A stretch of 64,000 bases of DNA, taken from assembly GCF_019891175.1 (NCBI RefSeq), contig NZ_CP072600.1, positions 2,542,001 through 2,606,000 on the forward strand, written 5' to 3'. A program made the translations under genes and the position numbers. The notes beneath the pieces are model-generated. The model worked only from the letters and a program-made list of their open reading frames with translations. It was not told the origin of the DNA and did no database searches. The stretch comes from Leptothermofonsia sichuanensis E412. GTDB lineage: Bacteria > Cyanobacteriota > Cyanobacteriia > Leptolyngbyales > Leptolyngbyaceae. This document shows, one piece after another, positions 1 to 64,000 of this stretch. Each line of letters begins with the position of its first letter. Position 1 is the first letter of the stretch.

Positions 1-2
1 AT

Positions 3-3000
3 AACAACGGGTTCATTGAAGACAACGAGATTCTACAGGTTTCAGCCAATCCCGGTGCAGCCGCAGAAATCATTACCCGGCAAATTACCCCCGGTATCTA
101 TTTTGTCCGTGTCCTGGCAGACTCAGACCAGGGAACAAACTATACCCTCACGCTGGATCTAGCACAGGCAGGGAACAGCCTTAGCGATGCCCGCCTGCTT
201 CGTTTTTTTGATGATACCCAATCTTTCTTTGGCTTCCTGGACAGCACTGCCCCAGAAGATTACTACCAGTTTGAGGTGTTTACAGACAGTAACCTCAGCC
301 TGGTTTTGAATGGCAGGAGCGATCGCGTCACCGCCCAACTGATCCAGGACTTGAATGGCAACGGTACCGTCGAAGCGGATGAAATTCTGGCAACGTCGGT
401 GAACCAGACAGGCACCCTGGTCGATACCCTCAGCCGTCCCCTGGCAGCAGGTATTTATTTTGTTCGGGTACTTGCCCCTACCCCCAATGCGTCCACCAAC
501 TACCAGATTGACCTGTCCGTCACCCGCCAGGACCAGGCAGGAAATGACCTGGCAAGTGCTCAGGAGATTGGAGTTTCTGCCATCCCCTCCCCCTTTACAG
601 GCTGGGTAGACAGCACAGACGCCAACGACTACTACCGCTTCAGTCTGCTGAATGCCAGCACAGTCAATCTCACCCTGGATTCGTTGAGTGCGGATGCCAA
701 TCTGCAACTGATTCAGGATTTGAATCAGGATGGCATTGTGGACAGCAATGAAATCCTGCGAACATCAGCCAATCCTGGTCTGGCACCGGAATCCATCAGC
801 CAGTTTTTAGAACCAGGAGACTACTTCATCCGGGTTTATGTGGGTAGCGGTAGCACCAACTATCGGCTAACCGTAGCAGCCCTGCCCGTCCTGGATCAGG
901 CAGGCAACACCCTGAATGATGCCCGGTTAATTGCCCTCAACTCGACTGCCAGTAGCTTTACAGACCGGGTTGGTAATGGAGATGAGGACTATTACCGATT
1001 TACGATTGCCGCCAATGGCACCACCTTTAACCTGCTGCTGGATGATTTGCAGGCGGATGCGATCGCCGAATTGATTCAGGATCTCAACAATGATGGCATT
1101 GTTGACGCCAATGAGGTTTTGCAAACGGCAGTCAGCATCAATCCCACAACGAAAACCCTCAACCGTGAACTGGATAGCGGCACCTACTTTGTCCGAATTG
1201 CCGCTGCCACTCCTGTCAGTACCAGCTATCGTCTCAGTGTGTCTCTGGATCGGGCAGGGAATACTCCCGACCTTGCTCGCCCGATTCCAGCCAGTGATAC
1301 CCCCCTCTTCTTCAGTGATTGGGTTGGTCCGGCAGACCCGATTGATTATTACCAGATCAGCCTGAGCAGACCCAGTGACCTGAGCCTGAGTCTGAGTGGT
1401 TTGAGCGCCGATGTCCGTTTTCGATTGCTGGATAGCTCTGGTGCCCTGATTCGGGATTCGATCCTGAACCCGGACGGCACGCGATCGCTGAACCAGACCC
1501 AGTTAACTGGCACTGGCTGGATCGAAGTGTCCTCCCTCCGTGGCAGCACCAGCTACACGCTGCAAGTAGCGGCTCCACCCGTGGATAATGCTGGCAACAG
1601 TCTTGCCAGTGCCCTTGATCTGGGTTCCCTCCGCGGTTCCCAGAACTTCAATGATTTTGTAGGCAACATCGACCCCAGGGACTACTATCGCTTTAGTCTG
1701 AATACTCCTGGCACACTCACTGCCCAACTGACGGGATTGAATGCCGATGCCAGTTTGTTTCTGATTCAAGACCGTAACAATAATGGGCAGGTAGATGGAG
1801 ATGACATTATCCAGTTCGATACCAGTCCGGGGGCGATCGCAAAATCCCTGACCCAGGTGCTGGAGACAGGCACCTACTTTATTCTCGTCCAGCAGGGAAC
1901 TACCAACGCCAATACGGATTACAGCCTGACCCTGACAGTAGACCAGGCAGGCAATACCCTGGAGGCTGCCCGGCCAATTGCTGTAGACACTGCCAATCGC
2001 AGTTTCAGCGATTTCATCAGCGAAACCGGAACCGATACCAGTGATTACTATCGGTTTAGCCTGGACAGTAACCAGACCCTCAGTCTGGCATTGACCACCT
2101 TCAACCAACGGGCTGCCGTGCAACTGATCCAGGACCGGAATGGAAACGGCATCGTTGACCCTGACGAGATTCTGCTGACCCAGGAAACCACAGGCACAGC
2201 CCCCATCTCCTTCAGTCAACCCCTGGAAGCAGGCACCTACTGGCTGCGAGTCCTGCCAACCACAGGCGACGCCAATTACACCCTGACCGTCAGCACTGGA
2301 CCGATTGACTGGTTTGGGCTAAACCTGCGCGATCTGGACGTGATCGAGCTTGCCCGGACGGCCTTTACGAATGGCGAAATTGACCACAACGAAACCCTTA
2401 CCATTCTGCGCAGTACACAGGATGGTGGCATCGTTACCCGGACAGAACTGGCAGATTTGCGTCTGCTGGTGGGTAACGGTCAGTCGTTGGGAATGCCAGA
2501 TCATGTGCGAATCCTGGCGGACCGGGTGGTGAACGGAAGCGTTGCCAATCAGTTTTTCCAGGGTGAACCACTGGGTAATCTGGCAGACAGTGGCGACTCC
2601 GCCACTCGAATGGAGTTATTGATTCGGAAATGGTTTCTGGGTCAGGATCGCCCCCTGGCCCAGTCTTCCGATGGTCAAATTACTTACACCTATCGGCTTG
2701 CCAGCGGCTCCCTGTTCCAGAATGGCATCCGCTACACCGATATCCGTCAGGGCGATCTGGCGAATGCCTATCTGCTGGCGGCACTGGCTGCCACCGCGCT
2801 GCGATCGCCCGATGTGATCCAGACAATGTTCATCGATAACGGAGATGACACCTATACCGTACGCTTTTACAACAATGGAGTAGCGGACTACGTCACCGTT
2901 GATCGCTACCTGCCTGTTACGGCAGTGGGTACCTTTGCCTACGCCGGATTCGATACCTTCTATAACGTCAGCACCAATGAACTGTGGGTTGCCCTGGCAG

Positions 3001-3425
3001 AAAAAGCCTATGCTCAGATGAACGAACTGGGCTGGCTGGGGCAGGATAACACAAACTCCTACCAGGGCATTGCCTCTGGCCTGGAAACCATTGCCGTCCA
3101 GCAAATCACCAATCGGGCAACGACCGAACGACTCCCGCTCAACCTTGCCGCTTTAGGGAGTGCCTTCAACGCAGGAGAGTTGGTATTTGTCAAATCGAAT
3201 CCTGTTACGGTGGCACCCAATATCGTCCCTGACCAGGAATATGTTGTCGTTGACTATGACTCCACGACTCAATTCGTCACCCTGTTTAACCCCTGGGGGA
3301 CGGGCGATCGCCGATTAGAAGGCAGCAGCCGTCCCGGTATTGTGACCCTGAGCGAAAGCGAGTTAATTGCCAGCTTTGCTTTCCTGTCCTTCACCCGTGA
3401 CCCATCTGCCGTTCCGCTTTTGTAA
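3..3425 (+). CDS. PPC-repeat protein with degenerate calpain-like C-terminus (5' partial)
   Basis: The reading frame is already open at the left edge, so the N-terminus lies outside the window; the first internal ATG is at 276. The visible part consists of about six and a half repeats of roughly 105-110 residues, each with a DYYRFSL-type strand motif typical of bacterial pre-peptidase C-terminal (PPC) domains. Most repeats carry a calcium-loop-like LIQDxNxxGxVDxxEIL element. From about nucleotide 2690 to 3420 it resembles a C2 (calpain) peptidase core. The usual QGxLGDCxFL site reads QGDLANAYLL, with Ala (2766-2768) in place of the catalytic Cys. The HAY motif reads QEY (3234-3242), while NPWG (from 3288) is kept. 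I see no cysteine in the visible protein. It is probably exported and acts in binding or adhesion rather than proteolysis; that role is inferred. Confidence 0.85.
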   Translation, partial: NNGFIEDNEILQVSANPGAAAEIITRQITPGIYFVRVLADSDQGTNYTLTLDLAQAGNSLSDARLLRFFDDTQSFFGFLDSTAPEDYYQFEVFTDSNLSLVLNGRSDRVTAQLIQDLNGNGTVEADEILATSVNQTGTLVDTLSRPLAAGIYFVRVLAPTPNASTNYQIDLSVTRQDQAGNDLASAQEIGVSAIPSPFTGWVDSTDANDYYRFSLLNASTVNLTLDSLSADANLQLIQDLNQDGIVDSNEILRTSANPGLAPESISQFLEPGDYFIRVYVGSGSTNYRLTVAALPVLDQAGNTLNDARLIALNSTASSFTDRVGNGDEDYYRFTIAANGTTFNLLLDDLQADAIAELIQDLNNDGIVDANEVLQTAVSINPTTKTLNRELDSGTYFVRIAAATPVSTSYRLSVSLDRAGNTPDLARPIPASDTPLFFSDWVGPADPIDYYQISLSRPSDLSLSLSGLSADVRFRLLDSSGALIRDSILNPDGTRSLNQTQLTGTGWIEVSSLRGSTSYTLQVAAPPVDNAGNSLASALDLGSLRGSQNFNDFVGNIDPRDYYRFSLNTPGTLTAQLTGLNADASLFLIQDRNNNGQVDGDDIIQFDTSPGAIAKSLTQVLETGTYFILVQQGTTNANTDYSLTLTVDQAGNTLEAARPIAVDTANRSFSDFISETGTDTSDYYRFSLDSNQTLSLALTTFNQRAAVQLIQDRNGNGIVDPDEILLTQETTGTAPISFSQPLEAGTYWLRVLPTTGDANYTLTVSTGPIDWFGLNLRDLDVIELARTAFTNGEIDHNETLTILRSTQDGGIVTRTELADLRLLVGNGQSLGMPDHVRILADRVVNGSVANQFFQGEPLGNLADSGDSATRMELLIRKWFLGQDRPLAQSSDGQITYTYRLASGSLFQNGIRYTDIRQGDLANAYLLAALAATALRSPDVIQTMFIDNGDDTYTVRFYNNGVADYVTVDRYLPVTAVGTFAYAGFDTFYNVSTNELWVALAEKAYAQMNELGWLGQDNTNSYQGIASGLETIAVQQITNRATTERLPLNLAALGSAFNAGELVFVKSNPVTVAPNIVPDQEYVVVDYDSTTQFVTLFNPWGTGDRRLEGSSRPGIVTLSESELIASFAFLSFTRDPSAVPLL

Positions 3426-3494
3426 AAAGGATTGAATGGCGCTGATCTGCGATCGCCCCTAACCCGATGGCGATGGGAGTACGGATAGTAGAAT

Positions 3495-5117
3495 TCATTG
3501 ATTCCCCTCAACCACAATCACCGGAATTGGACTGGTTTCCAGTACAGTTTGAGACACAGAACCGACTAATACATCATCCAGGGGACGATGCCCCCGTTTG
3601 CCAAGCACAATTTCTGCAACTCGATATTGTTGAGCCACTCGAACAATCGCTTCCGGCACCGAGCCTGAAACACAGAGGAACTGATGGCGAATATCTGCCA
3701 GTCGTTGACGGGTCTGCTGCCGCAAGTACTCAACCCCCTCCGGATCATCCACCCGAACGACATGCAGCACAATCACCTCGCCATCGCTGCGGCGGGCTAA
3801 CTCTGCCACTTTCAGCAGAACTTGAGTGGATAAAGGAGAGGTGTCCACGGCTGCCAGCAACACAATTCGACGGGCGATCGCAATCTTGGTCGGGTCTACC
3901 TCACCTTTTTCCAGCAATTTGGGAGCAAAGATAGGAATCGCCCAGGCTCCCAGAGGTGCCGTCACCAGAATGGAAAGGGCCGCGATCGCCAGCATGGCCT
4001 CACCGCCTGGAATGCCCTGTGCCAGGGGAATGGCTCCAATCGCCGCCTGCACCGTTGCCTTAGCTGAATTCCCCGGCAACAAAAACAGCCGCTCTTTCCA
4101 GGTCCAGTTACTGCCCAGGGTAGAGAGATACCAGCCTACCGTCCGCCCAATCAAAGTTCCGATTGCCAGAATGACCAGACCAACCAGCAGGGTATCTCCC
4201 AGGACGGACAGTTGAATACTGGCTCCCAGCAACACAAAGAGAAAGATTTCTGCCACTCCCCATAGCGTGTCAAACCCGCTGCGCAACCGGCGGGCCAATG
4301 GTGCATCCAGCTTAATTAAGAAAAAGCCCGTCGCCATCACAGCCAGATAGCCAGAGAAAACCGGGAAGGCTTCTGCCAGCACGACCAGTAACAAAGCAAA
4401 ACTGGCAGCTACCAGGGAATCCTGGGTAGCATTCTGGGTCCAGTTTTGTTTTGCCAGCAGAGATACCAACCCCTGTGCCATCAACCAACCAATTAAAATG
4501 CCCAGCCCAATCTGAAGCACGACTTGAATGGGCAATAGCTGCCAGGCACTTACGCTAATGCCCCCAGGAAGGATGATTTCCGTGGTGCTTCCCTGAGTCA
4601 GAAAGGCGAGCAACAGACTGAAAACCAGCAGCAACAGCACGTCTGACAGCGCGCTACCCGTTAAAATGGCATCGGGAATCCCTTTCGTCACCCCCCAGCC
4701 CAAACTTTTGAGCCGCAGCATGGCAGGTACAATTACCGCGGGCGACTCTGCCCCAAGAATACAGCCCAGCAACAGCCCCGTTGCAAAATCAAATTGCAAT
4801 AACCAGATGGCAGCCAGGGCAACCGCGATCGCCTCACAGCTTGCTGGCAGAAACCCTAACCGCAGAGCCACTGTTCCCTGCTGGGATAGCTTTTCCCGAT
4901 CAAGCCCCAGTCCAGCTTTCATCAAAATCACCATCACGGCAATTACCCGCAGGGAGTTAGCAGATGCCAGTACCTCAGGGCTGATGGTATGACTGACCTG
5001 GGGACCCAACACAATTCCAACCAGCACCATACCCACCAGGGCTGGAACTTTTAAGCGACGGGCAATTTGCCCGCCAAAGAACCCCATCAACAGGATCCAG
5101 AGAATGCTTTCTAACAT
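3495..5117 (-). CDS. CPA2-family cation/proton antiporter with C-terminal UspA-like domain
   Basis: A 540-residue membrane protein when started at ATG 5117 (MLESILWILLMGFFGG); an upstream in-frame extension to 5222 looks non-coding. About 12 hydrophobic segments cover residues 1-400. The region ILGAESPAVIVPAM resembles the central part of KefB/GerN/NapA-type antiporters. The last ~130 residues (VVLLAAVDTSPLSTQVLLKVAEL ... IVLGKRGHRP, then VGSVSQTVLETSPIPVIVV) form a universal-stress-protein fold with a G-x9-GS-type nucleotide loop. It likely exchanges Na+ or K+ for H+ at the plasma membrane, with the Usp domain as a cytosolic sensor. The ion is not deducible. It converges on the PPC gene with a 70-bp spacer. 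Confidence 0.85.
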   Translation of the reverse strand: MLESILWILLMGFFGGQIARRLKVPALVGMVLVGIVLGPQVSHTISPEVLASANSLRVIAVMVILMKAGLGLDREKLSQQGTVALRLGFLPASCEAIAVALAAIWLLQFDFATGLLLGCILGAESPAVIVPAMLRLKSLGWGVTKGIPDAILTGSALSDVLLLLVFSLLLAFLTQGSTTEIILPGGISVSAWQLLPIQVVLQIGLGILIGWLMAQGLVSLLAKQNWTQNATQDSLVAASFALLLVVLAEAFPVFSGYLAVMATGFFLIKLDAPLARRLRSGFDTLWGVAEIFLFVLLGASIQLSVLGDTLLVGLVILAIGTLIGRTVGWYLSTLGSNWTWKERLFLLPGNSAKATVQAAIGAIPLAQGIPGGEAMLAIAALSILVTAPLGAWAIPIFAPKLLEKGEVDPTKIAIARRIVLLAAVDTSPLSTQVLLKVAELARRSDGEVIVLHVVRVDDPEGVEYLRQQTRQRLADIRHQFLCVSGSVPEAIVRVAQQYRVAEIVLGKRGHRPLDDVLVGSVSQTVLETSPIPVIVVEGNQ

Positions 5118-5734
5118 CACGCTATGCAGATAAACAATTTGGACTGGTTTATAGCGGTTTTGAATCCAGCAAGGTATGTATCGCTGTAGACCTTGAGTCA
5201 AACAGGCTGAGACATACCTCACCCAGAACAGAAATGCTACAGTGGCGTAACCTGCTGATGGAAGTGGGTAAAGACAAAAACAGCCCTACTCTTCCGCCGC
5301 AAGTCGGAACAGTAGGAGCCATCATCCTCCTGAGCAGAGGTTTCCTGATAAAGAAACGAAACCCAATATTCAGAAGGCAGTTATGGCGAGCTCCATCGCC
5401 TGTAAGCAATCTTAATATTCTGACTGAGTGTATCTCAGAGGCGGCTAAAAAACAAGTTCTCTGGCAGGCCTCGGAGGTTTTCAAAACCTCCGAGGTCTAT
5501 GAAATTCTATTCAGTTCATGACGGCGGCGATCGCAGTCGCTCCTGATGTTGCAGTTGTCAGGTACTCCTGTCCATCCCCGGTTTTAGACCTGAAACAAAA
5601 TATGACCTGAGTATGACAAAAAACGCAACCATTTGATTGACAAAAAGCTTTTTATGGGTTGTTTATTCAGCAAAGTCTCCAGGCAAATAGAGAGTTAAAA
5701 CGCTCTGAATTGTTAAGAACAAGCGGGCTAAATG
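5118..5734. other. Non-coding gap
   Basis: I see no convincing gene here; a 95-codon ORF at 5234-5521 has no family resemblance and probably is noise. The stretch holds the perfect inverted repeat at 5469-5495 and scattered HIP1-like octamers (around 5527). The promoter for the antiporter should lie near 5120-5220, but no clear boxes stand out. Confidence 0.5.
5469..5495. repeat. Perfect 13-bp inverted repeat with 1-nt centre
   Basis: The arm CCTCGGAGGTTTT is followed by C and its exact complement AAAACCTCCGAGG. It lies in a non-coding gap about 350 bp upstream of the antiporter start. The form (tight hairpin, no T-run) suggests a dispersed palindromic element rather than a terminator. Confidence 0.85.
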
Positions 5735-5917
5735 TTAAGCTATTTTTGCACTTCTAGACAACGATAGTACCTCAAAGGCGAGGTTCTCACAAAAGACTTG
5801 CAGATGCCGTTTGTCTTTCGGGTTAATCCATTGACGTAGCTGGTCTTGTAGTTGACCATAGAAATGGGAGCATAGGATGACTTTTTGTGCGGAAAACTTA
5901 AGCCTCTCATGCGGCAC
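5735..5917 (-). pseudogene. N-terminal scrap of a transposase
   Basis: A 60-codon ORF begins MPHERLKFSAQ and contains HFYGQLQDQLRQWINPKDKRHLQ, which I recognise as the start of a family of cyanobacterial transposases. After FCENLAFEVLS the sequence departs from that family and stops, so only an N-terminal fragment survives. No terminal inverted repeats were found nearby. The assignment rests on recall of the family and is tentative. Confidence 0.4.
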
Positions 5918-6031
5918 CCTCTCTTGTCATCATCTGCTTGATGAAACTGCCTTTAGAAGGAGTATTCCAGGCTTTTCTGCACCACTAAGCGGCGTTGCAA
6001 TCCAGGCTGATCATCATAATTCCAAAAAACT

Positions 6032-6736
6032 ATGGATCTACAAGGAACCTGGCAAGGGCATAAAATCGAGATTTCGAGTCATCTGTCTCCAAAATATCTG
6101 TTTTTTGCATCTGACGCATTAGTTAAAGTCGATGATAAGGAAGTTGCTCGATTTGGCGGATTTTTTCTTAGAAAACGTGTTTTAGTAAGTACATTCGATC
6201 ATCAGGGAGAAACGATTCCAATTGAAATTAAACTAAAGAGTGGTTTATTCTTACCAAGCTATCTCATCAGGATTAATGAAGAAATTTTTATGCAGGGTTA
6301 TTGCAGTCCCGAAAACATTAGTAGGATGCGAATCTACTTTGGTGTAATTGGATTCGTGCGTGTTAATAACTTAATCTTGCTGGCTTTCCCACGATACAGA
6401 GATATGATATCCCGGATATATGATGATCCATATGAGTATGTGGTTGGCCTGATAGGAGAGGCCATCTTTGGAGCATTATTTCTATATTTTGCGATTTCAT
6501 TAAAAAGTTTACTCCTTAATTCCCTGCATTTTATTAGTGGAATTTTGTATATTTTGATCGGTATTATGATTGTTACAACTCCGCGTTTAATGGCTGAATT
6601 TATGCAAGGAACATGCATGGGAAGTTTTTCCTGCCTGCTTAGATTTGGCTTACTACGTCTTTTGTTTATCTGGCTCTTTGCCTATTTGCTGGCAAATTGC
6701 AAACAACTATCTCAAGAACTAAGAAACCGCCCATAA
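6032..6736 (+). CDS. Orphan membrane protein, AT-rich
   Basis: This 234-residue protein starts MDLQGTWQGHKIEISSHLS. Residues 1-120 look like a soluble beta-rich region (VDDKEVARFGGFFL, THFDHQGETIPIEIKL-like strands). The C-terminal half carries hydrophobic stretches at roughly 100-116, 139-160, 165-185 and 200-222. I do not recognise a family. It is visibly richer in A/T than the neighbouring genes (many aaa, att and tat codons) and sits between a transposase scrap and a hairpin repeat, which suggests acquisition by transfer. No operon partner. Confidence 0.6.
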   Translation: MDLQGTWQGHKIEISSHLSPKYLFFASDALVKVDDKEVARFGGFFLRKRVLVSTFDHQGETIPIEIKLKSGLFLPSYLIRINEEIFMQGYCSPENISRMRIYFGVIGFVRVNNLILLAFPRYRDMISRIYDDPYEYVVGLIGEAIFGALFLYFAISLKSLLLNSLHFISGILYILIGIMIVTTPRLMAEFMQGTCMGSFSCLLRFGLLRLLFIWLFAYLLANCKQLSQELRNRP

Positions 6737-6777
6737 ATATTACATGGTCTTAAAATGGGGCCTTAAAAAAGGGTTAA

Positions 6778-6831
6778 AGATCTCCAACTTCTCAGAGAAG
6801 TTGGAGATCTGATTCGAGAAGTTGGAGATCT
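6778..6831. repeat. Hairpin plus third copy of a 16-nt arm
   Basis: AGATCTCCAACTTCTC (6778-6793) and its exact complement GAGAAGTTGGAGATCT (6795-6810) form a perfect 16-bp stem with a 1-nt loop. A second copy of the right arm follows at 6816-6831. It may stop transcription of the upstream orphan gene, but there is no T-tract. Confidence 0.8.
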
Positions 6832-7022
6832 GAGCGATCGCATTTGGCTTAATTCAGTGACATTCAAATTTGGTTAATCCATAATTATTTCTCTATGGAA
6901 CCCCCAGCCATTTGCCGGATGGCGGCCTTTTCACAGGATACATGGTAATTCCCACAGCCCTTACGTTAGAATAGTGGGCTGAAATATGATTTAGTTTTCT
7001 GTGACTTAAGTTTTCTGGGAAT

Positions 7023-7337
7023 ATGCTGGAGGTTGGGTTGTCAAAATTTATCTTAAAGGTTCTCTGGTTAGATGAGAACGTCGCGCTGGCAGTGGATCAG
7101 GTCGTTGGCAAGGGCACCAGTCCCCTGACTTCTTACTTTTTCTGGCCCCGCAATGATGCCTGGGAACAGCTTAAGAATGAGCTAGAAGCCAAGCACTGGA
7201 TTTCTGAGATCGACCGGGTGGAGTTGTTAAATAAGGCAACCGAGGTCATCAATTACTGGCAGGAAGAGGGTAAACGGCGCCCAATGGCAGAGGCGCAGGC
7301 CAGGTTCCCGGAAGTTACCTTTACAGGTAGCGCCTAG
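7023..7337 (+). CDS. 30S ribosomal protein PSRP-3 (Ycf65-like)
   Basis: The 104-residue product carries the strongly conserved core [20 protein letters not shown] followed by [20 protein letters not shown], diagnostic of plastid-specific ribosomal protein 3 / Ycf65. This protein is found in cyanobacteria and plastids and associates with the small ribosomal subunit. Length matches the family. The start ATG 7023 gives the short variable N-terminus MLEVGL before the conserved block. It is monocistronic, with a rho-independent terminator about 50 bp downstream. Confidence 0.93.
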
Positions 7338-7638
7338 TGGCTGAGTGACCAGGCACAGGTCAGGATTTAGAATTTCTACCTATCCAACCGCCCTAACTTG
7401 CAATGGTAAAGTTAGGGCGGGTTTGTTATTAAGCTGATTCCTGGTTCCCGTGTCTCCAGGCAGGCAGGGGAACCTGCACCGTAACCTGATAGCAATCATG
7501 TGAGATGTGTGCCATCACTCTGCCATATGACCAAAGGTATTTGAGTCTTGGGACATGATTTGCTACGGTTTATTACAGCGAATTGCTTACTCTTAACATT
7601 TCGTGTATTCAAGAACGTTCCTATAGGCAGGTAGCTTC
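7338..7638 (+). other. Spacer between PSRP-3 and glgB
   Basis: It contains the PSRP-3 terminator and then about 210 bp that should hold the glgB promoter. No gene is visible. I could not pick out a promoter with confidence. Confidence 0.5.
7388..7430 (+). terminator. Rho-independent terminator after PSRP-3
   Basis: CCGCCCTAACTT (7388-7399) pairs perfectly with AAGTTAGGGCGG (7409-7420) across a 9-nt loop and is followed by a T-rich tail (GTTTGTTATT). Confidence 0.85.
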
Positions 7639-9942
7639 ATGACGATGACCATTACCCCTGATCAGGTAGAGCGGATTGTTTGGAATCAGCACCACGATCC
7701 GTTTGAAGTGCTGGGTTCCCATCAGATAGAACAGGATGGCAAAACAGTCTGGGTAGTGAGAGCTTACCAGCCGACAGCAGAGGCGGTCTGGGTTGTTTGT
7801 CCAGAACTGCGCACGGAGTACCCAATGCAGTCTGTTCATCATCCCCACTTCTTTGAGTGCATCCTTGAAATTCCTGAGCTGTCAAATTATCAGCTACGGA
7901 TTAAGGAGGGTGAGCATGAGCGTGTGATCTACGATCCCTATGCGTTTCGCTCTCCTTACCTGACGGACTTTGATATTCATTTATTTGCCGAAGGAAATCA
8001 TCACCGTATCTATGAAAAACTGGGTGCCCATCTGACTGAGGTAAATGGGGTCAAAGGGGTCTACTTTGCAGTCTGGGCACCCAATGCTCGCAATGTCTCT
8101 GTACTGGGAGATTTTAACCACTGGGATGGGCGGAAACACCAGATGCAGAAGATTGGGAATGGAATCTGGAATTTGTTCATTCCTGAAGTAGGCGTGGGCG
8201 ATCGCTACAAGTACGAGATTAAGAACTACGAAGGGCACATTTACGAAAAATCAGACCCCTACGGGTTTCAGCAGGAAGCACGGCCCAAAACCGCTTCGAT
8301 TGTTACGGATCTGAACACCTACACCTGGACCGACGAAGACTGGATGGAACAGCGTCGCCATACCGATCCTCTGACCCAGCCCATCTCTGTCTATGAGGTC
8401 CATTTGGGTTCCTGGATGCACGCCTCTTCAGCAGAACCCGCCAGACTCCCCAACGGTGAAGAAGAGCCCGTGGTCATTGTCTCAGAACTCAAACCTGGCG
8501 CACGGTTTCTAACCTACCGGGAACTGGCAGCTAAGCTGATTCCCTACGTCAAAGAATTAGGGTTTACCCACATTGAACTGCTGCCGATCGCGGAACATCC
8601 CTTTGATGGTTCCTGGGGCTACCAGGTCATCGGGCATTATGCCTGCACCTCTCGCTACGGCTCCCCTCAGGACTTTATGTATTTTGTGGACCAGTGCCAC
8701 AAAAATGGGATCGGAGTGATTGTGGACTGGGTACCGGGACACTTTCCCAAGGACGGTCACGGACTGGCATTCTTTGATGGCACCCATCTGTACGAACACG
8801 CCGACCCCCGCAAGGGCGAGCATAAGGAATGGGGAACCCTGGTCTTCAATTACTCCCGCAACGAAGTCCGTAACTACCTGGTCGCCAACGCACTCTTCTG
8901 GTTTGATAAGTACCACATTGACGGTATTCGGGTCGATGCAGTTGCATCCATGCTTTACCTGGACTATTGCCGCAAAGAAGGGGAATGGGTGACCAACCAG
9001 TACGGTGGTCGGGAAAACATTGAAGCCGCCGACTTTCTGCGCCAGATGAACCACGTCATCTTCAGTTATTTCCCTGGCGTTCTCTCGATCGCAGAAGAAT
9101 CCACCTCCTGGCCTATGGTTTCCTGGCCCACCTATGTGGGTGGGTTAGGCTTCAATCTGAAGTGGAACATGGGCTGGATGCATGACATCCTGGACTACTT
9201 CCATATGGACCCCTGGTTCCGTCAGTTCCATCAGAACAACATCACCTTCAGCATCTGGTATAACCACAGCGAAAACTTTATGCTGGCACTCTCCCACGAT
9301 GAAGTGGTGCATGGAAAAAGTCCCATGATTGGCAAGATGCCGGGAGACGAATGGCAAAAGTTTGCCAATCTCCGCTGTCTCTTTGCCTATATGTATGCCC
9401 ACCCTGGTAAGAAAACCCTGTTCATGAGTATGGAGTTTGGCCAGTGGAGTGAGTGGAATGTGTGGGGCGATCTGGAATGGCATCTGCTCCAGTACGAACC
9501 GCATCAGAAGCTGAAGCACTTCATGTCAGTCCTGAACCGTCTCTACCGCAGTGAACCAGCCCTCTATTCCCAGGATTTTGGTCAGGAAGGGTTTGAATGG
9601 ATCGACTGTAGCGATAACCGCCACAGTGTGGTTTCTTTTATTCGCAGAGCAAAAGACCCCGATGATTTTATTGTGACAGTCTGTAACTTCACCCCCCAAC
9701 CCCACTCCCATTATCGGGTTGGGGTGCCGGAGCGGGGTTTTTACACCGAACTACTGAACACGGATTCCCGCGAGTACTGGGGCAGTAATATGGGCAACTT
9801 GGGCGGCAAGTGGACAGATGACTGGGCTTACCATAACCGTCCCTACTCCATCGATCTGTGCTTGCCGCCCCTGGCAACGCTGATTTTGAAACTGGATCGT
9901 GAGAAAAAAGCCGCAGCAGAGAAAAATACAATCGATCAATAA
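7639..9942 (+). CDS. glgB: 1,4-alpha-glucan branching enzyme
   Basis: A 767-residue GH13 enzyme that makes alpha-1,6 branches in glycogen. The N-terminal carbohydrate-binding module begins with [12 protein letters not shown] second CBM48-like part ([19 protein letters not shown]) follows, then the catalytic barrel. All four conserved regions are visible: [10 protein letters not shown] (I), [15 protein letters not shown] with the nucleophile Asp (II), IAEESTSWP with the acid/base Glu (III) and [10 protein letters not shown] with the transition-state Asp (IV). Length is normal for bacterial GlgB. The start ATG 7639 ([14 protein letters not shown]) fits the family. The 3' end overlaps the convergent pilin-like gene by 7 bp. 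Confidence 0.97.
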
Positions 9943-10466
9943 CAGAATCTGCCGCTGCTATCTGGTCTTGAGCGATCTTCTCCTTTGCGCACAGCCCCAA
10001 TTAGCGTCGATACGATGACGCAACGCCTGGTTTTTCCTCCCGCTTTAGTGGCCAGGGTAATCCTGCCAAGCTGCCCTCTGACATTTCCATTTTCGTTAAA
10101 TTGGACCCGGCGAACTCCCCCGGCCAGTTGCAGGGTAGTTTCCGAGTCCAATTCAACATCTGGATCCAGATCGTTCCAGACGACACTGGCGGCATTCACA
10201 CTAATCGGATGGATGGTCCACTGAACTTTTCCATTCAAAGTACGAAAACTGGCCTGGTGAGCCACATGCAGCCGTCGCGCTGTCGTCTGGGCATCCCGAA
10301 TTGCCTGATAGACCTGATCCTGAGCCTGGTTGAGTCGCAGCCTTGCCAGCAAGGCATTCCAACCAGGTGCCATTATGGCTGCCAGAATTCCGATCGCCAG
10401 AATAATGATGCTGATCTCCAGCAGCGTAAATCCCTGAATGTACTCATGGGAACGAAACCGCTGCAA
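9936..10466 (-). CDS. Type IV pilin-like / GspH-type prepilin
   Basis: The product carries a class III prepilin leader: a short basic N-terminus, then G followed by [20 protein letters not shown], with cleavage after Gly and Glu at mature position 5. The rest ([27 protein letters not shown]) matches minor pseudopilins of the GspH/FimT group. No ATG lies close to the leader. TTG 10464-10466 gives an 11-residue leader ([11 protein letters not shown] + G). The alternative ATG at 10589 would give a ~52-residue leader encoded mostly by a dispersed repeat (10484-10580). Mature length is about 165 residues. It would be processed by PilD and act in pilus or secretion pseudopilus assembly. Confidence 0.75.
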
Positions 10467-10483
10467 TACAGCGAGCTTTTGGA

Positions 10484-10580
10484 TATAGCGTTTCTCAATT
10501 GAATGAGATACGGGGATGTGAGGCACAGCGGGGTGCTCCGCACCCTCACTGTACCTCACACCCTTGAAAAGGGCTGTATA
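10484..10580 (-). repeat. TATAGC-ended palindromic repeat, copy 1 (MITE-like)
   Basis: It is bounded by TATAGC and a GCTGTATA end and contains an imperfect hairpin (GTGAGGCACAGCGGGGTG ... CTGTACCTCAC). It is clearly the same element as 40959-41052, in opposite orientation, down to the flanking CAATTGA-AAACGC and CCCTTTTCAAGGG segments. It lies directly upstream of, and in frame with, the pilin-like gene. Confidence 0.8.
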
Positions 10581-10655
10581 AATTTTCATTGACTGCACAC
10601 CTGATGATTCGGGGAAGGATTGCTTGACAGCAGGCAATAAACGATGGGCAACCAA

Positions 10656-11081
10656 TAAGGCAACCCCTGATCAGGCAAAACTTCCTACCCAGCGGAATTG
10701 CTGATTTCGGGTATGAATTGAGTGTTGTATGAATTGAAACTTCGTTCCAATTCATACTGCCATTCAGCACCACCGGGTTCTGTCCTGTCAGGGATCTGGG
10801 GGGCGATCGCTTTAACTAAACCATTCCTGCTGTTGTTTTAAGATTCCCAGGGAATTGGTTTTTATTACCCATGACCCATGACCCACTACCCATGACCCAC
10901 TATCCATAGACTGTCAATACCTGATACCCAACGCCCGAAACCTCGTCTCCTGTTCCCTCCCCTGTCCCCTGCGATCCCATCAGCCCTGCGATACCATTTA
11001 CAAATACCCTGCGACTGGCATCAGGGTTAGTCGGAATGTAGTCCCAGTGAATCCTTCACTGGTTGAGCAGAGGATCTGGCT
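10656..11081. other. Non-coding gap with short tandem repeats
   Basis: No gene is seen. The stretch 10868-10912 is a degenerate tandem array of CCCATGAC/CCCACTA units (ACCCATGACCCATGACC...). The region 10940-10975 is C/T-rich (CTGTTCCCTCCCCTGTCCCC), a low-complexity type seen again near 22800 and 23400. The pbpC promoter is expected near 11000-11080. Confidence 0.6.
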
Positions 11082-13607
11082 ATGGGTTGGTATGGGCAGA
11101 AATCACCGCTTCACTGGCAAGGGCAGATTGCCGCAGCCGGGCAGTGGCTTCAGAGGCGCTGGCACAGAAGCCCTAAATGGGTAAAAAGCCTGCTGTTGCT
11201 GATATTGCTATTGGGATTGGGGCGATCGCTGCCCTATCTGGCGCCCATTCATGCCGTCGATCTGGTGCAGGCGCAACCAGCGATCGAGTTTACTGACCGC
11301 AACGGATTGCCCCTGGGCACCGTCCTGACGCGAGATCAGGAGCATACAGTTGCGGTTCCGTTGCCGCAAGTTTCACCCCACTTCATCCACGCCATTATTG
11401 CAGCGGAAGATCAGCGATTTTATCAGCATGGGGCGCTGGATGGGCGGGCAATTGTTCGTGCTCTACTGGAAGCCGTTCAGGCGCGTCAGGTTGTCAGTGG
11501 TGCTTCCACAATTACCATGCAACTGGCACGAATGCTCGATCCCGCTCCTCGCAACGTGCAGGGCAAAATTCGAGAAATCTGGACTTCCTGGCGATTAGTA
11601 GCAGGCATGTCTAAGGATGAAATTCTTCAGGCATACATTAACCGCCTGCCAATGGGAGGCAACATTTACGGTGTAGAAGCGGCTGCCCGTATCTATTTCG
11701 GGATTCCTGCCAGCGATTTGAATGCGGCTCAGGCAAGCCTGTTAGCAGCCATTCCCAATGACCCCAACCAGCTCAACCCCTACCAGCACTGGGATGCCCT
11801 GAAACGAAGGCAGGCTTATGTTCTGCAACGGATGGTCAGCGACCGATACCTGACCCCTGTAGAAGCTGAACAGGCAGCCAGGGCAGCCATTTCCCTCCAG
11901 TCCCGACAGCAGGGAATTATTGCCGCTCCCCATTTTCTGTTCTGGGTGGCAGAGCAACTTGCTGACCATCCTGCCCAGGTCAGGACCACCCTGGATCGTC
12001 CCCTGCAACAGTTTGTGGAGGCTCAAACCCAACAGATTGTCCACACTCTGGCAACCAATCAGGTGCATCATGGGGCGGCGATCGTCCTGGACAACCATAC
12101 CGGCGAGGTCCTGGCTTATGTCGGTTCCCCTGATTACTTTGCAGATACTCACCTGGGGCGAAATGATGGTGTACAGGCATTGCGCCAGCCCGGTTCAACG
12201 CTGAAGCCGTTCCTCTACCAGCTTGCTCTGGAAAAGCAAATTATTCGCCCTAATACCATCCTGGCCGATGTTCCCACTCGCTATGCGATTCCCGGTGCCC
12301 AACTGTATACGCCGGTGGACTATAGTGAAACCTTCCAGGGTCCTGTGCGAGTCCGGTTTGCCCTGGCAAATTCCCTCAATATTCCAGCCGTGCGGGTTTT
12401 AGAAAAAGTAGGAGTGAACCATTTCTTAGACCATCTGCATCAACTCGGATTTACTCACCTCTCCCAAACTCCTGACTACTACGGCTTAGGGCTTGCCCTG
12501 GGCAGTGGGGAAGTCAGCCTGTGGGAACTGGCAAAGGCTTACCTGACCCTGGCCCGACAGGGACACAAAATCGATATCAAATATCAGATTGAAACTAACC
12601 CTCAGGCTCTAAGCCTGCCACCCGATCGCGCCTCCTCATCTGCCACCAGATCCGCCGCCGCTCTGATTACGGATATGTTGAGCGATTCACACGCCCGTGC
12701 CAGGGCATTTGGTGTGGAGTCGCTACTGTCCCTACCGTTTCCCGCCGCCGTGAAAACAGGCACCTCTTCCGATTTTCGTGACACCTGGACCGTGGGGTTC
12801 ACCACTGACTACACCGTTGCGACCTGGGTTGGAAATTTTGATGGTACGCCCATGCAGCAGGTTTCTGGAGTAACTGGTGCGGCTCCCCTGTGGAACCGCA
12901 TCATGCTGCATTTACATGAACACCGGGAACCCGCCCCTTTCCCACCCCCGGTTGGTATGGTACAGCGTCCAATCTGTGCACTATCCGGTGCCCGTCCCAC
13001 ACCGGCCTGCCCCTCCGTTGTATACGAATATTTCTCCCCACAGGACCTGAGGGAGTACGATCGCCAGCCAGATCCCTTTTACCAGGTTACCCATACCAGC
13101 AATGGGCAGTCCCAATACCGCTTGCACCTGCCATCGGAATACAACGAATGGCTGGCAATGCAACCAGCCATTTCAAAGGGAAATGGCTTGAGAATTTTGT
13201 CACCCCGCGATGGAGATTTATTTCTGTTAGAGCCGCAAAGCTCCGATTCAGAAAACCCCAGGCAGCAGTTGGAATTTAAGCTGGCAACCGTACCTGCCCA
13301 ACCCGTAGAGTGGCGTTTGAATGGGAAAGTGATTCATTCCACGGCGAAAAGCGATACCCATTCCAATCAAACAAGCCATTCCTTTTTCTGGATTCCCACA
13401 CCAGGAAGTTGGACCCTGCAAGTAAAAAGTGGTGAGGCAACAGATCAAGTCAAGTTTCAGGTACAAATGGCAGACAATAGACCTACCCGGCGAGGTTTTT
13501 CTTTTGCCGAAAAGAAAGAGTTATTTGTTAAGAATTATAGCGGTGGACATATAGTGGTGGACATCCAGGGCAGGACAAACCACCAGGGTAACGGGCGACG
13601 GTATTAA
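11082..13607 (+). CDS. pbpC: Penicillin-binding protein 1C (class A bifunctional PBP)
   Basis: An 841-residue peptidoglycan synthase. A single TM segment (SLLLLILLLGLGRSLPYL, about residues 38-56) anchors it. The GT51 glycosyltransferase domain shows AAEDQRFYQHG (catalytic Glu, about residue 109) and GASTITMQLAR. The transpeptidase domain shows the SxxK box in PGSTLKPFLYQ (about residue 372), SLN and KTGTSSDFRDTW (about residue 558). The C-terminal ~90 residues match the BiPBP_C domain that separates PBP1C from PBP1A/1B. It has no operon partner; the alpha-2-macroglobulin often linked to pbpC elsewhere is not seen. Confidence 0.94.
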   Translation: MGWYGQKSPLHWQGQIAAAGQWLQRRWHRSPKWVKSLLLLILLLGLGRSLPYLAPIHAVDLVQAQPAIEFTDRNGLPLGTVLTRDQEHTVAVPLPQVSPHFIHAIIAAEDQRFYQHGALDGRAIVRALLEAVQARQVVSGASTITMQLARMLDPAPRNVQGKIREIWTSWRLVAGMSKDEILQAYINRLPMGGNIYGVEAAARIYFGIPASDLNAAQASLLAAIPNDPNQLNPYQHWDALKRRQAYVLQRMVSDRYLTPVEAEQAARAAISLQSRQQGIIAAPHFLFWVAEQLADHPAQVRTTLDRPLQQFVEAQTQQIVHTLATNQVHHGAAIVLDNHTGEVLAYVGSPDYFADTHLGRNDGVQALRQPGSTLKPFLYQLALEKQIIRPNTILADVPTRYAIPGAQLYTPVDYSETFQGPVRVRFALANSLNIPAVRVLEKVGVNHFLDHLHQLGFTHLSQTPDYYGLGLALGSGEVSLWELAKAYLTLARQGHKIDIKYQIETNPQALSLPPDRASSSATRSAAALITDMLSDSHARARAFGVESLLSLPFPAAVKTGTSSDFRDTWTVGFTTDYTVATWVGNFDGTPMQQVSGVTGAAPLWNRIMLHLHEHREPAPFPPPVGMVQRPICALSGARPTPACPSVVYEYFSPQDLREYDRQPDPFYQVTHTSNGQSQYRLHLPSEYNEWLAMQPAISKGNGLRILSPRDGDLFLLEPQSSDSENPRQQLEFKLATVPAQPVEWRLNGKVIHSTAKSDTHSNQTSHSFFWIPTPGSWTLQVKSGEATDQVKFQVQMADNRPTRRGFSFAEKKELFVKNYSGGHIVVDIQGRTNHQGNGRRY

Positions 13608-13860
13608 GAGGGGGTTTGAAAAGGGAAGGACGGTTAAAACCGCCACTACAAACCCAGAGTTTCAGGTTTAGAGGTATGCATCAGGATTTTCAGCTTGTAG
13701 TGATGACTTTAGTCATCGAAATGGCCTGCCATCAGACCTTTAAGACATCCTCTAAGAATTGAAAATTAAGAGTTGAGAGTTCTGAATCAGGAATCTGCAA
13801 ACTCATAAGATCTCAGGTACGATCAGGAGATCCCTGTTCAGGTTCATGTGAGAGGTCGGG

Positions 13861-14373
13861 ATGTTTGGCTTTCCCTCCCAGCTTATTCATCGGAAGCGCC
13901 TGTGGTTTCGATGTTCTTTGGCAAGAACTTATCAGACGTTGAGTTCTGCATCGGTCGATGACCTGTGGAAAAAACTGGTGGATCTGGCAGATGTATCCTG
14001 GCATCCATTGCTGGAAAGTACTAATGTTCCCAGAGGGTTAGTGGTCAAGCCAGGATTGATTTATCAGGCGGTGACTCGCATGGTTCCTATTCCCATTCAA
14101 ATTTTTGTGGAGCGGGTGCGTCCAGGCGAGCTATTAAGTGTACGCATCCTGGTCATGCCTGGTTTAGAAGAACAGGTCACCTATCAGATTAAGTCAACGG
14201 TCTGTGGTGCCTGTGTTTCCTACTCAGTCACCTTGCGAGGTTGGCTCTCCCCCCTGTTCTGGTCATTGATTCGTCCCTATGCGGCCCGGGTTGCCTCTGA
14301 GTTAGTGCAGGCAACTGAACAGGCAGCTACCGGAAATTTGAAACCAACGAAACCAGGGTGCTTTGATTTCTGA
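13861..14373 (+). CDS. SRPBCC-like (DUF1997-type) conserved cyanobacterial protein
   Basis: The 170-residue protein has a polyketide-cyclase/START-like layout: ASVDDLWKKLVDLADVSWHPLLESTNVPRGLVVKPG, a central PIPIQIFVERVRPGELLSVRI strand region and a C-terminal helix (RPYAARVASELVQATEQ). Proteins of this kind are common in cyanobacteria, with no established ligand. It starts at ATG 13861, which overlaps no neighbour. It converges on rsmG, with a strong palindrome in the spacer. Confidence 0.7.
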   Translation: MFGFPSQLIHRKRLWFRCSLARTYQTLSSASVDDLWKKLVDLADVSWHPLLESTNVPRGLVVKPGLIYQAVTRMVPIPIQIFVERVRPGELLSVRILVMPGLEEQVTYQIKSTVCGACVSYSVTLRGWLSPLFWSLIRPYAARVASELVQATEQAATGNLKPTKPGCFDF

Positions 14374-14417
14374 GGAACAAGAATTAAATAACCTGCAAGA
14401 TCTGTGCTGCCCTCATC

Positions 14418-14455
14418 CCCCTGCCCCTCTCCCAGGTTTGGGAGAGGGGCAGGGG
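14418..14455. repeat. 17-bp perfect inverted repeat
   Basis: CCCCTGCCCCTCTCCCA (14418-14434) and TGGGAGAGGGGCAGGGG (14439-14455) enclose GGTT. It lies between the convergent SRPBCC gene and rsmG and may work as a bidirectional block to transcription, but it lacks a T-run. GC-rich palindromes of this type are common dispersed repeats in cyanobacteria. Confidence 0.85.
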
Positions 14456-14590
14456 TCGGGGGTTGGGGGTGAGGGCCTGGAAGAGCATCCAATTACCGAA
14501 GTTATTAAATCCACAATCCTAAGGACACGTCCCTCTGAGAAAGATGGTGACTCTGAACCTCAGAATCTAAATTTGGTCACACTCGATTCT

Positions 14591-15445
14591 CTACTCAAGT
14601 GGTCGTTGCGGGGGAATGCCTACAGCGCGGGGAAACTCTTTGGGGGTGGGCGAGATTTTCCGCAGATAAAGGCAGTGGCGATCGCCCCCTGTTAAGGGAG
14701 TTTTGAATTCCTCCACCGCTTCGATTTGACCTCCCAGGCGCTGGACAACAGGCTCCAGTAAAGCAGTCTCCTCCAGTGTCCACTGTCCCCGGTATAGCAC
14801 TGCCCATCCCCCTGCTTTGAGCAATGGCAGGGCATACTCAGCACAAACTGAGGCGGCTGCCACTGCCCGCACCAGGGCAATCTCGTAAGTTTCCCGGTGG
14901 TTTACCTGCTGCCCGATCCGCTCAGCCCGGTCCACCAGGGTTGCTCCGTTTACAAGTGGCAGCTCTTTCAAGCATTGATTGAGGAACTCGATCTTTTTGC
15001 GGGTGGAGTCCAGTAAGGTCACCTGCCAGGTGGGTTGGGCGATCGCCACTGGAATCCCCGGAAATCCTGCCCCCGTTCCAATGTCAATTACCCTGACAGC
15101 CCCAGCAACCTTCGTTGCCATGCGCTCTTTGCCGCTCCCTTCGCTCCTGTGTTCTTCGCCCATTTCTGACAAAAACCGTCTGATGCCCCTCAGTGAATCC
15201 CACAGGTGCTTTTCCCAAAACTCTGCTGGCTCAATAATTCGGGTCAGGTTTAACTGCCGATTTCCTTCCAGAATGCACTCATAGAGCCGTTGAAATTTCG
15301 CCTTCTGGGCGGCACCGGGTTCCCAGCCCAGAGTCTCCAGCCATACTTCGGTTAAGTCGGGCAGGGAGGGGGCGGGAGCCTCGATGGGAGGGTGGCTCGA
15401 CGATTGATCCATCATTGCCAGGAATGTTTGATCCGTGTTGGGCAT
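14591..15445 (-). CDS. rsmG: 16S rRNA (guanine-527-N7)-methyltransferase
   Basis: A 284-residue RsmG/GidB homologue that methylates N7 of G527 in 16S rRNA with S-adenosylmethionine. The SAM-binding loop VIDIGTGAGFPGIPVAIAQP and the following LLDSTRKKIEFL are clear, as is the RNA-binding N-terminal ..NLTRI.EPAEFWEKHLWDSL. A short insertion (SEMGEEHRSEGSGKERMATKVAGA) separates the N-terminal helices from the SAM loop. The start is either ATG 15445 or the internal Met pair 10 residues later. It is divergent from the membrane-protein gene at 15746. Confidence 0.93.
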   Translation of the reverse strand: MPNTDQTFLAMMDQSSSHPPIEAPAPSLPDLTEVWLETLGWEPGAAQKAKFQRLYECILEGNRQLNLTRIIEPAEFWEKHLWDSLRGIRRFLSEMGEEHRSEGSGKERMATKVAGAVRVIDIGTGAGFPGIPVAIAQPTWQVTLLDSTRKKIEFLNQCLKELPLVNGATLVDRAERIGQQVNHRETYEIALVRAVAAASVCAEYALPLLKAGGWAVLYRGQWTLEETALLEPVVQRLGGQIEAVEEFKTPLTGGDRHCLYLRKISPTPKEFPRAVGIPPQRPLE

Positions 15446-15506
15446 TAAAGAAGCGGCGGGAAACGGTAGTAATTCTATTCTGCCTGGAAATGACGGAGGG
15501 GAGGCT

Positions 15507-15671
15507 CTGCCTTCTTTGAGGTTGATTTAAGGCAGAGCCGCTGAAACTTCATTCCAGGCTGGTGGTTTGTCAACCTTGAAATTGTGAGTCTGGGATCAGG
15601 AAAAGGTGATTATTTTGGGGTTTTCAACCCACGAAATAATTCTTGACAGACCACCAGAAGCCTGGAACGAG
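15507..15671. repeat. Nested imperfect inverted repeats
   Basis: GGCTCTGCCT (near 15507) faces AGGCAGAGCC (near 15530), forming one hairpin. A second, larger imperfect palindrome has outer arms ATTCCAGGCTGGTGGTTTGTCAA (near 15551) and TTGACAGACCACCAGAAGCCTGGAAC (near 15643), around a ~70-nt loop that contains another partial stem. It sits in the divergent spacer between rsmG and the gene at 15746. Confidence 0.6.
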
Positions 15672-15745
15672 GGTTGCTTAGAATTTTTTCCATCTGAGGT
15701 GGCAGAAGCAGAATATACTACGCTGCAATAGAGAGAATCGAGATC

Positions 15746-17347
15746 ATGTCATCCCGGTCAACAATGTCATCCCGGTCACAGGCCACTCCCAAATCGGCGC
15801 GGCGGCGAAAAAATCTCTGGTTTGAGCGATTTATGGCGATCGCAGCCTCTGCCAATGTGCTGCTGGTTCTATTTGACCTCACCTATGTCAACTGGCGTAA
15901 CTTCTGGCTCCAGGGCAATGTAGTCATTCCCTTTACTGATCAGAAAATTCACATCCCGCTGCCGATGGTTGACTGTCCTGATCGATCCGTCCAGAGTGAG
16001 GAACCTCCCCGCACCCTGCCCCAATCAGCCATTACCTGTGCCTATGACCCGATTAAAGGGATTCAGCCCCATCGGGATACCCAACTTTACCTGAGTACGG
16101 TTGCCACGCTTCAACAACAGGCCCAGCAGAAAGGGTTGGAGACTGGACTGAAATCGCCGGAAGTGCAGGCGACCTTGCAAAGTCTGCGCCAGTTCAGCAA
16201 TGACATGATCACAACCAATCCGTTTGAAGGTGCAGGCAAAAGTGGGACACTCGAAAAAATTAAAAACCGGATGCGGGGGCACATTGCATCCAGACACAGG
16301 AAACCCAAATTGTCCAGCAGGGAAGCGTTTGACCTGTTCTGGAGTACCCAATACCTGACCCCGGCCAACTGGAACCAGGAAATGGAATGGTTTAATCGGG
16401 AAATTAAACCGTTAATAGAAACCAATTTCTACCGCACCATTGACGAAAACGGCCAGTTCACCAACCATTTCTGGATACTGGATGCCCCCTTCGTTATGCT
16501 GTTTTTTCTGGAATTTCTGGCACGAACCTATTACATCAGTCGTCGTTACCCCAGCCTGCGCTGGCTGGATGCCATGTTCTGGCGCTGGTACGATGTTCCC
16601 CTGTTCATCCCCTTCAGTCTATTTTTTCCCGTTTTAGCTTTAACGCGAATCTTACCAGCAGCAATTCGCCTGCACCAGTCTGAGTTGATTGATTTGCATG
16701 AAATCCGTGATCACATGAGACGGGGGCTGGTTGCTGATATTGCTGAAGAATTGACAGAGGTGATTGTGATTCAGGTATTGAACCAGGTGCAGGCTGCCAT
16801 TCGACGGGGGGAATTTACAGCCTGGCTGGAACAGACTGAACGGAGACGATACATCGATATCAACGAAACCAATGAGGTGGAAGCGATCGCGAACCACCTC
16901 ATCCAACTTTCTGTAAACCAGGTTTTTCCAAAGATTCAGCCTGATTTAGAGGCTCTTCTGCGCCACTCCATCACCAGCATCCTGAACCAGTCACCCGTCT
17001 ATCGAGGTTTGCAATCCCTACCCGGTGTTGGTCACCTGCCCTACCAGCTTACCGAACAGATTGTTTCGGATACAACCCAATTTGTTCATAACTCGATCAA
17101 AACGGCAGTCGAAGATCCCACCCTGACCGAACTTTCCACTCGCCTGGTCCAGAATATCGCCAGGACATTTGTCGCCGAAGCCCGACAGCAAAACACTCTC
17201 CCTGAACTCCAACTGCTGCTGAGTGACTTGATTGAAGAAATCAAAATCAACTATGTTCAGAGACTGACAGAGGAAGATATTGACTTAATTCTGGAACAAA
17301 CCCGGCAATTACACCAGCTTCCTCAAAAGAGAGGCGAAATAGGTTGA
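15746..17347 (+). CDS. Conserved cyanobacterial membrane protein of unknown function
   Basis: 533 residues. A basic N-terminus precedes a TM helix at about 28-45 (FMAIAASANVLLVLFDLTYVNW). A long soluble loop follows (50-240), then two hydrophobic segments (FWILDAPFVMLFFLEFLAR and VPLFIPFSLFFPVLALTRILPAA). The helical C-terminal ~200 residues are rich in VIQVLNQVQAAI-like heptads. No enzyme motif is visible. The first codons are an 18-bp tandem duplication (ATGTCATCCCGGTCAACA / ATGTCATCCCGGTCACAG), so translation could start at either ATG. I recognise it only as a conserved cyanobacterial family. Confidence 0.7.
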   Translation: MSSRSTMSSRSQATPKSARRRKNLWFERFMAIAASANVLLVLFDLTYVNWRNFWLQGNVVIPFTDQKIHIPLPMVDCPDRSVQSEEPPRTLPQSAITCAYDPIKGIQPHRDTQLYLSTVATLQQQAQQKGLETGLKSPEVQATLQSLRQFSNDMITTNPFEGAGKSGTLEKIKNRMRGHIASRHRKPKLSSREAFDLFWSTQYLTPANWNQEMEWFNREIKPLIETNFYRTIDENGQFTNHFWILDAPFVMLFFLEFLARTYYISRRYPSLRWLDAMFWRWYDVPLFIPFSLFFPVLALTRILPAAIRLHQSELIDLHEIRDHMRRGLVADIAEELTEVIVIQVLNQVQAAIRRGEFTAWLEQTERRRYIDINETNEVEAIANHLIQLSVNQVFPKIQPDLEALLRHSITSILNQSPVYRGLQSLPGVGHLPYQLTEQIVSDTTQFVHNSIKTAVEDPTLTELSTRLVQNIARTFVAEARQQNTLPELQLLLSDLIEEIKINYVQRLTEEDIDLILEQTRQLHQLPQKRGEIG

Positions 17348-17416
17348 GGGGTAGGAGAGTTGACAGTTAAGCGTTAGGAATCGTGGATTCAGTAAACCGA
17401 AGAACTTAGAGGGTTT

Positions 17417-17477
17417 ACTACAGAGACACAGAGGGCATAGATGAATTGCTCTGTATTCTCTGTGCCTCTGTGGTGAA
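17417..17477. repeat. ACCACAGAGGCACAGAG-type palindrome, copy 1
   Basis: CTACAGAGACACAGAGGGCA faces CTCTGTATTCTCTGTGCCTC, then TGTGGT. Related copies in this window are at 23216, 31909, 33188, 51370 and 56679. It lies downstream of the membrane-protein gene and the convergent pentapeptide gene. Confidence 0.75.
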
Positions 17478-17505
17478 GTTTCAGGTTATAAATTCCGCAC
17501 CTGCC

Positions 17506-17937
17506 TCAATCTCCTCCCACACTGATCCCGCTCCCAAAAATCTGTGCTCCGGTGATGTCAATATTGGTCAGAGTGGCACCGATGGTGCTGGCATGAAAAA
17601 GTCTGGCATTGGTCAGGTTGGCGCTGGTGAGATTGGCATGATCCAGAACTGCATTGGTCACAAAGGCTTCAGTCAGGTCTGCACCGCGCAGGTTCGCGCC
17701 GGTCAGGTCTGCCCCTTCTAAATTAGTATTTTTCAAAATGGCTCCCTGCAAATTGGCTGCGCGCAAGTCAGCACCGATCAGGTGTGCGCCAGTGAGATCT
17801 GCCCCTGCCAGGTTACAACCAAAGCAGGCTCTTGTTTCTAATAACTGCTGGACATGGGCAGGATCAGCGGCTCTCGCCGGAAGCGCCAGTGACAGGGTTG
17901 CCAGTAGGGCGATCGTTGAAAAAATAGCTGCCTTCAT
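17506..17937 (-). CDS. Secreted pentapeptide-repeat protein
   Basis: 143 residues when started at ATG 17937, which has a strong AGGAGG about 8 nt upstream; an upstream in-frame start (17958) is less likely. A signal peptide (MKAAIFSTIALLATLSLALPARA) precedes a short Cys-containing segment (LLETRACFGCNLAGADL). About 18 A(D/N)LxX pentapeptide units follow and should form a right-handed quadrilateral beta-helix. The CxxC just before the first coil is a common feature of exported cyanobacterial pentapeptide proteins. Function unknown; probably periplasmic. Confidence 0.85.
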   Translation of the reverse strand: MKAAIFSTIALLATLSLALPARAADPAHVQQLLETRACFGCNLAGADLTGAHLIGADLRAANLQGAILKNTNLEGADLTGANLRGADLTEAFVTNAVLDHANLTSANLTNARLFHASTIGATLTNIDITGAQIFGSGISVGGD

Positions 17938-18369
17938 AATCCTTGCCTCCTGCGGCACAAACCTTCCAATTGGCTTCTACACCAGACCGGTTACAGAATT
18001 CGGAATCGAAGAGGGATTACCAGTGAACGTAGGGTAAATTGCGTCGGTCGGGTGCAAAAGCTCTCTACTAACAGGTTCGCACATTTCTCTGAAGCTGCCT
18101 CATCCTATTGGATGAACCCCCTGGTCAGTATTTGGGAAAGGATGGAGATGACGGATCTCAGTAATTGAAAAAGCAATTATCCCCCAATAATTGAAGTTAC
18201 CGTTTTTAATTTTGCGAGTATCTTGAAATAGCAGCTATTTCATCAGTAGTTTGGATCTTTCATGTGACGTTATTTTGTTAGAAGCTGATGAAATTTCTGC
18301 TAAAGATTGATCAAATGACAAGGTTGATCGAATTACCGCTTTCTAACCTCATTCCAAACAATCTGTCCT
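17938..18369. other. Divergent spacer
   Basis: No gene is seen between the pentapeptide gene and the pilin-domain gene. A small palindrome (TCATCCTATTGGATGA, near 18098) and A/T-rich sequence at 18170-18300 are present. Promoters for both flanking genes must lie here. Confidence 0.5.
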
Positions 18370-19467
18370 ATGACTCAGTCAAACCTCCTGGATTCTGCTA
18401 AGCAGGGCGACCCAGAAGCCATTGCCCAACTTATGAACTTCACGCTTCAGTCCAAAGGCATTGCGGCTGAAGCTAAACGACAGGGTACCTGCCTTGAAAT
18501 CGTTCTGACTTCAAGTCGGTCACTCAATCCAAAAGCACTGGTTAGCTTTGTGCAGAAAGGGTTAGCCAATTTAGGAGTTCTGTCCATTCAAATCGTAAAA
18601 GTATGCGGGAAAAAACCTGGGGAAGATACCCCTGAATGGGTTGAAGCGTTTGAGGTTTCGACTGGTCAGAGCATTGTTCCTCCCCAACCCTCCTCTTCAG
18701 GTGTGGCTCAGCCTGTTAAACCACTTTCCAATAGCCATTTGAGGACTCAATTTCCGGCCATCAGTCCGTCCTTGAGAAAGTTAGAAACCGTCACAAAACG
18801 GCTGGTCTTTAAGACCCGGAAACGGCTGGATCATTGGCTGGCGATCGCAGAACGTGCCACAACTCGCAGGTACCACCCTGGTTCACTGGTACCAGCCAGA
18901 GTGGGATCCTCGAAATATATCACCGCATTAACAGTGGCGATTTTACCTGCGTTTTTATTGGGGGCGATCGCGGCGGTCATTGCTTCCTTTGCTCAGGGAG
19001 GTTCCAGCCAGACTGGTAAGCCAGCTTCTAATGTCCTTTCCGGGGAGCAGACGGCCCCTTCATCTGCCGCCAGCCAGGCTCAACTGAAGCAGCAGGTAGA
19101 AGTGAAAACCTATCTGGATAAAATGAACAAAGCGCAACGGGATTTTTACCTTAAACACGGTCGCTTTGCCTCCAGCCTGGAAGAATTAGAACGGTCTGCC
19201 AATCTGATTGCATTGCTGTCGCAAAGTAACTATACCTACAGGCTCACGGTTTCCAGCGGAACTCAAGCCCGGTTAACTGCGGTGCCAAAAGCAGAAGGGT
19301 TAAGGAGTTTTACTGGCATTGTGCTGACAACCAAAGCAGAAAATGGCACCAGTCAAGCCGTTACCATCCTTTGTGAGTCAAAGCAACCTGCTCAGACGCC
19401 GCCATCCGTCGAAGTGACCAGCGATAATCAGATCCAGTGTTCGGCTGACTCAGCCAGGATTTCTTAG
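18370..19467 (+). CDS. Protein with type IV pilin-like G/H domain
   Basis: 365 residues in three parts. Residues 1-100 (MTQSNLLDSAKQGDPEAIAQLMNFTLQSKGI...) match a short N-terminal module that recurs in cyanobacterial proteins. A single TM helix follows at about 190-212 (TALTVAILPAFLLGAIAAVIASFAQ). The C-terminal part contains YLDKMNKAQRDFYLKHGRFASSLEEL and a Y-rich strand region, typical of the cyanobacterial pilin-like G/H domain. Unlike a true prepilin it has no N-terminal GFTLxE leader, so it is probably a membrane-anchored relative rather than a fibre subunit. Role unknown. Confidence 0.7.
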   Translation: MTQSNLLDSAKQGDPEAIAQLMNFTLQSKGIAAEAKRQGTCLEIVLTSSRSLNPKALVSFVQKGLANLGVLSIQIVKVCGKKPGEDTPEWVEAFEVSTGQSIVPPQPSSSGVAQPVKPLSNSHLRTQFPAISPSLRKLETVTKRLVFKTRKRLDHWLAIAERATTRRYHPGSLVPARVGSSKYITALTVAILPAFLLGAIAAVIASFAQGGSSQTGKPASNVLSGEQTAPSSAASQAQLKQQVEVKTYLDKMNKAQRDFYLKHGRFASSLEELERSANLIALLSQSNYTYRLTVSSGTQARLTAVPKAEGLRSFTGIVLTTKAENGTSQAVTILCESKQPAQTPPSVEVTSDNQIQCSADSARIS

Positions 19468-19604
19468 GAATTCAGTCAGGATTTCTTAGGAATAAGGATT
19501 TTATAGCAGGAGACAGGGAATAGGGGACGGGTGCAAGGAAGAAAGGATGACTGGATCAGGTATGGAGCGTTTTGGGAAGGGGACGATAACATCGGTTCAG
19601 AATT

Positions 19605-19710
19605 CCAAGAAATCAGATTTCCTGTGAGAAGTTCAGTGAAACTTGAGTATCCCGTAGAAGAAATCTGATAATCCCGTAGAAGAAATCTGATAGAAGAAAT
19701 CTGATTTCTG
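19605..19710. repeat. Short repeats of GAAATCTGAT / GAAATCAGAT
   Basis: GAAATCAGATTTC near 19610, then two copies of CCCGTAGAAGAAATCTGATA (near 19651 and 19673) and a third GAAGAAATCTGAT, just beyond the gyrB stop. They may act as a weak gyrB 3' structure. No T-tract. Confidence 0.6.
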
Positions 19711-19720
19711 TACCGGCGTT

Positions 19721-21661
19721 CTAGATATCCAGATCGGTCAAATTCAGTTTGGGACCATAGGTTTCAATAAACTCCCGTCGGGGAGCAACGCGATCGCCCA
19801 TGAGTACAGTAAACACCCGGTCCGCTTCCGCCGCATCTTCAATTTCGACCTGCTTCAACGTGCGCGACTCCGGGTTCATGGTGGTGTCCCAGAGTTGAGC
19901 AGGCATCATTTCACCCAACCCTTTGAATCGCTGGATCTCATATTTGGCGTTCTCACCAAATCCAGCAATAATCTGATCTCGTTCGCGATCGCTATAGCAG
20001 TAGTAATGATTCTTTCCTCGTTCGATTTTATAGAGCGGAGGGCAGGCAATATAAACATAGCCCTGATCGACCATTGCCCGCTGATAACGATAGAAGAAGG
20101 TGAGCAATAGTGTCCGAATGTGGGCACCATCCACGTCGGCGTCGGTCATAATCACAATCCGGTGGTACCGGAGTTGGGAAGCATCGAACTCTTCCCCTTT
20201 AATACCCAGCCCAAGGGCCGTAATAAGGGCCTGGATTTCAGTGTTTTTGTAAATCTTGGAATCGTCTGTTTTCTCAATATTGAGAATTTTTCCACGCAGG
20301 GGAAGAATTGCCTGAAAGCGGCGATCGCGACCTTGCTTGGCACTTCCACCCGCAGAATCCCCCTCAACAATAAAGATTTCTGACTCCGATGGATCTCGGC
20401 TGCTGCAATCCGCCAGCTTACCGGGCAACGTGGAGGACTCCAGCACCGATTTGCGACGGACCAGTTCCCGCGCCTTGCGGGCCGCCTCTGCGGCGTTAAA
20501 TGCCTGGATAGCCTTTTCCAAAATGGAATCAGCGACACTGGGGTGGAACTCCAGGTATTCCGTCAAGACCTCACCCACCAGGGAATCCACAATTCCGCGA
20601 ACCTCAGTATTGCCCAGTTTGGTCTTGGTCTGTCCCTCAAACTCTGGATCTGGTACCTTCACTGAGATGACCCCGGTCAATCCTTCGCGGATGTTCTCCC
20701 CCGCCAGATTGGAATCGCCCTCCTTCAACTTGTTACGTTTGCGGGCGATCGCATTCATTGTGCGGGTCAGAACAGCCTTTAAGCCTTCCAGGTGAGTCCC
20801 CCCATCAATGGTGCGAATATTGTTAGCAAAGCCCAGCAGGTTATCCGTATAGGCATCGGTACACCACTGTAGTGCCACCTCAACCTGCACATTGTTACGC
20901 TCTCCTTGAATATGGATGACTTCTTCATTCAAGGGTTGCTTGTCGTGGTTCATGTAGGTGACATATTCTCGAATCCCCCCCTCATAGAAATAGACTTCAA
21001 CATGGGGTTCTTCCAGCTTGAGGTATTCCAGACGGTTATCGGTAAAGGTGATCCTGACCCCACCGTTTAGAAATGCCAGTTCCCGTAAACGACCAGCCAG
21101 CGTTGCATAGTCAAACACAATTCCGGTTGTAAAAATCGAAGCGTCTGGCAGAAAGGTGACAGCAGTGCCTGTCCGCTCCTCGGAACCTGGCTTGACCTCT
21201 AACTCGGTTTTCGGAATTCCCCGTTCAAACCGCTGGGTATGTACCCGGCGATCGCGCCAGACCGTTACCTCAACCCACTCTGACAGGGCATTGACGACAG
21301 AGATCCCCACCCCATGCAGCCCCCCAGATACCTTGTAGCCGCCACCTTCACCAAACTTTCCGCCCGCCCCCAGCTTGGTTAAAACCGTTTCCAGAGCAGA
21401 TTTTCCCGTTTTGGAGTGAATATCCGTGGGAATGCCACGCCCATCGTCAACGACTGTAACCGAACCATCCGGGTTCAGTGTCACATCAATATTTTTGCAG
21501 TAACCTGCCAGCGCTTCATCAACAGAGTTGTCAACAACCTCGTAAACTAGATGGTGTAGCCCCCGGGGACCCGTACTGCCAATGTACATCCCTGGACGTT
21601 TGCGAACGTGCTCAATTCCTTCCAGGACTTGAATCTGTTCTGCACCGTAGTTAGTTGTCAT
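19721..21661 (-). CDS. gyrB: DNA gyrase subunit B
   Basis: A 646-residue GyrB, the ATPase subunit of the DNA supercoiling enzyme. The GHKL ATPase region shows [25 protein letters not shown] and [15 protein letters not shown]. The TOPRIM domain shows [20 protein letters not shown] and [19 protein letters not shown]. The C-terminus ends with the usual RRxFIExxxPxxxNLDI type ([19 protein letters not shown]). Length is standard. ATG 21661 is the only sensible start. It is divergent from miaA. Confidence 0.98.
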
Positions 21662-21792
21662 GAATTCAGCGCTCCAACCAATAGGCGGTCTTAATCTGCC
21701 CTTAGCCTTGAAAGACCAAAACTGTCCAAAATTCTAACACAAAAGGCTTATAAGCGATTCTGGAACCATCTCCTGTGTAATTTTGGGCAGGG

Positions 21793-22773
21793 ATGGACTA
21801 CGAATGGGTTCCAATGTCAAGGTCTGATAACATTATAGCGATAAATAATACATCTGTACGGGGTTTGCTCGTTGTTTGCGGTCCTACCGCAACCGGGAAA
21901 TCAAACCTGGCGATCGCGATCGCGAAACGGTTGCATTCTGCCATTCTTAGTGCTGACTCGCGCCAAGTGTATCGGGAATTTAACATTGGCACGGCTAAAC
22001 CATCCCCAGATCAGCAACGAGCCGTCCCCCATTACCTGATTGATATCTGTAATCCCACAGAAACCCTGACGGTGGCAGCGTATCAGGAGCAGGCCAGGAA
22101 GTTGATTGAGCAAGACCCCTCTCCCCTTCTGCTGGTCGGGGGCACCGGGCTTTATATCAAATCCATCGTCAAAGGGATGAAAATCCCTCGCGTCCCGCCG
22201 CAGCCAGAGTTGAGATCGCAACTTCAATCGTTGGGGCAGCCACAATGCTATGCCCTGCTGAGACAGGTAGATCCGGTTTCAGCCGCCAGGATTCACAGCC
22301 ATGATGAGGTGAGAACACTGCGATCCTTAGAAGTTTTCTACACGACGGGTCGCCCCATGTCGGAACAACAGGGTGAAAATCCACCCGCCTATCCTATTTT
22401 GCAAATTGGGCTGGACTGTCAGGAGGCTGCCGCACTGCAACGTCGAATTGAGCAGCGGACGAAGGAAATGGTGGCCGCGGGATTTATGGCAGAAGTTGAA
22501 TCACTGTGCCAGAGGTATGGAGTGAATTTACCGCTCTTGGACACGCTGGGGTATGCCGAGTTCAAACAATATCTGGCTGGTGATATTTCTCTGGATCAGG
22601 CGATCACGCTCACGGTTTTGCATACCCGCCAGTTTGCCAAACGGCAGCGTACCTGGTTTCGCGCCTATCCCGAAATCGAATGGTTTGATGCAGACAGTCC
22701 CTACCTGCTGGATCAGGTCTGGCAACGGGTGCAAGACTTTATGGATGAGATCGGCGATCGCCATGGGGGTTAG
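21793..22773 (+). CDS. miaA: tRNA dimethylallyltransferase
   Basis: A 326-residue MiaA that adds a dimethylallyl group to N6 of A37 in tRNAs reading UNN codons. The P-loop GPTATGKS, the SADSRQVYREFNIGTAKP segment, VGGTGLYIKSI and the C-terminal LHTRQFAKRQRTWFR are all present. It is longer at the N-terminus than usual, so translation may start at ATG 21814 instead. It is divergent from gyrB with a 131-bp spacer. Confidence 0.94.
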   Translation: MDYEWVPMSRSDNIIAINNTSVRGLLVVCGPTATGKSNLAIAIAKRLHSAILSADSRQVYREFNIGTAKPSPDQQRAVPHYLIDICNPTETLTVAAYQEQARKLIEQDPSPLLLVGGTGLYIKSIVKGMKIPRVPPQPELRSQLQSLGQPQCYALLRQVDPVSAARIHSHDEVRTLRSLEVFYTTGRPMSEQQGENPPAYPILQIGLDCQEAAALQRRIEQRTKEMVAAGFMAEVESLCQRYGVNLPLLDTLGYAEFKQYLAGDISLDQAITLTVLHTRQFAKRQRTWFRAYPEIEWFDADSPYLLDQVWQRVQDFMDEIGDRHGG

Positions 22774-23215
22774 GACAGGGTAGCGATCGCAAACCCGAGT
22801 CGTGCTGTCCTCTTGCCCCTGTCTCCTGTTCCCCATCTCCTGCCCCCTGCTACATTCGGCGTGCCGATAAAACTACGTAGAAAGTAAGTAGAAAATTTGT
22901 CCAGTCTTTGTATGAAAGCCCTGTGTACTTACTGAACCTTTACATAGCCTGGTTTAGGATTTCAGTGGATCTACTACCTGGCTGGTTGAGTCAAAACTGA
23001 ATGTCCGAACTATTGGAAACTGTCTCAGATTCGTAGTTTTTGAGAACTGGTTGTTCTTCTACAGCCTTCTTTTGCAGCTAAATAAACTTCTGCTGATTAC
23101 CAGAACAGTAGTCAGATACCTGGTGCCGATCGACACCTGCTGGTAGCCATGAATTAAGTATGCCAGCTCAGTTTTTAGTGCAGGTTGCCAAAAATAACCC
23201 GCCAGTTTTGATTTG

Positions 23216-23273
23216 AACCACAAAGACACAAAGCCCACGAAGAAACTTTGTGTCCCTTTGTGCCTTTGTGGTG
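23216..23273. repeat. ACCACAAAGACACAAAG-type palindrome, copy 2
   Basis: ACCACAAAGACACAAAG faces CTTTGTGTCCCTTTGTGC + CTTTGTGGT. It is closely similar to the copy at 56679-56739 and more distantly to the CACAGAG versions elsewhere in the window. Confidence 0.8.
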
Positions 23274-23334
23274 AAAAACTTCTGCCGCAATGCACTAGTC
23301 TCATTGCCACCACTCAACCGGGTTGCTGACGCTA

Positions 23335-23400
23335 CATAGCAGTCACCATCCAGATCAGGACAAATTAGAACGCTTAAAACCTGATCTCGTCATCCTTTCT
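23335..23400. repeat. 60-bp dispersed repeat, copy 1
   Basis: TAGCAGTCACCATCCAGATC followed by AGGACAAATTAGAACGCTTA and ACCTGATC-CGTC; the same sequence with about a dozen differences is at 40571-40630. Confidence 0.8.
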
Positions 23401-23475
23401 TCCCTGTACCCCGTCCCCTGTTCCCTGTTCCCTGGCAATAGCTCCAACGAGTGTGACCTTGACCTGATTCAGATA

Positions 23476-24303
23476 ATGGAGAAAAAATCTGTGAAATTGC
23501 ACGCTGGATTTGTTCAAAAACTGTTTTTCTTTGCGGCTCCACTGTTAGCCGGTTCTGTGATTTCGGTGTCCCCCTCCCAGGCGGTCACGCTGGCGTTTTC
23601 TGAAGGACAGGCAATTTTCTCAAATTTCAATACCAGTCCGTTGTCAACGGATACAAATACCAACACAAATGCGCTTGCTATTTCAGGTAATGGGGACGTG
23701 GCAACCTTTGCCGATGCAACCGCCTTTTTTAACGTTACTCCTCCCCTGATTCAGAACACGTCCGTCACCCAGGTCGAAGGAGAAAGCGGTGAATATTTTG
23801 GACTGGCTCAAAGTCTGGCAGAAGCCGTCGGTCGTTTCTGGGTAGAAGATGTGTTCACATTTAATTTTCTGGTCAACCTGAATCTGGCAGTAGCGGTAGA
23901 TGACCCGGTGACTGAAAGTGCCAGCGCCCTTGGAGCCATAACGTTTCTGCTATTTGACAGCACAAATTTGAATAACCCGACGCTGCTGGATCAGTTTACC
24001 CTGACTGGAAGTCTGGACGCTCTGGGAAATCGCTTTACACCCGTTGCCAGCGCCAGTTCTGACAATATCCTGTTCTCTCTGTTTCAAGATGGACAATCTG
24101 GAGATACCTTTGCTTTTTCCCAAACATTCGCTGAAGGGGTTTATTCTCGCCATTTTAATCGCCCAACCTTTGTGACGCTGGTGGAGGCTAAGGTAAATCA
24201 GGCCACGGCTGAAGCCGTGCCTGAGCCATCCACCATACTGGCGATCGCCGTTGGAGGAACGGTCGGCATTGGGCTGAAGCTCCGCCGAAAACCAAATCAC
24301 TAG
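23476..24303 (+). CDS. PEP-CTERM anchored secreted protein
   Basis: 275 residues from ATG 23476 (MEKKSVKLHAG); the longer in-frame ORF from 23323 runs through a dispersed repeat and is unlikely to be translated. A signal peptide (FVQKLFFFAAPLLAGSVISVSPSQA) precedes a beta-rich, Ala/Ser-rich ectodomain with many aromatic and Asn residues. The C-terminus VPEPSTILAIAVGGTVGIGLKLRRK is a textbook PEP-CTERM sorting signal, recognised by exosortase. The ectodomain family is not recognised. Its stop codon overlaps the convergent stop of the next gene within a shared CTAG. Confidence 0.85.
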   Translation: MEKKSVKLHAGFVQKLFFFAAPLLAGSVISVSPSQAVTLAFSEGQAIFSNFNTSPLSTDTNTNTNALAISGNGDVATFADATAFFNVTPPLIQNTSVTQVEGESGEYFGLAQSLAEAVGRFWVEDVFTFNFLVNLNLAVAVDDPVTESASALGAITFLLFDSTNLNNPTLLDQFTLTGSLDALGNRFTPVASASSDNILFSLFQDGQSGDTFAFSQTFAEGVYSRHFNRPTFVTLVEAKVNQATAEAVPEPSTILAIAVGGTVGIGLKLRRKPNH

Positions 24304-25382
24304 CGGACTCGGACAAACCCGGCTTTGGCGATCGCCTCCTGCCCTTCATTGGTTAACAGTAAGTTGGCATAGGCTTCGCCTGCCTGTTCCTCAACCCGCC
24401 CGTTTTGTTTCACCACCACATAAAAGTTCCGGGTCAGTGGATATTGTCCATTTTGAAACGCGGTCATATTCAGTTGATTTCGTTGGGCAGGGCACTGGTT
24501 GGGCGTGATCAGGGGTTCCACATAGGGGGGGACGAATGCCCCAGCCTGACGACCAATCGACAACGGCTTAATCGTACATTGGGGAACCACTTCGGGGGCA
24601 GAAGCAAAATAAATTCCGCCAGGGCTTTTTGCCAGTTCCCGCAACGCTTCCGTCGTAGTTGGAACAATCCGGACATTGCTGCCAAACCGACTCCCCCCCA
24701 GGACTTCTTCAACAAAGAGTTCAATCGTGCCGCCAGCACTGACCGGGCGAGAAAAGGGCTGAATGGGTAGATTCGGTCCCCCTACCGCCCGCCAGTTGGT
24801 AATTTGCCCGACGTAAATGGCTCTTAACTGATCAACCGTAATGCCTGGAACATTGAGGCTGGGATTGACAGCAACTGCCAGCCCGTCGATCGCCACCGGA
24901 ATCTGTTTCAGCCGATAGCCCCGCTGCTCTGCCTGCTGAAGCTCCTGATCAGAAACCGGGCGAGAGGATTGGGAAAATGCCAGTTGGTCCCGAATCAGCA
25001 TCCGAATGCCAGTTCCCGAACCAGGCGCACTGCCCACCGGGTCAACATAGCGCAGGCGAAACTCTGGGCGGGCTGCCTGAAGGGCCGGATCCGCTGTCAG
25101 CCGGATGGGTGCCCAGGAGGTGCTACCACCATAGTTAAACACCCCCGATGGAACGGTCTGTACCTCCGAAAAAAGATTTGTACCTGCCGAAGTTGTCCCT
25201 GCTTGACCAGAGGATCCAGTGGATTGGCTATTTCCCTGTAGATTGGGGGAAGCCGTCTGGGTCTGTAAATTGTCTAGCTGAATTCCTGATCGCTGCGTTA
25301 ACCACCAAAACCCGACTCCAACCAACGCGGCGGTTACCAGAAAAGCCCCAATCAGAGCCGTTGTGTCATTTTTCTGAGACAT
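24300..25382 (-). CDS. PstS-like substrate-binding protein
   Basis: 360 residues. The N-terminal TM/signal anchor is LIGAFLVTAALVGVGFWWL. A Ser/Gly/Thr linker and a periplasmic-binding-protein type II domain (FNYGGSTSWAPIRL, IPVAIDGLAVAVNPS, QLRAIYVGQITNWRAVGG, PLTRNFYVVV) follow. The pattern is that of phosphate-binding PstS/SphX-type proteins, and the (S/T)GGT-like ligand loops are partly kept (SAGGTIELF). No pstCAB genes are adjacent. It is co-directional with the upstream kinase gene. The region directly upstream of the ATG is pyrimidine-only in the mRNA and has no Shine-Dalgarno. Confidence 0.83.
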   Translation of the reverse strand: MSQKNDTTALIGAFLVTAALVGVGFWWLTQRSGIQLDNLQTQTASPNLQGNSQSTGSSGQAGTTSAGTNLFSEVQTVPSGVFNYGGSTSWAPIRLTADPALQAARPEFRLRYVDPVGSAPGSGTGIRMLIRDQLAFSQSSRPVSDQELQQAEQRGYRLKQIPVAIDGLAVAVNPSLNVPGITVDQLRAIYVGQITNWRAVGGPNLPIQPFSRPVSAGGTIELFVEEVLGGSRFGSNVRIVPTTTEALRELAKSPGGIYFASAPEVVPQCTIKPLSIGRQAGAFVPPYVEPLITPNQCPAQRNQLNMTAFQNGQYPLTRNFYVVVKQNGRVEEQAGEAYANLLLTNEGQEAIAKAGFVRVR

Positions 25383-25401
25383 AGGGTGAAGGATGAAGGA
25401 T

Positions 25402-25487
25402 GAGGGAGGAAGGAGAAAGGAAGAGGGAGGGAGGAGGAAAGAGGAGAGAGGAAGGAGGAGAGCGGAAAGAGGAAAGAGGAAGGAGAA
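25402..25487. repeat. Long polypurine tract
   Basis: On the + strand 25402-25462 is 61 uninterrupted purines (GAGGGAGGAAGGAGAAAGG...), then a single C and another 24 purines. It lies between the kinase and PstS-like genes, so their mRNA would carry a long CU-rich segment before the PstS-like start codon. Confidence 0.9.
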
Positions 25488-25600
25488 TAAAGATATGTGT
25501 ACAGCTTTGCTCTTTCCGGGGGGTGGATAAGGAATGAGGATCTGTCCTGAGCAAAGTTGAAGAGATGAAAGAACCTGGACCTTACCCTTTAAACAGGTTC

Positions 25601-27076
25601 TTAGAGAAAAGTAGAGAGAAGTTTGTAAACTAAGCGGAATAAAGTGACGATCGAGATAACCGACAATCCGGCCAATCCTGCAATTAACAACACAGTCACG
25701 CGAGGATTTCCTGAACTCGCCAGGGCAACAATCCGATGCAGTTGGGGAAAAAACAACACCACTGCTACTGTCACCCCCGCCAGGATAATCAGATCCATCC
25801 CCTCAATCACACGCCGCAACTGGAGTAGTACCAACCCTGCCAGCAACAGCAGCCAGAAGCCAGCGGAGAGGAAGGAAGTACCTAATAGACTGACGAGGGC
25901 GATCGCCAGCACCCCCCCTTCAACCCCCGTAAATGCCGCTCCGCCTAGTAACTCCAGAGTCGAGAACGGTGCCACCTGCGGGCGCTGCTGCACAGGTTTA
26001 GCAGGCGGAGCAGCAGGGGCAACTGGCTGGGCAGCCAGTTGGGCCGGTAAAACGGTAGGTGGGGCAGGATTCGGTGCAGGCTGTGCCCGTCCAGTTCTGG
26101 CAGGGGTAGCGGGCGAACGGACTGGTGCAATGGGTTGCCTGAGTGCCTCCAGGACCTCTGCGGCTGAGTGAAACCGTTCGCTGGGAGTGGGTCGCAACAT
26201 CCGATCCAGCACGTCTGCCAGGGAATGACTCACCTGGGGAGCAAAATGGCGCCATTTCCAGGTATTGCTGTAAGACTCGTATAAGTCCTCAGGCAGTTTG
26301 CCCGTTAACAGCATAATGCATGTGACTGCCAGCGCATAAAGATCGGTTGACGGGTAAACTTGACTGCCCGAAACCTGCTCAGGGGGAGCAAAGCCCTGGG
26401 AGTAAATACCCGTTGATTTAGCAGTTCCCACTTTGGTGGCCTGCTTTACCGCCCCAAAGTCAAGCAGGTAAAGCAATCCATTGCGATGGCGCATAATGTT
26501 GGAAGGCTTGATGTCGCGGTGAATAAAGCCATTCTCATGGACAAAGGTTAAGACTGGTAAAATACCCTGGAGTAATTCCATCACCTCCTGGTCAGAAAAG
26601 GTACCCTTCTGAACCAGTTCCTCCTCCATCGTTTGCCCGTCAATAAACTCCTGCGCCAGGTAGAAAAATTCGTCCTGCTTACCTGGATGGGTACCAGGCA
26701 CCGCCAGTTCAAAAAATGCATAGGAGTCTGGAATCTGGGGGTGGGCATTCCCCAGTTCCTCCAGCGCCTTGCCCTCCCGTTCAAACAACTCCTGGGCTAC
26801 CTGAAGCTGCCCCGGACTCAGGTTTCCAGAGGGTTGAAACTGCTTCAAAACGCACTGACGCAGACTGGAAGTGTGGCGATCGCGCGCCAGAAATGCCGCC
26901 CCAAACCCTCCCTGCCCCAGCAGTTTTTGAGGCAGATAATGGCCTGCCAGGATCAGCGGCATCCCACAGGTAGTGCAATATTTCTGCGGAATTGTTCTCA
27001 AAATTGCCGGGTCGTCCAGGTCAGAAAAGAAGTTAACTGGTTTTGGACAACCCGGACGAGTACAGTAGAGCTCCAT
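25601..27076 (-). CDS. Serine/threonine protein kinase with N-terminal 4-Cys motif and C-terminal membrane domain
   Basis: 491 residues. The N-terminus has two Cys pairs (CTRPGC and YCTTCGMP) forming the zinc-ribbon-like motif of many cyanobacterial Pkn2-type kinases. The kinase domain has GQGGFGAAFLA, VLKQF (catalytic Lys), HRDIKPSNIM and LLDFGAVKQ, followed by FAPPEQ. A Pro/Ala-rich linker (about 310-365) leads to four hydrophobic helices at about 380-490. It is probably membrane-anchored with a cytosolic kinase. Located upstream of, and possibly co-transcribed with, the PstS-like gene, which hints at a common sensory role; that is inference. Confidence 0.92.
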   Translation of the reverse strand: MELYCTRPGCPKPVNFFSDLDDPAILRTIPQKYCTTCGMPLILAGHYLPQKLLGQGGFGAAFLARDRHTSSLRQCVLKQFQPSGNLSPGQLQVAQELFEREGKALEELGNAHPQIPDSYAFFELAVPGTHPGKQDEFFYLAQEFIDGQTMEEELVQKGTFSDQEVMELLQGILPVLTFVHENGFIHRDIKPSNIMRHRNGLLYLLDFGAVKQATKVGTAKSTGIYSQGFAPPEQVSGSQVYPSTDLYALAVTCIMLLTGKLPEDLYESYSNTWKWRHFAPQVSHSLADVLDRMLRPTPSERFHSAAEVLEALRQPIAPVRSPATPARTGRAQPAPNPAPPTVLPAQLAAQPVAPAAPPAKPVQQRPQVAPFSTLELLGGAAFTGVEGGVLAIALVSLLGTSFLSAGFWLLLLAGLVLLQLRRVIEGMDLIILAGVTVAVVLFFPQLHRIVALASSGNPRVTVLLIAGLAGLSVISIVTLFRLVYKLLSTFL

Positions 27077-27153
27077 GTAACTCTCAACTATTAACGCTCA
27101 ACTCCTTCCTATTACCAACTTAGCCATTCCCAATCATCTGTCCTCTTCCCACC

Positions 27154-28179
27154 TTAATCAATTTCTGGCATGACCAGACGATGATTAACCGGATTAGAAG
27201 TCACAGTTTTTGGGGCTTCCACATGACTGGCAGGCTCGTATCGCTGGGACTCTACCGTATAAGAGGCAAATTTTGGCAAAATATCTTTACAAAAAGCCTC
27301 GGCGGCTTTCGACCGATACCGATTTGGGTTAATAATCACAGAGAGCATCCGTTTCACAACCACATCCTCAATCTTCGCTCGATGCAAAACCCCCATTTGC
27401 AGCTCTTTCTCGATGGCAGTGGTGGAGACAAACGCGGCTCCCAACCCCGATTGTACGGCGTTCTTAATGGCCTCAATTGAGTTCAGTTCCATCTCAACCC
27501 GCAGACGACGGGTCTCAATGCCACAGCGTGCCAGTACCTGATCAATTACCTTACGGATGGTAGATTGGGAATCCAGGGCAATGAACTGAAGTTTGTACAG
27601 GTCATCCTTCTGGATGGTTTCGACCTTTGCCAGCGGGTGAAAGACTGGAAGAATCAGTGCTAGTTCGTCTTCCGCATAGGGAATAATCTCTAAAGAGTCT
27701 TGCAGTTCAGGAGAAACTTCACCCCCAATGATGGCCAAGTCGATCTGCCCATTTGCTACACTCCAAGAGGTGCGCCGGGTTGAGTGAACGTGCAACTGCA
27801 CAGCCACATCAGGGAATTTCTGGCGAAACAAGCCAATCATGCGGGGAAGCAGATAGGTGCCAGTGGTTTGACTGGCTCCAATAATCAGGGTTCCACCCTG
27901 GAGATTCTGCAAATCTTCAATGGCACGGCACGTTTCCTGGCACAGGGTTAATATTTTCTCTCCATAGCTTAGAAGCAGATGCCCCGCCTCGGTAAGTTGT
28001 GCCCGCCGGCCTCCTCGATCAAACAGGGGAACATCTAACTGGCGTTCCAGGTTTTGGACCTGTAAGCTAACAGCGGGTTGGGAAACATATAGACTGTCGG
28101 CAGCCCGTTTAAAGCTCCCCTCGGCAGCGATCGCCTTGAGAATTCTTAACTGATCTAGAGTAAAAGGAAGGTCAGACAT
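27154..28179 (-). CDS. rbcR: LysR-type regulator RbcR (Ycf30)
   Basis: 341 residues. The winged helix N-terminus ([33 protein letters not shown]) and the effector domain ([32 protein letters not shown]) match cyanobacterial and plastid RbcR/Ycf30, the LysR regulator of RuBisCO and carbon-fixation genes, nearly throughout. The related CmpR and NtcB diverge more in the region I can compare. It is divergent from the gene at 28376 across 196 bp, where LysR T-N11-A sites would be expected; I did not locate one with confidence. Confidence 0.9.
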
Positions 28180-28375
28180 ACTGCTAAAGCCAAAAAGATA
28201 GAAAGAGCCGAAGCGGAATTACCTGCTGAAGGGGGCTAGATTGAGCAATCGATTGTTAAAGGAGAATTGGAGAATTTAAGACAAGAAACGTAACATAATG
28301 ATTTGTTAATGATTTGTTGAGTCTTCAGCAATGTTTTGTGGCATGTATTGTATCGAAACGTAAATTTAAAGACCT

Positions 28376-29251
28376 ATGAAACGGGAGGTTATTCAGGACT
28401 TTCTGAATTTACCAGGAATTGCGGGTATTGCCTTAATGGATGGGCGGTCTCGTCCTTATTTTTGTGGGGTTGATCGAACCCTCAATTTTCAGCAGAAAGA
28501 AGCACTGGCGCAGGGGATTCTTCGGGTCGTAGAAACAATTCCCGATGGCTTCGAGACCTTTGAGTTTCACTTCACAGGACACCAGGTTTACATCTATAAA
28601 CTAGAGCATGGAATAATCCTGCTAGTTTTGACCCGAATGGATCTCGTTTATTCAGATTATCTAAGAACCATTAAAAACCTAAAAGCAGTCCTCAAAGAAG
28701 ATATTAACAACGCGATCGCTACTTTCCGATTAATGGCAGGCAACATTACCCTGTCTGGAGTGAACTACCACAAAGAAAAACCTGGCACTTTTACGAACTC
28801 TGGCATTACCTCAGGATCGACCGCCTCAGCCATCCCAACTGGCTCCGGCGTCCCTCCAACTCCTCCCCCTCCTTCTGCTCCCCCCTCCTCCTCTGCGGCT
28901 CCCCCTTCAACCGACAGCCCCACGCTCAAAGTTCTCCTCCTCGCCTTGAACCACCTCAGCCAGTTCACAACGAGTTATCTGGGCAACCATGTCATCGTGA
29001 ACTACTGGAAATCCACTCGTCCCCAGCACGAGTGGCTCAATCGGTTTGAAATTGACCGTTTTGCCCACTTCACCTTCTCAGGCTCACCCCAGGAAGCCCA
29101 AAAGAGTCTGAGCCTTGAGGAACAGCAGTGGATTCGGGAATGGGTGGCCGCATTCACTAAGCGATGCGCTCTGGTGATCAGGGATTTCCCCAACCTGGTT
29201 GAACAAAAGGCACTCAACGAGGAGCAAAAAGCGATGTTATTGAATCGCTAG
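28376..29251 (+). CDS. Conserved cyanobacterial protein with roadblock-like N-terminus
   Basis: 291 residues. Residues 1-115 (VIQDFLNLPGIAGIALMDGRSRPYFCGVD ... YKLEHGIILLVLTRMDL) have the alternating strand/helix look of a roadblock/LC7-like fold. A Pro/Ser/Thr linker at about 150-185 (VPPTPPPPSAPPSSSAAPPS) joins it to a helical C-terminal domain (LLALNHLSQFTTSYLGNHVIVNYWKSTRP). The gene pairs with a ferredoxin gene 114 bp downstream on the same strand. I recognise it as conserved in cyanobacteria but without a known function. Confidence 0.7.
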   Translation: MKREVIQDFLNLPGIAGIALMDGRSRPYFCGVDRTLNFQQKEALAQGILRVVETIPDGFETFEFHFTGHQVYIYKLEHGIILLVLTRMDLVYSDYLRTIKNLKAVLKEDINNAIATFRLMAGNITLSGVNYHKEKPGTFTNSGITSGSTASAIPTGSGVPPTPPPPSAPPSSSAAPPSTDSPTLKVLLLALNHLSQFTTSYLGNHVIVNYWKSTRPQHEWLNRFEIDRFAHFTFSGSPQEAQKSLSLEEQQWIREWVAAFTKRCALVIRDFPNLVEQKALNEEQKAMLLNR

Positions 29252-29365
29252 TGCACGGCTGATCTTGGGAAACCTCGATGTTAATGGAGTATAAATGCCT
29301 GAGTGCTCAGGAACCTTCCCGTCTCTATCTTCAGCTTTCCCCCACACTTTATTCAGGAGAATCGC

Positions 29366-29851
29366 ATGGCTAAAATTGTCCGACTGGAGCCAATCGCTCA
29401 AGAAACATCTGTGGAGACAAATGGAAATCTCCTGTCTGTGCTGATTAACAAAGATCTGGATGTGTTGAAAGAGTGTGGCGGTCGGGGAATGTGTGCGACC
29501 TGTCATGTTTATGTGAAAGAGGGCATGGAAGCGCTCTCCGCCATTAACCGGCGCGAACAGCGGACTCTGGAAGTGATCACCTCCTGCAAGCCAAACTCGC
29601 GCCTTGCCTGTCAGGCCCGTGTACTAAAGAACGGCGTGGTGGTGGAGTTGCCCCCTGGTATGTACATCAACTCTCTGAAGGACATTGAAGCCCTGATCGG
29701 CAGGCGGGCTGAACAGGATCTGCTGCACCCCCTCACCGGTCAGGTACTGGTTGAAGCTGGCAAGCTGATTACCCGTTCCACCCTGAAGCAGATTGAAGAC
29801 ACTACCAGTTTCAACGTGGGAGCCTACTTCTCCCATTCCACCGATGTCTAA
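29366..29851 (+). CDS. 2Fe-2S ferredoxin-like protein
   Basis: 161 residues from ATG 29366, preceded by AGGAGA at good spacing. Ferredoxin-type cluster ligands are visible: CGGRGMCATCHVYV (C-x5-C-x2-C) and the distal Cys in SRLACQARV. The C-terminal extension of ~60 residues (PPGMYINSLKDIEALIGRRAEQDLLHP...) is longer than in photosynthetic PetF and contains no further cysteines. It is likely a single-electron carrier; the partner is unknown. Confidence 0.88.
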   Translation: MAKIVRLEPIAQETSVETNGNLLSVLINKDLDVLKECGGRGMCATCHVYVKEGMEALSAINRREQRTLEVITSCKPNSRLACQARVLKNGVVVELPPGMYINSLKDIEALIGRRAEQDLLHPLTGQVLVEAGKLITRSTLKQIEDTTSFNVGAYFSHSTDV

Positions 29852-29859
29852 AGTAAACC

Positions 29860-29985
29860 ACCCACCCCTTCCCCCCTTTCCTCCTCACCCCACTCTGCGG
29901 GAACGCCAAAGGCGAACACTCCTCCCTTCTCCTTCCTCCCTTCCCACTCCTCACTCCTCACTCCTCACTCCTCACTCCCCCCTAC
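29860..29985. repeat. Pyrimidine-rich spacer with ACTCCTC tandem units
   Basis: C/T-rich throughout. Near 29948-29981 a 7-nt unit (ACTCCTC) is repeated about five times in a row. It lies between the convergent ferredoxin and ABC-exporter genes. Confidence 0.75.
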
Positions 29986-31820
29986 CGATACCCCGCAGCC
30001 TGAAGTGCAAACAGCCGAGCATAGGTTTTGCCTAGCCTCAGTAACTCTTCGTGGGTGCCCTGTTCAACCAACTGGCCCTTATTTAAGACCATAATTTGAT
30101 CGGCCATCCGCACGGTGGAGAACCGATGGGAAATCAGGATTGCCATCTGGTTCTCGGTCATGGCCCGGAAGTGGGTAAAGATCTGGACTTCGGCTTCCGC
30201 ATCCATCGCGGAGGTGGGTTCATCCAGGACCAGGAGGTCAGCCCTGGTGCGCATGAAAGCCCGGGAGAGGGCAATTTTTTGCCACTGCCCACCGGATAGC
30301 TCCCGCCCATTTCTAAACCAGCGTCCCAGTTGGGTATGATAGCCCTCCACCAGAGTTTCAATAAAAGGGTGGGCGGTTCCCTTTTCAGCCGCAACCCGCC
30401 AGCGAGATTCTGCTTCCAGATAGTCCACATCCCCAGACCCAATGTTTTCGCCCACGGTGAACTGATAGCGCACAAAGTTTTGGAAGATGACTCCAATGCG
30501 CCGCTGCAAAGTCTCCAGATCCCATTCCCGCAAATCCAAGCCATCCAGCAGAATGCGGCCAGAATCAGGGTTATATAGCCGGGTCAGCAGTTTGATCAGG
30601 GTCGTTTTGCCAGATCCGTTTTCCCCCACGATCGCTAACTTTTTGCCGGGTTTCAACTGGAATGACACATTCTGCAATGCAGGCTTTGAACTGCCGGTAT
30701 AGGTGAAGCTAACATTTTCAAACCGCAAGCCGTCGCCCGGACAGGGACCTCTGGTGGCATAGCCTGAAGGCGCAGGAATTTCCTCTTCCAGAAATTCGTA
30801 AAGGTTGGAGAGGTAAAGGCTGTCTTCATACATCCCCCCAATCGCACTCAGCAGGCCGGAGAAGGTGGTTTGCCCCTGGCGGAAGACAACCAGGTACATG
30901 GTCAGTTCCCCCAGGGAAATGGTCCCCGCGATCGCCTCCAGCACAATCCAGACATAGGCACCATAGAACGCCACTGTACTCAGTAACCCCAGCAGATAAC
31001 TCCAGAAGCTGCGACGAATCGTGAGATCACGGTCTTCCCCATACAGACGCTCAAAAATTTCCCGGTATCGCCTTAACAGCAGGGGACCCAACTGGAACAG
31101 CTTGACTTCCATTGCCGAGCTTTCGTTGGAGAGCAACCATTCCAGGTAATTTTGTTGGCGCGTTTCAGGCGCACGCCAGCGGAACAGTCGGAAAGCTTCT
31201 CCCGCGAAGCGGGTTTCAGCAATGAAAGCAGGGATCCCTGCCAGCATCAAGATCACCACTGCCCAGAGGGAAAATTGCAGCAGCAGCCCGCTGTAAGTAA
31301 TCAGGGAAATAGTATCCTGAACCAGCCCAAATGTGCGCCCAACCAGGCTCAAGGGGCGATTGGATGCCTCTCGCCGTGCCCGCGTCATCTTGTCATAAAA
31401 TTCAGAATCCTCGAAGTGCGCCATATCCAGAGTCAGCGCTTTCTCCAGGATCAAAACATTCACCTTTTGAGCTAACAATGCCCGTAGTAGGGATTGGCAG
31501 AGGGTAATGCCCTGTCGGCTGCCTGCCAGTAGCACAACAGCAATGGCTTCCAGGGCCAGGTAGCTGAGAGCCAGCCAGCGATTCTGGGCTGAGCCAGACT
31601 GGGAAGCCTGAACCACACTGTCTACAATCAGCTTGCCGAGGAAAGCGGTTACGGCTGGCAGCAAGCCGGCGATCAGGGTCAGGGCAGCCAGGGCAATCGT
31701 CAGGGTGCGATCGGTTGTCCAGACCAGTTGCACTGCCCGCCCGCCATACTGATACACCGCCAGGGCGTGTCGCAGGTCACGCCAGCGCTGTCGGAGAGTA
31801 TTTCGTTTGCGATTCGTCAT
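29982..31820 (-). CDS. ABC exporter (fused permease and ATPase)
   Basis: A 612-residue half-transporter. The N-terminal ~330 residues hold about six TM segments (LTIALAALTLIAGLLPAVTAFLGKLIVDS and following). The nucleotide-binding domain has Walker A GENGSGKTTLIKLL, signature LSGGQWQKIALSRAFM, Walker B LLVLDEPTSAMD and the H-loop in ILISHRFSTVR. It resembles peptide/lipid/multidrug exporters; no peptidase C39 domain and no precursor gene is near, so the substrate is open. Start ATG 31820. Confidence 0.92.
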   Translation of the reverse strand: MTNRKRNTLRQRWRDLRHALAVYQYGGRAVQLVWTTDRTLTIALAALTLIAGLLPAVTAFLGKLIVDSVVQASQSGSAQNRWLALSYLALEAIAVVLLAGSRQGITLCQSLLRALLAQKVNVLILEKALTLDMAHFEDSEFYDKMTRARREASNRPLSLVGRTFGLVQDTISLITYSGLLLQFSLWAVVILMLAGIPAFIAETRFAGEAFRLFRWRAPETRQQNYLEWLLSNESSAMEVKLFQLGPLLLRRYREIFERLYGEDRDLTIRRSFWSYLLGLLSTVAFYGAYVWIVLEAIAGTISLGELTMYLVVFRQGQTTFSGLLSAIGGMYEDSLYLSNLYEFLEEEIPAPSGYATRGPCPGDGLRFENVSFTYTGSSKPALQNVSFQLKPGKKLAIVGENGSGKTTLIKLLTRLYNPDSGRILLDGLDLREWDLETLQRRIGVIFQNFVRYQFTVGENIGSGDVDYLEAESRWRVAAEKGTAHPFIETLVEGYHTQLGRWFRNGRELSGGQWQKIALSRAFMRTRADLLVLDEPTSAMDAEAEVQIFTHFRAMTENQMAILISHRFSTVRMADQIMVLNKGQLVEQGTHEELLRLGKTYARLFALQAAGYR

Positions 31821-31888
31821 GTCTCCACAATAGCTTTTCTGCTATTGTGTTCGGGCAATCGGTCAGGAGCCAGGGTGGAATAACCTGG

Positions 31889-31966
31889 AGAACTCACCAC
31901 GAGAACTCACCACGGAGACGCAGAGGGCACAGAGGAATGGTTCTGTGTTCTCTGGGCCTCTGGGGT
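31889..31966. repeat. CACAGAG-type palindrome, copy 3, with tandem 13-mer
   Basis: Tandem GAGAACTCACCAC / GAGAACTCACCAC precedes a palindrome: CGGAGACGCAGAGGGCACAGAG against CTCTGGGCCTCTGG. It lies between the ABC exporter start and the cysA stop. Confidence 0.75.
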
Positions 31967-32003
31967 AGAACCTTGACGTTTTCGGTTGATTGAATTCACA
32001 ATC

Positions 32004-33020
32004 CTAAATTGAATAGTAGAGAGGGAAAGCCTTAGCGTCCTTGGGTTTCACAAATACCCGCTGTTGGGGTTGCAGTTTCAGTTCATCAAAGCGATCGCGG
32101 GTCAGGTGCGCTGTGACCACTTGTCCGTCATCCAGTGTCAACTCTGCCTGAATTTCCCACCCTAAATGAATAATGCGGCTGACCCTGGCTGACACCGATG
32201 CCCCATTTGGAGTGGTTTCCACCAGAATATCTTGAGGACGTAAAAAGACTTCGGGATGGGCAGACTCAAAGCCATGGGCTTCAAAAATACGGGAGGTACT
32301 GGGCAGCACGTTGACTGGACCGATGAAGCTCATCACAAATGCGCTGGCAGGATGGTCATAAATTTCGGCGGGTGTTCCAATTTGCTCCACCCTGCCCTTG
32401 TTCATGACCACAATCTCATCGGCAACTTCCATCGCCTCTTCCTGGTCATGGGTTACGAACACGGTTGTCACATGCACCTCATCGTGCAGGCGGCGTAACC
32501 AGGCACGCAGGTCTTTTCGGACTTTGGCATCTAAGGCACCAAATGGCTCGTCCAATAGCAATACTTTAGGCTCTACGGCCAGCGATCGCGCCAGGGCAAC
32601 CCGCTGCCGCTGTCCACCAGAAAGCTGGGAGGGGTAGCGATCGCCCAGTCCTCGAAGCTGAACCAGTTCCAGCAACTCCTCTACCCGTGACCTTACCTTT
32701 GCCGGAGGCACCTTGCGAATTTCCAACGCAAATGCAATATTTTTACGCACAGTCAGATGCTTAAAGAGCGCATAGTGCTGAAACACGAACCCGATACCAC
32801 GGTCCTGCACACTGCGATAGGTGGCATCTTCACCGATGAGCAAAATTCTTCCCTGATCAGGAGTCTCTAATCCAGCAATTAAACGCAGCAAAGTGGATTT
32901 GCCCGATCCCGATGGTCCCAGCAACGCCACCAGCGAACCACTGTCAATTTCCAGACTGACGTTGTCTACCGCCTTAAACGCGCCGAACTGCTTAGATACG
33001 TTTTCAATGACAATACCCAT
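32004..33020 (-). CDS. cysA: Sulfate/thiosulfate ABC transporter ATP-binding protein
   Basis: 338 residues from ATG 33020 ([13 protein letters not shown]); the longer in-frame ORF to 33392 runs over a repeat and has no family support. Walker [19 protein letters not shown], signature [16 protein letters not shown], Walker [13 protein letters not shown] and [17 protein letters not shown] are complete. A C-terminal TOBE-like domain is present ([23 protein letters not shown]). The sequence is close to cyanobacterial CysA. The permease genes cysT/cysW and the binding protein are not next to it, so it is an orphan here. Confidence 0.9.
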
Positions 33021-33426
33021 CACCAAAACCCAATTTCCGATAGGCTTACTGTAGTTTACACCATCCAGAACGTTGAGCCAACACACATTAAACCTTTCCC
33101 AGGACCGGCTCTGGCTGACCAGGCCTCCTGGCTTGAACTTCCACAAGCCCTTTAATAGGAGTAAGGATTTCATAAACTGAAACTTCACTCCAGAGGCCCA
33201 GAGAACACAGAGCAATTCCTCTGGGTGTCTGTGGCAGAGTTTTAAGGTTTTCGGTTTATCTAATTCACCATCCTTTGCCATGAGGGGCGGACAGGTCAGG
33301 GATCTCAAACCCTTATCAGGCTGTTCTTGGAACCCTGTTGCCTGTTCCCTATCGCCCCTTCCCTGCCATTGCATTCCGCAAACGATACCCATCCCCTATG
33401 ATCTGGCTGTAGCACTTTCTAGACGA
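33021..33426. other. Divergent spacer with repeat
   Basis: Divergent promoters for cysA and the thioesterase gene must be here. It contains copy 4 of the CACAGAG palindrome (33188-33240) and a C/T-rich tract near 33340. In-frame extensions of both flanking ORFs cross it but carry no domain sequence. Confidence 0.6.
33188..33240. repeat. CACAGAG-type palindrome, copy 4
   Basis: CCAGAGGCCCAGAGAACACAG faces CCTCTGGGTGTCTGTGG. It is the reverse complement of the layout at 31909-31966, sharing GAATTGCTCTGTGTTCTCTG with copies 1 and 3. Confidence 0.75.
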
Positions 33427-33852
33427 ATGGTTTTTTGTTATCAGCGGGTTGTCCGGTTCCAGGATACCGATGCGGCTGGGGTGGTCTATTTTGCCAATGT
33501 ACTGGCAATGTGCCATGAGAGCTATGAAGCGTCACTGGCTGCCGCCGGAGTGGATCTGAACGATTTTTTCAGGGGCACGGAGGTGGCAGTTCCAGTGGTT
33601 CACGCCAGTGTGAATTTTTTCCAACCTCTATATTGTGGAGATCGCCTCAATATTTATCTGACCCCCACCCTTTTGAATGCCAGTGAATTTGAGATTGCAT
33701 TTGAGGTGTTTCTGGCAGAGCGATCGGATAAAGCGGCCAGTAAAGCTCAGACCCGCCATGTTTGCATCGATTCCAACCGTCGTTCCCGCATGACACTGCC
33801 AGATCCCCTGAGAAACTGGCTGCACGACTTATCCGCTGCATCCTCTGATTGA
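33427..33852 (+). CDS. Hotdog thioesterase, probable 1,4-dihydroxy-2-naphthoyl-CoA hydrolase
   Basis: 141 residues from ATG 33427. The sequence VVRFQDTDAAGVVYFANVLAMCHESYEASL is the 4HBT-family signature, with the catalytic Asp in DTDAAGVVYF. Cyanobacterial homologues (slr0204 type) hydrolyse DHNA-CoA in phylloquinone synthesis, which supplies the photosystem I quinone. A general short-chain acyl-CoA thioesterase (YbgC-like) is the alternative. An in-frame upstream extension to 33280 is not supported. Confidence 0.85.
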   Translation: MVFCYQRVVRFQDTDAAGVVYFANVLAMCHESYEASLAAAGVDLNDFFRGTEVAVPVVHASVNFFQPLYCGDRLNIYLTPTLLNASEFEIAFEVFLAERSDKAASKAQTRHVCIDSNRRSRMTLPDPLRNWLHDLSAASSD

Positions 33853-34153
33853 GGTCAGGTCGTTCCTGAACTCAATCCTCTGAAGGGGTTATCAGAAAAA
33901 GTTACAAAATATTTCAGCCATATCTAAACTCGTAAACTTTAATGTCTTCGCCTGTTGTGACAGAGCAATCTCTGTTAGGCTTCAAGTATGGAAAAAGGCT
34001 CATTGAATGATTTCGATCATTTGGTGGGTCTTTTGGTTTAAGCATTTTAGTTTAAGCATTTTCCTGACGATTGGTTAGTCTTCCCAAACTATTTTCCCGA
34101 CCTGCTGGTTTCCCACCGTTAATTTTCCATCGTTAATTTAACAACCCGACATT
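33853..34153. other. Spacer, no feature seen
   Basis: A/T-rich spacer with small direct repeats (TTTAAGCATTTTAGTTTAAGCATTTT near 34040; CCGTTAATTTTCCATCGTTAATTT near 34120). It probably carries the promoter of the next gene. Confidence 0.4.
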
Positions 34154-34486
34154 ATGAAACACTTTGCTGCCCAATGGATTGAAGAATGGTGTCAGGAAAA
34201 TGGTTGGACTGACCTGTTTTTGGAATGCTCTCGTTACTGGGCCTTCCCCCCCAATGCAGTTATGCCAGTACCCATTCCCAATCAAGTGTTAAGAACAATT
34301 AAGGCAGAAAAAGGGTTGTGTTTTGAAGAAAAAGTCTGGTGTCTGGCTGCTGTTTTTGGAGCCGTTGCTGCTGGCATTGCTTCCTACGTCCTCTCCTCCC
34401 CCATGCCGCTTGTCGCTGCGTTTGCTTTTTGTGCGGTCACGGCAGCTCGCCTGGAAGATGAAACCCTGGCCAATCTTTCAGAATAG
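34154..34486 (+). CDS. Small conserved cyanobacterial membrane protein
   Basis: 110 residues. The N-terminal half is soluble (FAAQWIEEWCQENGWTDLFLECSRYWAFPPNAVMPVPIP); the C-terminal half has one or two hydrophobic helices (VWCLAAVFGAVAAGIASYVLSSPMPLVAAFAFCAVTAA). It is conserved in cyanobacteria as far as I recall, with no known role. Followed by its own terminator. Confidence 0.65.
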   Translation: MKHFAAQWIEEWCQENGWTDLFLECSRYWAFPPNAVMPVPIPNQVLRTIKAEKGLCFEEKVWCLAAVFGAVAAGIASYVLSSPMPLVAAFAFCAVTAARLEDETLANLSE

Positions 34487-34536
34487 GAGCTTTGTAGCCT
34501 CCTCTTCTTCAATCTTCCGCTTGATGTAACGCAATT

Positions 34537-34581
34537 CATCCCTCTAGACGTTCTCAGTGAGCCATAGAGGGATGTTTTTTT
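34537..34581 (+). terminator. Rho-independent terminator
   Basis: CATCCCTCTA (34537-34546) pairs with TAGAGGGATG (34565-34574) across an 18-nt loop, followed by a run of T (TGTTTTTTTATGG). Confidence 0.85.
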
Positions 34582-34734
34582 ATGGGATGAGCGACATTCT
34601 CCCCGCAATTGTGTAGGGCAGGGGACAGGGATGGGGGACAGGGAACAGAGTCAAAAGGACTGCATCCCAGGGGTTTGCGATCGCTAACCGGTCCTAACCT
34701 GCATGGCGATCGCTACGATATGTTCGCTTCCATC

Positions 34735-34766
34735 TTGACTCTCCAGCGCACTGGAGACTTCAAGAT
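34735..34766 (+). promoter_or_regulatory. MerR-family operator/promoter of the metal-efflux genes
   Basis: TTGACT (34735-34740) is a near-consensus -35 box. It is followed by the dyad CTCCAG-CGCA-CTGGAG (34741-34756), and a weak -10 (CAAGAT, 34761-34766) lies 20 bp after the -35. A dyad inside an over-long 19-20-bp spacer is the hallmark of MerR-type metal regulators (CueR, ZntR, CoaR). No merR-like gene is in the window, so the regulator would act in trans. Confidence 0.75.
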
Positions 34767-34790
34767 GGAAATGTGGAGTTGGATAAGACC

Positions 34791-34985
34791 ATGACCCTGG
34801 CATTTAGAGTTCCCGATATGGCATGTTCTGCGTGTAGTGAGACCATTACCTGGTCCATCCAGGCAATTGATCCAGCAGCGCAGGTAAACGCTGATCTTGT
34901 CACCAAGCAAGTAAGAATTGAAACCCAGGCATCAGAGGCTGCCGTCCGGCAGGCAATTCTGGCGGCTGGTTACACAATCACCTGA
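34791..34985 (+). CDS. Small HMA-domain metallochaperone
   Basis: 64 residues from ATG 34791 ([17 protein letters not shown]); an alternative GTG start 18 bp upstream is possible. It is a single heavy-metal-associated domain with the metal-binding MACSACS (CxxC) motif and the beta-alpha-beta-beta-alpha-beta pattern ([28 protein letters not shown]). It likely carries Cu(I) to the P-type ATPase encoded 10 bp downstream. Both lie behind a MerR-type promoter and form an operon. Confidence 0.85.
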
Positions 34986-34995
34986 AGCTGTTCCG

Positions 34996-37350
34996 ATGGA
35001 AACTACAACCCTCAAGCTACAAGGGATGAGTTGTGCTGCCTGTGCCAGAAATATCGAATCAGCAATTCGGGCAGTGGCAGGGGTCAACCAATGCAGTGTG
35101 AACTTTGGGGCAGAGCAAGCCACGGTTCAGTATGACCCAGAGACAACCGATCTGACCGCTATTCAAACAGCCGTCGCCGACCTCGGCTATACGGCGCTGC
35201 CGCTGTCAGTGCAGGAAATAGTTGCGGGCGAAGCGGATACCGAAAAAGCAAGTCGCCTGGCGGAAGAACAGCGTTTGCTGCGCCGGGTTGCGGTTGGCGG
35301 AGTGATCAGCCTGGTGATGGTGATTGGGTCAATCCCGGCAATGACTGGACTGCACATTCCGTATTTCCCCATGTGGTTGCACAACCCCTGGCTCCAGTTC
35401 ATCCTTGCTACACCAGTTCAGTTCTGGTGTGGTGCCAGTTTCTACCGCAATAGCTGGAAAGCGCTGAAACACCGCACTGCCACAATGGATACGTTAATTG
35501 TCCTGGGAACCAGTGCCGCCTATCTTTACTCTGTAGTCATCACGGTATTTCCTGGCTTCTTTTCTGCCCAGAACTTGATGCCAGATGTCTATTTTGAAGT
35601 TGCCGTCGTTGTGATTACGATGATCCTTCTGGGACGATTGTTTGAACAGCGCGCCAGGGGGAAAACGACGGAGGCAATCCAGAAGCTGATAGGGCTACAG
35701 GCAAAAACCGCTCGAGTGATTCGCGCTGGACAGGAAGTGGACATCCCGATCGCCCAGGTGGTGGTGGGCGATGTGGTGCTGGTGCGCCCCGGTGAAAAAG
35801 TGCCCGTAGATGGTGAGGTGATAGAAGGGGCTTCGACCGTTGATGAAGGGATGGTGACTGGAGAAAGCCTGCCTGTTAGCAAACAACCGGGCGATGAGGT
35901 CATTGGTGCCACCCTGAACCGGACGGGGAGTTTTCGATTGCGGGCAACGCGGGTAGGTAAAGATACGGTGCTGGCCCAGATTGTGCGCCTGGTCAGGGAA
36001 GCTCAGGGATCCAAGGCTCCCATTCAACGGCTGGCTGATCAGGTAACGGGCTGGTTTGTACCCGTCGTCATGGCGATCGCCCTGGCCACCTTCCTGATCT
36101 GGTTCAGGGTCACGGGCAATCTCACCCTGGCAATCATCCCAATGGTTGGGGTATTGATCATTGCCTGCCCCTGTGCCCTGGGGCTGGCAACCCCCACCTC
36201 GGTTATGGTGGGGACGGGTAAAGGGGCTGAACACGGTATCTTGATTAAGGATGCTACCAGTCTGGAACTGGCTCATACCATCCAGACCATTGTGCTTGAT
36301 AAAACAGGTACGCTGACGGAAGGTAAACCGGCTGTCACTGATTTTGTCACTGTCCTGGGGACTGCCCACCAGAATGAGTTCAAGCTATTGAGACTGGCGG
36401 CCTCTATGGAACGAAACTCGGAGCATCCTCTGGCAGAGGCGATCGTTCGCTACGCTCAGGCACAGGGCGTAGATCTGACAGAAAGCAGACAGTTTGAAGC
36501 CATAGCTGGCAGTGGGGTTCAGGGCATCGTTGCTGACCGGATGATTCACATCGGGACCCGATCCTGGATGACAGAACTGGGGATAGATACCCGTGTTGAA
36601 ACCCTGGATGGGACTTCCCTGGAGGCCCAGGCAACCGTCCTGGAGGCAGACGGTAAAACCACCGCCTGGATTGCTGTGGATTGGGAAATTCAGGGCTTTG
36701 TGGGGATTGCAGATACCTTGAAGTCTACCTCTGCCAGTGTGGTCAGCACCCTGCACCGAATGGGCATTGACGTGGTAATGCTCACAGGAGACAACCAGCA
36801 GACCGCGGCGGCGATCGCCCGCCAGGTAGGGATTACTCGTGTCTATGCCCAGGTACGCCCGGAACAAAAGGCCGCCGTGGTGCAGGCATTGCAGGCAGAG
36901 GGGCAGGGGCAGCGGAAGCCAGGGAAACCAGGAATCCCTCACTTCAACCTCCAACCTTCAACCTCCAGAATTGTGGCGATGGTGGGGGATGGGATTAATG
37001 ATGCGCCAGCCCTGGCCCAGGCGGATGTTGGCATTGCAATCGGCACGGGAACGGACATCGCGATCGCGGCCAGCGACATCACCCTGATTTCTGGTGACCT
37101 CTGGGGGATTGTCACCGCAATTCAGCTCAGTCGTGCCACAATTCGCAACATCCGCCAAAATCTGTTCTTTGCATTCATCTACAATATTGCTGGAATTCCT
37201 ATTGCGGCTGGCATTCTCTTTCCATTCACGGGCTGGCTCCTGAATCCAATCATTGCTGGGGCAGCGATGGCATTTAGCTCCGTTTCCGTGGTTACCAATG
37301 CCCTGAGACTCCGACGGTTTGAACCCGTAATGTACGCTATTGACCAATGA
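34996..37350 (+). CDS. Copper-type P1B-ATPase
   Basis: 784 residues from ATG 34996. There is one N-terminal HMA domain ([12 protein letters not shown]), then eight predicted TM segments. Motifs: actuator TGES, CPC ([15 protein letters not shown]), phosphorylation site [13 protein letters not shown] motif (EHPLAEAIV), GDGINDAPA hinge. This is a Cu(I)/Ag(I) transporter of the CopA/PacS/CtaA group; I cannot tell the importer (CtaA) from the exporter (PacS) by eye. A 22-residue Gly/Lys/Pro-rich insertion (encoded at 36901-36966) sits directly before [12 protein letters not shown], a position where relatives are continuous. The 3' end overlaps the convergent CNT gene by 14 bp. Confidence 0.93.
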
Positions 37351-38791
37351 TGGCTGGATTACCAACATCAAAGAGTCCAGCCACAGCACCAATCATCAAG
37401 GTGGCCAGCGTTGCTCCCCAAAGGGCTTTCCAGCCAAGTTCAATGATGTCTTTGCGCCGGGAGGGAACCAGCCCAACCAATCCGCCAACAAAGATACCAA
37501 CCGAAGCGAGATGGGCAAAGCCACAGAGGGCATAGCTGACTACCAGCAGGGCGCGATCGCCAATCAATCCCTGCTGGGACAGGGCGGCCAGTTGCAGGTA
37601 GGAGGGAATTTCCGTTTCCAGGAGCCGCTGCCCAATGAGACGGGAAGCCTGCCACAGTTCTGGCGGATGGAGGGAAACACCCGTCAGAAACGTCAGGGGC
37701 AAAAATAACACACCCAGAATATTTTGCAGGGTAATAATTTGAAAAACCCGACCAATCCCCTGTAACAGGGCATTCTGGCTGTCAGCCAGAGAAGCCAGAT
37801 GGGCAAAGAACAGGTTGATAATCGCCACCAGACCCAGAATCGCAATCAACAGGGCTGCAATCGCGATCGCCAGTTTCGCTCCATCCATGGCACCCACCAC
37901 CAGACTCTCCATCGGACTGAGCCAGGTAGACCCTGCTGATCCGGTAGATTCTGTCTCACGGTTAACTGGCTCCGCTGTTTCCTCAACGACTTTGCCCAGG
38001 GTTTTGGGCACCCCGGTTTCTGGCACCAGAATTTTGGAGATCACGAAGCAAGCTGGAATTGCCATGATTGAAGCAGAAACCAGATGCCCCGTGATGTTGG
38101 GAAAAACCGGGCGCAGAAATCCGGCGTAAGCCGCCAGAACCGTTGAAGCAATGCTGCCAAAACAGGACGTCAGGATGGCACAGAGTTCACTGCGGGTCAT
38201 TCCCTCCAGATAGGGACGGACCACCAGCGTCGCCTCAATCCCAACAAAAATGTTGGCGGCCCCACTGAGGGATTCTGCCCCACTCAGGTTCATTGTGCGG
38301 CGGAACAGATTGGCAAACAGATTGACCACAGGCTGAATTAAGCCCAACGCATAGCAGAGTGCCATCAGGGCGGAAAAAAAGATGACGCTGGGCAATGCCC
38401 GGAACGCCAGAATATAGCCCAGACTGATATTTTCGGGACTGAGGTAGTCGCCTGGTACAGGCACATAGGGAGGGGTAATTGCTCGTGCAATCCAGCGACC
38501 CGCCAGCAAAGGACCCGGAACCTGGGTCCGATCAGGCACCAGCACAGGTCCAAATACAAACCTGGCACCCTGCTCCGTGGCATCCAGTATGGCATTTGCA
38601 CCTTCATTCAAGGTCACGATCGCGTCTCGCGTAAATGGGACCAGAAACACCAGCAGTCCTAACCCCAACTGAATTCCAATCCCCCACACAATCACCTTCC
38701 AGGGGACAACTCGTCGGTTCTCAGACCCCAACCAGGCAATTCCACAAAAAGCAAAAATTCCAAGCAGGGACAGCAGATTTAACCAGGACAT
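37337..38791 (-). CDS. Concentrative nucleoside transporter (CNT/NupC family)
   Basis: 484 residues with about ten TM segments. The family core is clear: the Nucleos_tra2 N-terminal pair, then [50 protein letters not shown] and a C-terminal [20 protein letters not shown]. It imports nucleosides with H+ or Na+. A hydrophilic loop of ~60 residues holds [19 protein letters not shown]. It is likely transcribed with, or just downstream of, the amidotransferase gene at 38797 (5-bp gap). Confidence 0.92.
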
Positions 38792-38796
38792 GGGCG

Positions 38797-39579
38797 TTAT
38801 CGGGGGGAGCAGGGGATAGGGTTCGGGGAACAGGGTGAAGAGGGCAGTATGATGCGGTCAACGAACTTCCGAATCAGTTGGTTGGCGATCGCCGTATCCT
38901 GCAAGTCCTGTAAAATTTCTGTCAGCTTATCTGCACTGTCCAGGTAACGTGCCTGATAGCGCGTAATGCGAGCGGTCAGGTCGGCAGGATCCACTTCTGG
39001 ATGAAATTGAAATCCATAAAAAGGCTTGTCCACAATCTTGAAAGCATGGTAAGGGCAACGCTCTGAAGATGCCAGCAAAATGGCCTCCTGGGGGAGGGAA
39101 ACTGCCCGCTCCTTGTGCCCGGATACAGCCCAGAACTCGCGGGGGACATCATGAAACAGGCGATCGGTGGCAGCGGCTTCTGTCAGGGTCAGGCGGTACG
39201 TGCCCATTTCCATATTCTCTTTGTCTAAAATGACCTGGCCGCCTAAGGCTTCAACCGCCACCTGAAACCCAAAACAGGAGGCAAAAACTGGAATATTTTC
39301 CTTCAAACAATACAGCACCAGACGTTTGCTATCCTCAACAAACGGATAATCGGCTGGTTGGGTTACCGAAGCATCGCTCGATCCACCGATGAATAGGGCA
39401 TCATACCCCTCTATACAGGTTGGTTCAAATTCAGGGGTTGCAAAGGTATTCAATACATTGAACTGACAGGCTGCCAGCCCACTAAAGCGGACAAACTCGT
39501 TTAACTCCTCCAGGCAGGTAACCTCATCATCCCGGATTTGGAGCAAAAGAACATTAAGCTGACTGCGCTGTTTGACCAT
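38797..39579 (-). CDS. Class-I glutamine amidotransferase-like protein
   Basis: 260 residues from ATG 39579 (MVKQRSQLNVLLLQ); a TTG at 39630 in frame would overlap the previous gene. The GATase1 triad is present: nucleophile Cys in FASCFGFQVAVEALGG, and His/Glu in FQFHPEVD. Similar stand-alone proteins are annotated as GMP-synthase-like or gamma-glutamyl-type amidotransferases; the substrate is not clear. The last 12 residues (SSPCSPNPIPCSPR) come from C/T-type low-complexity DNA. It is packed between the Crp/Fnr gene and the CNT gene, so it may share their transcript. Confidence 0.85.
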   Translation of the reverse strand: MVKQRSQLNVLLLQIRDDEVTCLEELNEFVRFSGLAACQFNVLNTFATPEFEPTCIEGYDALFIGGSSDASVTQPADYPFVEDSKRLVLYCLKENIPVFASCFGFQVAVEALGGQVILDKENMEMGTYRLTLTEAAATDRLFHDVPREFWAVSGHKERAVSLPQEAILLASSERCPYHAFKIVDKPFYGFQFHPEVDPADLTARITRYQARYLDSADKLTEILQDLQDTAIANQLIRKFVDRIILPSSPCSPNPIPCSPR

Positions 39580-39626
39580 TCCCCATGCAATTGATGTCCT
39601 GATCCATGCTGTCTGAAGCAACCATC

Positions 39627-40328
39627 TCAAATCATTAACCGTTCCAGGGCATGGGGGTCAGGAATCGTGAGGATATCGCGATCGCGAACGATCAACCCCT
39701 TCTTTTCCAGCTTGCTCAATACCCGTGTCACGGTTTCCCGCGCCAGCCCACTCAGGCTGCTCAGTTCACGGTGGGGTAGATTGGGAATCTCAGTGCCGTG
39801 CTGACTCTTTTTACCCTGTCCATCTGCTAGAAACAGCAAAATATCTGCCACCCGCGAGGTACTGTCAGATTCGCGCAAACGCAGCCGCCGGTTCACCTGA
39901 CGTAACCGGCGGGCCATCAACTGAGCTAACCGGATACCGGACTGAGGCTCCGTGTGTAACAGATTGACAAAGTCCTGGGCTGGCATATTACCAATCACTG
40001 TCGGAGCCAGCGTGATGACATCAGTTGAGCGGGGCACCTCATCCAGCGGAGCCATTTCCCCAAACAGCTCACCTTTGCCCAGAATGTTCAGAGTCACTTC
40101 CTTTCCATCCAGGTTATAGGTGCGAATTTTTACCCAGCCATTCAGAATGAAATACACAGAACTGCCCCAGTCATTCTCCAGCAAAATCACCTGGTTTGCC
40201 GGGTGACTGCGCATGACCACATGGGCAGTCGCTTTTTCCACAGCCGCTTCCGGCAACCCCTCAAAAAAAGGCGCTGAACGAATCGATATGTTGGCGCTGC
40301 CATCACGAGGGCTAAACCGATCTTCCAT
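39627..40328 (-). CDS. Crp/Fnr-family transcriptional regulator
   Basis: 233 residues from ATG 40328. The cyclic-nucleotide-binding fold shows VKIRTYNLDGKEVTLNILGKGELFGEMAPLDEVPRSTDVITL, in which GEMA...RS fits the phosphate-binding cassette of cAMP receptors. The helix-turn-helix is LPHRELSSLSGLARETVTRVLSKLEKKGLI. It resembles the SYCRP1-like group rather than NtcA. The in-frame TTG at 40355 is less likely as a start. It is the first gene of a minus-strand run with the amidotransferase and CNT genes. Confidence 0.88.
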   Translation of the reverse strand: MEDRFSPRDGSANISIRSAPFFEGLPEAAVEKATAHVVMRSHPANQVILLENDWGSSVYFILNGWVKIRTYNLDGKEVTLNILGKGELFGEMAPLDEVPRSTDVITLAPTVIGNMPAQDFVNLLHTEPQSGIRLAQLMARRLRQVNRRLRLRESDSTSRVADILLFLADGQGKKSQHGTEIPNLPHRELSSLSGLARETVTRVLSKLEKKGLIVRDRDILTIPDPHALERLMI

Positions 40329-40570
40329 GGAGTTACGGCGAGGTATGTTCTTCAATCAGGGTAATCATAATTCAATCCCTCAAAATTGGCTGACTAAAAA
40401 CAAGTGCCATTCAACACCAACCCGTGTTACCTGCCATTCACCATCAGCCTTGTCTGAAGATCTATCTGAAGATCTATAAAAATCTGGAGATCTGTCACCG
40501 TAATCATAAATCATAACGGCGGGTATTTTGGGTATTCAACGGTAGCCTGTAGCTCTATTCAGTGACTCTT

Positions 40571-40630
40571 ATAGGAGTCGCCGTCCAGGTCAGGACAAAT
40601 TAGAATGCTCAACAACTGATCCCGTCCTCT
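40571..40630. repeat. 60-bp dispersed repeat, copy 2
   Basis: TAGGAGTCGCCGTCCAGGTC then AGGACAAATTAGAATGCTCA and CTGATCCCGTC. It matches 23335-23400 and lies directly against the next element. Confidence 0.8.
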
Positions 40631-40633
40631 GCT

Positions 40634-40728
40634 ATATAGCAGTCCTAAATCAGTTGTGAGAGTGAGAGGCTTTGTGAGAAAGGATTCCCCAGGAACCCTT
40701 TCTCACAATCCAGATAGGATCGCTATAT
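40634..40728. repeat. MITE-like element with ATATAGC ends
   Basis: The terminal inverted repeats ATATAGCAGTCCT and AGGATCGCTATAT enclose an inner hairpin (TGTGAGAAAGGAT ... ACCCTTTCTCACA). About 95 bp, non-coding. Confidence 0.75.
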
Positions 40729-40958
40729 CAGGCAAGACAGGATTAATGGGTGTCCTAATCCCCCAACTCCTCTCATTCTTTCCAGTGGTTTTGGACTGCC
40801 CCCAGGGGAGAAAAGGCGTCTGGAATTCTGTTCAGAAAAATAACCATTCCCCAGGAATTTGTTACTTTTTTACATTCCTGACGTAAACTTTGTGCGACAG
40901 GATATCATGGAGTGCCTGAAAGTTTCTGGTGTGAGAATAACAATCCACTCCAGGCCTT

Positions 40959-41052
40959 TATAGCCCTTTTCAAGGGCGTGAGGCACAGTGGGGTGCGGAG
41001 CACCCCACTGTGCCTCACGCTTCCGTACTTTACCCAATTGAAAAACGCTATA
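40959..41052 (+). repeat. TATAGC-ended palindromic repeat, copy 2 (MITE-like)
   Basis: TATAGC at 40959 and GCTATA ending at 41052 bracket a perfect 21-bp inverted repeat (40976-40996 / 41000-41020, GCGTGAGGCACAGTGGGGTG + C) with a GGA loop. It is the same element as 10484-10580. Confidence 0.85.
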
Positions 41053-41367
41053 TCAATTGAAGTGAAGTTTGTTCTCACTCAAGCAAACAAACCAAAAGTA
41101 GGTCAAAAAAATTGAATATATTGAATTAAAACGACTTCAAGAAAGCCTGGCAGGCAGTGTAATGCCTGTCATGGGAAGGTTCGGTTCTTTATGGCTACAT
41201 TTGACCGGTTCCAATGTTGAATAGTGTCCATTCGCTGGCTGTATCCAGTCAGTTTTGAGAATTGATCTCAGGGTGATGGGACGCTATTTCCTGGGAAAAC
41301 TAATTCATAGGATGGGTTGTGGATTCAATCAGGTCAGTTGTTTCTAATTAGTCATTAAGATGAATGA

Positions 41368-44300
41368 GTGGCTCCGCTGAAGCCCACCTCCGCCCAAGCA
41401 CTAGTCAGAGGTTACACTGTGACTTCTCAGAAAGACCAGATTCAAGGACTGATTGCAGATATTGATGGAGTCCTCCAAAAGACGACTCCCCGCCTCCCCT
41501 GGGTAATGTCGGGTGAAGTCACCCAGCAACGCCAGACTTTAGAGCGGGTTCGTAACTACCTGGTCGCCCTTCAGCGACGAATGGCGATTCAAGATAGCTA
41601 TGGACAGCCAGAGGCCAGAGCAGACTTACTGGCCCATGACATCTACCAATCTGCCCAGCCTGCTCAGGGGAACCTGACTCAAGACGCAGAGTCAGTCATG
41701 ACAGCCCAGCAGATGTTGCAGGCGGTGGTGCAGGAGATGAGCTACCTGCGAACAAACCTGATGCAACCTCTCCAGTCCGATCTGGACGCTTTACGACAGC
41801 AGCGAGAGTTTCTGGTTCAGGAGATTCGCCAACTGGAAGCCCAACGGCAGAGTTATGGGGCACTGCCACCCCAGGTCAGTCAACAGCAGCTCATTAATGA
41901 CTTTTTGCAGGCCCTAATGGGGCGACTGCAAGAAACATTGCCCCACCAGATTGCTCAGGCATTGGGCGGGGGAAGCAATCAGTCCCTGCCCTACGGTGCC
42001 AATCCGCCTCTGGCAGGGGCTTACCCATTTGGTGCAGAACAACCCACTCAGCCTGCGACCGATCGCCTCATCCTCAATCTGGACTCGACGCTAAAGGTGA
42101 TTTTTGAATCTCTGGAGCGCAACGTGCAGGCCTATCAAGAATCTCTTTCCCAGGGGTTGGATCGGATGCATGGGCTGGGGCAACAGGGCGAGATGATGTT
42201 TACAGCTCTGATTAATCATCTGGCACAGCAGTTGGGGCGAGAAGCATCTTCCTATCTACAGTCTTCCAGGCAGTTTGTGGAGTTAGATGCAGACTCTCTG
42301 ACTGGCCCAGAAGTCATCACCGGGAAAAAAGCAGGTGTCCCGGCCCAGGATGCCCAACCTGCTTCTACCCCTTCCTTAACGGAGCCAGAGCATGGGGTAT
42401 CTTCTCCTGCCTCGGAGTCAGGCGTAGGGAATTTAATGCTGCCCTATCCGGGGGCCGAAATGCCTCTGCCAGAAACCCCTGAGAGGGAAATTCCCGCTGA
42501 CTTTTCCGTGGAATCGCCGCCAGCAGCGATGTCTGTAGATGCGGCAATTGACGCCTGGTTAAAGTCTGCCAATGCGGCTAGTGGAATCAACCTGGAAGAA
42601 CAGGAACTATCCAATCTGGATCTGCCTGGCTTGAACCTGACAGAACTGGATCTGAATCAAATCGATCTGAATCAAATCGATACCCAGGACCTGGATGCTC
42701 TTCTGGAAACAGAAACAGGTTCCGATGCTGAGTATCTGGCAGCAGAAGCGGAGGTTCTGGTGGATCAGTTCCCGCTCCCTGAAGCAGAGGCGGTAGAGAT
42801 GGGGACTGAAGATATCGATGCTGCGCTCAAGCTTCTGGAACAGTTAAGTTCAGAACTACAGGACGATTCAACGGGAATATCCCTGGAAGCTGCCGATGCC
42901 CAGATTGATCGAATGCTGACCAGCGGGTCGGCTTCTGGTGCAGGGGATGCTGAATCCGCTTATCCCACGCCCCCGGCAGGAATTCCCGAGGATGCCCGCG
43001 ATGAACTCGATGAGTTTTATCAGAGCTTATTTGGCAGTGCAACGGAGACAGATGTCTCTTCAGACGCCCAGGAAACTGCGATCGCCCCTCCAATCACTCC
43101 ATCCGTCACCCCGTCAGAGCCAGGGGGGTCTCTGGAAGAGATGTCCCCAGATCCTACCCTGGGTTGGGACTTGTCCCCCGGTGACCTGTCCACCCGCGAC
43201 CAGGCTGTCAATGCCCTGGCAGACACACCTGAAGTCCTCACCCCAGAGGAGAGTCAGGAACCGCCAGCCGGGGCTGAAGCAACCCCAGCGATCGCAGGCG
43301 AACACCCCCCATTGCCCACCCCAGGCAGCGACCAGATCAGTCGGTTGACTGATTTGTTTGAGGACGTTACCTCGGGGGAGGGTTTACGGCAGGAGCCAGA
43401 CCTGGCAACTCTTCCAGACAACCCACTGGGGGCAGGAGGGCTGTCACCGGAAACTGGAGATTTCCAACCGATTTTTAATCTGGAGCTTAATCAGGGTGAA
43501 CTGACCGTTCCCCCTGAAGAGTCCTATCCACCCGCCTCTCCTGACGAGGACCTTTTGGGGCTGGATGAATCTCCTGACAACCCCAATCTGGGATTGTGGC
43601 TCGACGATCTTACTCTGAGCAGCCTGAGTGAAGACCTTTCCAGTTTTGAAGAGGGGATCAGTCAGGCTCCCCCTGTGTTGGACGTGGAGGAGATTTCTGC
43701 AATAGAACAGCCGGTCCTGGGGGACTGGGGTACCGAAGCAAGCCAGACAGACGCTCCAGAGATTTCTTTACAGGATCTGGCTGTTTCGCTCGCCGGGGAA
43801 ACGCCTGCTCTGGATACGGTTTCTGAGCAGTTTTTGCCACCTGCTGAACCGTCAACAGCAGCCCCTACCCTGGAAGGGCTGGATGACCTGTTTGGGGATT
43901 TACCCACTGCGCCAGATGTCAGCCCGACTACTCCACCGGCCTTCTTATCGGCGGCTGAAGACGCTTCCTTTACGCTGGAAGGGCTGGGGGATCTGTTTGC
44001 CGATGCCTCGCCTGCGCCAACTGTCAATCCAGCCTCTCCACCTGGCTTTACAGGGGCGGAACTCGAAAGGCCTGACCTGGAAGAGATTGAATCCCTACAA
44101 ATGGAGACCTCCCGGTCGGCGACGGCACCGGTTGTGCCGGAAACTTCGGCACCGGTTGAAACACCCGCTGAAGCACCAGCAGCTTTCATCCTGGAAGGGA
44201 TGGACGATCTGTTTGAGGATGCACCAGCCGCCGTGGGTTCTGCGCCAATCTCTCCTGGGTCTGGATTTTTGTCTGCTGTGACGGATACAACTCAGTCAGC

Positions 44301-44955
44301 TCCCTTTACCCTGGAGGGATTGGACGATCTGTTCGCAGATATTCCATCCGTAGAGCCGTCCACTCCTGATACAACCATTACCCCAGAGCAGGTAGAGGCG
44401 TTCACCCTGGAGGGGATGGATGACTTGTTTACCGATGCCCCATCCCTGGAGGTTGCAGGAACGCCTGAACCCCCACAACCAGGCACACCGTCTGAGCCGC
44501 CCACCCAGTTTACCCTGGAACAGATGGGGGATGTTTTTATGGAGGTGCCAATGGGCGACGTGGGTGAACCTCTGCTTGCCCCTGCCATGCCCTCTGAGCC
44601 GCTCACCCAATTTACCCTGGAGCAAATGGGTGAGGTATTTGTCGAAGTGCCTGTAGAAGACAGTCCTCCTGTTTCAGAGTCTTCCGTTTCTGTTCCAGCG
44701 GCTGACACTGAATCGCCGACAGCTTTCAGTCTGGAGCAAATGGGGGATCTGTTTATCGAAGTTCCGTCCTCACCTGATGCCTTCACGGTTGCTTCGACAG
44801 AAACACCACCTGAGGAATTCAGCCTGGAGCAGATTGGCGATCTGTTCGTAGAGGTACCTGTGTCGGAGTATGGCTCTGCGGACGCTCCAGCACCTTCGTC
44901 TGCTGAGTCTGCGGACATGCATCCTCAGGCACCCGAAAAAAAAAAGACGATCTAG
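41368..44955 (+). CDS. Acidic protein with nine LExhxDLF-type repeats; zero-frame product
   Basis: 1195 residues from GTG 41368. Residues 1-210 are helical and coiled-coil-like (LQSDLDALRQQREFLVQEIRQLEAQRQ, QLINDFLQALMGRLQETLPHQIAQAL). From about residue 300 on it is acidic, Pro/Ser/Glu-rich and probably disordered. Nine copies of a motif, F-T/S-L-E-G/Q-h-D/G-D-h-F-x-D/E-h-P, start near residues 833, 868, 940, 980, 1012, 1048, 1082, 1120 and 1151; a degenerate one (SRLTDLFEDV) is near 660. Five upstream copies read LEGhxDLF, the last four LEQhGxhF. I do not recognise a family. The frame ends EKKKTI-stop right after an A10 run, and the Hsp70-like frame continues in -1. Confidence 0.85.
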   Translation: MAPLKPTSAQALVRGYTVTSQKDQIQGLIADIDGVLQKTTPRLPWVMSGEVTQQRQTLERVRNYLVALQRRMAIQDSYGQPEARADLLAHDIYQSAQPAQGNLTQDAESVMTAQQMLQAVVQEMSYLRTNLMQPLQSDLDALRQQREFLVQEIRQLEAQRQSYGALPPQVSQQQLINDFLQALMGRLQETLPHQIAQALGGGSNQSLPYGANPPLAGAYPFGAEQPTQPATDRLILNLDSTLKVIFESLERNVQAYQESLSQGLDRMHGLGQQGEMMFTALINHLAQQLGREASSYLQSSRQFVELDADSLTGPEVITGKKAGVPAQDAQPASTPSLTEPEHGVSSPASESGVGNLMLPYPGAEMPLPETPEREIPADFSVESPPAAMSVDAAIDAWLKSANAASGINLEEQELSNLDLPGLNLTELDLNQIDLNQIDTQDLDALLETETGSDAEYLAAEAEVLVDQFPLPEAEAVEMGTEDIDAALKLLEQLSSELQDDSTGISLEAADAQIDRMLTSGSASGAGDAESAYPTPPAGIPEDARDELDEFYQSLFGSATETDVSSDAQETAIAPPITPSVTPSEPGGSLEEMSPDPTLGWDLSPGDLSTRDQAVNALADTPEVLTPEESQEPPAGAEATPAIAGEHPPLPTPGSDQISRLTDLFEDVTSGEGLRQEPDLATLPDNPLGAGGLSPETGDFQPIFNLELNQGELTVPPEESYPPASPDEDLLGLDESPDNPNLGLWLDDLTLSSLSEDLSSFEEGISQAPPVLDVEEISAIEQPVLGDWGTEASQTDAPEISLQDLAVSLAGETPALDTVSEQFLPPAEPSTAAPTLEGLDDLFGDLPTAPDVSPTTPPAFLSAAEDASFTLEGLGDLFADASPAPTVNPASPPGFTGAELERPDLEEIESLQMETSRSATAPVVPETSAPVETPAEAPAAFILEGMDDLFEDAPAAVGSAPISPGSGFLSAVTDTTQSAPFTLEGLDDLFADIPSVEPSTPDTTITPEQVEAFTLEGMDDLFTDAPSLEVAGTPEPPQPGTPSEPPTQFTLEQMGDVFMEVPMGDVGEPLLAPAMPSEPLTQFTLEQMGEVFVEVPVEDSPPVSESSVSVPAADTESPTAFSLEQMGDLFIEVPSSPDAFTVASTETPPEEFSLEQIGDLFVEVPVSEYGSADAPAPSSAESADMHPQAPEKKKTI

Positions 44956-44982
44956 CCGCAAGTCCTCCAGCCGGGGCTTCGG
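44936..44982 (+). promoter_or_regulatory. Candidate -1 frameshift site (A10 run, A AAA AAG heptamer, downstream stem)
   Basis: The run of ten A (44936-44945) followed by G contains A AAA AAG (44940-44946) in the correct zero-frame phase. This heptamer is the one used by E. coli dnaX. After a -1 slip the ribosome reads GAC-GAT-CTA-GCC (frame of the Hsp70 gene) with no stop. A possible stem, CCG(C)AAG (44956-44962) with CTTCGG (44977-44982), starts 9 nt after the heptamer. Transcript slippage on A10, or a one-base indel, would have the same effect. Confidence 0.6.
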
Positions 44983-45119
44983 TTCATCCTCCAGTAAATC
45001 TCGAACCCGAAAATCCTCAGGTCCGTCTTCCAGAAAGCCAGGGGAATGACTCGCCTGAGGCTCACCCAAGGGTCAGGGAGTTTCATCCACAGGAGCCGCA
45101 GAACTCTGAAATCCCTGGG

Positions 45120-46919
45120 TTGGGGCTGGAGCCGCCGCTCCATTCAGCCCGGTCTGCCCCCAGTCGTAGACGCTGGTATTTAGGCATTGACTTTGGTACC
45201 GTGGGAATTGCCGCCACACTTCTGGATCGGGACACCTGTCAGCTTTATGGGATTTCATGGCAGGGGATAGGCCCGGATGGAACATCGGTGCCGCTGCTGC
45301 GGTTGCCTGCGATCGCCTATGTTTCAACTGACCAACTGAAGCAGGCACCTGAACCTCCCATGGCGATCGGAGATCTTGCCCTCAAAGCCAGAACCGCCAT
45401 GGCAGATCACCCGGCTGCCGGGCTGCTCCTCAGTAATCTGCGCCATTGTTTGACCATTACTATTCCCTACTACTCTCCCCAAAAACGAACCTGGGAACCA
45501 GTCTTACAGTGGTCTGATACTCAGTGGATTCCCCTGGTCTGGGTGCAACAGGCCGTCACCGCACTCCTGGGCAGCTTGAACGGGAAATTGCCCGATACCC
45601 CAGCGACTGCAACAGCTGAGGGATTATCCCCTCAGGATTTTCAAACAGCCCTGACTGAACTGACGGGTGTGATTCTGGGTTGCCCGACAGGCTGGTCCGA
45701 TACCTATCGGTTCAATCTGCGGGAGTCAGTGTTAGCGGCTGGTTTGGTGACAACCCCTGGACAAATCTTTTTTGTGGAAGATGCGATCGCTGCCCTCCTC
45801 TACAATCTGCCAGCTACCAGCGAACTAGCCTCTGGACAGATACCGCCCGTTCCCCTTCAGGGAAATACTTTTGTCTTGAACGCGGGGGCCACTTTTACAG
45901 AACTGTTGCTGGTCGATCTGCCCCCCGATCCCCAAACCCTGAGCCGGGAAGACCTTGCCCTCCGCAGCATTGCCTATGGGGGCAACGGGATTGATCAGGA
46001 CATCATCTGCCAGCTTCTCTATCCCTCTGCCTGGGGGTGGCGCAACCTGGGAACCCCCAGCCTGGACTTGCCTCTACCCGGTGAACCCGATTTACCAACT
46101 CGTTATCGGTTCCAGCAACGATTGCGCAGCAGTGACCTGGGACAAAATCTGGTCAGAATTGCCAGACAGCTTAAATTAACCTTGCAGCAGGAAGACACCG
46201 CTAGTTTTTCCCTCAATGATCGACAGTGGAGCGTGAGCCAGCAAGATTTCTATAGTCGGGTTATGGCTCCCTACATTCAAACCATTAATCGAGAAATCAA
46301 TGCTCTTTTAGCCCAGACCAGCATGACGGTGCAGTCCATTCGGCAGGTTCTCTGTACGGGTGGGATGGCAGCTAACCCGGCGATCGCCCACTGGCTAAAG
46401 CAAAAATTCCCAAATGCTGCTCTGCTGCAAGATTCCAGCCACTCAAAAGCTGCCAGCCGCCGTATTGCCACGGGACTGGCAAAACTGCCCATCTATCCTC
46501 AACTACTGGATGCTAGTCGCCACCAGTATGATGACTACTTCCTGTTGCGCGAATTACTGCGGACATTGCCCGACGATCCCTTACCCCTGGGGCGTATTCT
46601 GCAACTGCTGGAAATGCAGGGAATCCATCCTCAACAATGTCAGCCAGCAATTCTCAGATTACTGGACGGACAACTGCCAGTCGGTCTGGTGCCCGTAAAA
46701 GCAGACCTGGTCCTGTTGGCTCCAGATTCAAAGCGGAATGAAGAATATCAGGCGCTGATGTCTGCTCCTGCCTTTTTCCAGGAAGGCAATCAGGTTTACC
46801 GGCTAAACCCAGAGTTGGGCGATGATCTCTGGCACTTTTTATCCACCATCCTGGATGAAACCCATCAGACCTTAGACCAGCCGCTGTCGAATGAGCTGGG
46901 GGTTGAGATCGCGATTTGA
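45120..46919 (+). CDS. Hsp70-like ATPase domain protein, likely expressed as a frameshift fusion
   Basis: 599 residues if started at TTG 45120, but the frame is open back to 44946 and contains no ATG or GTG in that interval. No Shine-Dalgarno stands in front of the TTG. The Hsp70/actin-type ATPase core is visible: phosphate-1 WYLGIDFGTVGIAATLL, a connect-1-like VEDAIAALLYNLP, phosphate-2 degenerate as VLNAGATFTELLLVDL, and adenosine loop CTGGMAANPAIAHWL. DnaK's substrate-binding domain is replaced by ~170 unfamiliar residues (from about LDASRHQYDDYFLLREL). It is probably a non-canonical chaperone or regulatory ATPase; if fused, the product would be about 1850 residues. Confidence 0.82.
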   Translation: MGLEPPLHSARSAPSRRRWYLGIDFGTVGIAATLLDRDTCQLYGISWQGIGPDGTSVPLLRLPAIAYVSTDQLKQAPEPPMAIGDLALKARTAMADHPAAGLLLSNLRHCLTITIPYYSPQKRTWEPVLQWSDTQWIPLVWVQQAVTALLGSLNGKLPDTPATATAEGLSPQDFQTALTELTGVILGCPTGWSDTYRFNLRESVLAAGLVTTPGQIFFVEDAIAALLYNLPATSELASGQIPPVPLQGNTFVLNAGATFTELLLVDLPPDPQTLSREDLALRSIAYGGNGIDQDIICQLLYPSAWGWRNLGTPSLDLPLPGEPDLPTRYRFQQRLRSSDLGQNLVRIARQLKLTLQQEDTASFSLNDRQWSVSQQDFYSRVMAPYIQTINREINALLAQTSMTVQSIRQVLCTGGMAANPAIAHWLKQKFPNAALLQDSSHSKAASRRIATGLAKLPIYPQLLDASRHQYDDYFLLRELLRTLPDDPLPLGRILQLLEMQGIHPQQCQPAILRLLDGQLPVGLVPVKADLVLLAPDSKRNEEYQALMSAPAFFQEGNQVYRLNPELGDDLWHFLSTILDETHQTLDQPLSNELGVEIAI

Positions 46920-47247
46920 TGAAGAGATTGGATAGTTTAGTAGTTTCTGGCTGTTCGATTTTGGTTGTTTCCAGCACCCATGCAGTCTAATCCCCCGATT
47001 TGGGTAAATAGTCTGCATAGGTGACAGGATAGTATACCGATCAGGGTATTTATACAGCATTTTTGCAGACTATTTGCCTGCCGGGGAATAGATAGCTGAC
47101 CTGGGTGTCAGATAAGCTTCCTCTGGGGAGATGTAGTCTGCTTACAAGGCTGAAATGCCGCTCAAATAATAGTTCAATAGCACTGACATAAGGGATTATA
47201 GCCCTACGAAGAGGGGTTAGGACGCTATTCTAGAGATAGAACTACTA
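46920..47247. other. Spacer with a 12-bp inverted repeat
   Basis: AAATAGTCTGCA (47006-47017) and its exact complement TGCAGACTATTT (47064-47075) are separated by 46 nt. No gene is visible between the Hsp70-like gene and the IS630 element. Confidence 0.7.
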
Positions 47248-48459
47248 GTCTGTCAACTTTGTTTTGATGGATAGATTAGGGGAGAATGGAGAGGCAGATA
47301 CCTCTTACCAACCATGCCCCAAAAGAGATACATCGTAGCCCTTAGCTGTGAAGAGCGGGAGACTTTAGAAAGTCTGACAACAACCGGAAAAACATCCGTT
47401 TATAAACTCAATCATGCTCGAATTTTGCTGAAAGCTGACATCAACCAGGAAGGCGGCGGTTGGCGGGATCAAGATATCAGTGATGCACTCGATATTAGGG
47501 TATCTACGATTGAACGAGTCCGGCAACGCTTTGTTGCACAGAGTTTAGAGGCTGCCTTAGGGCGTCAAACTCCAAGTCGAACCAAGCCCCGCTTACTCGA
47601 TGGCGAACAAGAAGCGCATTTGATTGCGCTGGCGTGTGCCGAGACTCCTGAAGGACAAGGGAAATGGAGCGTTCGCCTGTTAGCAGACCAACTGGTTGAG
47701 TTGGGATATGTAGAGAGCATTTCGCATGAAACCGTGCGGCAAACGCTGAAAAAAACGAACTCAAACCCTGGTTGCAGGAATGCTGGGTAATTCCGCCGAA
47801 GTCCAATGGCGAGTTTGTTTACTACATGGAAGATGTTTTGAGCGTTTATACACGCCCTTATGACCCGCGCTACCCAGTCGTTTGTTTCGATGAAACCAGC
47901 AAACAATTAGTCCTCGAAACGCAAGTTCCCCTCCCCCCTAACCCGGTCAACCGAAGCGCTATGACTATGAATATGAACGCAATGGGGTCTGTAATCTCTT
48001 CATGATTTCTGAACCCTTAGCTGGATGGCGGCATGTAGAAGTCACTGAACGGCGCACCAAACAAGACTATGCCAAACAAATGAAATATCTGGTGGATGTG
48101 CGTTACCCCGATGCCGAATGGATTACCATCGTGCATGACCAACTCAATATTCATGACCCATCTGCCTTGTATGAGACGTTTGCACCTCAAGAAGCCAAGC
48201 GGATTCTAGACAAATTAGAGATTCATTACACACCAAAACATGGCAGTTGGCTTAACATGGCAGAAATTGAACTCAGTGTTTTAGCCCGTCAGTGCTTGGA
48301 TCGTCGCATCCCAGATCAAGATACGTTGAAACGGGAAATTGCTGCTTGGGAAGAACGCAGAAATGATCAATCTCGCACCATTGATTGGCAATTTACGACT
48401 GAAGATGCTCGCATCAAACTTAAGCGACTCTATCCCTCAATTCTTTCTTGACAAGCTAC
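47248..48459 (+). mobile_element. IS630-family insertion sequence 1 (degraded)
   Basis: It is bounded by TA dinucleotides (47246-47247 and 48460-48461), as expected for IS630. The imperfect terminal repeats are GTCTGTCAACTTTGTTTTGA and, at the right end, the complement of TCAATTCTTTCTTGACAAGC. It contains one transposase gene in three frames. Confidence 0.75.
47314..48451 (+). pseudogene. IS630 transposase, two frame breaks
   Basis: The HTH half lies at 47314-47790 (YIVALSCEERETLESL ... DISDALDIRVSTIERVR). The DDE half continues in the -1 frame as NELKPWLQECWVIPPKSNGEFVYYME ... VVCFDETSKQL. The first break is at an A7 run (47749-47755) and may be programmed, as in other IS630 relatives. The second break, near 47940 between PLPPNP and the QPKRYDYEYERNG segment, is at no slippery run and looks like a real one-base lesion. 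The last part (48002-48451) carries IVHDQLNIHD and HYTPKHGSWLNMAEIE, the second Asp and final Glu regions. Probably inactive. Confidence 0.85.
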
Positions 48460-48466
48460 TAGATTT

Positions 48467-48601
48467 ACCGAAGGATTACGTGTCACTTCGTAGAGCTACC
48501 GAAGAAATAAGTATCACTTCGTTGGTTTAGAAGCTAGAACCTATACACACGAGTAGTTTCAAGCCTTACTGGATTTACCGAAGGATTACGTGTCATTTCG
48601 T
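48467..48601 (-). repeat. Three copies of a 25-nt direct repeat (left array)
   Basis: ACCGAAGGATTACGTGTCAC + TTCGT at 48467-48491, a variant at 48498-48522 and another at 48577-48601. Read on the minus strand they contain the 19-nt motif KGACAYNNAWTCCTTCGST, which recurs in the opposite orientation at 49803-49868. Confidence 0.8.
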
Positions 48602-48694
48602 TGGATCAATTTCGCCTTCAACTTAGCGGGAGCTTCGCTTTTGCCAAAGGCGATCGCCTACCAACTATAGGGAAACTTCGCTCAAAGATTATTA

Positions 48695-49732
48695 CAGCGG
48701 TTCTCAGATGAATAAGCCACAGTGATTGAACCAGCCAAGGGCATCGTCAGCAGAAATACACTCGTTGATAATCCTGGTTAAAGCTTGGTCGAGCGCTTCC
48801 TGCGTTCGAGCCTTGGCTGAACGCAGGAGCTGCTTGAGTTTTGACCAACATAGTTCAATCGGTGAAAGGTCTGGGGAATAAGGCGGCAGAAACACAACCT
48901 TGGCTCCAACCGATTCAATTGCCGCTTGCACGACTGAAGCATGATGCACGGGTAGATTATCCATCAGCACGATCGCCCCTACCCACAATTGCGGAATCAG
49001 AATCTCCTGGATGTAGAACAAGAACACGTCAGTATTGACACTGCCAACAATACTCATGCTAGCAATCAACCCATCAATACTCATGCCACCAATCAACGAG
49101 ATATTCTTGCCCCCATCGCCAGGAGCCTCAGTGTCATACAAGCGTTCACCGATGGGGGCACGACCAGACAAACGAGTCATTGCCAGATGGATGCCCGTTT
49201 CATCAATGAAAACCAAGTTGCGCGGGTCGATTGTAAAACTCCACAGGCGATAAGCAAACCGCAAATCCTTCACCCTTTGAGTATCTTGCTGGGAGGCAAT
49301 CAGTGTTTTTTTTTGACGCTGAGCTTGAGCTTAGACACAGCCTGTTGCATGGTTGATATACTCACCTCCACTCCACTTTGTTGGGCAAAGCGTTCACACA
49401 ACTCCTTGAGTAGGGCATCCGGTTGAGCCGTGACTAGGGCTTCAACGATGGGCAACTGCTCTTTGCCCAACTTGGCAATGGCTCCTCCTCCGTGCGCTTT
49501 AGGCTCCACGGTGCCTGTCTCACAATAGTGTCGCCTTAGATCTCGAATGAACGATAAGCTCACCTTGAAGCGCTCTGCCAGTTGCCGTTGTGATCCTTCT
49601 TGAGCTTCATAGGCTGCCATGATTCGTTGCCGTAGATCAACTGACAGAGGGGCGGGCATAAGCAGCTAGCTCCTAGCTTTTGATAGTTGTTTTAGCCTAC
49701 CAGAATGTGGCTTACTCCATCAATAACGGCTG
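48695..49732 (-). mobile_element. IS630-family insertion sequence 2 (apparently intact)
   Basis: About 1.04 kb flanked by TA (48693-48694 and 49733-49734). The terminal inverted repeats are CAGCGGTTCTCAGATGAATAAG... and, at the right end, the complement reads CAGCCGTTATTGATGGAGTAAG, sharing CAGC-GTT and TAAGCCACA. The two transposase ORFs fill the element. Confidence 0.82.
48704..49659 (-). CDS. IS630 transposase, orfA/orfB joined by -1 frameshift
   Basis: orfA (49659 down to 49300, 119 aa: MPAPLSVDLRQRIMAAYEAQEGSQRQLAERF) has the HTH. orfB continues in the -1 frame as KTLIASQQDTQRVKDLRFAYRLWSF, then VFIDETGIH (first Asp), VLMDNLPVHH (second Asp) and PYSPDLSPIELCWSKLK (Glu), ending at 48704. 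The switch falls on a 9-nt A run (complement of 49306-49314). Apart from that shift the gene looks complete, so this copy may be active. Confidence 0.85.
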
Positions 49733-49802
49733 TAAGTAGATTGCTGTGTTCCTGAAAGCGACCCTTAAGGGACTGGTGTAGATACATAATGGCTATCCTC
49801 TT

Positions 49803-49868
49803 GGACATAAAATCCTTCGCTGTGACATTCAATCCTTCGCTACGGACATTTATTCCTTCGCTCTACAA
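49803..49868 (+). repeat. Three tandem copies of a 19-nt motif (right array)
   Basis: GGACATAAAATCCTTCGCT, TGACATTCAATCCTTCGCT and GGACATTTATTCCTTCGCT start at 49803, 49823 and 49844 (period 20-21). They match the left array at 48467-48601 in the opposite orientation. The array stops 13 bp before tRNA-Cys. Confidence 0.85.
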
Positions 49869-49880
49869 CATATAGCTTAA

Positions 49881-49952
49881 AGGCGGCACCCAGATTCGAA
49901 CTGGGGAATGAGGGTTTTGCAGACCCTTGCCTTACCACTTGGCTATGCCGCC
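49881..49952 (-). tRNA. tRNA-Cys (GCA)
   Basis: Read on the minus strand: acceptor GGCGGCA pairs with TGCCGCC, the anticodon arm is GGGTCT-GCA-AAACCC, the T arm has GTTCGAATC, and the discriminator is T. The CCA end is not encoded. It lies next to the right repeat array. Confidence 0.95.
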
Positions 49953-50564
49953 GTCATAAGTGGAATACAGTTAATGAAGTATATCAGATTTTGTCCCATG
50001 TTTGCTCAAGCTCTGAGGCTACTTTGAAAACTGACCTCTCTAATTACCTGGGCAGCTAGAAACAAGGTATCCTTCAGCCAGTCAGGTGGTCTTTGCGGCT
50101 AAAAACCGATAGAACTTGAGTGGATCTACGCAGGTTGGGCACCACAACTTCAGTGCCGAGTTCCTTTACTTGCAGCTTGTTTCAATCAGGGTGTGATCCT
50201 GATCATCAATCCTGGGTGTAATCGATCGCACCTGGCAGGTTGGTATTAGGTTAGAGTATTCGTCTACAGGTTCGAATTTCTGTTCTTTCAGGGTTGGAAT
50301 TGCTCCTCTGGCTGATCAGGTTATTGATAGAACTGAGATACTACAGCCTGAACAGTCAATTCATGGGTCATTCACAATCCGACTAAAAGTCTATCCGAAA
50401 AGCCCCAACGGTCAAAGTTCAAACCCAGACTGAGGAAGTTTTCAGATAGGCTTTAAGGATTCTCAGGAATGGGAATTTTATAACCTTCCAGGTCTTTCGG
50501 TTCATTGAATCCAGAATTCTTGATTTTGCATAAAGATTAATTTGGATTGGTTCAACTGGCTGCC
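49953..50564. other. Non-coding gap with a hairpin repeat
   Basis: No gene is seen. AAAGTCTATCCGAAAA (near 50388) and TTTTCAGATAGGCTTT (near 50441) form an imperfect hairpin. Its right arm with the preceding CCCAGACTGA is repeated at about 62620-62656. The promoter of the phosphodiesterase gene must lie near 50450-50560. Confidence 0.6.
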
Positions 50565-51362
50565 ATGAAGTTGCTTTCTCCCTTGCGTGTTGTTCAAATT
50601 ACTGATATTCACTTATTCGCTGACACCAGTCAGCGGCTATTAGGGTTGCTCACCCTTGATTCATTTCAAGCGGCTTTAAGGCAAATCATGGCCCTGGAAC
50701 CCAGACCGGATCTTTTCCTGCTAACGGGTGACTTATCCCAGGATGGCAAACCCGAATCTTACGAAATGTTGAGAAATCTGCTGACCCCTCTGGGAATCCC
50801 CACTTACTGGTTGCCAGGTAACCATGATGCTTTGGCGAGCATGGAGCAGATTTTAAGCAATGAAGTGATTTCTCCTCAGAAGTCGTTTGCAGTTGGAGGC
50901 TGGCATTTTCTGCTGCTGAATTCACAGGTTCCAGGCTGCGTACACGGGTATTTGGGGGTTGAAACGCTCACCTGGCTGGATGAACAATTACAGTTGATAG
51001 GCGATCGTCCGACACTGGTAGGGTTTCACCATCCGCCGTTTAAGGTGGGGTCAGATTGGTTGGATGGCAGCACCTTGAAGAATCCGAGTGCTCTGTTTTC
51101 TGTACTGGATCGCCATCCCCAGGTGAAACTGGTACTGTTTGGGCACATTCACCAGGAATTTAGCTCTCAGCGCCGGGGTGTATTTTATTTGGGTGCCCCG
51201 TCAACTTGCATTCAGTTTGAGCCGGAAAGCGAAGAGTTTGCCCTGGGAGATGAATATCCTGGTTTCAGATTGCTTTACCTTTACCCAGATGGAAACTGGT
51301 TGACAACCGTAGAGCGGGTGAACTATTCTCATCAGCCAGATCTGGCAGCAACAGGGTATTAG
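50565..51362 (+). CDS. CpdA-like metallophosphoesterase
   Basis: 265 residues from ATG 50565 (MKLLSPLRVVQITDIHLF); a TTG 18 bp upstream is an alternative. The calcineurin-type metal motifs are complete: TDIHLF, LTGDLSQDG, LPGNHDA, VGFHHPPF and LFGHIHQEF. Overall it matches class III 3',5'-cyclic nucleotide phosphodiesterases (CpdA/Icc). Hydrolysis of cAMP is the likely activity; cyanobacteria use cAMP as a signal, and a Crp-type regulator with a possible cAMP pocket is encoded about 10 kb away. Confidence 0.88.
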   Translation: MKLLSPLRVVQITDIHLFADTSQRLLGLLTLDSFQAALRQIMALEPRPDLFLLTGDLSQDGKPESYEMLRNLLTPLGIPTYWLPGNHDALASMEQILSNEVISPQKSFAVGGWHFLLLNSQVPGCVHGYLGVETLTWLDEQLQLIGDRPTLVGFHHPPFKVGSDWLDGSTLKNPSALFSVLDRHPQVKLVLFGHIHQEFSSQRRGVFYLGAPSTCIQFEPESEEFALGDEYPGFRLLYLYPDGNWLTTVERVNYSHQPDLAATGY

Positions 51363-51369
51363 GGAAGCA

Positions 51370-51406
51370 TAATTCCTCTGTGTGCTCTGTGCCTCTGTGG
51401 TAGAGT
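51370..51406. repeat. CACAGAG-type element, half copy (5)
   Basis: AATTCCTCTGTGTGCTCTGT followed by GCCTCTGTGGTAGAG, the right half of the palindrome family seen at 17417 and 31909; the left half is missing. Confidence 0.65.
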
Positions 51407-51452
51407 TCTGAAGCCACCTCTATGCTTCCCTCTATGCTTCATAGTCTTGACC

Positions 51453-54400
51453 TTACCAGGGGCTACCGATGATGGTAAAGGCTGACCAGTAGTAAGGGTG
51501 GGAAAGTTCGCGATCGCGCACGGAAACTTCCTCCGGCAGAGGAATGCCATTACCCATGCCCACCCCCTGGAGGCGATTATCTTCCACAAAGACCTGTCCG
51601 TTTGCCATTGCCAGTTGGGCTTTCTGGAGGGCTTCGGCTTTAATACGAGCGGTGCGTAGATCCCGATAAAATCCGGTCATCAGGGCAGCAGTCGCGGCGT
51701 CACTGACATACCAGAGACTGGCGACGGCAGTTTTGACACCAGTTTGCACTGCCAGTCCACCAAAGCCCAGTTCTGCCTCGCGATCGCCCAGAGCGGTGGC
51801 ACAGGCACTCAGAACCAGTAATTCCACCTGGGGATTGTTCCAGCCCAGGTTGCGCACCTGATCCAGTCGGAGTTTATCTTCCCAGAGTTGAATATAGGAA
51901 TTACTGACGGCACCGGGTTGGAAGTCGGCGTGGGTTGCCAGGTGAATGATGCCATAGGGTTGCTGTTGTCTGAAAGCAACCAGATTCCCCAGGGTGGCGT
52001 TGGTATTAAAAACCAACCGACCGGTCCAGAACTGATTAACTTCTGTCATTTCCAGCGGCACGGCGGGGAGGGGCGGTTGCCCCTGGGTGCTTTCAGAAAT
52101 GCCTAAACCAAGAATCTGGGAGCCTTTGATGTCCTGGTAACGAGTGTCTGTGAGGCTGAGGCTGGGCATGGTACCCATGCTGTATTGCTCAATCAGAAAC
52201 CCCTGCCCACTGTGGAGAGCCGCCACAGGGAGCGATCGCAGCCCTGCTTCCATCATAAACACCAGGTTATCGATGCCCCGCTCTTCCAGATCCGCCTGAA
52301 GGGGCGCAATTATCCACTGGTAAAGTTGTTGCGCAGGTTTCAGATAGCTGGTGCTGCGGGTTTTTCTGGGGTCAGAAACCTCGTTACGAAATTCCTGAGC
52401 GACTGCCATTACCCGATCTCGGGTTGCCTTCGGGATACGTTTGCGAACTGGATTTCCCCTGGCTGTCACCATCACCACTTCCAACTGATCGGTGGGCGGT
52501 TTCTGGATCACCTCTGACGTATCTAATGACTTGGTTTGAACGGTGATTTGGGGTGGAATTTCTGCTGGGGTGAAGCTGACATAGATAAAAGCAGGTTTGC
52601 TGCCAGTTTCCCGTTCAATTTGCAGGGCAATGCCTTTCAATTCATCCAGGGAGCGGAGGCGGGCAGGCGGCAGTCCCAGGTATCCTTCATATTCACGGGT
52701 AAAGCCTTCCTCTGGGGTTGGGGTGAAATCCAGAGTAGCATTGGGAACCTGAACCCAGTTGGGCGTCTGATCGCCGGGGACAATATTTAACTTGGTGCAG
52801 TTGGTCAGGACGCAGAGACTGGGATTGGGACCAGGGTCAGGGGTCGGAGTGGGCGTCGGAGTGGGCGTCGGAGTGACCTGGATGGCGATCGCCTGATTAA
52901 CGGTTTCAATTCCGTCGGTGGCACTGAGGACAATGGCATCGTTGAGGGTGCCCTGGAACCCAGGGGAGGGCGTAAACTCCAGACTGGCATCGGGGGGGAG
53001 CACATCGCCAGGGGTTGCTATGACTCCGTTAATTCTTAAAGTCGCCCCAGGCGCAATTGACACAATCGAAATGGACACCGGGTTGTCGTCGTTAATATCG
53101 GTGCGCAGGGGGTTGAGGGTGGCGGTGGTGAAATTGAAGGGGGTATCCTGTTGAGCGCCTACCAGGGAAGAATTTGCCGTCAGTGTGGGTCCGGTGTTGT
53201 CAAAAATGAGTTGAATACTGCTGCCGGGAGACGCAAATGGGCTGGTTGGGAATGGAAAAGCCTGAGTTTGAATGGTTTCAACCCCTGTGTTAATGAAACC
53301 CACCAGACTATTACCGCTGGTTGCCGTAATCACGGGGTCACCCACATTAAACGGGATATTATCGGGTCCACCGTCGTGCTGAATCCTGACGATGCCGCTG
53401 GCACCCCCATCGTCCCCACTGGTCAAAATCGTGTCAGAGGATTCTCCAGCCGTGAACCCGATGCCTCTGACCATTCCCCTGGCACTGATCGTGACATTTC
53501 CGCCGTTAGCGCCGTATCCATAGCCAAATCCAAAAGCGCTGGTATCAATGCTTTCAAAGACAATATTGCCCCCATTAGTCTCTGTGGTCAGGGTGACACT
53601 GCCACTACTACCAGGGCTAAAAAATGACCGACCGGAGGTGGTGATGTTGCCAACTGAAAGGGTGCCACTCCGGGCAGTCAGGGTGACATTGCCGCCATCG
53701 CTGGGACTTTCAAAGAAAGATGAGCTGCGGGTATCGATATTGCCAAGAGCCAGACTGGCACCGGAAATAATGACGGCTCCCCCATTGGTTTGAATGGTGT
53801 CCGTGGGATTGGCGAAAGTCACTGCCCCCGTTTGGGAGTTGATCGTCAAACTGCCACCAGAACCCAGGTCCAGATTGACAAAACCAGGAAAAGTGACGCC
53901 GACTGTGGCCCCCGTGATGGGGTCAATGGTAATGTCGCCGATCGCCTCCAGAAAGATATTGGCACCGGAGGCGGCGATCGCCCCCCAGGAAACGGTATTG
54001 GTGGCTGTATCTGGTGTGGAAAAGGCGATCGTGGGCAGTGAACTATCCAGATCGCCCCCTGCTGGATCGTCTACAATCCTTAAGAAAGAGGGGTCGAGCA
54101 ACAAAGTTCCGGCATTACCATTGGGTGCCAGGACGTTAACATTTCCCTGGAAGGTCAGAAATTCCTTACCGGACACTTCCACAAAGCCCCCGTCACCAAA
54201 CTGGGTGCCGCCCCGGGCACTGATGGTTCCGAAGAAGCGGGTGGTGTTGTCTGCCCAGACGATGACGCGCCCGCCATTGCCACTGAACAGGCTGTCGGCA
54301 GTGATGACGGAAGCCCGGTCAATAAATGTCTGGGTGGCAGTGGGAACGGTGCCTCCGCCCCGGTAATCGCCACCAATGAGAATCGTGCCCCCACCGGCAA

Positions 54401-56165
54401 CACCAGAGGCGTTAATAGTGGCACCCACCACGGCCACCTGAGAACCCAGGACATTCACCCCGCCGCCCGTTTGTCCAGCGGTGTTTATTGTTCCAGCGGC
54501 GATCGCAGTTCCGGCGCTGACTGGAATTTGTACCTGAGAACCCTGTAACTGAATGGTGCCATTCGGGTTGACCATCAGTCCTGTGGCATTGACCAGATTA
54601 CCGCCAGTCAGGAGTTGGGCGAGAGAGGGGGGAGAGGGGAAGGAAAGGGAAGGGAAGGGAGAGAATTCCAGGCTTAATAATGTTCCCGGTTGACTCAGAC
54701 GAACCAGGTTTTGTCCGGGAACGGCTGTCAGGGTGATCTGGCCTGCGGGTGCGGTTAACTGTCCGGTGTTAATAACGGTGCCCCCCAGCAGGGTAAGCGA
54801 TTGCCCCTGCCCTACGGTTAAATTCCCGGCATTGACAATCGCTCCTGGCTGTGGGGTAGCAAACCCAAACCCATCGGGAACCCCCGTTAAGGAGTTATAG
54901 TCACTGGCTCCAACCCCATTGAACCAACCACTACACCCTCCACCGGGGAGTCCACATCCAAACCCAATTCCATTTGCCGTTGTGGCTAGAAATGACCCCG
55001 GCACATTCAGGCTGGCTGTGGGGCCAAAAATGATGCCAGCGGGGTTCATCAGGTAAAGATTGCTGGTTCCGCCAGTCACCTGGATCAGTCCGTTGATGAC
55101 AGATGCTTCGCCGCCGACAACCCGCCCCAGAATGTTCTGGATCTGGGGATTGGAGAGAAAGTTGGCAATCTGCCCCTGGTTCAGACCAAATCGCTCAAAA
55201 CTGTGAAACAGGTTGGCACCATTACCCGATAGCTGACCTCCGCCAATATCGAGGCGATCGCCACTGGGCGTGACCACAGTATTGGTGCCATCGGTCGCTG
55301 GCACAATTGATTGGGCGTGGGCAGTGCCTATGCCGATCGCGCCGATCAGCGGGAAACTTGCCAGCAGTGGCACCAGTCTGGGAAAAACGGGGACGGTTAC
55401 CACTGAAGTCTTACGTCGTAGGAAGAACCTGCCCTCTGGCAGTTCTACATCGATCGTGTAGCGGTCAGCCATCCCCCGGCGTTGGAGGGCATGGGCGATC
55501 GCCCATTGGGCATTCAGGATTTGACGGATCCGGTTCTGCTGAGAATCTGACTGGGCATGATTACGGTAGAAATAGAGTGGTTTCTGAATCCGCTGGACGG
55601 CCGTGATTTCCGACAGTCGCAGGCACAGGTCGTAGTCCTCCACATAGTGCATGGATTCGTGAATGCCGCCAGCCTGCTCAAATACGTGGCGCCGCATCAG
55701 CCGAAATTGAAATGTCATGAAATCAATCAGCAGGCGGTTTTTAGAGTAGGGGATCTGGCAACGATGGCCATACCCGATTGGTTGCCCATTCTCCCCAACA
55801 TCCAGGTAATCGGTATAGACCCAGCCAATCTCGGGTTGGGATTCCAGTACTGCCAGAGTCTCTGCCAGCGCAGTGGGTGCCAGCCAATCATCACTATCTA
55901 AAAAACCAAGATAGACTCCTGATACCAGGGCACAAGCCTGTTTCAGGGAACGTACTCTGCCCTGATGGGGAGCAGCAATCACCCGAATCCGGTCATCCTG
56001 TCGGGCGTACCCGTGAGCGATGTCAAGGGAGCGATCGGCTGAGCCATCATCCCAGATCAACAGTTCAAACTCAGGATAGGTTTGGGCCAGAACACTTTCA
56101 ATTGCCTGGGCGAGATAAGGCTCCCGGTTGTAAGTTGTAATGACAATCGAAACCAGCGGTGACAT
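51453..56165 (-). CDS. Fusion: GT2 glycosyltransferase + TPS/filamentous-haemagglutinin domain + CHAT protease
   Basis: 1570 residues from ATG 56165, with GGAG 8 nt upstream. Residues 1-250 are a GT-A family 2 glycosyltransferase (VSIVITTYNREPYLAQAIESVL, LIWDDGSADRS, LGFLDSDDW, HYVEDYDLCLRL). About 255-283 is a signal-peptide-like segment (PRLVPLLASFPLIGAIGIG then AHA-Q). From ~284 comes the TPS secretion domain (GANLFHSFERFGLNQGQIANF, NPAGIIFG), then Gly/Thr-rich beta-helix to ~880, a cadherin-like stretch, a Thr-Pro linker (~1105) and the CHAT domain (~1250-1570). The CHAT His (IIHLATHADF) and Cys (LVLSACATALGD) are present. TPS-CHAT proteins are usual in cyanobacteria; the GT2 front is not. 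No TpsB partner in the window. Confidence 0.85.
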   Translation of the reverse strand: MSPLVSIVITTYNREPYLAQAIESVLAQTYPEFELLIWDDGSADRSLDIAHGYARQDDRIRVIAAPHQGRVRSLKQACALVSGVYLGFLDSDDWLAPTALAETLAVLESQPEIGWVYTDYLDVGENGQPIGYGHRCQIPYSKNRLLIDFMTFQFRLMRRHVFEQAGGIHESMHYVEDYDLCLRLSEITAVQRIQKPLYFYRNHAQSDSQQNRIRQILNAQWAIAHALQRRGMADRYTIDVELPEGRFFLRRKTSVVTVPVFPRLVPLLASFPLIGAIGIGTAHAQSIVPATDGTNTVVTPSGDRLDIGGGQLSGNGANLFHSFERFGLNQGQIANFLSNPQIQNILGRVVGGEASVINGLIQVTGGTSNLYLMNPAGIIFGPTASLNVPGSFLATTANGIGFGCGLPGGGCSGWFNGVGASDYNSLTGVPDGFGFATPQPGAIVNAGNLTVGQGQSLTLLGGTVINTGQLTAPAGQITLTAVPGQNLVRLSQPGTLLSLEFSPFPSLSFPSPPSLAQLLTGGNLVNATGLMVNPNGTIQLQGSQVQIPVSAGTAIAAGTINTAGQTGGGVNVLGSQVAVVGATINASGVAGGGTILIGGDYRGGGTVPTATQTFIDRASVITADSLFSGNGGRVIVWADNTTRFFGTISARGGTQFGDGGFVEVSGKEFLTFQGNVNVLAPNGNAGTLLLDPSFLRIVDDPAGGDLDSSLPTIAFSTPDTATNTVSWGAIAASGANIFLEAIGDITIDPITGATVGVTFPGFVNLDLGSGGSLTINSQTGAVTFANPTDTIQTNGGAVIISGASLALGNIDTRSSSFFESPSDGGNVTLTARSGTLSVGNITTSGRSFFSPGSSGSVTLTTETNGGNIVFESIDTSAFGFGYGYGANGGNVTISARGMVRGIGFTAGESSDTILTSGDDGGASGIVRIQHDGGPDNIPFNVGDPVITATSGNSLVGFINTGVETIQTQAFPFPTSPFASPGSSIQLIFDNTGPTLTANSSLVGAQQDTPFNFTTATLNPLRTDINDDNPVSISIVSIAPGATLRINGVIATPGDVLPPDASLEFTPSPGFQGTLNDAIVLSATDGIETVNQAIAIQVTPTPTPTPTPTPDPGPNPSLCVLTNCTKLNIVPGDQTPNWVQVPNATLDFTPTPEEGFTREYEGYLGLPPARLRSLDELKGIALQIERETGSKPAFIYVSFTPAEIPPQITVQTKSLDTSEVIQKPPTDQLEVVMVTARGNPVRKRIPKATRDRVMAVAQEFRNEVSDPRKTRSTSYLKPAQQLYQWIIAPLQADLEERGIDNLVFMMEAGLRSLPVAALHSGQGFLIEQYSMGTMPSLSLTDTRYQDIKGSQILGLGISESTQGQPPLPAVPLEMTEVNQFWTGRLVFNTNATLGNLVAFRQQQPYGIIHLATHADFQPGAVSNSYIQLWEDKLRLDQVRNLGWNNPQVELLVLSACATALGDREAELGFGGLAVQTGVKTAVASLWYVSDAATAALMTGFYRDLRTARIKAEALQKAQLAMANGQVFVEDNRLQGVGMGNGIPLPEEVSVRDRELSHPYYWSAFTIIGSPW

Positions 56166-56767
56166 GGCATTCTCCAAGAAACTGAACCCATCGCTATCCA
56201 CAGCAGACTTTGCAGCCACAGCAAAGCCAACAGATGCGCCCTGGCTCACGGTGGAATGAATCTGGCTAAGAAACTGTTTGTAAATAAATATAAACGCCCT
56301 GATAAGCGAGGAATTCGAGGTTTTCCAGAACAAATAATCTGAACCTCGAAACCTTTGAGTTGCAAACGCCTGGACAGTTTTAACACTAGTTTACAAATAG
56401 TTTTTAAGAGCTGATTCAAAGATTTCCCAGGTTGGATATTGAACCCTGATGGCTAAGGCTATTCAGACCCTGAACCTTTATTCGCTACTGCCCAAATAGA
56501 TCAGCCATCTTATCCCAGACCCTGATCATTTGCGAAGGGAGAGGAAACAATATTCACACAGAAATATTCACACAGATAGTTTGCCCCCAAAAGCCCCTGG
56601 CATTCTCTTGAAAGCATGAATAAACCCTTGAAACACTTCCTCAGGAATGTGAACCAGTGAAGAGATTGTTCTGAAAAGAACCACAAAGACACAGAAAACA
56701 TCAAAAACTGGCTTCGTGTCCTTTGTGCCTTTGTGGTGAGTTCTACAGGGTATTACATCCTTGAGCC
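56166..56767. other. Non-coding gap with palindrome
   Basis: No gene is seen. It carries the palindrome 56679-56739, a tandem ATATTCACACAGAAATATTCACACAGA segment (near 56550) and A/T-rich DNA at 56270-56420, where the fusion gene's promoter probably lies. Confidence 0.6.
56679..56739. repeat. ACCACAAAGACACAGAA-type palindrome, copy 6
   Basis: GAACCACAAAGACACAG faces CGTGTCCTTTGTGCCTTTGT + GGTG. It is close to the copy at 23216-23273. Confidence 0.8.
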
Positions 56768-57013
56768 TCAAACTGATTTGGGATTGGCAGGCGATCGCGG
56801 CAGGGGAGGCACCGGGTCATAGCCGCCAGGGTTGAAGGGATGACAGCGGCAAATTCGACGGGTTGCCAGCCAGCTTCCTTTAAGGGCACCAAATCGGGCG
56901 ATCGCTTCAATGGCGTACTGAGAGCAGGTTGGCTGAAATCGACAGTTCGGTGGTAACAGGGGAGAGATCAATACCCGGTAGCTTTGAATCAGCCCAATCA
57001 ACAGGACTTTCAT
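56768..57013 (-). CDS. yidD: Membrane protein insertion efficiency factor
   Basis: 81 residues from ATG 57013 ([42 protein letters not shown]). This is the conserved YidD core with its Cys-rich FxPTCSxYA and the [18 protein letters not shown] end. It is a small amphipathic membrane-associated protein that assists insertion by YidC. It lies downstream of the truncated RNase III gene, with the usual rnpA/yidC neighbours absent. Confidence 0.95.
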
Positions 57014-57154
57014 ATACAAAAATTCCAAAGGGAAAATTGAGGGACGTACTCCACTATATGAAAAGTTCTTAAACCCCTGATTAAAGTATAGTTTGCCGAT
57101 TACCGCTTTGCGTGACTCAAATGGTGGTTCCACCCCCGCAAAAAGTAGCCTTTA

Positions 57155-57668
57155 CTATAGCAAGTTCAGCTTTCGTAAAGCATCTTCAGCAGCACGTTTT
57201 TCAGCGTCCTTTTTATTACGACCTCTGCCCCTGCCGTATTCACCGCCAGCAACACAAACTACAGAAGTAAACTCTGGGTCGTTATCTGTGCTACCAGAGC
57301 GAATCGTTTTGTAATCAGGAGGCTGGCGATTTGGATTACCAGGAAATTCTGGACTCAGGAAAACTTGCTGTAACCAGCCTTTTACATCATTCTTAATTTT
57401 AGGAATGGAATCTTCGGTAGTCGGCAAGTCGTTAACGATTTCTTCAAAAAAGGGCTCAACTAAATCTCGTACCGCTTCAATCCCTGAATCTAGATAATAC
57501 GCCCCAACAATTGCTTCAAACACATTGCTGAGTAATGAAGGCTTGCTACGTCCTCCACTACTATCCTCACCTTTTCCAAGCCGCATCCATTGCCCAAGTT
57601 CTAAAACAGCAATAAATTTCGCTAGTTGAGGAGTATCACCTAAATTTGACCGTAAAACAGTCATTTTA
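57155..57668 (-). pseudogene. rnc: RNase III, N-terminally truncated by an IS
   Basis: The surviving ~170 codons start within MTVLRSNLGDTPQLAKF and run through LLSNVFEAIVGAYYLDSG to a dsRNA-binding domain (GRGRGRNKKDAEKRAAEDALRKL). The first ~60 residues are absent, including the signature HNERLEFLGDAVL that carries catalytic acidic residues. The break coincides with the terminal repeat of the IS4-like element. I do not find that signature on the far side of the element. So the gene is broken, and another rnc copy would be needed elsewhere in the genome. Confidence 0.8.
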
Positions 57669-58422
57669 CCCTGGTTGACTGACAAAAGCTGTCTAGCAAA
57701 CACTCGAATCGCTTACCCGAAGAGGGTTTAGGCATTTTGGAAAGCTTGGGTGGGAGCCAGCATTCTAAGATTAGATACCACTCAAACCCTGGAATGCTGT
57801 GCAAAAGAACTCCCGTCTCTACCATGCCTTGAAAACCTGGATGGGTCAATCCGAGTCCTGGACGCACCTGGGCCATCTCACTACCCGCTTGTGGATGGTC
57901 GTCGCCTTGATCCATACCGGGGAAGTGAACTTGACCCGGTGGTTGCCCTACATTCCCTGTCGAGGACACCAGGCTCAAAGCAAACAGCGCCGCCGATGGC
58001 TGCACAATAGCCGGATCAACGTTCATCGCCTCTATAAAGGACTTGTCCAAACTGCTTTAGCCGATTGGCAAGGGGAGGTGCTGTATGTGAGCTTAGACAC
58101 CTCCCTGTTTTGGAACCAGTATTGCTTAGTACGACTGGCTGTTGTCCATCGAGGACGGGCGTTACCGATTGTCTGGCGCGTGCTGAAGCGACGCAGTTGT
58201 GCGGTGTCGTTCAGCGATTATTAAGAGATGCTCTATCAGGCTCGTGAGCGTTTACCCCAAGGCGTTAAGGTGGTTCTTCTGGCCGACCGAGGCTTTGTTC
58301 ACACCGATTGCATGCACGCGATCAGCACGCAGATGGGATGGCACTATCGGATTCGGCTCAAGCAAGATAGTTGGATTTGGCGGCAAGGCAAAGGGTGGTC
58401 CCAACTATACTTTGCCGGGGTA

Positions 58423-59522
58423 TAGATTTTACCCTCTAGATAAAGTAGAAATGAGGTAGACCGTTGAGTGTTGAGCACGGTGCCTCCCAATGATCCAACT
58501 GAGCTTTAGTGCCGAAGAGATTGAGCAACTACATTACGAACGCTTTCACCATCCACATCCGCGTGTGCAACAAAAAATGGAAGCGTTGTATCTCAAAAGT
58601 CAAGGATACTCGCATCAGGAAATTACCCGGTTGCTTCGGGTGACAAAACCAACGTTGTTGAGCTATCTGCGAGATTATGAAACTGGGGGGATCGGCAATC
58701 TCAAAGAATTGACCTTTTATCGACCCCAGAGTGAACTGAAACAACATCAACAGACTTTGGAAGCATACTTCCGGGCAAATCCTCCAAAGACCCTAGCGCA
58801 GGCTTGCGCCAAGATCGAAGAACTGACTGGTATTGTCCGTAGTCGGGAGCAAGTGAGGGTGTTTCTCAAATCGATGGGGATGCGTTGTCGGCGAGTGGGG
58901 ATGTTGCCCGCCAAAGCTGATGTAGAAGCGCAGGAGGAGTTCGTCAAAAAAACTAGACCCACGACTGCAAGAGGCAAAAGCAGGTCAGAGAGCCGTCTTC
59001 TTTGTCGATGCTGCCCATTTTGTTCTGGGGGCCTACTTAGGGTTTTTGTGGTGCTTTGAACGCTTGTTTATCAAGTCGGGGGCAGGAAGGCAACGGTTCA
59101 ATGTCTTAGGGGCCCTCAACGCCGTGACTCATGCGTTAATCACCGTCACCAATGAGACTTATATCAACGCTCAAAGTGTCTGTGAATTACTGCACAAACT
59201 GGCAGCTCTGGGATTAGACATTCCGATTACGCTTGTGTTGGATAACGCTCGGTATCAGAAGTGTGCGGTTGTGATGGAGTTGGCTCAATCATTGAACATT
59301 GAGTTGTTGTATCTAACGGTCTATTCTCCCAATCTCAACTTGATTGAGCGCTTGTGGAAGTTTGTCAAGAAGCAATGCTTATATTCGATTTATTATGCTG
59401 ACTTCTCTGCATTTAAGGAGGCGATTACTGCTTGTCTCAACCAGTGTCATACGACGTATAAACCTGAGTTAGATTCACTGTTAACCTTGCGTTTTCAGTC
59501 CTTTAAACAAGTAAAAACTATA
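58423..59522 (+). mobile_element. IS630-family insertion sequence 3 (nested)
   Basis: TA is present at both junctions (58421-58422, 59521-59522). The ends TAGATTTTAC and GTAAAAACTA are inverted repeats with one mismatch. It inserted inside the IS4-type transposase gene, so it is the younger of the two. Confidence 0.85.
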
Positions 59523-59528
59523 CCCTGA
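58490..59528 (+). CDS. IS630 transposase in two frames
   Basis: The first half (58490-58945, MIQLSFSAEEIEQLHYERFHHPHPRVQQKMEALYLKSQGYS) carries the HTH. At the A7 run 58946-58952 the coding frame shifts by +1 (or -2) to LDPRLQEAKAGQRAVFFVDAAHFVLGAYLGFLW, then LVLDNARYQ and TVYSPNLNLIERLWKFVKK (catalytic Asp and Glu regions). With six A instead of seven it would be one continuous gene. So this is either transcript slippage or a recent one-base insertion. The rest looks intact. Confidence 0.8.
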
Positions 59529-60318
59529 CAAGGTATCAAAGACTTCCATCTGAAGCGGGGTGAAGCCTTCTGCTTTCACAACGTCAAGCTGCATAAAGGC
59601 CAATGCTTTGGCCCGGTTCATCTCGTCTTTGGCTACACCAACCTCAACGGAAAGTTCTGGGCTGTCGTCAGCGATGAGCAAACCTCCCTGGTCACCTTAG
59701 AGGAATACGGCAAGCGCTTTGATATTGAGGAGAATTTCTTAGACGACCAGTCCAATGGCCTCAATGTTCAGAAATCGGAGATTCGTTCCGTCTGTGCCCT
59801 CTCTCGCCTCTGGTTTATCCTGTCAGTAGCCACGCTTTACCTGACCGCTCAAGGAGTGGACGTCGTCGAGTCGGGCAAGCGGCGTTGGGTAGACCCCATT
59901 GGTTTCAGGGCAACAGCTACTTTCGCATTGGTTGGGACTGGGTGAAAACGGCTTTGGAAAACCAATGGCAACTGATTCAGCAGGTGCGCTTTAAGAGCCA
60001 CCGAGATCTGCAACCCGCCAAAGCATCTCGTAAACAGCATGATAAGCGAATCCACCAGATAGAGTTCAAGCTATGGACGTATCAATACGAGATCGCATAG
60101 TTTTGCCAGTCAACCAGGGTTATTAGACCTGTTGCTTTATAACGCGAAAAATTGCTAAAATCCTTGTCTAGAAAGGCTTTCAGCAATTGGAAATTAAAAT
60201 CACCTGAAACCTTTACCCAGCTTGGCCTTTATGGTTTTCTTGAGTTTATCAGGCAACAAGTCTATTGGTTAGAAGTGAATGTTAAACTTGACTCAGAAAC
60301 ACTAGGAGAGTGATCACC

Positions 60319-60516
60319 GTGGCTTCTATCACAATTGATCTTTCAGACAGCCAATTCCAAAAGCTACAGAATTTAGCAAGAGTTCATGGCATTGCGACTG
60401 AAGTGCTTTTGAAGGCAAGCCTAGAGGATTGGTTAAATCTACAGAAAGGTGATTTTGTTAATGCAGCCGATTATGTGCTGGCAAAAAACGCTGAACTATA
60501 TCGGCGTTTGGCATGA
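60319..60516 (+). CDS. Antitoxin of a Doc-type toxin-antitoxin pair
   Basis: 65-68 residues, starting at GTG 60310 or GTG 60319 (MASITIDLSDSQFQKLQNLARVHGIATEVLLKASLEDWLNL). It has a ribbon-helix-helix-like N-terminus and ends with the VLAKNAELYRRLA tail typical of the antitoxins that precede cyanobacterial Doc toxins. Its TGA overlaps the toxin ATG by 4 bp (ATGA), as expected for translational coupling. Confidence 0.8.
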   Translation: MASITIDLSDSQFQKLQNLARVHGIATEVLLKASLEDWLNLQKGDFVNAADYVLAKNAELYRRLA

Positions 60517-60899
60517 TCCGCTATTTGACCCTAATTGAGGTATTAGAGCTACATCGCAAAATTCTTGAACAATCCGGTGGAGCATTGGGTATTCGAGATA
60601 TGGGTTTGTTGGAATCAGCGATCGCCCAACCTCGAATGTCGTTTGGCGAAGAGGATCTATACCCAAGTTTGCTGGAGAAAGCAGCAGCTTTGGGGTTTTC
60701 GATTATCATGAATCATCCATTTGTAGATGGAAATAAGCGTACAGGTCATGCTGCGACAGAGACTTTTCTAGTTCTGAATGGGTTAGAAATTAACGCCTCT
60801 GTAGATGAACAAGAGCGTATAGTATTAGCGATCGCGTCGGGTGAGTTAGGGCGCGAGACATTTGTAGAATGGTTGAAACGTAACACAACCGCCAGCTAA
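60513..60899 (+). CDS. doc: Death-on-curing (Doc/Fic-fold) toxin
   Basis: 128 residues. The Doc motif NHPFVDGNKRTGHAATETFL (HPFx-D-GNKR) is complete, after the family's LGIRDMGLLESAIAQPRMSFGEEDLYPSLLEKAAALGFSI. Doc toxins phosphorylate elongation factor Tu and stop translation; the partner antitoxin is encoded just upstream. The pair sits at the edge of the IS cluster, a common place for such modules. Confidence 0.93.
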   Translation: MIRYLTLIEVLELHRKILEQSGGALGIRDMGLLESAIAQPRMSFGEEDLYPSLLEKAAALGFSIIMNHPFVDGNKRTGHAATETFLVLNGLEINASVDEQERIVLAIASGELGRETFVEWLKRNTTAS

Positions 60900-61022
60900 C
60901 AAGTCGTTAGAGCGGCGTATGAAGACTGCTTGCTTCGTTTATGTTTTATCTAACGCCGCACAACTTCACCGTTATACCGACAATAACCCTATAGGAGCAC
61001 TGCACCAGAAAAAGCCCTGTGA

Positions 61023-61055
61023 ATAAAAACCCTCTCAAGAATCACCTTGAGAGGG
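61023..61055 (-). terminator. Rho-independent terminator (minus strand)
   Basis: CCCTCTCAAG (61030-61039) and CTTGAGAGGG (61046-61055) enclose a 6-nt loop. On the minus strand the stem is followed by TTTTTAT. It ends transcription of the small gene at 61095-61253. Confidence 0.88.
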
Positions 61056-61094
61056 CACAAGTGAATTCACTTTAAGCCAAGATGAAGCATCTTT

Positions 61095-61253
61095 CTACTT
61101 TTTGCCTCTGTTTTGAGATGCCCTGTTCTGAGCAGATTGCAGAGCTTGACGAGCAATACCTTCAGACTTACCACGACTGATATTGCCGCTGGAGTCTTGA
61201 GCGTAGTAACCGCCGTAGATGCTCTTGCCAGTCGAAATGTGTTCGGAAGCCAT
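61095..61253 (-). CDS. Small basic protein of unknown function
   Basis: 52 residues from ATG 61253 (MASEHISTGKSIYGGYYAQDSSGNISRGKSEGIARQALQ...ASQNRGKK). It is Gly/Ser/Gln-rich with a basic tail. I do not recognise it. It is supported mainly by the strong terminator 40 bp downstream on the same strand. The in-frame upstream extension to 61433 overlaps the IS5-type remnant's region and is less likely. Confidence 0.5.
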   Translation of the reverse strand: MASEHISTGKSIYGGYYAQDSSGNISRGKSEGIARQALQSAQNRASQNRGKK

Positions 61254-61392
61254 AGAAGTTTCTGCTTTGCTTTTAACGAAGTGTTCAAGATTGATGTTGA
61301 ATCTTGCCAACTCCCAACCTTGTGTTTTTACAATAGAGTTGTTGGGAAATAAAACCAGCTTTAGGACAGGGTTTTCCAATTTTCCTCCCGAT

Positions 61393-61895
61393 TTACGCTG
61401 TATCCAGATACAAGTTCCACAATCCTGCGGCATTCGGCATCAAGCGGTCATCGAAATCAGGTACACGATTGCGATAGACATCCGTCACCGAGCGATACCG
61501 CTTCATGCCTGCATGGGCATGTTCACACGCCACCCGTTGACGACTGAACTCTCGGTTCTCCTGCTTCTGTTGTTCGCTTAATTCCTTCCCTTTAGGTTTC
61601 TTGTGCGGCAAATGAACGTTCTCAAACTCAGTCTGTAATCCTTGAAATCCTAAGTCTCCTTCTATCACGACTTCATCGGGAATGTTGCCGACGATGTCTT
61701 CTTCGTCCAATTGTCGTTTGTCATGAATGTTGCCCCTCTCGCCTTCGTTAGCAGGATGACTAGCTTTTTTCGCGTACTGCCTGTGATGTGCTGACGGATA
61801 TGACGTTTCTTTTTGCCCGAGTAATGCTCTTTTTGTTGGTCGGGGTCTTTAGGACGCTGCACGGGTCGCTCCGTCCCACCGGAAAATGCGTTCTA
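61393..61895 (-). pseudogene. IS5-type (DDE_Tnp_4) transposase remnant
   Basis: Minus-strand fragments read GGTERPVQRPKDPDQQKEHYSGKKKRHIRQHITGSTRKKLVILLTKARG (61895-61710) and, after a frameshift near 61715, DEEDIVGNIPDEVVIEGDLGFQGLQ...HLPHKKPKGKELSEQQKQENREFSRQRVACEHAHAGMKRY. Both belong to the DDE_Tnp_4 family of IS5-like elements. The N-terminal half of the transposase is missing and the reading frame is broken. Confidence 0.82.
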
Positions 61896-62017
61896 ATTTA
61901 GTATAGGTAGAGCATCAACCAACTGCTGATTATTATCCCTATATTTCCCAACAGATCTATTACATCAGATTTTAGTCATACCCTGATGGAAGCGTGAGTA
62001 CCGGACACGAACGCCAC

Positions 62018-62046
62018 AATAAAAGCTCCCTTCCAAAGAAGGGAGC
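62018..62046 (-). terminator. Rho-independent terminator (minus strand)
   Basis: GCTCCCTTC (62025-62033) and GAAGGGAGC (62038-62046) enclose CAAA. Read on the minus strand the stem is followed by TTTTATTG. It lies about 90 bp beyond the CsbD gene. Confidence 0.82.
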
Positions 62047-62134
62047 CGGAACCCAGGTTACATCCACTCTCGTGGGTTGTCGGTTATAAGATAATCAGAC
62101 GAAGGGGGCAATTCAACGCTGATAATCTGAGATC

Positions 62135-62317
62135 TTAGTCAAGTGCTTTCTTGATCTCATCTTTGACATCTTCAGCAGCATGGCGCACTTTTGCTTCAGC
62201 CTGCTTTTCTTTACCCTGAGCCTGATCCTTCCGATCTCCAGTTATGTTGCCCCAGGCTTCTTGAGCTTTTCCTTCAATGTTTTTAGCGGTAGCTTTTACT
62301 CTATCTTCTCCACTCAT
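62135..62317 (-). CDS. CsbD-family stress protein
   Basis: 60 residues from ATG 62317, with GAGG upstream. The core EDRVKATAKNIEGKAQEAWGNITGD and the Lys/Glu/Ala-rich tail (KEKQAEAKVRHAAEDVKDEIKKALD) match CsbD/YjbJ, small highly charged proteins induced by general stress. Molecular role unknown. Confidence 0.92.
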   Translation of the reverse strand: MSGEDRVKATAKNIEGKAQEAWGNITGDRKDQAQGKEKQAEAKVRHAAEDVKDEIKKALD

Positions 62318-62818
62318 TTTTTGAATCCTCTTGAGTTGCGTTGACATTTAACAAGATACCTACTGGGCAATTCTCAATCATCCATCAGAAGAGTGAGAAT
62401 AAATTGGAAATCTGTAGTATTTGGGTGTAGAGAAAAAAGAGGAGTAATGAATCGATACCTGGAATAGTACTTCTGGAAGTTCTATCTCTAGAATCTGACA
62501 AAAGGTAGAGTCTCTCAGAGATCATTCCCAGGGAGAGTCTGAGAAACGAGATATTACTTTGGAGAAGATTTTCAGGTAGAGTCTGAGGAGCAAGATAAAA
62601 AACAAACTGTCAACGCCCAAACCCAGACTGAGAAAGTTTTCGGATAGGCTTTAAGTTGGTAGCCCTTTGCAAAGAGCACTGCTTGGGTGACGATAGGATT
62701 AAATACAGGTGGTGCTGAATAGCCGTATGACTTGAGCGTCTTCAATCTATACAACGCTATAATTTATGTCCAAAATCAGCAACACCAAATTAAACCTATG
62801 GATAACCAGGAGGTTAGT
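62318..62818. other. Spacer with repeats
   Basis: Divergent spacer between CsbD and the PfpI-like gene. It carries repeated TAGAGTCT / GAGAGTCTGAGA units (62505-62590) and a copy of the CCCAGACTGAGAAAGTTTTC + GGATAGGCTTTAAG repeat (62621-62655), also found near 50428. Confidence 0.6.
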
Positions 62819-63430
62819 ATGACCGGGAAAAATATCCTGATGCTGGTTGGAGATTTTGTTGAAGATTACGAAGTTATGGTGCCTTTTCAGGCATTGCAGA
62901 TGGTTGGGCATACGGTTCATGCCGTTTGTCCCAATAAGAAGTCAGGTGACTTTGTGCGCACAGCCGTTCATGATTTTGAAGGTGACCAGACCTACAGTGA
63001 AAAACCTGGACACAACTTCACCCTGAATGCAACCTTTGATGCGATTCAGCCTGAAACCTATGATGCGCTGGTGATTCCTGGCGGACGAGCACCTGAATAC
63101 ATTCGCCTGAATGCGGAAGTGATTCGGATTGTGCAGCACTTTGCCAGTGCCAACAAACCGATCGCCGCTATTTGTCACGGTGCTCAGCTTCTTGCTGCCG
63201 CCGATGTGGTCAGGGGCAAACGCTGCTCTGCCTATCCTGCCTGCGGTCCAGAAGTAACCCGTGCTGGTGGGCAATATGTGGATATTCCTGTCACCGATGC
63301 GGTAGTTGATGGCAATCTGGTTACTGCCCCAGCATGGCCTGCCCATCCCAGGTGGTTGGCCGAATTCTTAACAGTTTTAGGCACCCGGATTGAGCAGGTA
63401 AACTGGCGGCTGTGTGAGCAGACAACTTGA
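62819..63430 (+). CDS. DJ-1/PfpI-family protein
   Basis: 203 residues from ATG 62819, chosen because AGGAGG stands 6 nt upstream. The nucleophile elbow [10 protein letters not shown] with Cys and the acidic residue in [11 protein letters not shown] match PfpI/YhbO-type members. The family includes peptidases, deglycases and chaperones, so the reaction is open. It is probably a stress function, in line with the neighbouring CsbD gene. Confidence 0.88.
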
Positions 63431-63447
63431 TGGGTTATGGCGATCGC

Positions 63448-63723
63448 TTAACCCATCCTATGAACAGAGACTTTATTGAGTTGAAAATCCCTTAGAAGCT
63501 GTTCAGCTTTAGTGCATCGGGCACAAGAACAACCCGTTGGCAGCAAGGGGCGATCAGAACGAGGTGCCAGAGCAACCGTCAGAGCGTCGTCAGCCGATAA
63601 GAACGCAATCTGGTCAGGTTGGGATGGATCAGTCAACACTCTGGCTTCAACCGAAGGGTTAACTAACACAAGGGCAGCAAGAGCGATGGGGCAAGAGAAA
63701 AAGCTAGGTTTCGCTAAGTTCAT
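63448..63723 (-). CDS. Small secreted protein with CxCxxC motif
   Basis: 91 residues from ATG 63723 (MNLAKPSFFSCPIALAALVLVNPSVEARVL); a signal peptide probably ends near SVEA. The mature part contains GCSCARCTKAEQLLRDF, a compact Cys cluster that could bind a metal or a cluster. I do not recognise the family. It converges on the PfpI-like gene with a 17-bp gap. Confidence 0.6.
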   Translation of the reverse strand: MNLAKPSFFSCPIALAALVLVNPSVEARVLTDPSQPDQIAFLSADDALTVALAPRSDRPLLPTGCSCARCTKAEQLLRDFQLNKVSVHRMG

Positions 63724-64000
63724 GGTTATTTCTGCCAGTTCTTTGCCAACTAATTTAACCTTTATTAACCAACCTGTCATTCAAACCATTAATAATGTGA
63801 ACTATCAAGAACGCGATGTGCAACTTTAACGCGATGTGTAACTTTTTAAGAAATTCCTCTCGTTTTCAGGCTGCGTCTGGCAAATGCCCCTGGTGAGGCA
63901 AAGCCTCGTAACGAAGAAATTCGAGAAGTTAATTGCCAAATGCTTCGCCCTGACAGGGGTAGTGCAGGCAGTAGTTTCTTTGCCAGAAATCTCTTAAGCG

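Follow-up and report, generated by a model that had tools for sequence, protein, structure and literature searches.

In Thermus thermophilus, a run of nine adenines (A9) within the coding sequence of dnaX is the site of transcriptional slippage that gives rise to the tau and gamma proteins, according to the available portions of two reports (PMC5009743, PMC1088944). The accessible part of a third describes dnaX genes that are split into two open reading frames (ORFs) at ten adenines, for which polymerase slippage has been proposed, and three others, under Chlorobi names, with 7–9 adenines (PMC3711429). In insertion sequences (IS), including some from Nostoc, transposase ORFA and ORFB are reported to be fused at A8–A10, again from a partial source (PMC1088944). 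As far as the accessible literature goes, polymerase slippage has been described mostly from such elements, and among conserved genes of the cell chiefly from dnaX.

The window analysed here is a stretch of 64,000 nt from Leptothermofonsia sichuanensis E412. A sequence-only reading had proposed that an acidic repeat protein and an Hsp70-like ATPase encoded side by side in this window are joined into one protein by a ribosomal −1 frameshift of the Escherichia coli dnaX type. Its description of the junction proved accurate: the A10 run contains A AAA AAG in phase and is soon followed by a stop (Table 1; zero-frame codons GAA AAA AAA AAG ACG ATC TAG), while the Hsp70 frame, free of stops between 44907 and 46919, offers as a start codon before the domain neither ATG nor GTG, just TTG 45120, which lacks a Shine–Dalgarno (SD) sequence.

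Table 1. Features of the locus (positions within the window; S frame, frame of the predicted short product).
Feature	Position	Strand	Remarks
Crp/Fnr-family regulator, divergent	39627..40355	-	relatives adjoin 17/23 loci examined
AGAGG, Shine–Dalgarno-like	41407..41411	+	7 nt 5' of GTG 41419
Short product (predicted)	41419..44955	+	GTG start, 1178 aa, 124.8 kDa, pI 4.05; stop 7 nt past A-run
N-terminal region, conserved	41419..42318	+	predicted all-helical, mean pLDDT 59.5 (low confidence)
Acidic Pro/Glu/Asp-rich region	42319..44934	+	
Candidate slip site A10G	44936..44946	+	where the two frames join; A10 44936-44945, G 44946
-1 frame part of long product (predicted)	44946..46919	+	657 aa; Hsp70-like
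Linker	44946-45170	+	between A-run and ATPase part
TAG stop, S frame	44953..44955	+	
RNA hairpin 3' of run	44954..44984	+	z -2.29
ATPase part, Hsp70/actin-superfamily-like	45171..46919 (coding to 46916)	+	structure model

The size given for the fused protein needed revision. The upstream ORF is open from GTG 41368, which had been taken as the start. A motif search covering 19 loci found starts of the VTSQKDQIQ type in 14 homologues, in all of which GTG follows a purine-rich stretch (AGAGG, AGGG, AAGG or AGGA), and in a same-genus relative (L033) no in-frame start earlier than the equivalent of GTG 41419 was found. Judged from these sequences, translation likely begins at GTG 41419 rather than 41368, so that the short form would comprise 1178 and the long form 1833 residues. 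The N-terminal region, for which a Pfam search returned no match above cut-off, is probably an oligomerising coiled coil; the acidic region includes nine repeats of the FTLEGMDDLFxD type, all within 43864–44866.

The ATPase part was modelled with a pLDDT of 84.1, and a fold search with this model returned DnaK (7kzi_A: Z 23.1, rmsd 3.2, 355 residues aligned) with MreB close behind (8ab4: Z 21.8, rmsd 3.1, 297 aligned), which places the fold in the wider superfamily. The description as Hsp70-like holds for the fold, which is of Hsp70/MreB type, and fails at the curated cut-offs: the window protein scored 12.2 bits against Hsp70 (PF00012; gathering score 20.6) and 14.7 bits against PilM (PF11104; gathering score 27), these two families matching two and five, respectively, of 17 members of the present family at E ≤ 0.01. 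Model residues 440–580, examined within the whole model, are mostly helical with two short strands, and no substrate-binding domain was recognised in the C-terminal part of the ATPase domain.

Homologous loci were drawn from part of at least 210 positive cyanobacterial genomes, giving 148 loci, or 127 after merging identical sequences; one (L030) was left out, as the N-terminal part of the domain is missing. A run of at least nine adenines occurs in 76 of the 127 distinct loci, and all 76 sit at the frame junction; no other such run was found in 506,726 nt of these genes and their flanks. The junction is thus deeply conserved among many cyanobacteria, and the proposal of one gene with two predicted products, one of them a fusion through a slip at the run, is supported. 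Comparison of the window with L033 gave substitutions at the three codon positions of 343/256/640 upstream and 148/78/313 downstream of the run, a pattern that fits coding on both sides. Conservation is poor in the linker that separates the run from the domain, at 36% identity over 47 codons with codon-position substitutions of 26/22/33.

Loci were classed by encoded phase as S (a −1 shift is needed to reach the Hsp70 part), T (+1 needed) or H (already in frame with it). Two loci with fewer than 40 codons upstream of the run (L029, L035) were counted among the 76 and not among the 74 classifiable ones, which comprise 41 S, 24 H and 9 T; S includes one doubtful locus (L137), in which the upstream part changes frame several times and without which S falls to 40. 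Family codes are absent for 8 of the 74. Seven loci with a longest run of A7–A8 were scored as H. In a quick tree, which has several long branches and leaves out L009 and L130, sister rows differ in phase: L012 (H) and L015 (T), L140 (S) and L142 (T), L111 (T) and L117 (S). Shifts in both directions within one gene function are a sign of programmed transcriptional realignment (PTR), according to the accessible part of one report (PMC3711429), and this orthologous family holds both, with 41 S and 9 T loci. PTR is likewise marked by a homopolymer of 8–9 adenines or longer at the frame transition; all 50 out-of-frame (S and T) loci have A9–A11 there (A9 in 8, A10 in 37, A11 in 5).

On sequence anatomy, conservation, phase drift and stop placement, all directly observed, we consider it likely that this is one gene specifying two proteins through programmed slippage at a run of nine to eleven adenines. 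Translation would begin at GTG 41419, and RNA polymerase would slip on the run to give mRNAs of mixed adenine number: those in the S frame would stop at once, yielding an acidic, helical, scaffold-like protein of 1178 residues, and those with one adenine more (or two fewer) would encode a fusion of 1833 residues (predicted mass 197 kDa) with an Hsp70/MreB-type ATPase domain. Ribosomal −1 shifting may contribute to the fusion as well. With an mRNA pool in all three frames the phase of the DNA would hardly matter, so that orthologues could drift among the three phases as they do; it is this indifference to the encoded phase that points to RNA polymerase slippage. Despite the drift, the run would be kept, as would the stop of the S frame in the majority of lineages. 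Such heterogeneity of the mRNA and the existence of both products are predictions from sequence. The short and long forms may co-assemble through their shared N-terminal helices, and the ratio between them may matter.

The frameshift mechanism first put forward—a programmed −1 ribosomal shift at A AAA AAG stimulated by a downstream stem—now appears unlikely as the main explanation. In the window the heptamer has the right phase, as it does in 24 of the 41 S loci, and at minimum A AAA AAA is in phase in every S locus; the remaining 17 have another heptamer in phase (15 only A AAA AAA, 2 also A AAA AAC). Plastids lend it some analogy, in that oligo-A frameshifts in Oenothera and tobacco are corrected mostly by ribosomes, which shift at oligo-A there, according to the accessible part of that report (PMC8254509). 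The 9 T loci, however, find no explanation in a −1 shift, nor do the short-frame stops of H loci, and it gives no reason why the run is never shorter than nine adenines in S or T loci that have it. The ribosomal heptamer requires just six adenines plus a guanine. The genome, moreover, encodes tRNA-Lys(CUU) (L222) alongside tRNA-Lys(UUU) (L227), with second copies of both in a tRNA array, rather than one tRNA-Lys that reads both AAA and AAG; the available portion of a Thermus study links the presence of tRNA-Lys(CUU) to polymerase slippage (PMC5009743).

The stem itself was found at a plausible distance in the window (Table 1), as the sequence-only reading had it, and was not found in the same-genus relative. 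Six other S-phase loci were folded singly, of which L036 (z −2.49), L034 (−1.55) and L049 (−1.12) gave negative values and L033 (+0.76), L038 (+0.98) and L046 (−0.10) had no stem. Across the 74 loci the mean z downstream of the run, from mononucleotide shuffles, was slightly negative at −0.47, against −0.02 at a control point 300 nt further on, which leans slightly towards a ribosomal shift; a conserved stimulatory RNA structure was rejected on this weak mean signal and the mixed outcome of the single folds. E. coli dnaX also has an upstream SD-like stimulator; none is evident in the window, and an SD-like tetramer lies 5' of the run in 19 of the 74 loci.

Stops beside the run tend to follow the short-product frame even where the DNA encodes another phase. 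The distance from the run to an S-frame stop is 11 nt or less in 37/41 S, 9/9 T and 15/24 H loci, compared with 54/296 at control points downstream. One family (f32) departs from this and was set aside post hoc, after its pattern was seen: such stops occur in 24/33 non-S loci with f32 and in 23/24 without it, and among H loci in 14/15 outside f32 and 1/9 within, so that the short form does not have the same shape in every lineage. Third-frame stops were found in 15/41 S loci, in 3/24 non-S loci outside f32 (Wilcoxon p = 1.8e-5) and in 3/33 H and T loci together with f32 included. For H and T loci, part of the stop pattern may be a legacy of S-phase ancestors and not a product of selection.

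Homologues had been suggested as the means of telling a single ORF, two ORFs with a conserved run and separate genes apart, and all three arrangements turned up. The two-ORF form with the run was found as above. No run is present in 44 of the 127 loci: at least 34 of these are fused, with the Hsp70 frame open for at least 400 codons upstream, and five reach the sequence edge in that frame (L028, L073, L112, L124, L130). In three (L139, L144, L055) the N-terminal domain lies on a separate upstream ORF ending before the ATPase gene, and in L052 and L037 a search upstream recognised no such domain. Neither the fusion nor the two-form output is therefore universal.

These separate genes bear on the view that the locus consists of two ordinary genes, the Hsp70-like protein beginning at an internal codon of its own, which we regard as highly improbable. 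By appearance the three loci just named have their own starts, as probably has L148 (A7), with its N-terminal domain likewise on a separate upstream ORF, and in 17 of the 50 S and T loci the Hsp70 frame has an ATG at some point before the core. Against this, 8 of the 50 have no ATG, GTG or TTG whatever in that frame, a start with an SD-like tetramer is present in 9 and missing in 41, and the window has a sole, SD-less candidate in TTG 45120; nor would two genes account for the run, or for those loci in which the fusion is encoded in frame.

Two further accounts turn on run length in the genome. As a gauge of chance occurrence, there are 60 A/T runs of nine or longer in the whole 6.43 Mb genome, of which 47, identified by their flanks, are copies of three IS families; these 47 are A9 or A10, and 43 of them lie between two open frames. 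Counted irrespective of run length, the three families have 56 copies, with A9 in 46 and a different sequence (A7, A8, A10 or a point change) in 10: an IS1-like element (35 copies; A9 28, A7 3, A8 3, one point variant), an IS630-like element (14 copies; A9 11, A8 2, A10 1) and a third with 7 copies by flanks, A9 at a +1 arrangement, both frames open in 6/7 copies (stretch fetched) and a transposase with an integrase core, which we take to be of IS3 type. The third family speaks in favour of slippage at the gene described here. A second run (L192) was found in few relatives.

Phase variation, in which slippage by DNA polymerase alters the genomic run and cells switch between short and long product, seems improbable to us. 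It would fit the differences in phase between close relatives and the varying lengths of IS-copy runs in this genome; the third IS family is nevertheless uniform at A9 in 7/7 copies, and differences of long standing among IS copies are a poor guide to whether a single strain switches. RNA polymerase slipping on A10 would in any case blur a switch in the DNA, and the two processes could coexist. Least probable of all is that the gene is a single ORF with a sequencing or assembly error in its homopolymer. Some technologies are prone to errors at A10, a single ORF is what many orthologues have, and run lengths among the IS copies of this assembly are non-uniform; yet error is unlikely given that L033 has the same run in the same phase, and that such S loci number 41 in all, from many families (L137 doubtful). 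As 10 of the 56 IS copies differ in their run, it is conceivable that the length is wrong just in the window.

Gene neighbourhood was tried as a guide to function. Of the groups of neighbouring genes, three were shared by 4 or more of 23 loci; the most frequent was the divergent Crp/Fnr regulator (Table 1), which scored below NCBIfam cut-offs and points to no pathway.

Returning to polymerase slippage, we lean towards a broader view, held with less assurance than the mechanism itself: that a slippage switch has been retained in an old gene of the cyanobacteria and that its two-product output is independent of DNA phase, with lineages drifting freely between encoding the short product, the long product or neither, and selection keeping the run and the short-frame stop, so that scaffold and scaffold-ATPase would always be made together. 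Annotation from DNA frames alone would split the gene or call it frameshifted in many cyanobacterial genomes and so hide a large ATPase fusion, while the natural variants, A9 to A11 in all three phases, offer material for working out slippage rules outside E. coli.

Among known systems, DnaK/BiP and MreB share the fold of the C-terminal part, at about 16% identity and below curated cut-offs. With E. coli dnaX the window shares A AAA AAG in phase, but here neither the direction of shift nor the stem is conserved, the run is 9–11 long and there is a separate tRNA-Lys(CUU). Junctions at adenine runs like those of IS transposase ORFA–ORFB also occur in IS copies of this genome, whereas the gene described here is not mobile and shows long vertical conservation. 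T. thermophilus dnaX, in the available portions of the reports, resembles it in a coding run (A9) and in two products, here predicted, that share their N-terminal portion, and likewise has stops close by in the other frames (PMC5009743, PMC1088944); that gene is unrelated and its DNA encodes the long product, while here the short phase is encoded in 41 of 74 loci and the encoded phase varies between species. The split dnaX genes, as far as the accessible text describes them (PMC3711429), come close in having two ORFs at A10 and in that polymerase slippage has been proposed for them; they belong to another gene, and the family described here has three phases among its orthologues.

The window's genome is a single cyanobacterial contig of 6.43 Mb, in which the upstream acidic ORF of the slip gene closes with GAA AAA AAA AAG ACG ATC TAG, its ten A's lying 5′ of the stop. 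The Hsp70-like ORF lies in the −1 frame, and the sole start-type codon ahead of its ATPase domain is one TTG; to this extent the sequence-only reading was borne out. All 14 homologues of the proposed GTG start found by a motif search of 19 loci share the GTG, the same type of peptide and a purine-rich stretch ahead of it. Computed from this start, the short form, ending just after the run, has 1178 aa (124.8 kDa, pI 4.05) and the long form, a fusion with the ATPase part, 1833 aa (196.8 kDa). The divergent Crp/Fnr-family regulator has relatives adjoining the slip gene in 17 of 23 loci examined and may control it.

Positions of the slip gene's features, its neighbours and other loci of the window's genome
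Feature	Location	Strand	Remarks
Crp/Fnr-family regulator	window 39627-40355	-	divergent from slip gene
GTG, probable start of upstream product	window 41419		AGAGG in front
Hsp70-like frame, open	window 44907-46919		
A10 run	window 44936-44945		
Stop of upstream ORF	window 44953-44955		
IS630-type transposase	window 48704-49659	-	split into two ORFs at A9C; Pfam DDE_3 + HTH_Tnp_IS630
L192, second non-IS gene	G000:C1:4510871		A10G at −1 frame transition
L240, tRNA array	G000:C1:6363000-6366900		26 ARAGORN genes

Of the 58 genomes in the relatives set, 33 carry the ATPase-like family (own genome included); across the class, a profile search detected it in 210 of 388 genomes. The junction was compared across 127 distinct loci, with H denoting the Hsp70 frame, S the frame that reaches H by −1 and T the third frame. 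A run of at least nine A's stands at the junction in 76 loci, and the encoded phase, assigned in the 74 with enough upstream sequence, is S in 41, H in 24 and T in nine; the remaining 51 loci comprise seven with A7-A8 and 44 without any run of seven or more. All 50 S and T loci carry A9, A10 or A11, and the base 3′ of the run is G in 48 loci, C in 14 and T in 12. Over the 506,726 nt surveyed, comprising the genes with their flanking DNA, A≥9 occurs 76 times, in every case at the junction, and T≥9 never.

The sequence-only reading had proposed a dnaX-type −1 ribosomal frameshift at A AAA AAG with a downstream stem. Judging from the sequences, we favour polymerase slippage rather than a ribosomal shift as the cause of the two-frame reading, on the combined evidence of direction, the short product's stop, run length, tRNA-Lys(CUU) and a hairpin missing in the same-genus relative. 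To reach H, S loci need one A more (or two fewer), T loci one A fewer (or two more) and H loci no change, so one fixed ribosomal −1 shift could not serve all; both directions for one gene function were used as a sign of transcriptional realignment by Antonov and colleagues (PMC3711429). Six A's and a G suffice for the ribosomal motif, yet no S or T run locus has fewer than nine A's. In a large fraction of bacterial genomes, counter-selection of such runs becomes apparent at this length (PMC1088944); slippage on eight A's has been inferred for Nostoc IS elements (PMC1088944). The window's genome encodes both tRNA-Lys(UUU) and tRNA-Lys(CUU), the latter linked to polymerase slippage in Thermus dnaX (review PMC5009743). 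Folding recovered the stem as a hairpin in the window and found no counterpart in the relative (L033). Ribosomal shifting may nevertheless contribute, since every S locus has A AAA AAA or A AAA AAG in phase, three of the six further S loci that were folded show some structure, and oligo-A shifting by plastid ribosomes has precedent (PMC8254509). The tRNA array L240, which includes further copies of Lys(UUU) and Lys(CUU), resembles the Anabaena trn operon, reported with 26 genes (PMC10272220).

An S-frame stop lies no more than 11 nt past the run in 9/9 T loci and in 14/15 H loci outside family f32, though the DNA encodes another frame; at control points downstream, a stop falls within the same distance in 54 of 296. 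A near T-frame stop occurs in 3/24 of those same H and T loci. With f32 included, the counts are 24/33 for the S frame versus 3/33 for the T frame; the near S-frame stop occurs in only one of the nine f32 run loci, a real exception. These loci (e.g. L080, L082, L103) retain an in-frame A10G located at −104 relative to the ATPase domain, and nine further f32 loci have no run.

A quick tree built from the ATPase part, with 125 rows and several long branches, requires nine changes to account for presence of A≥9 and 26 for the full state set; phase differs between the close sisters L012/L015, L140/L142 and L111/L117. This pattern is consistent with an ancient run that has been kept as small insertions or deletions in or near it altered the encoded phase. 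Homologues are not always separate genes: 34 of the 44 no-run loci are fused into one ORF, their Hsp70 frame staying open over 400 or more upstream codons; family f13 accounts for 25 of the 44. Other lineages have two genes: in L139, L144 and L055 the N-terminal domain is carried by an ORF that lies upstream in a different frame and ends before the ATPase gene, and in L148 by an upstream ORF in the same frame. In L037, by our reading, an apparent transposon-encoded zinc-ribbon protein gene lies upstream of the ATPase part, and the acidic half seems displaced.

The whole genome holds 60 A/T runs of at least nine, one in the slip gene and one in another split gene; 47 are, by their flanks, copies of three IS families, and within the stretch of sequence examined, 43 of these 47 have an open frame on each side. 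Pfam backs IS1, IS630 and integrase-core transposases. The IS630-type element has 14 copies (11 A9, two A8, one A10), the A10 copy being a single open frame. The integrase-core family (seven copies) has a +1 arrangement at A9, which itself points to slippage by this host's polymerase. IS runs also drift (46 of 56 copies are A9, the others A7, A8, A10 or with a point change), so phase can genuinely drift through change of DNA length, and phase variation, in which run-length changes would switch the product, stays a rival to slippage. L192 encodes a Ser/Thr/Pro-rich protein and has matches in 4 of 39 genomes searched, its own included; the match in genome G009 is an open frame of 1010 aa.

The short form has a helical N-terminus (low-confidence model), with weak leucine-zipper matches in this region in 8 of 15 rows, followed by a long acidic Pro-rich region (20% D+E, 2% K+R) with nine FTLEGMDDLF-type repeats in the window. 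The added part is predicted to adopt an actin/Hsp70-superfamily ATPase fold (pLDDT 84), its last ~130 residues mostly helical. The model's best Foldseek matches are BiP and DnaK, and it aligns with DnaK 7kzi_A (Z 23.1, rmsd 3.2, 355 aligned) and MreB 8ab4 (Z 21.8, rmsd 3.1, 297 aligned); the fold is thus common to Hsp70 and MreB, whereas the sequence falls below the Pfam and NCBIfam Hsp70 cut-offs. In the alignment, the usual acidic residue is missing from the region we take to be the second phosphate motif, making ATP hydrolysis uncertain. Short and long chains would share the N-terminal helices and most likely assemble together through them, producing an acidic, multivalent scaffold in which a minority of chains carry an ATPase head.

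Among the matches listed for slippage or frameshifting in combination with cyanobacteria, DnaK or Hsp70-like proteins, no open-access paper dealt with this gene in its title or abstract start, and the main text of the GeneTack survey mentions neither Hsp70, heat shock nor Nostoc; an unnamed cluster in its supplementary tables may contain the gene. From its sequence, we file the slip gene as a putative case of programmed transcriptional realignment, itself known, with an unusual degree of phase drift.
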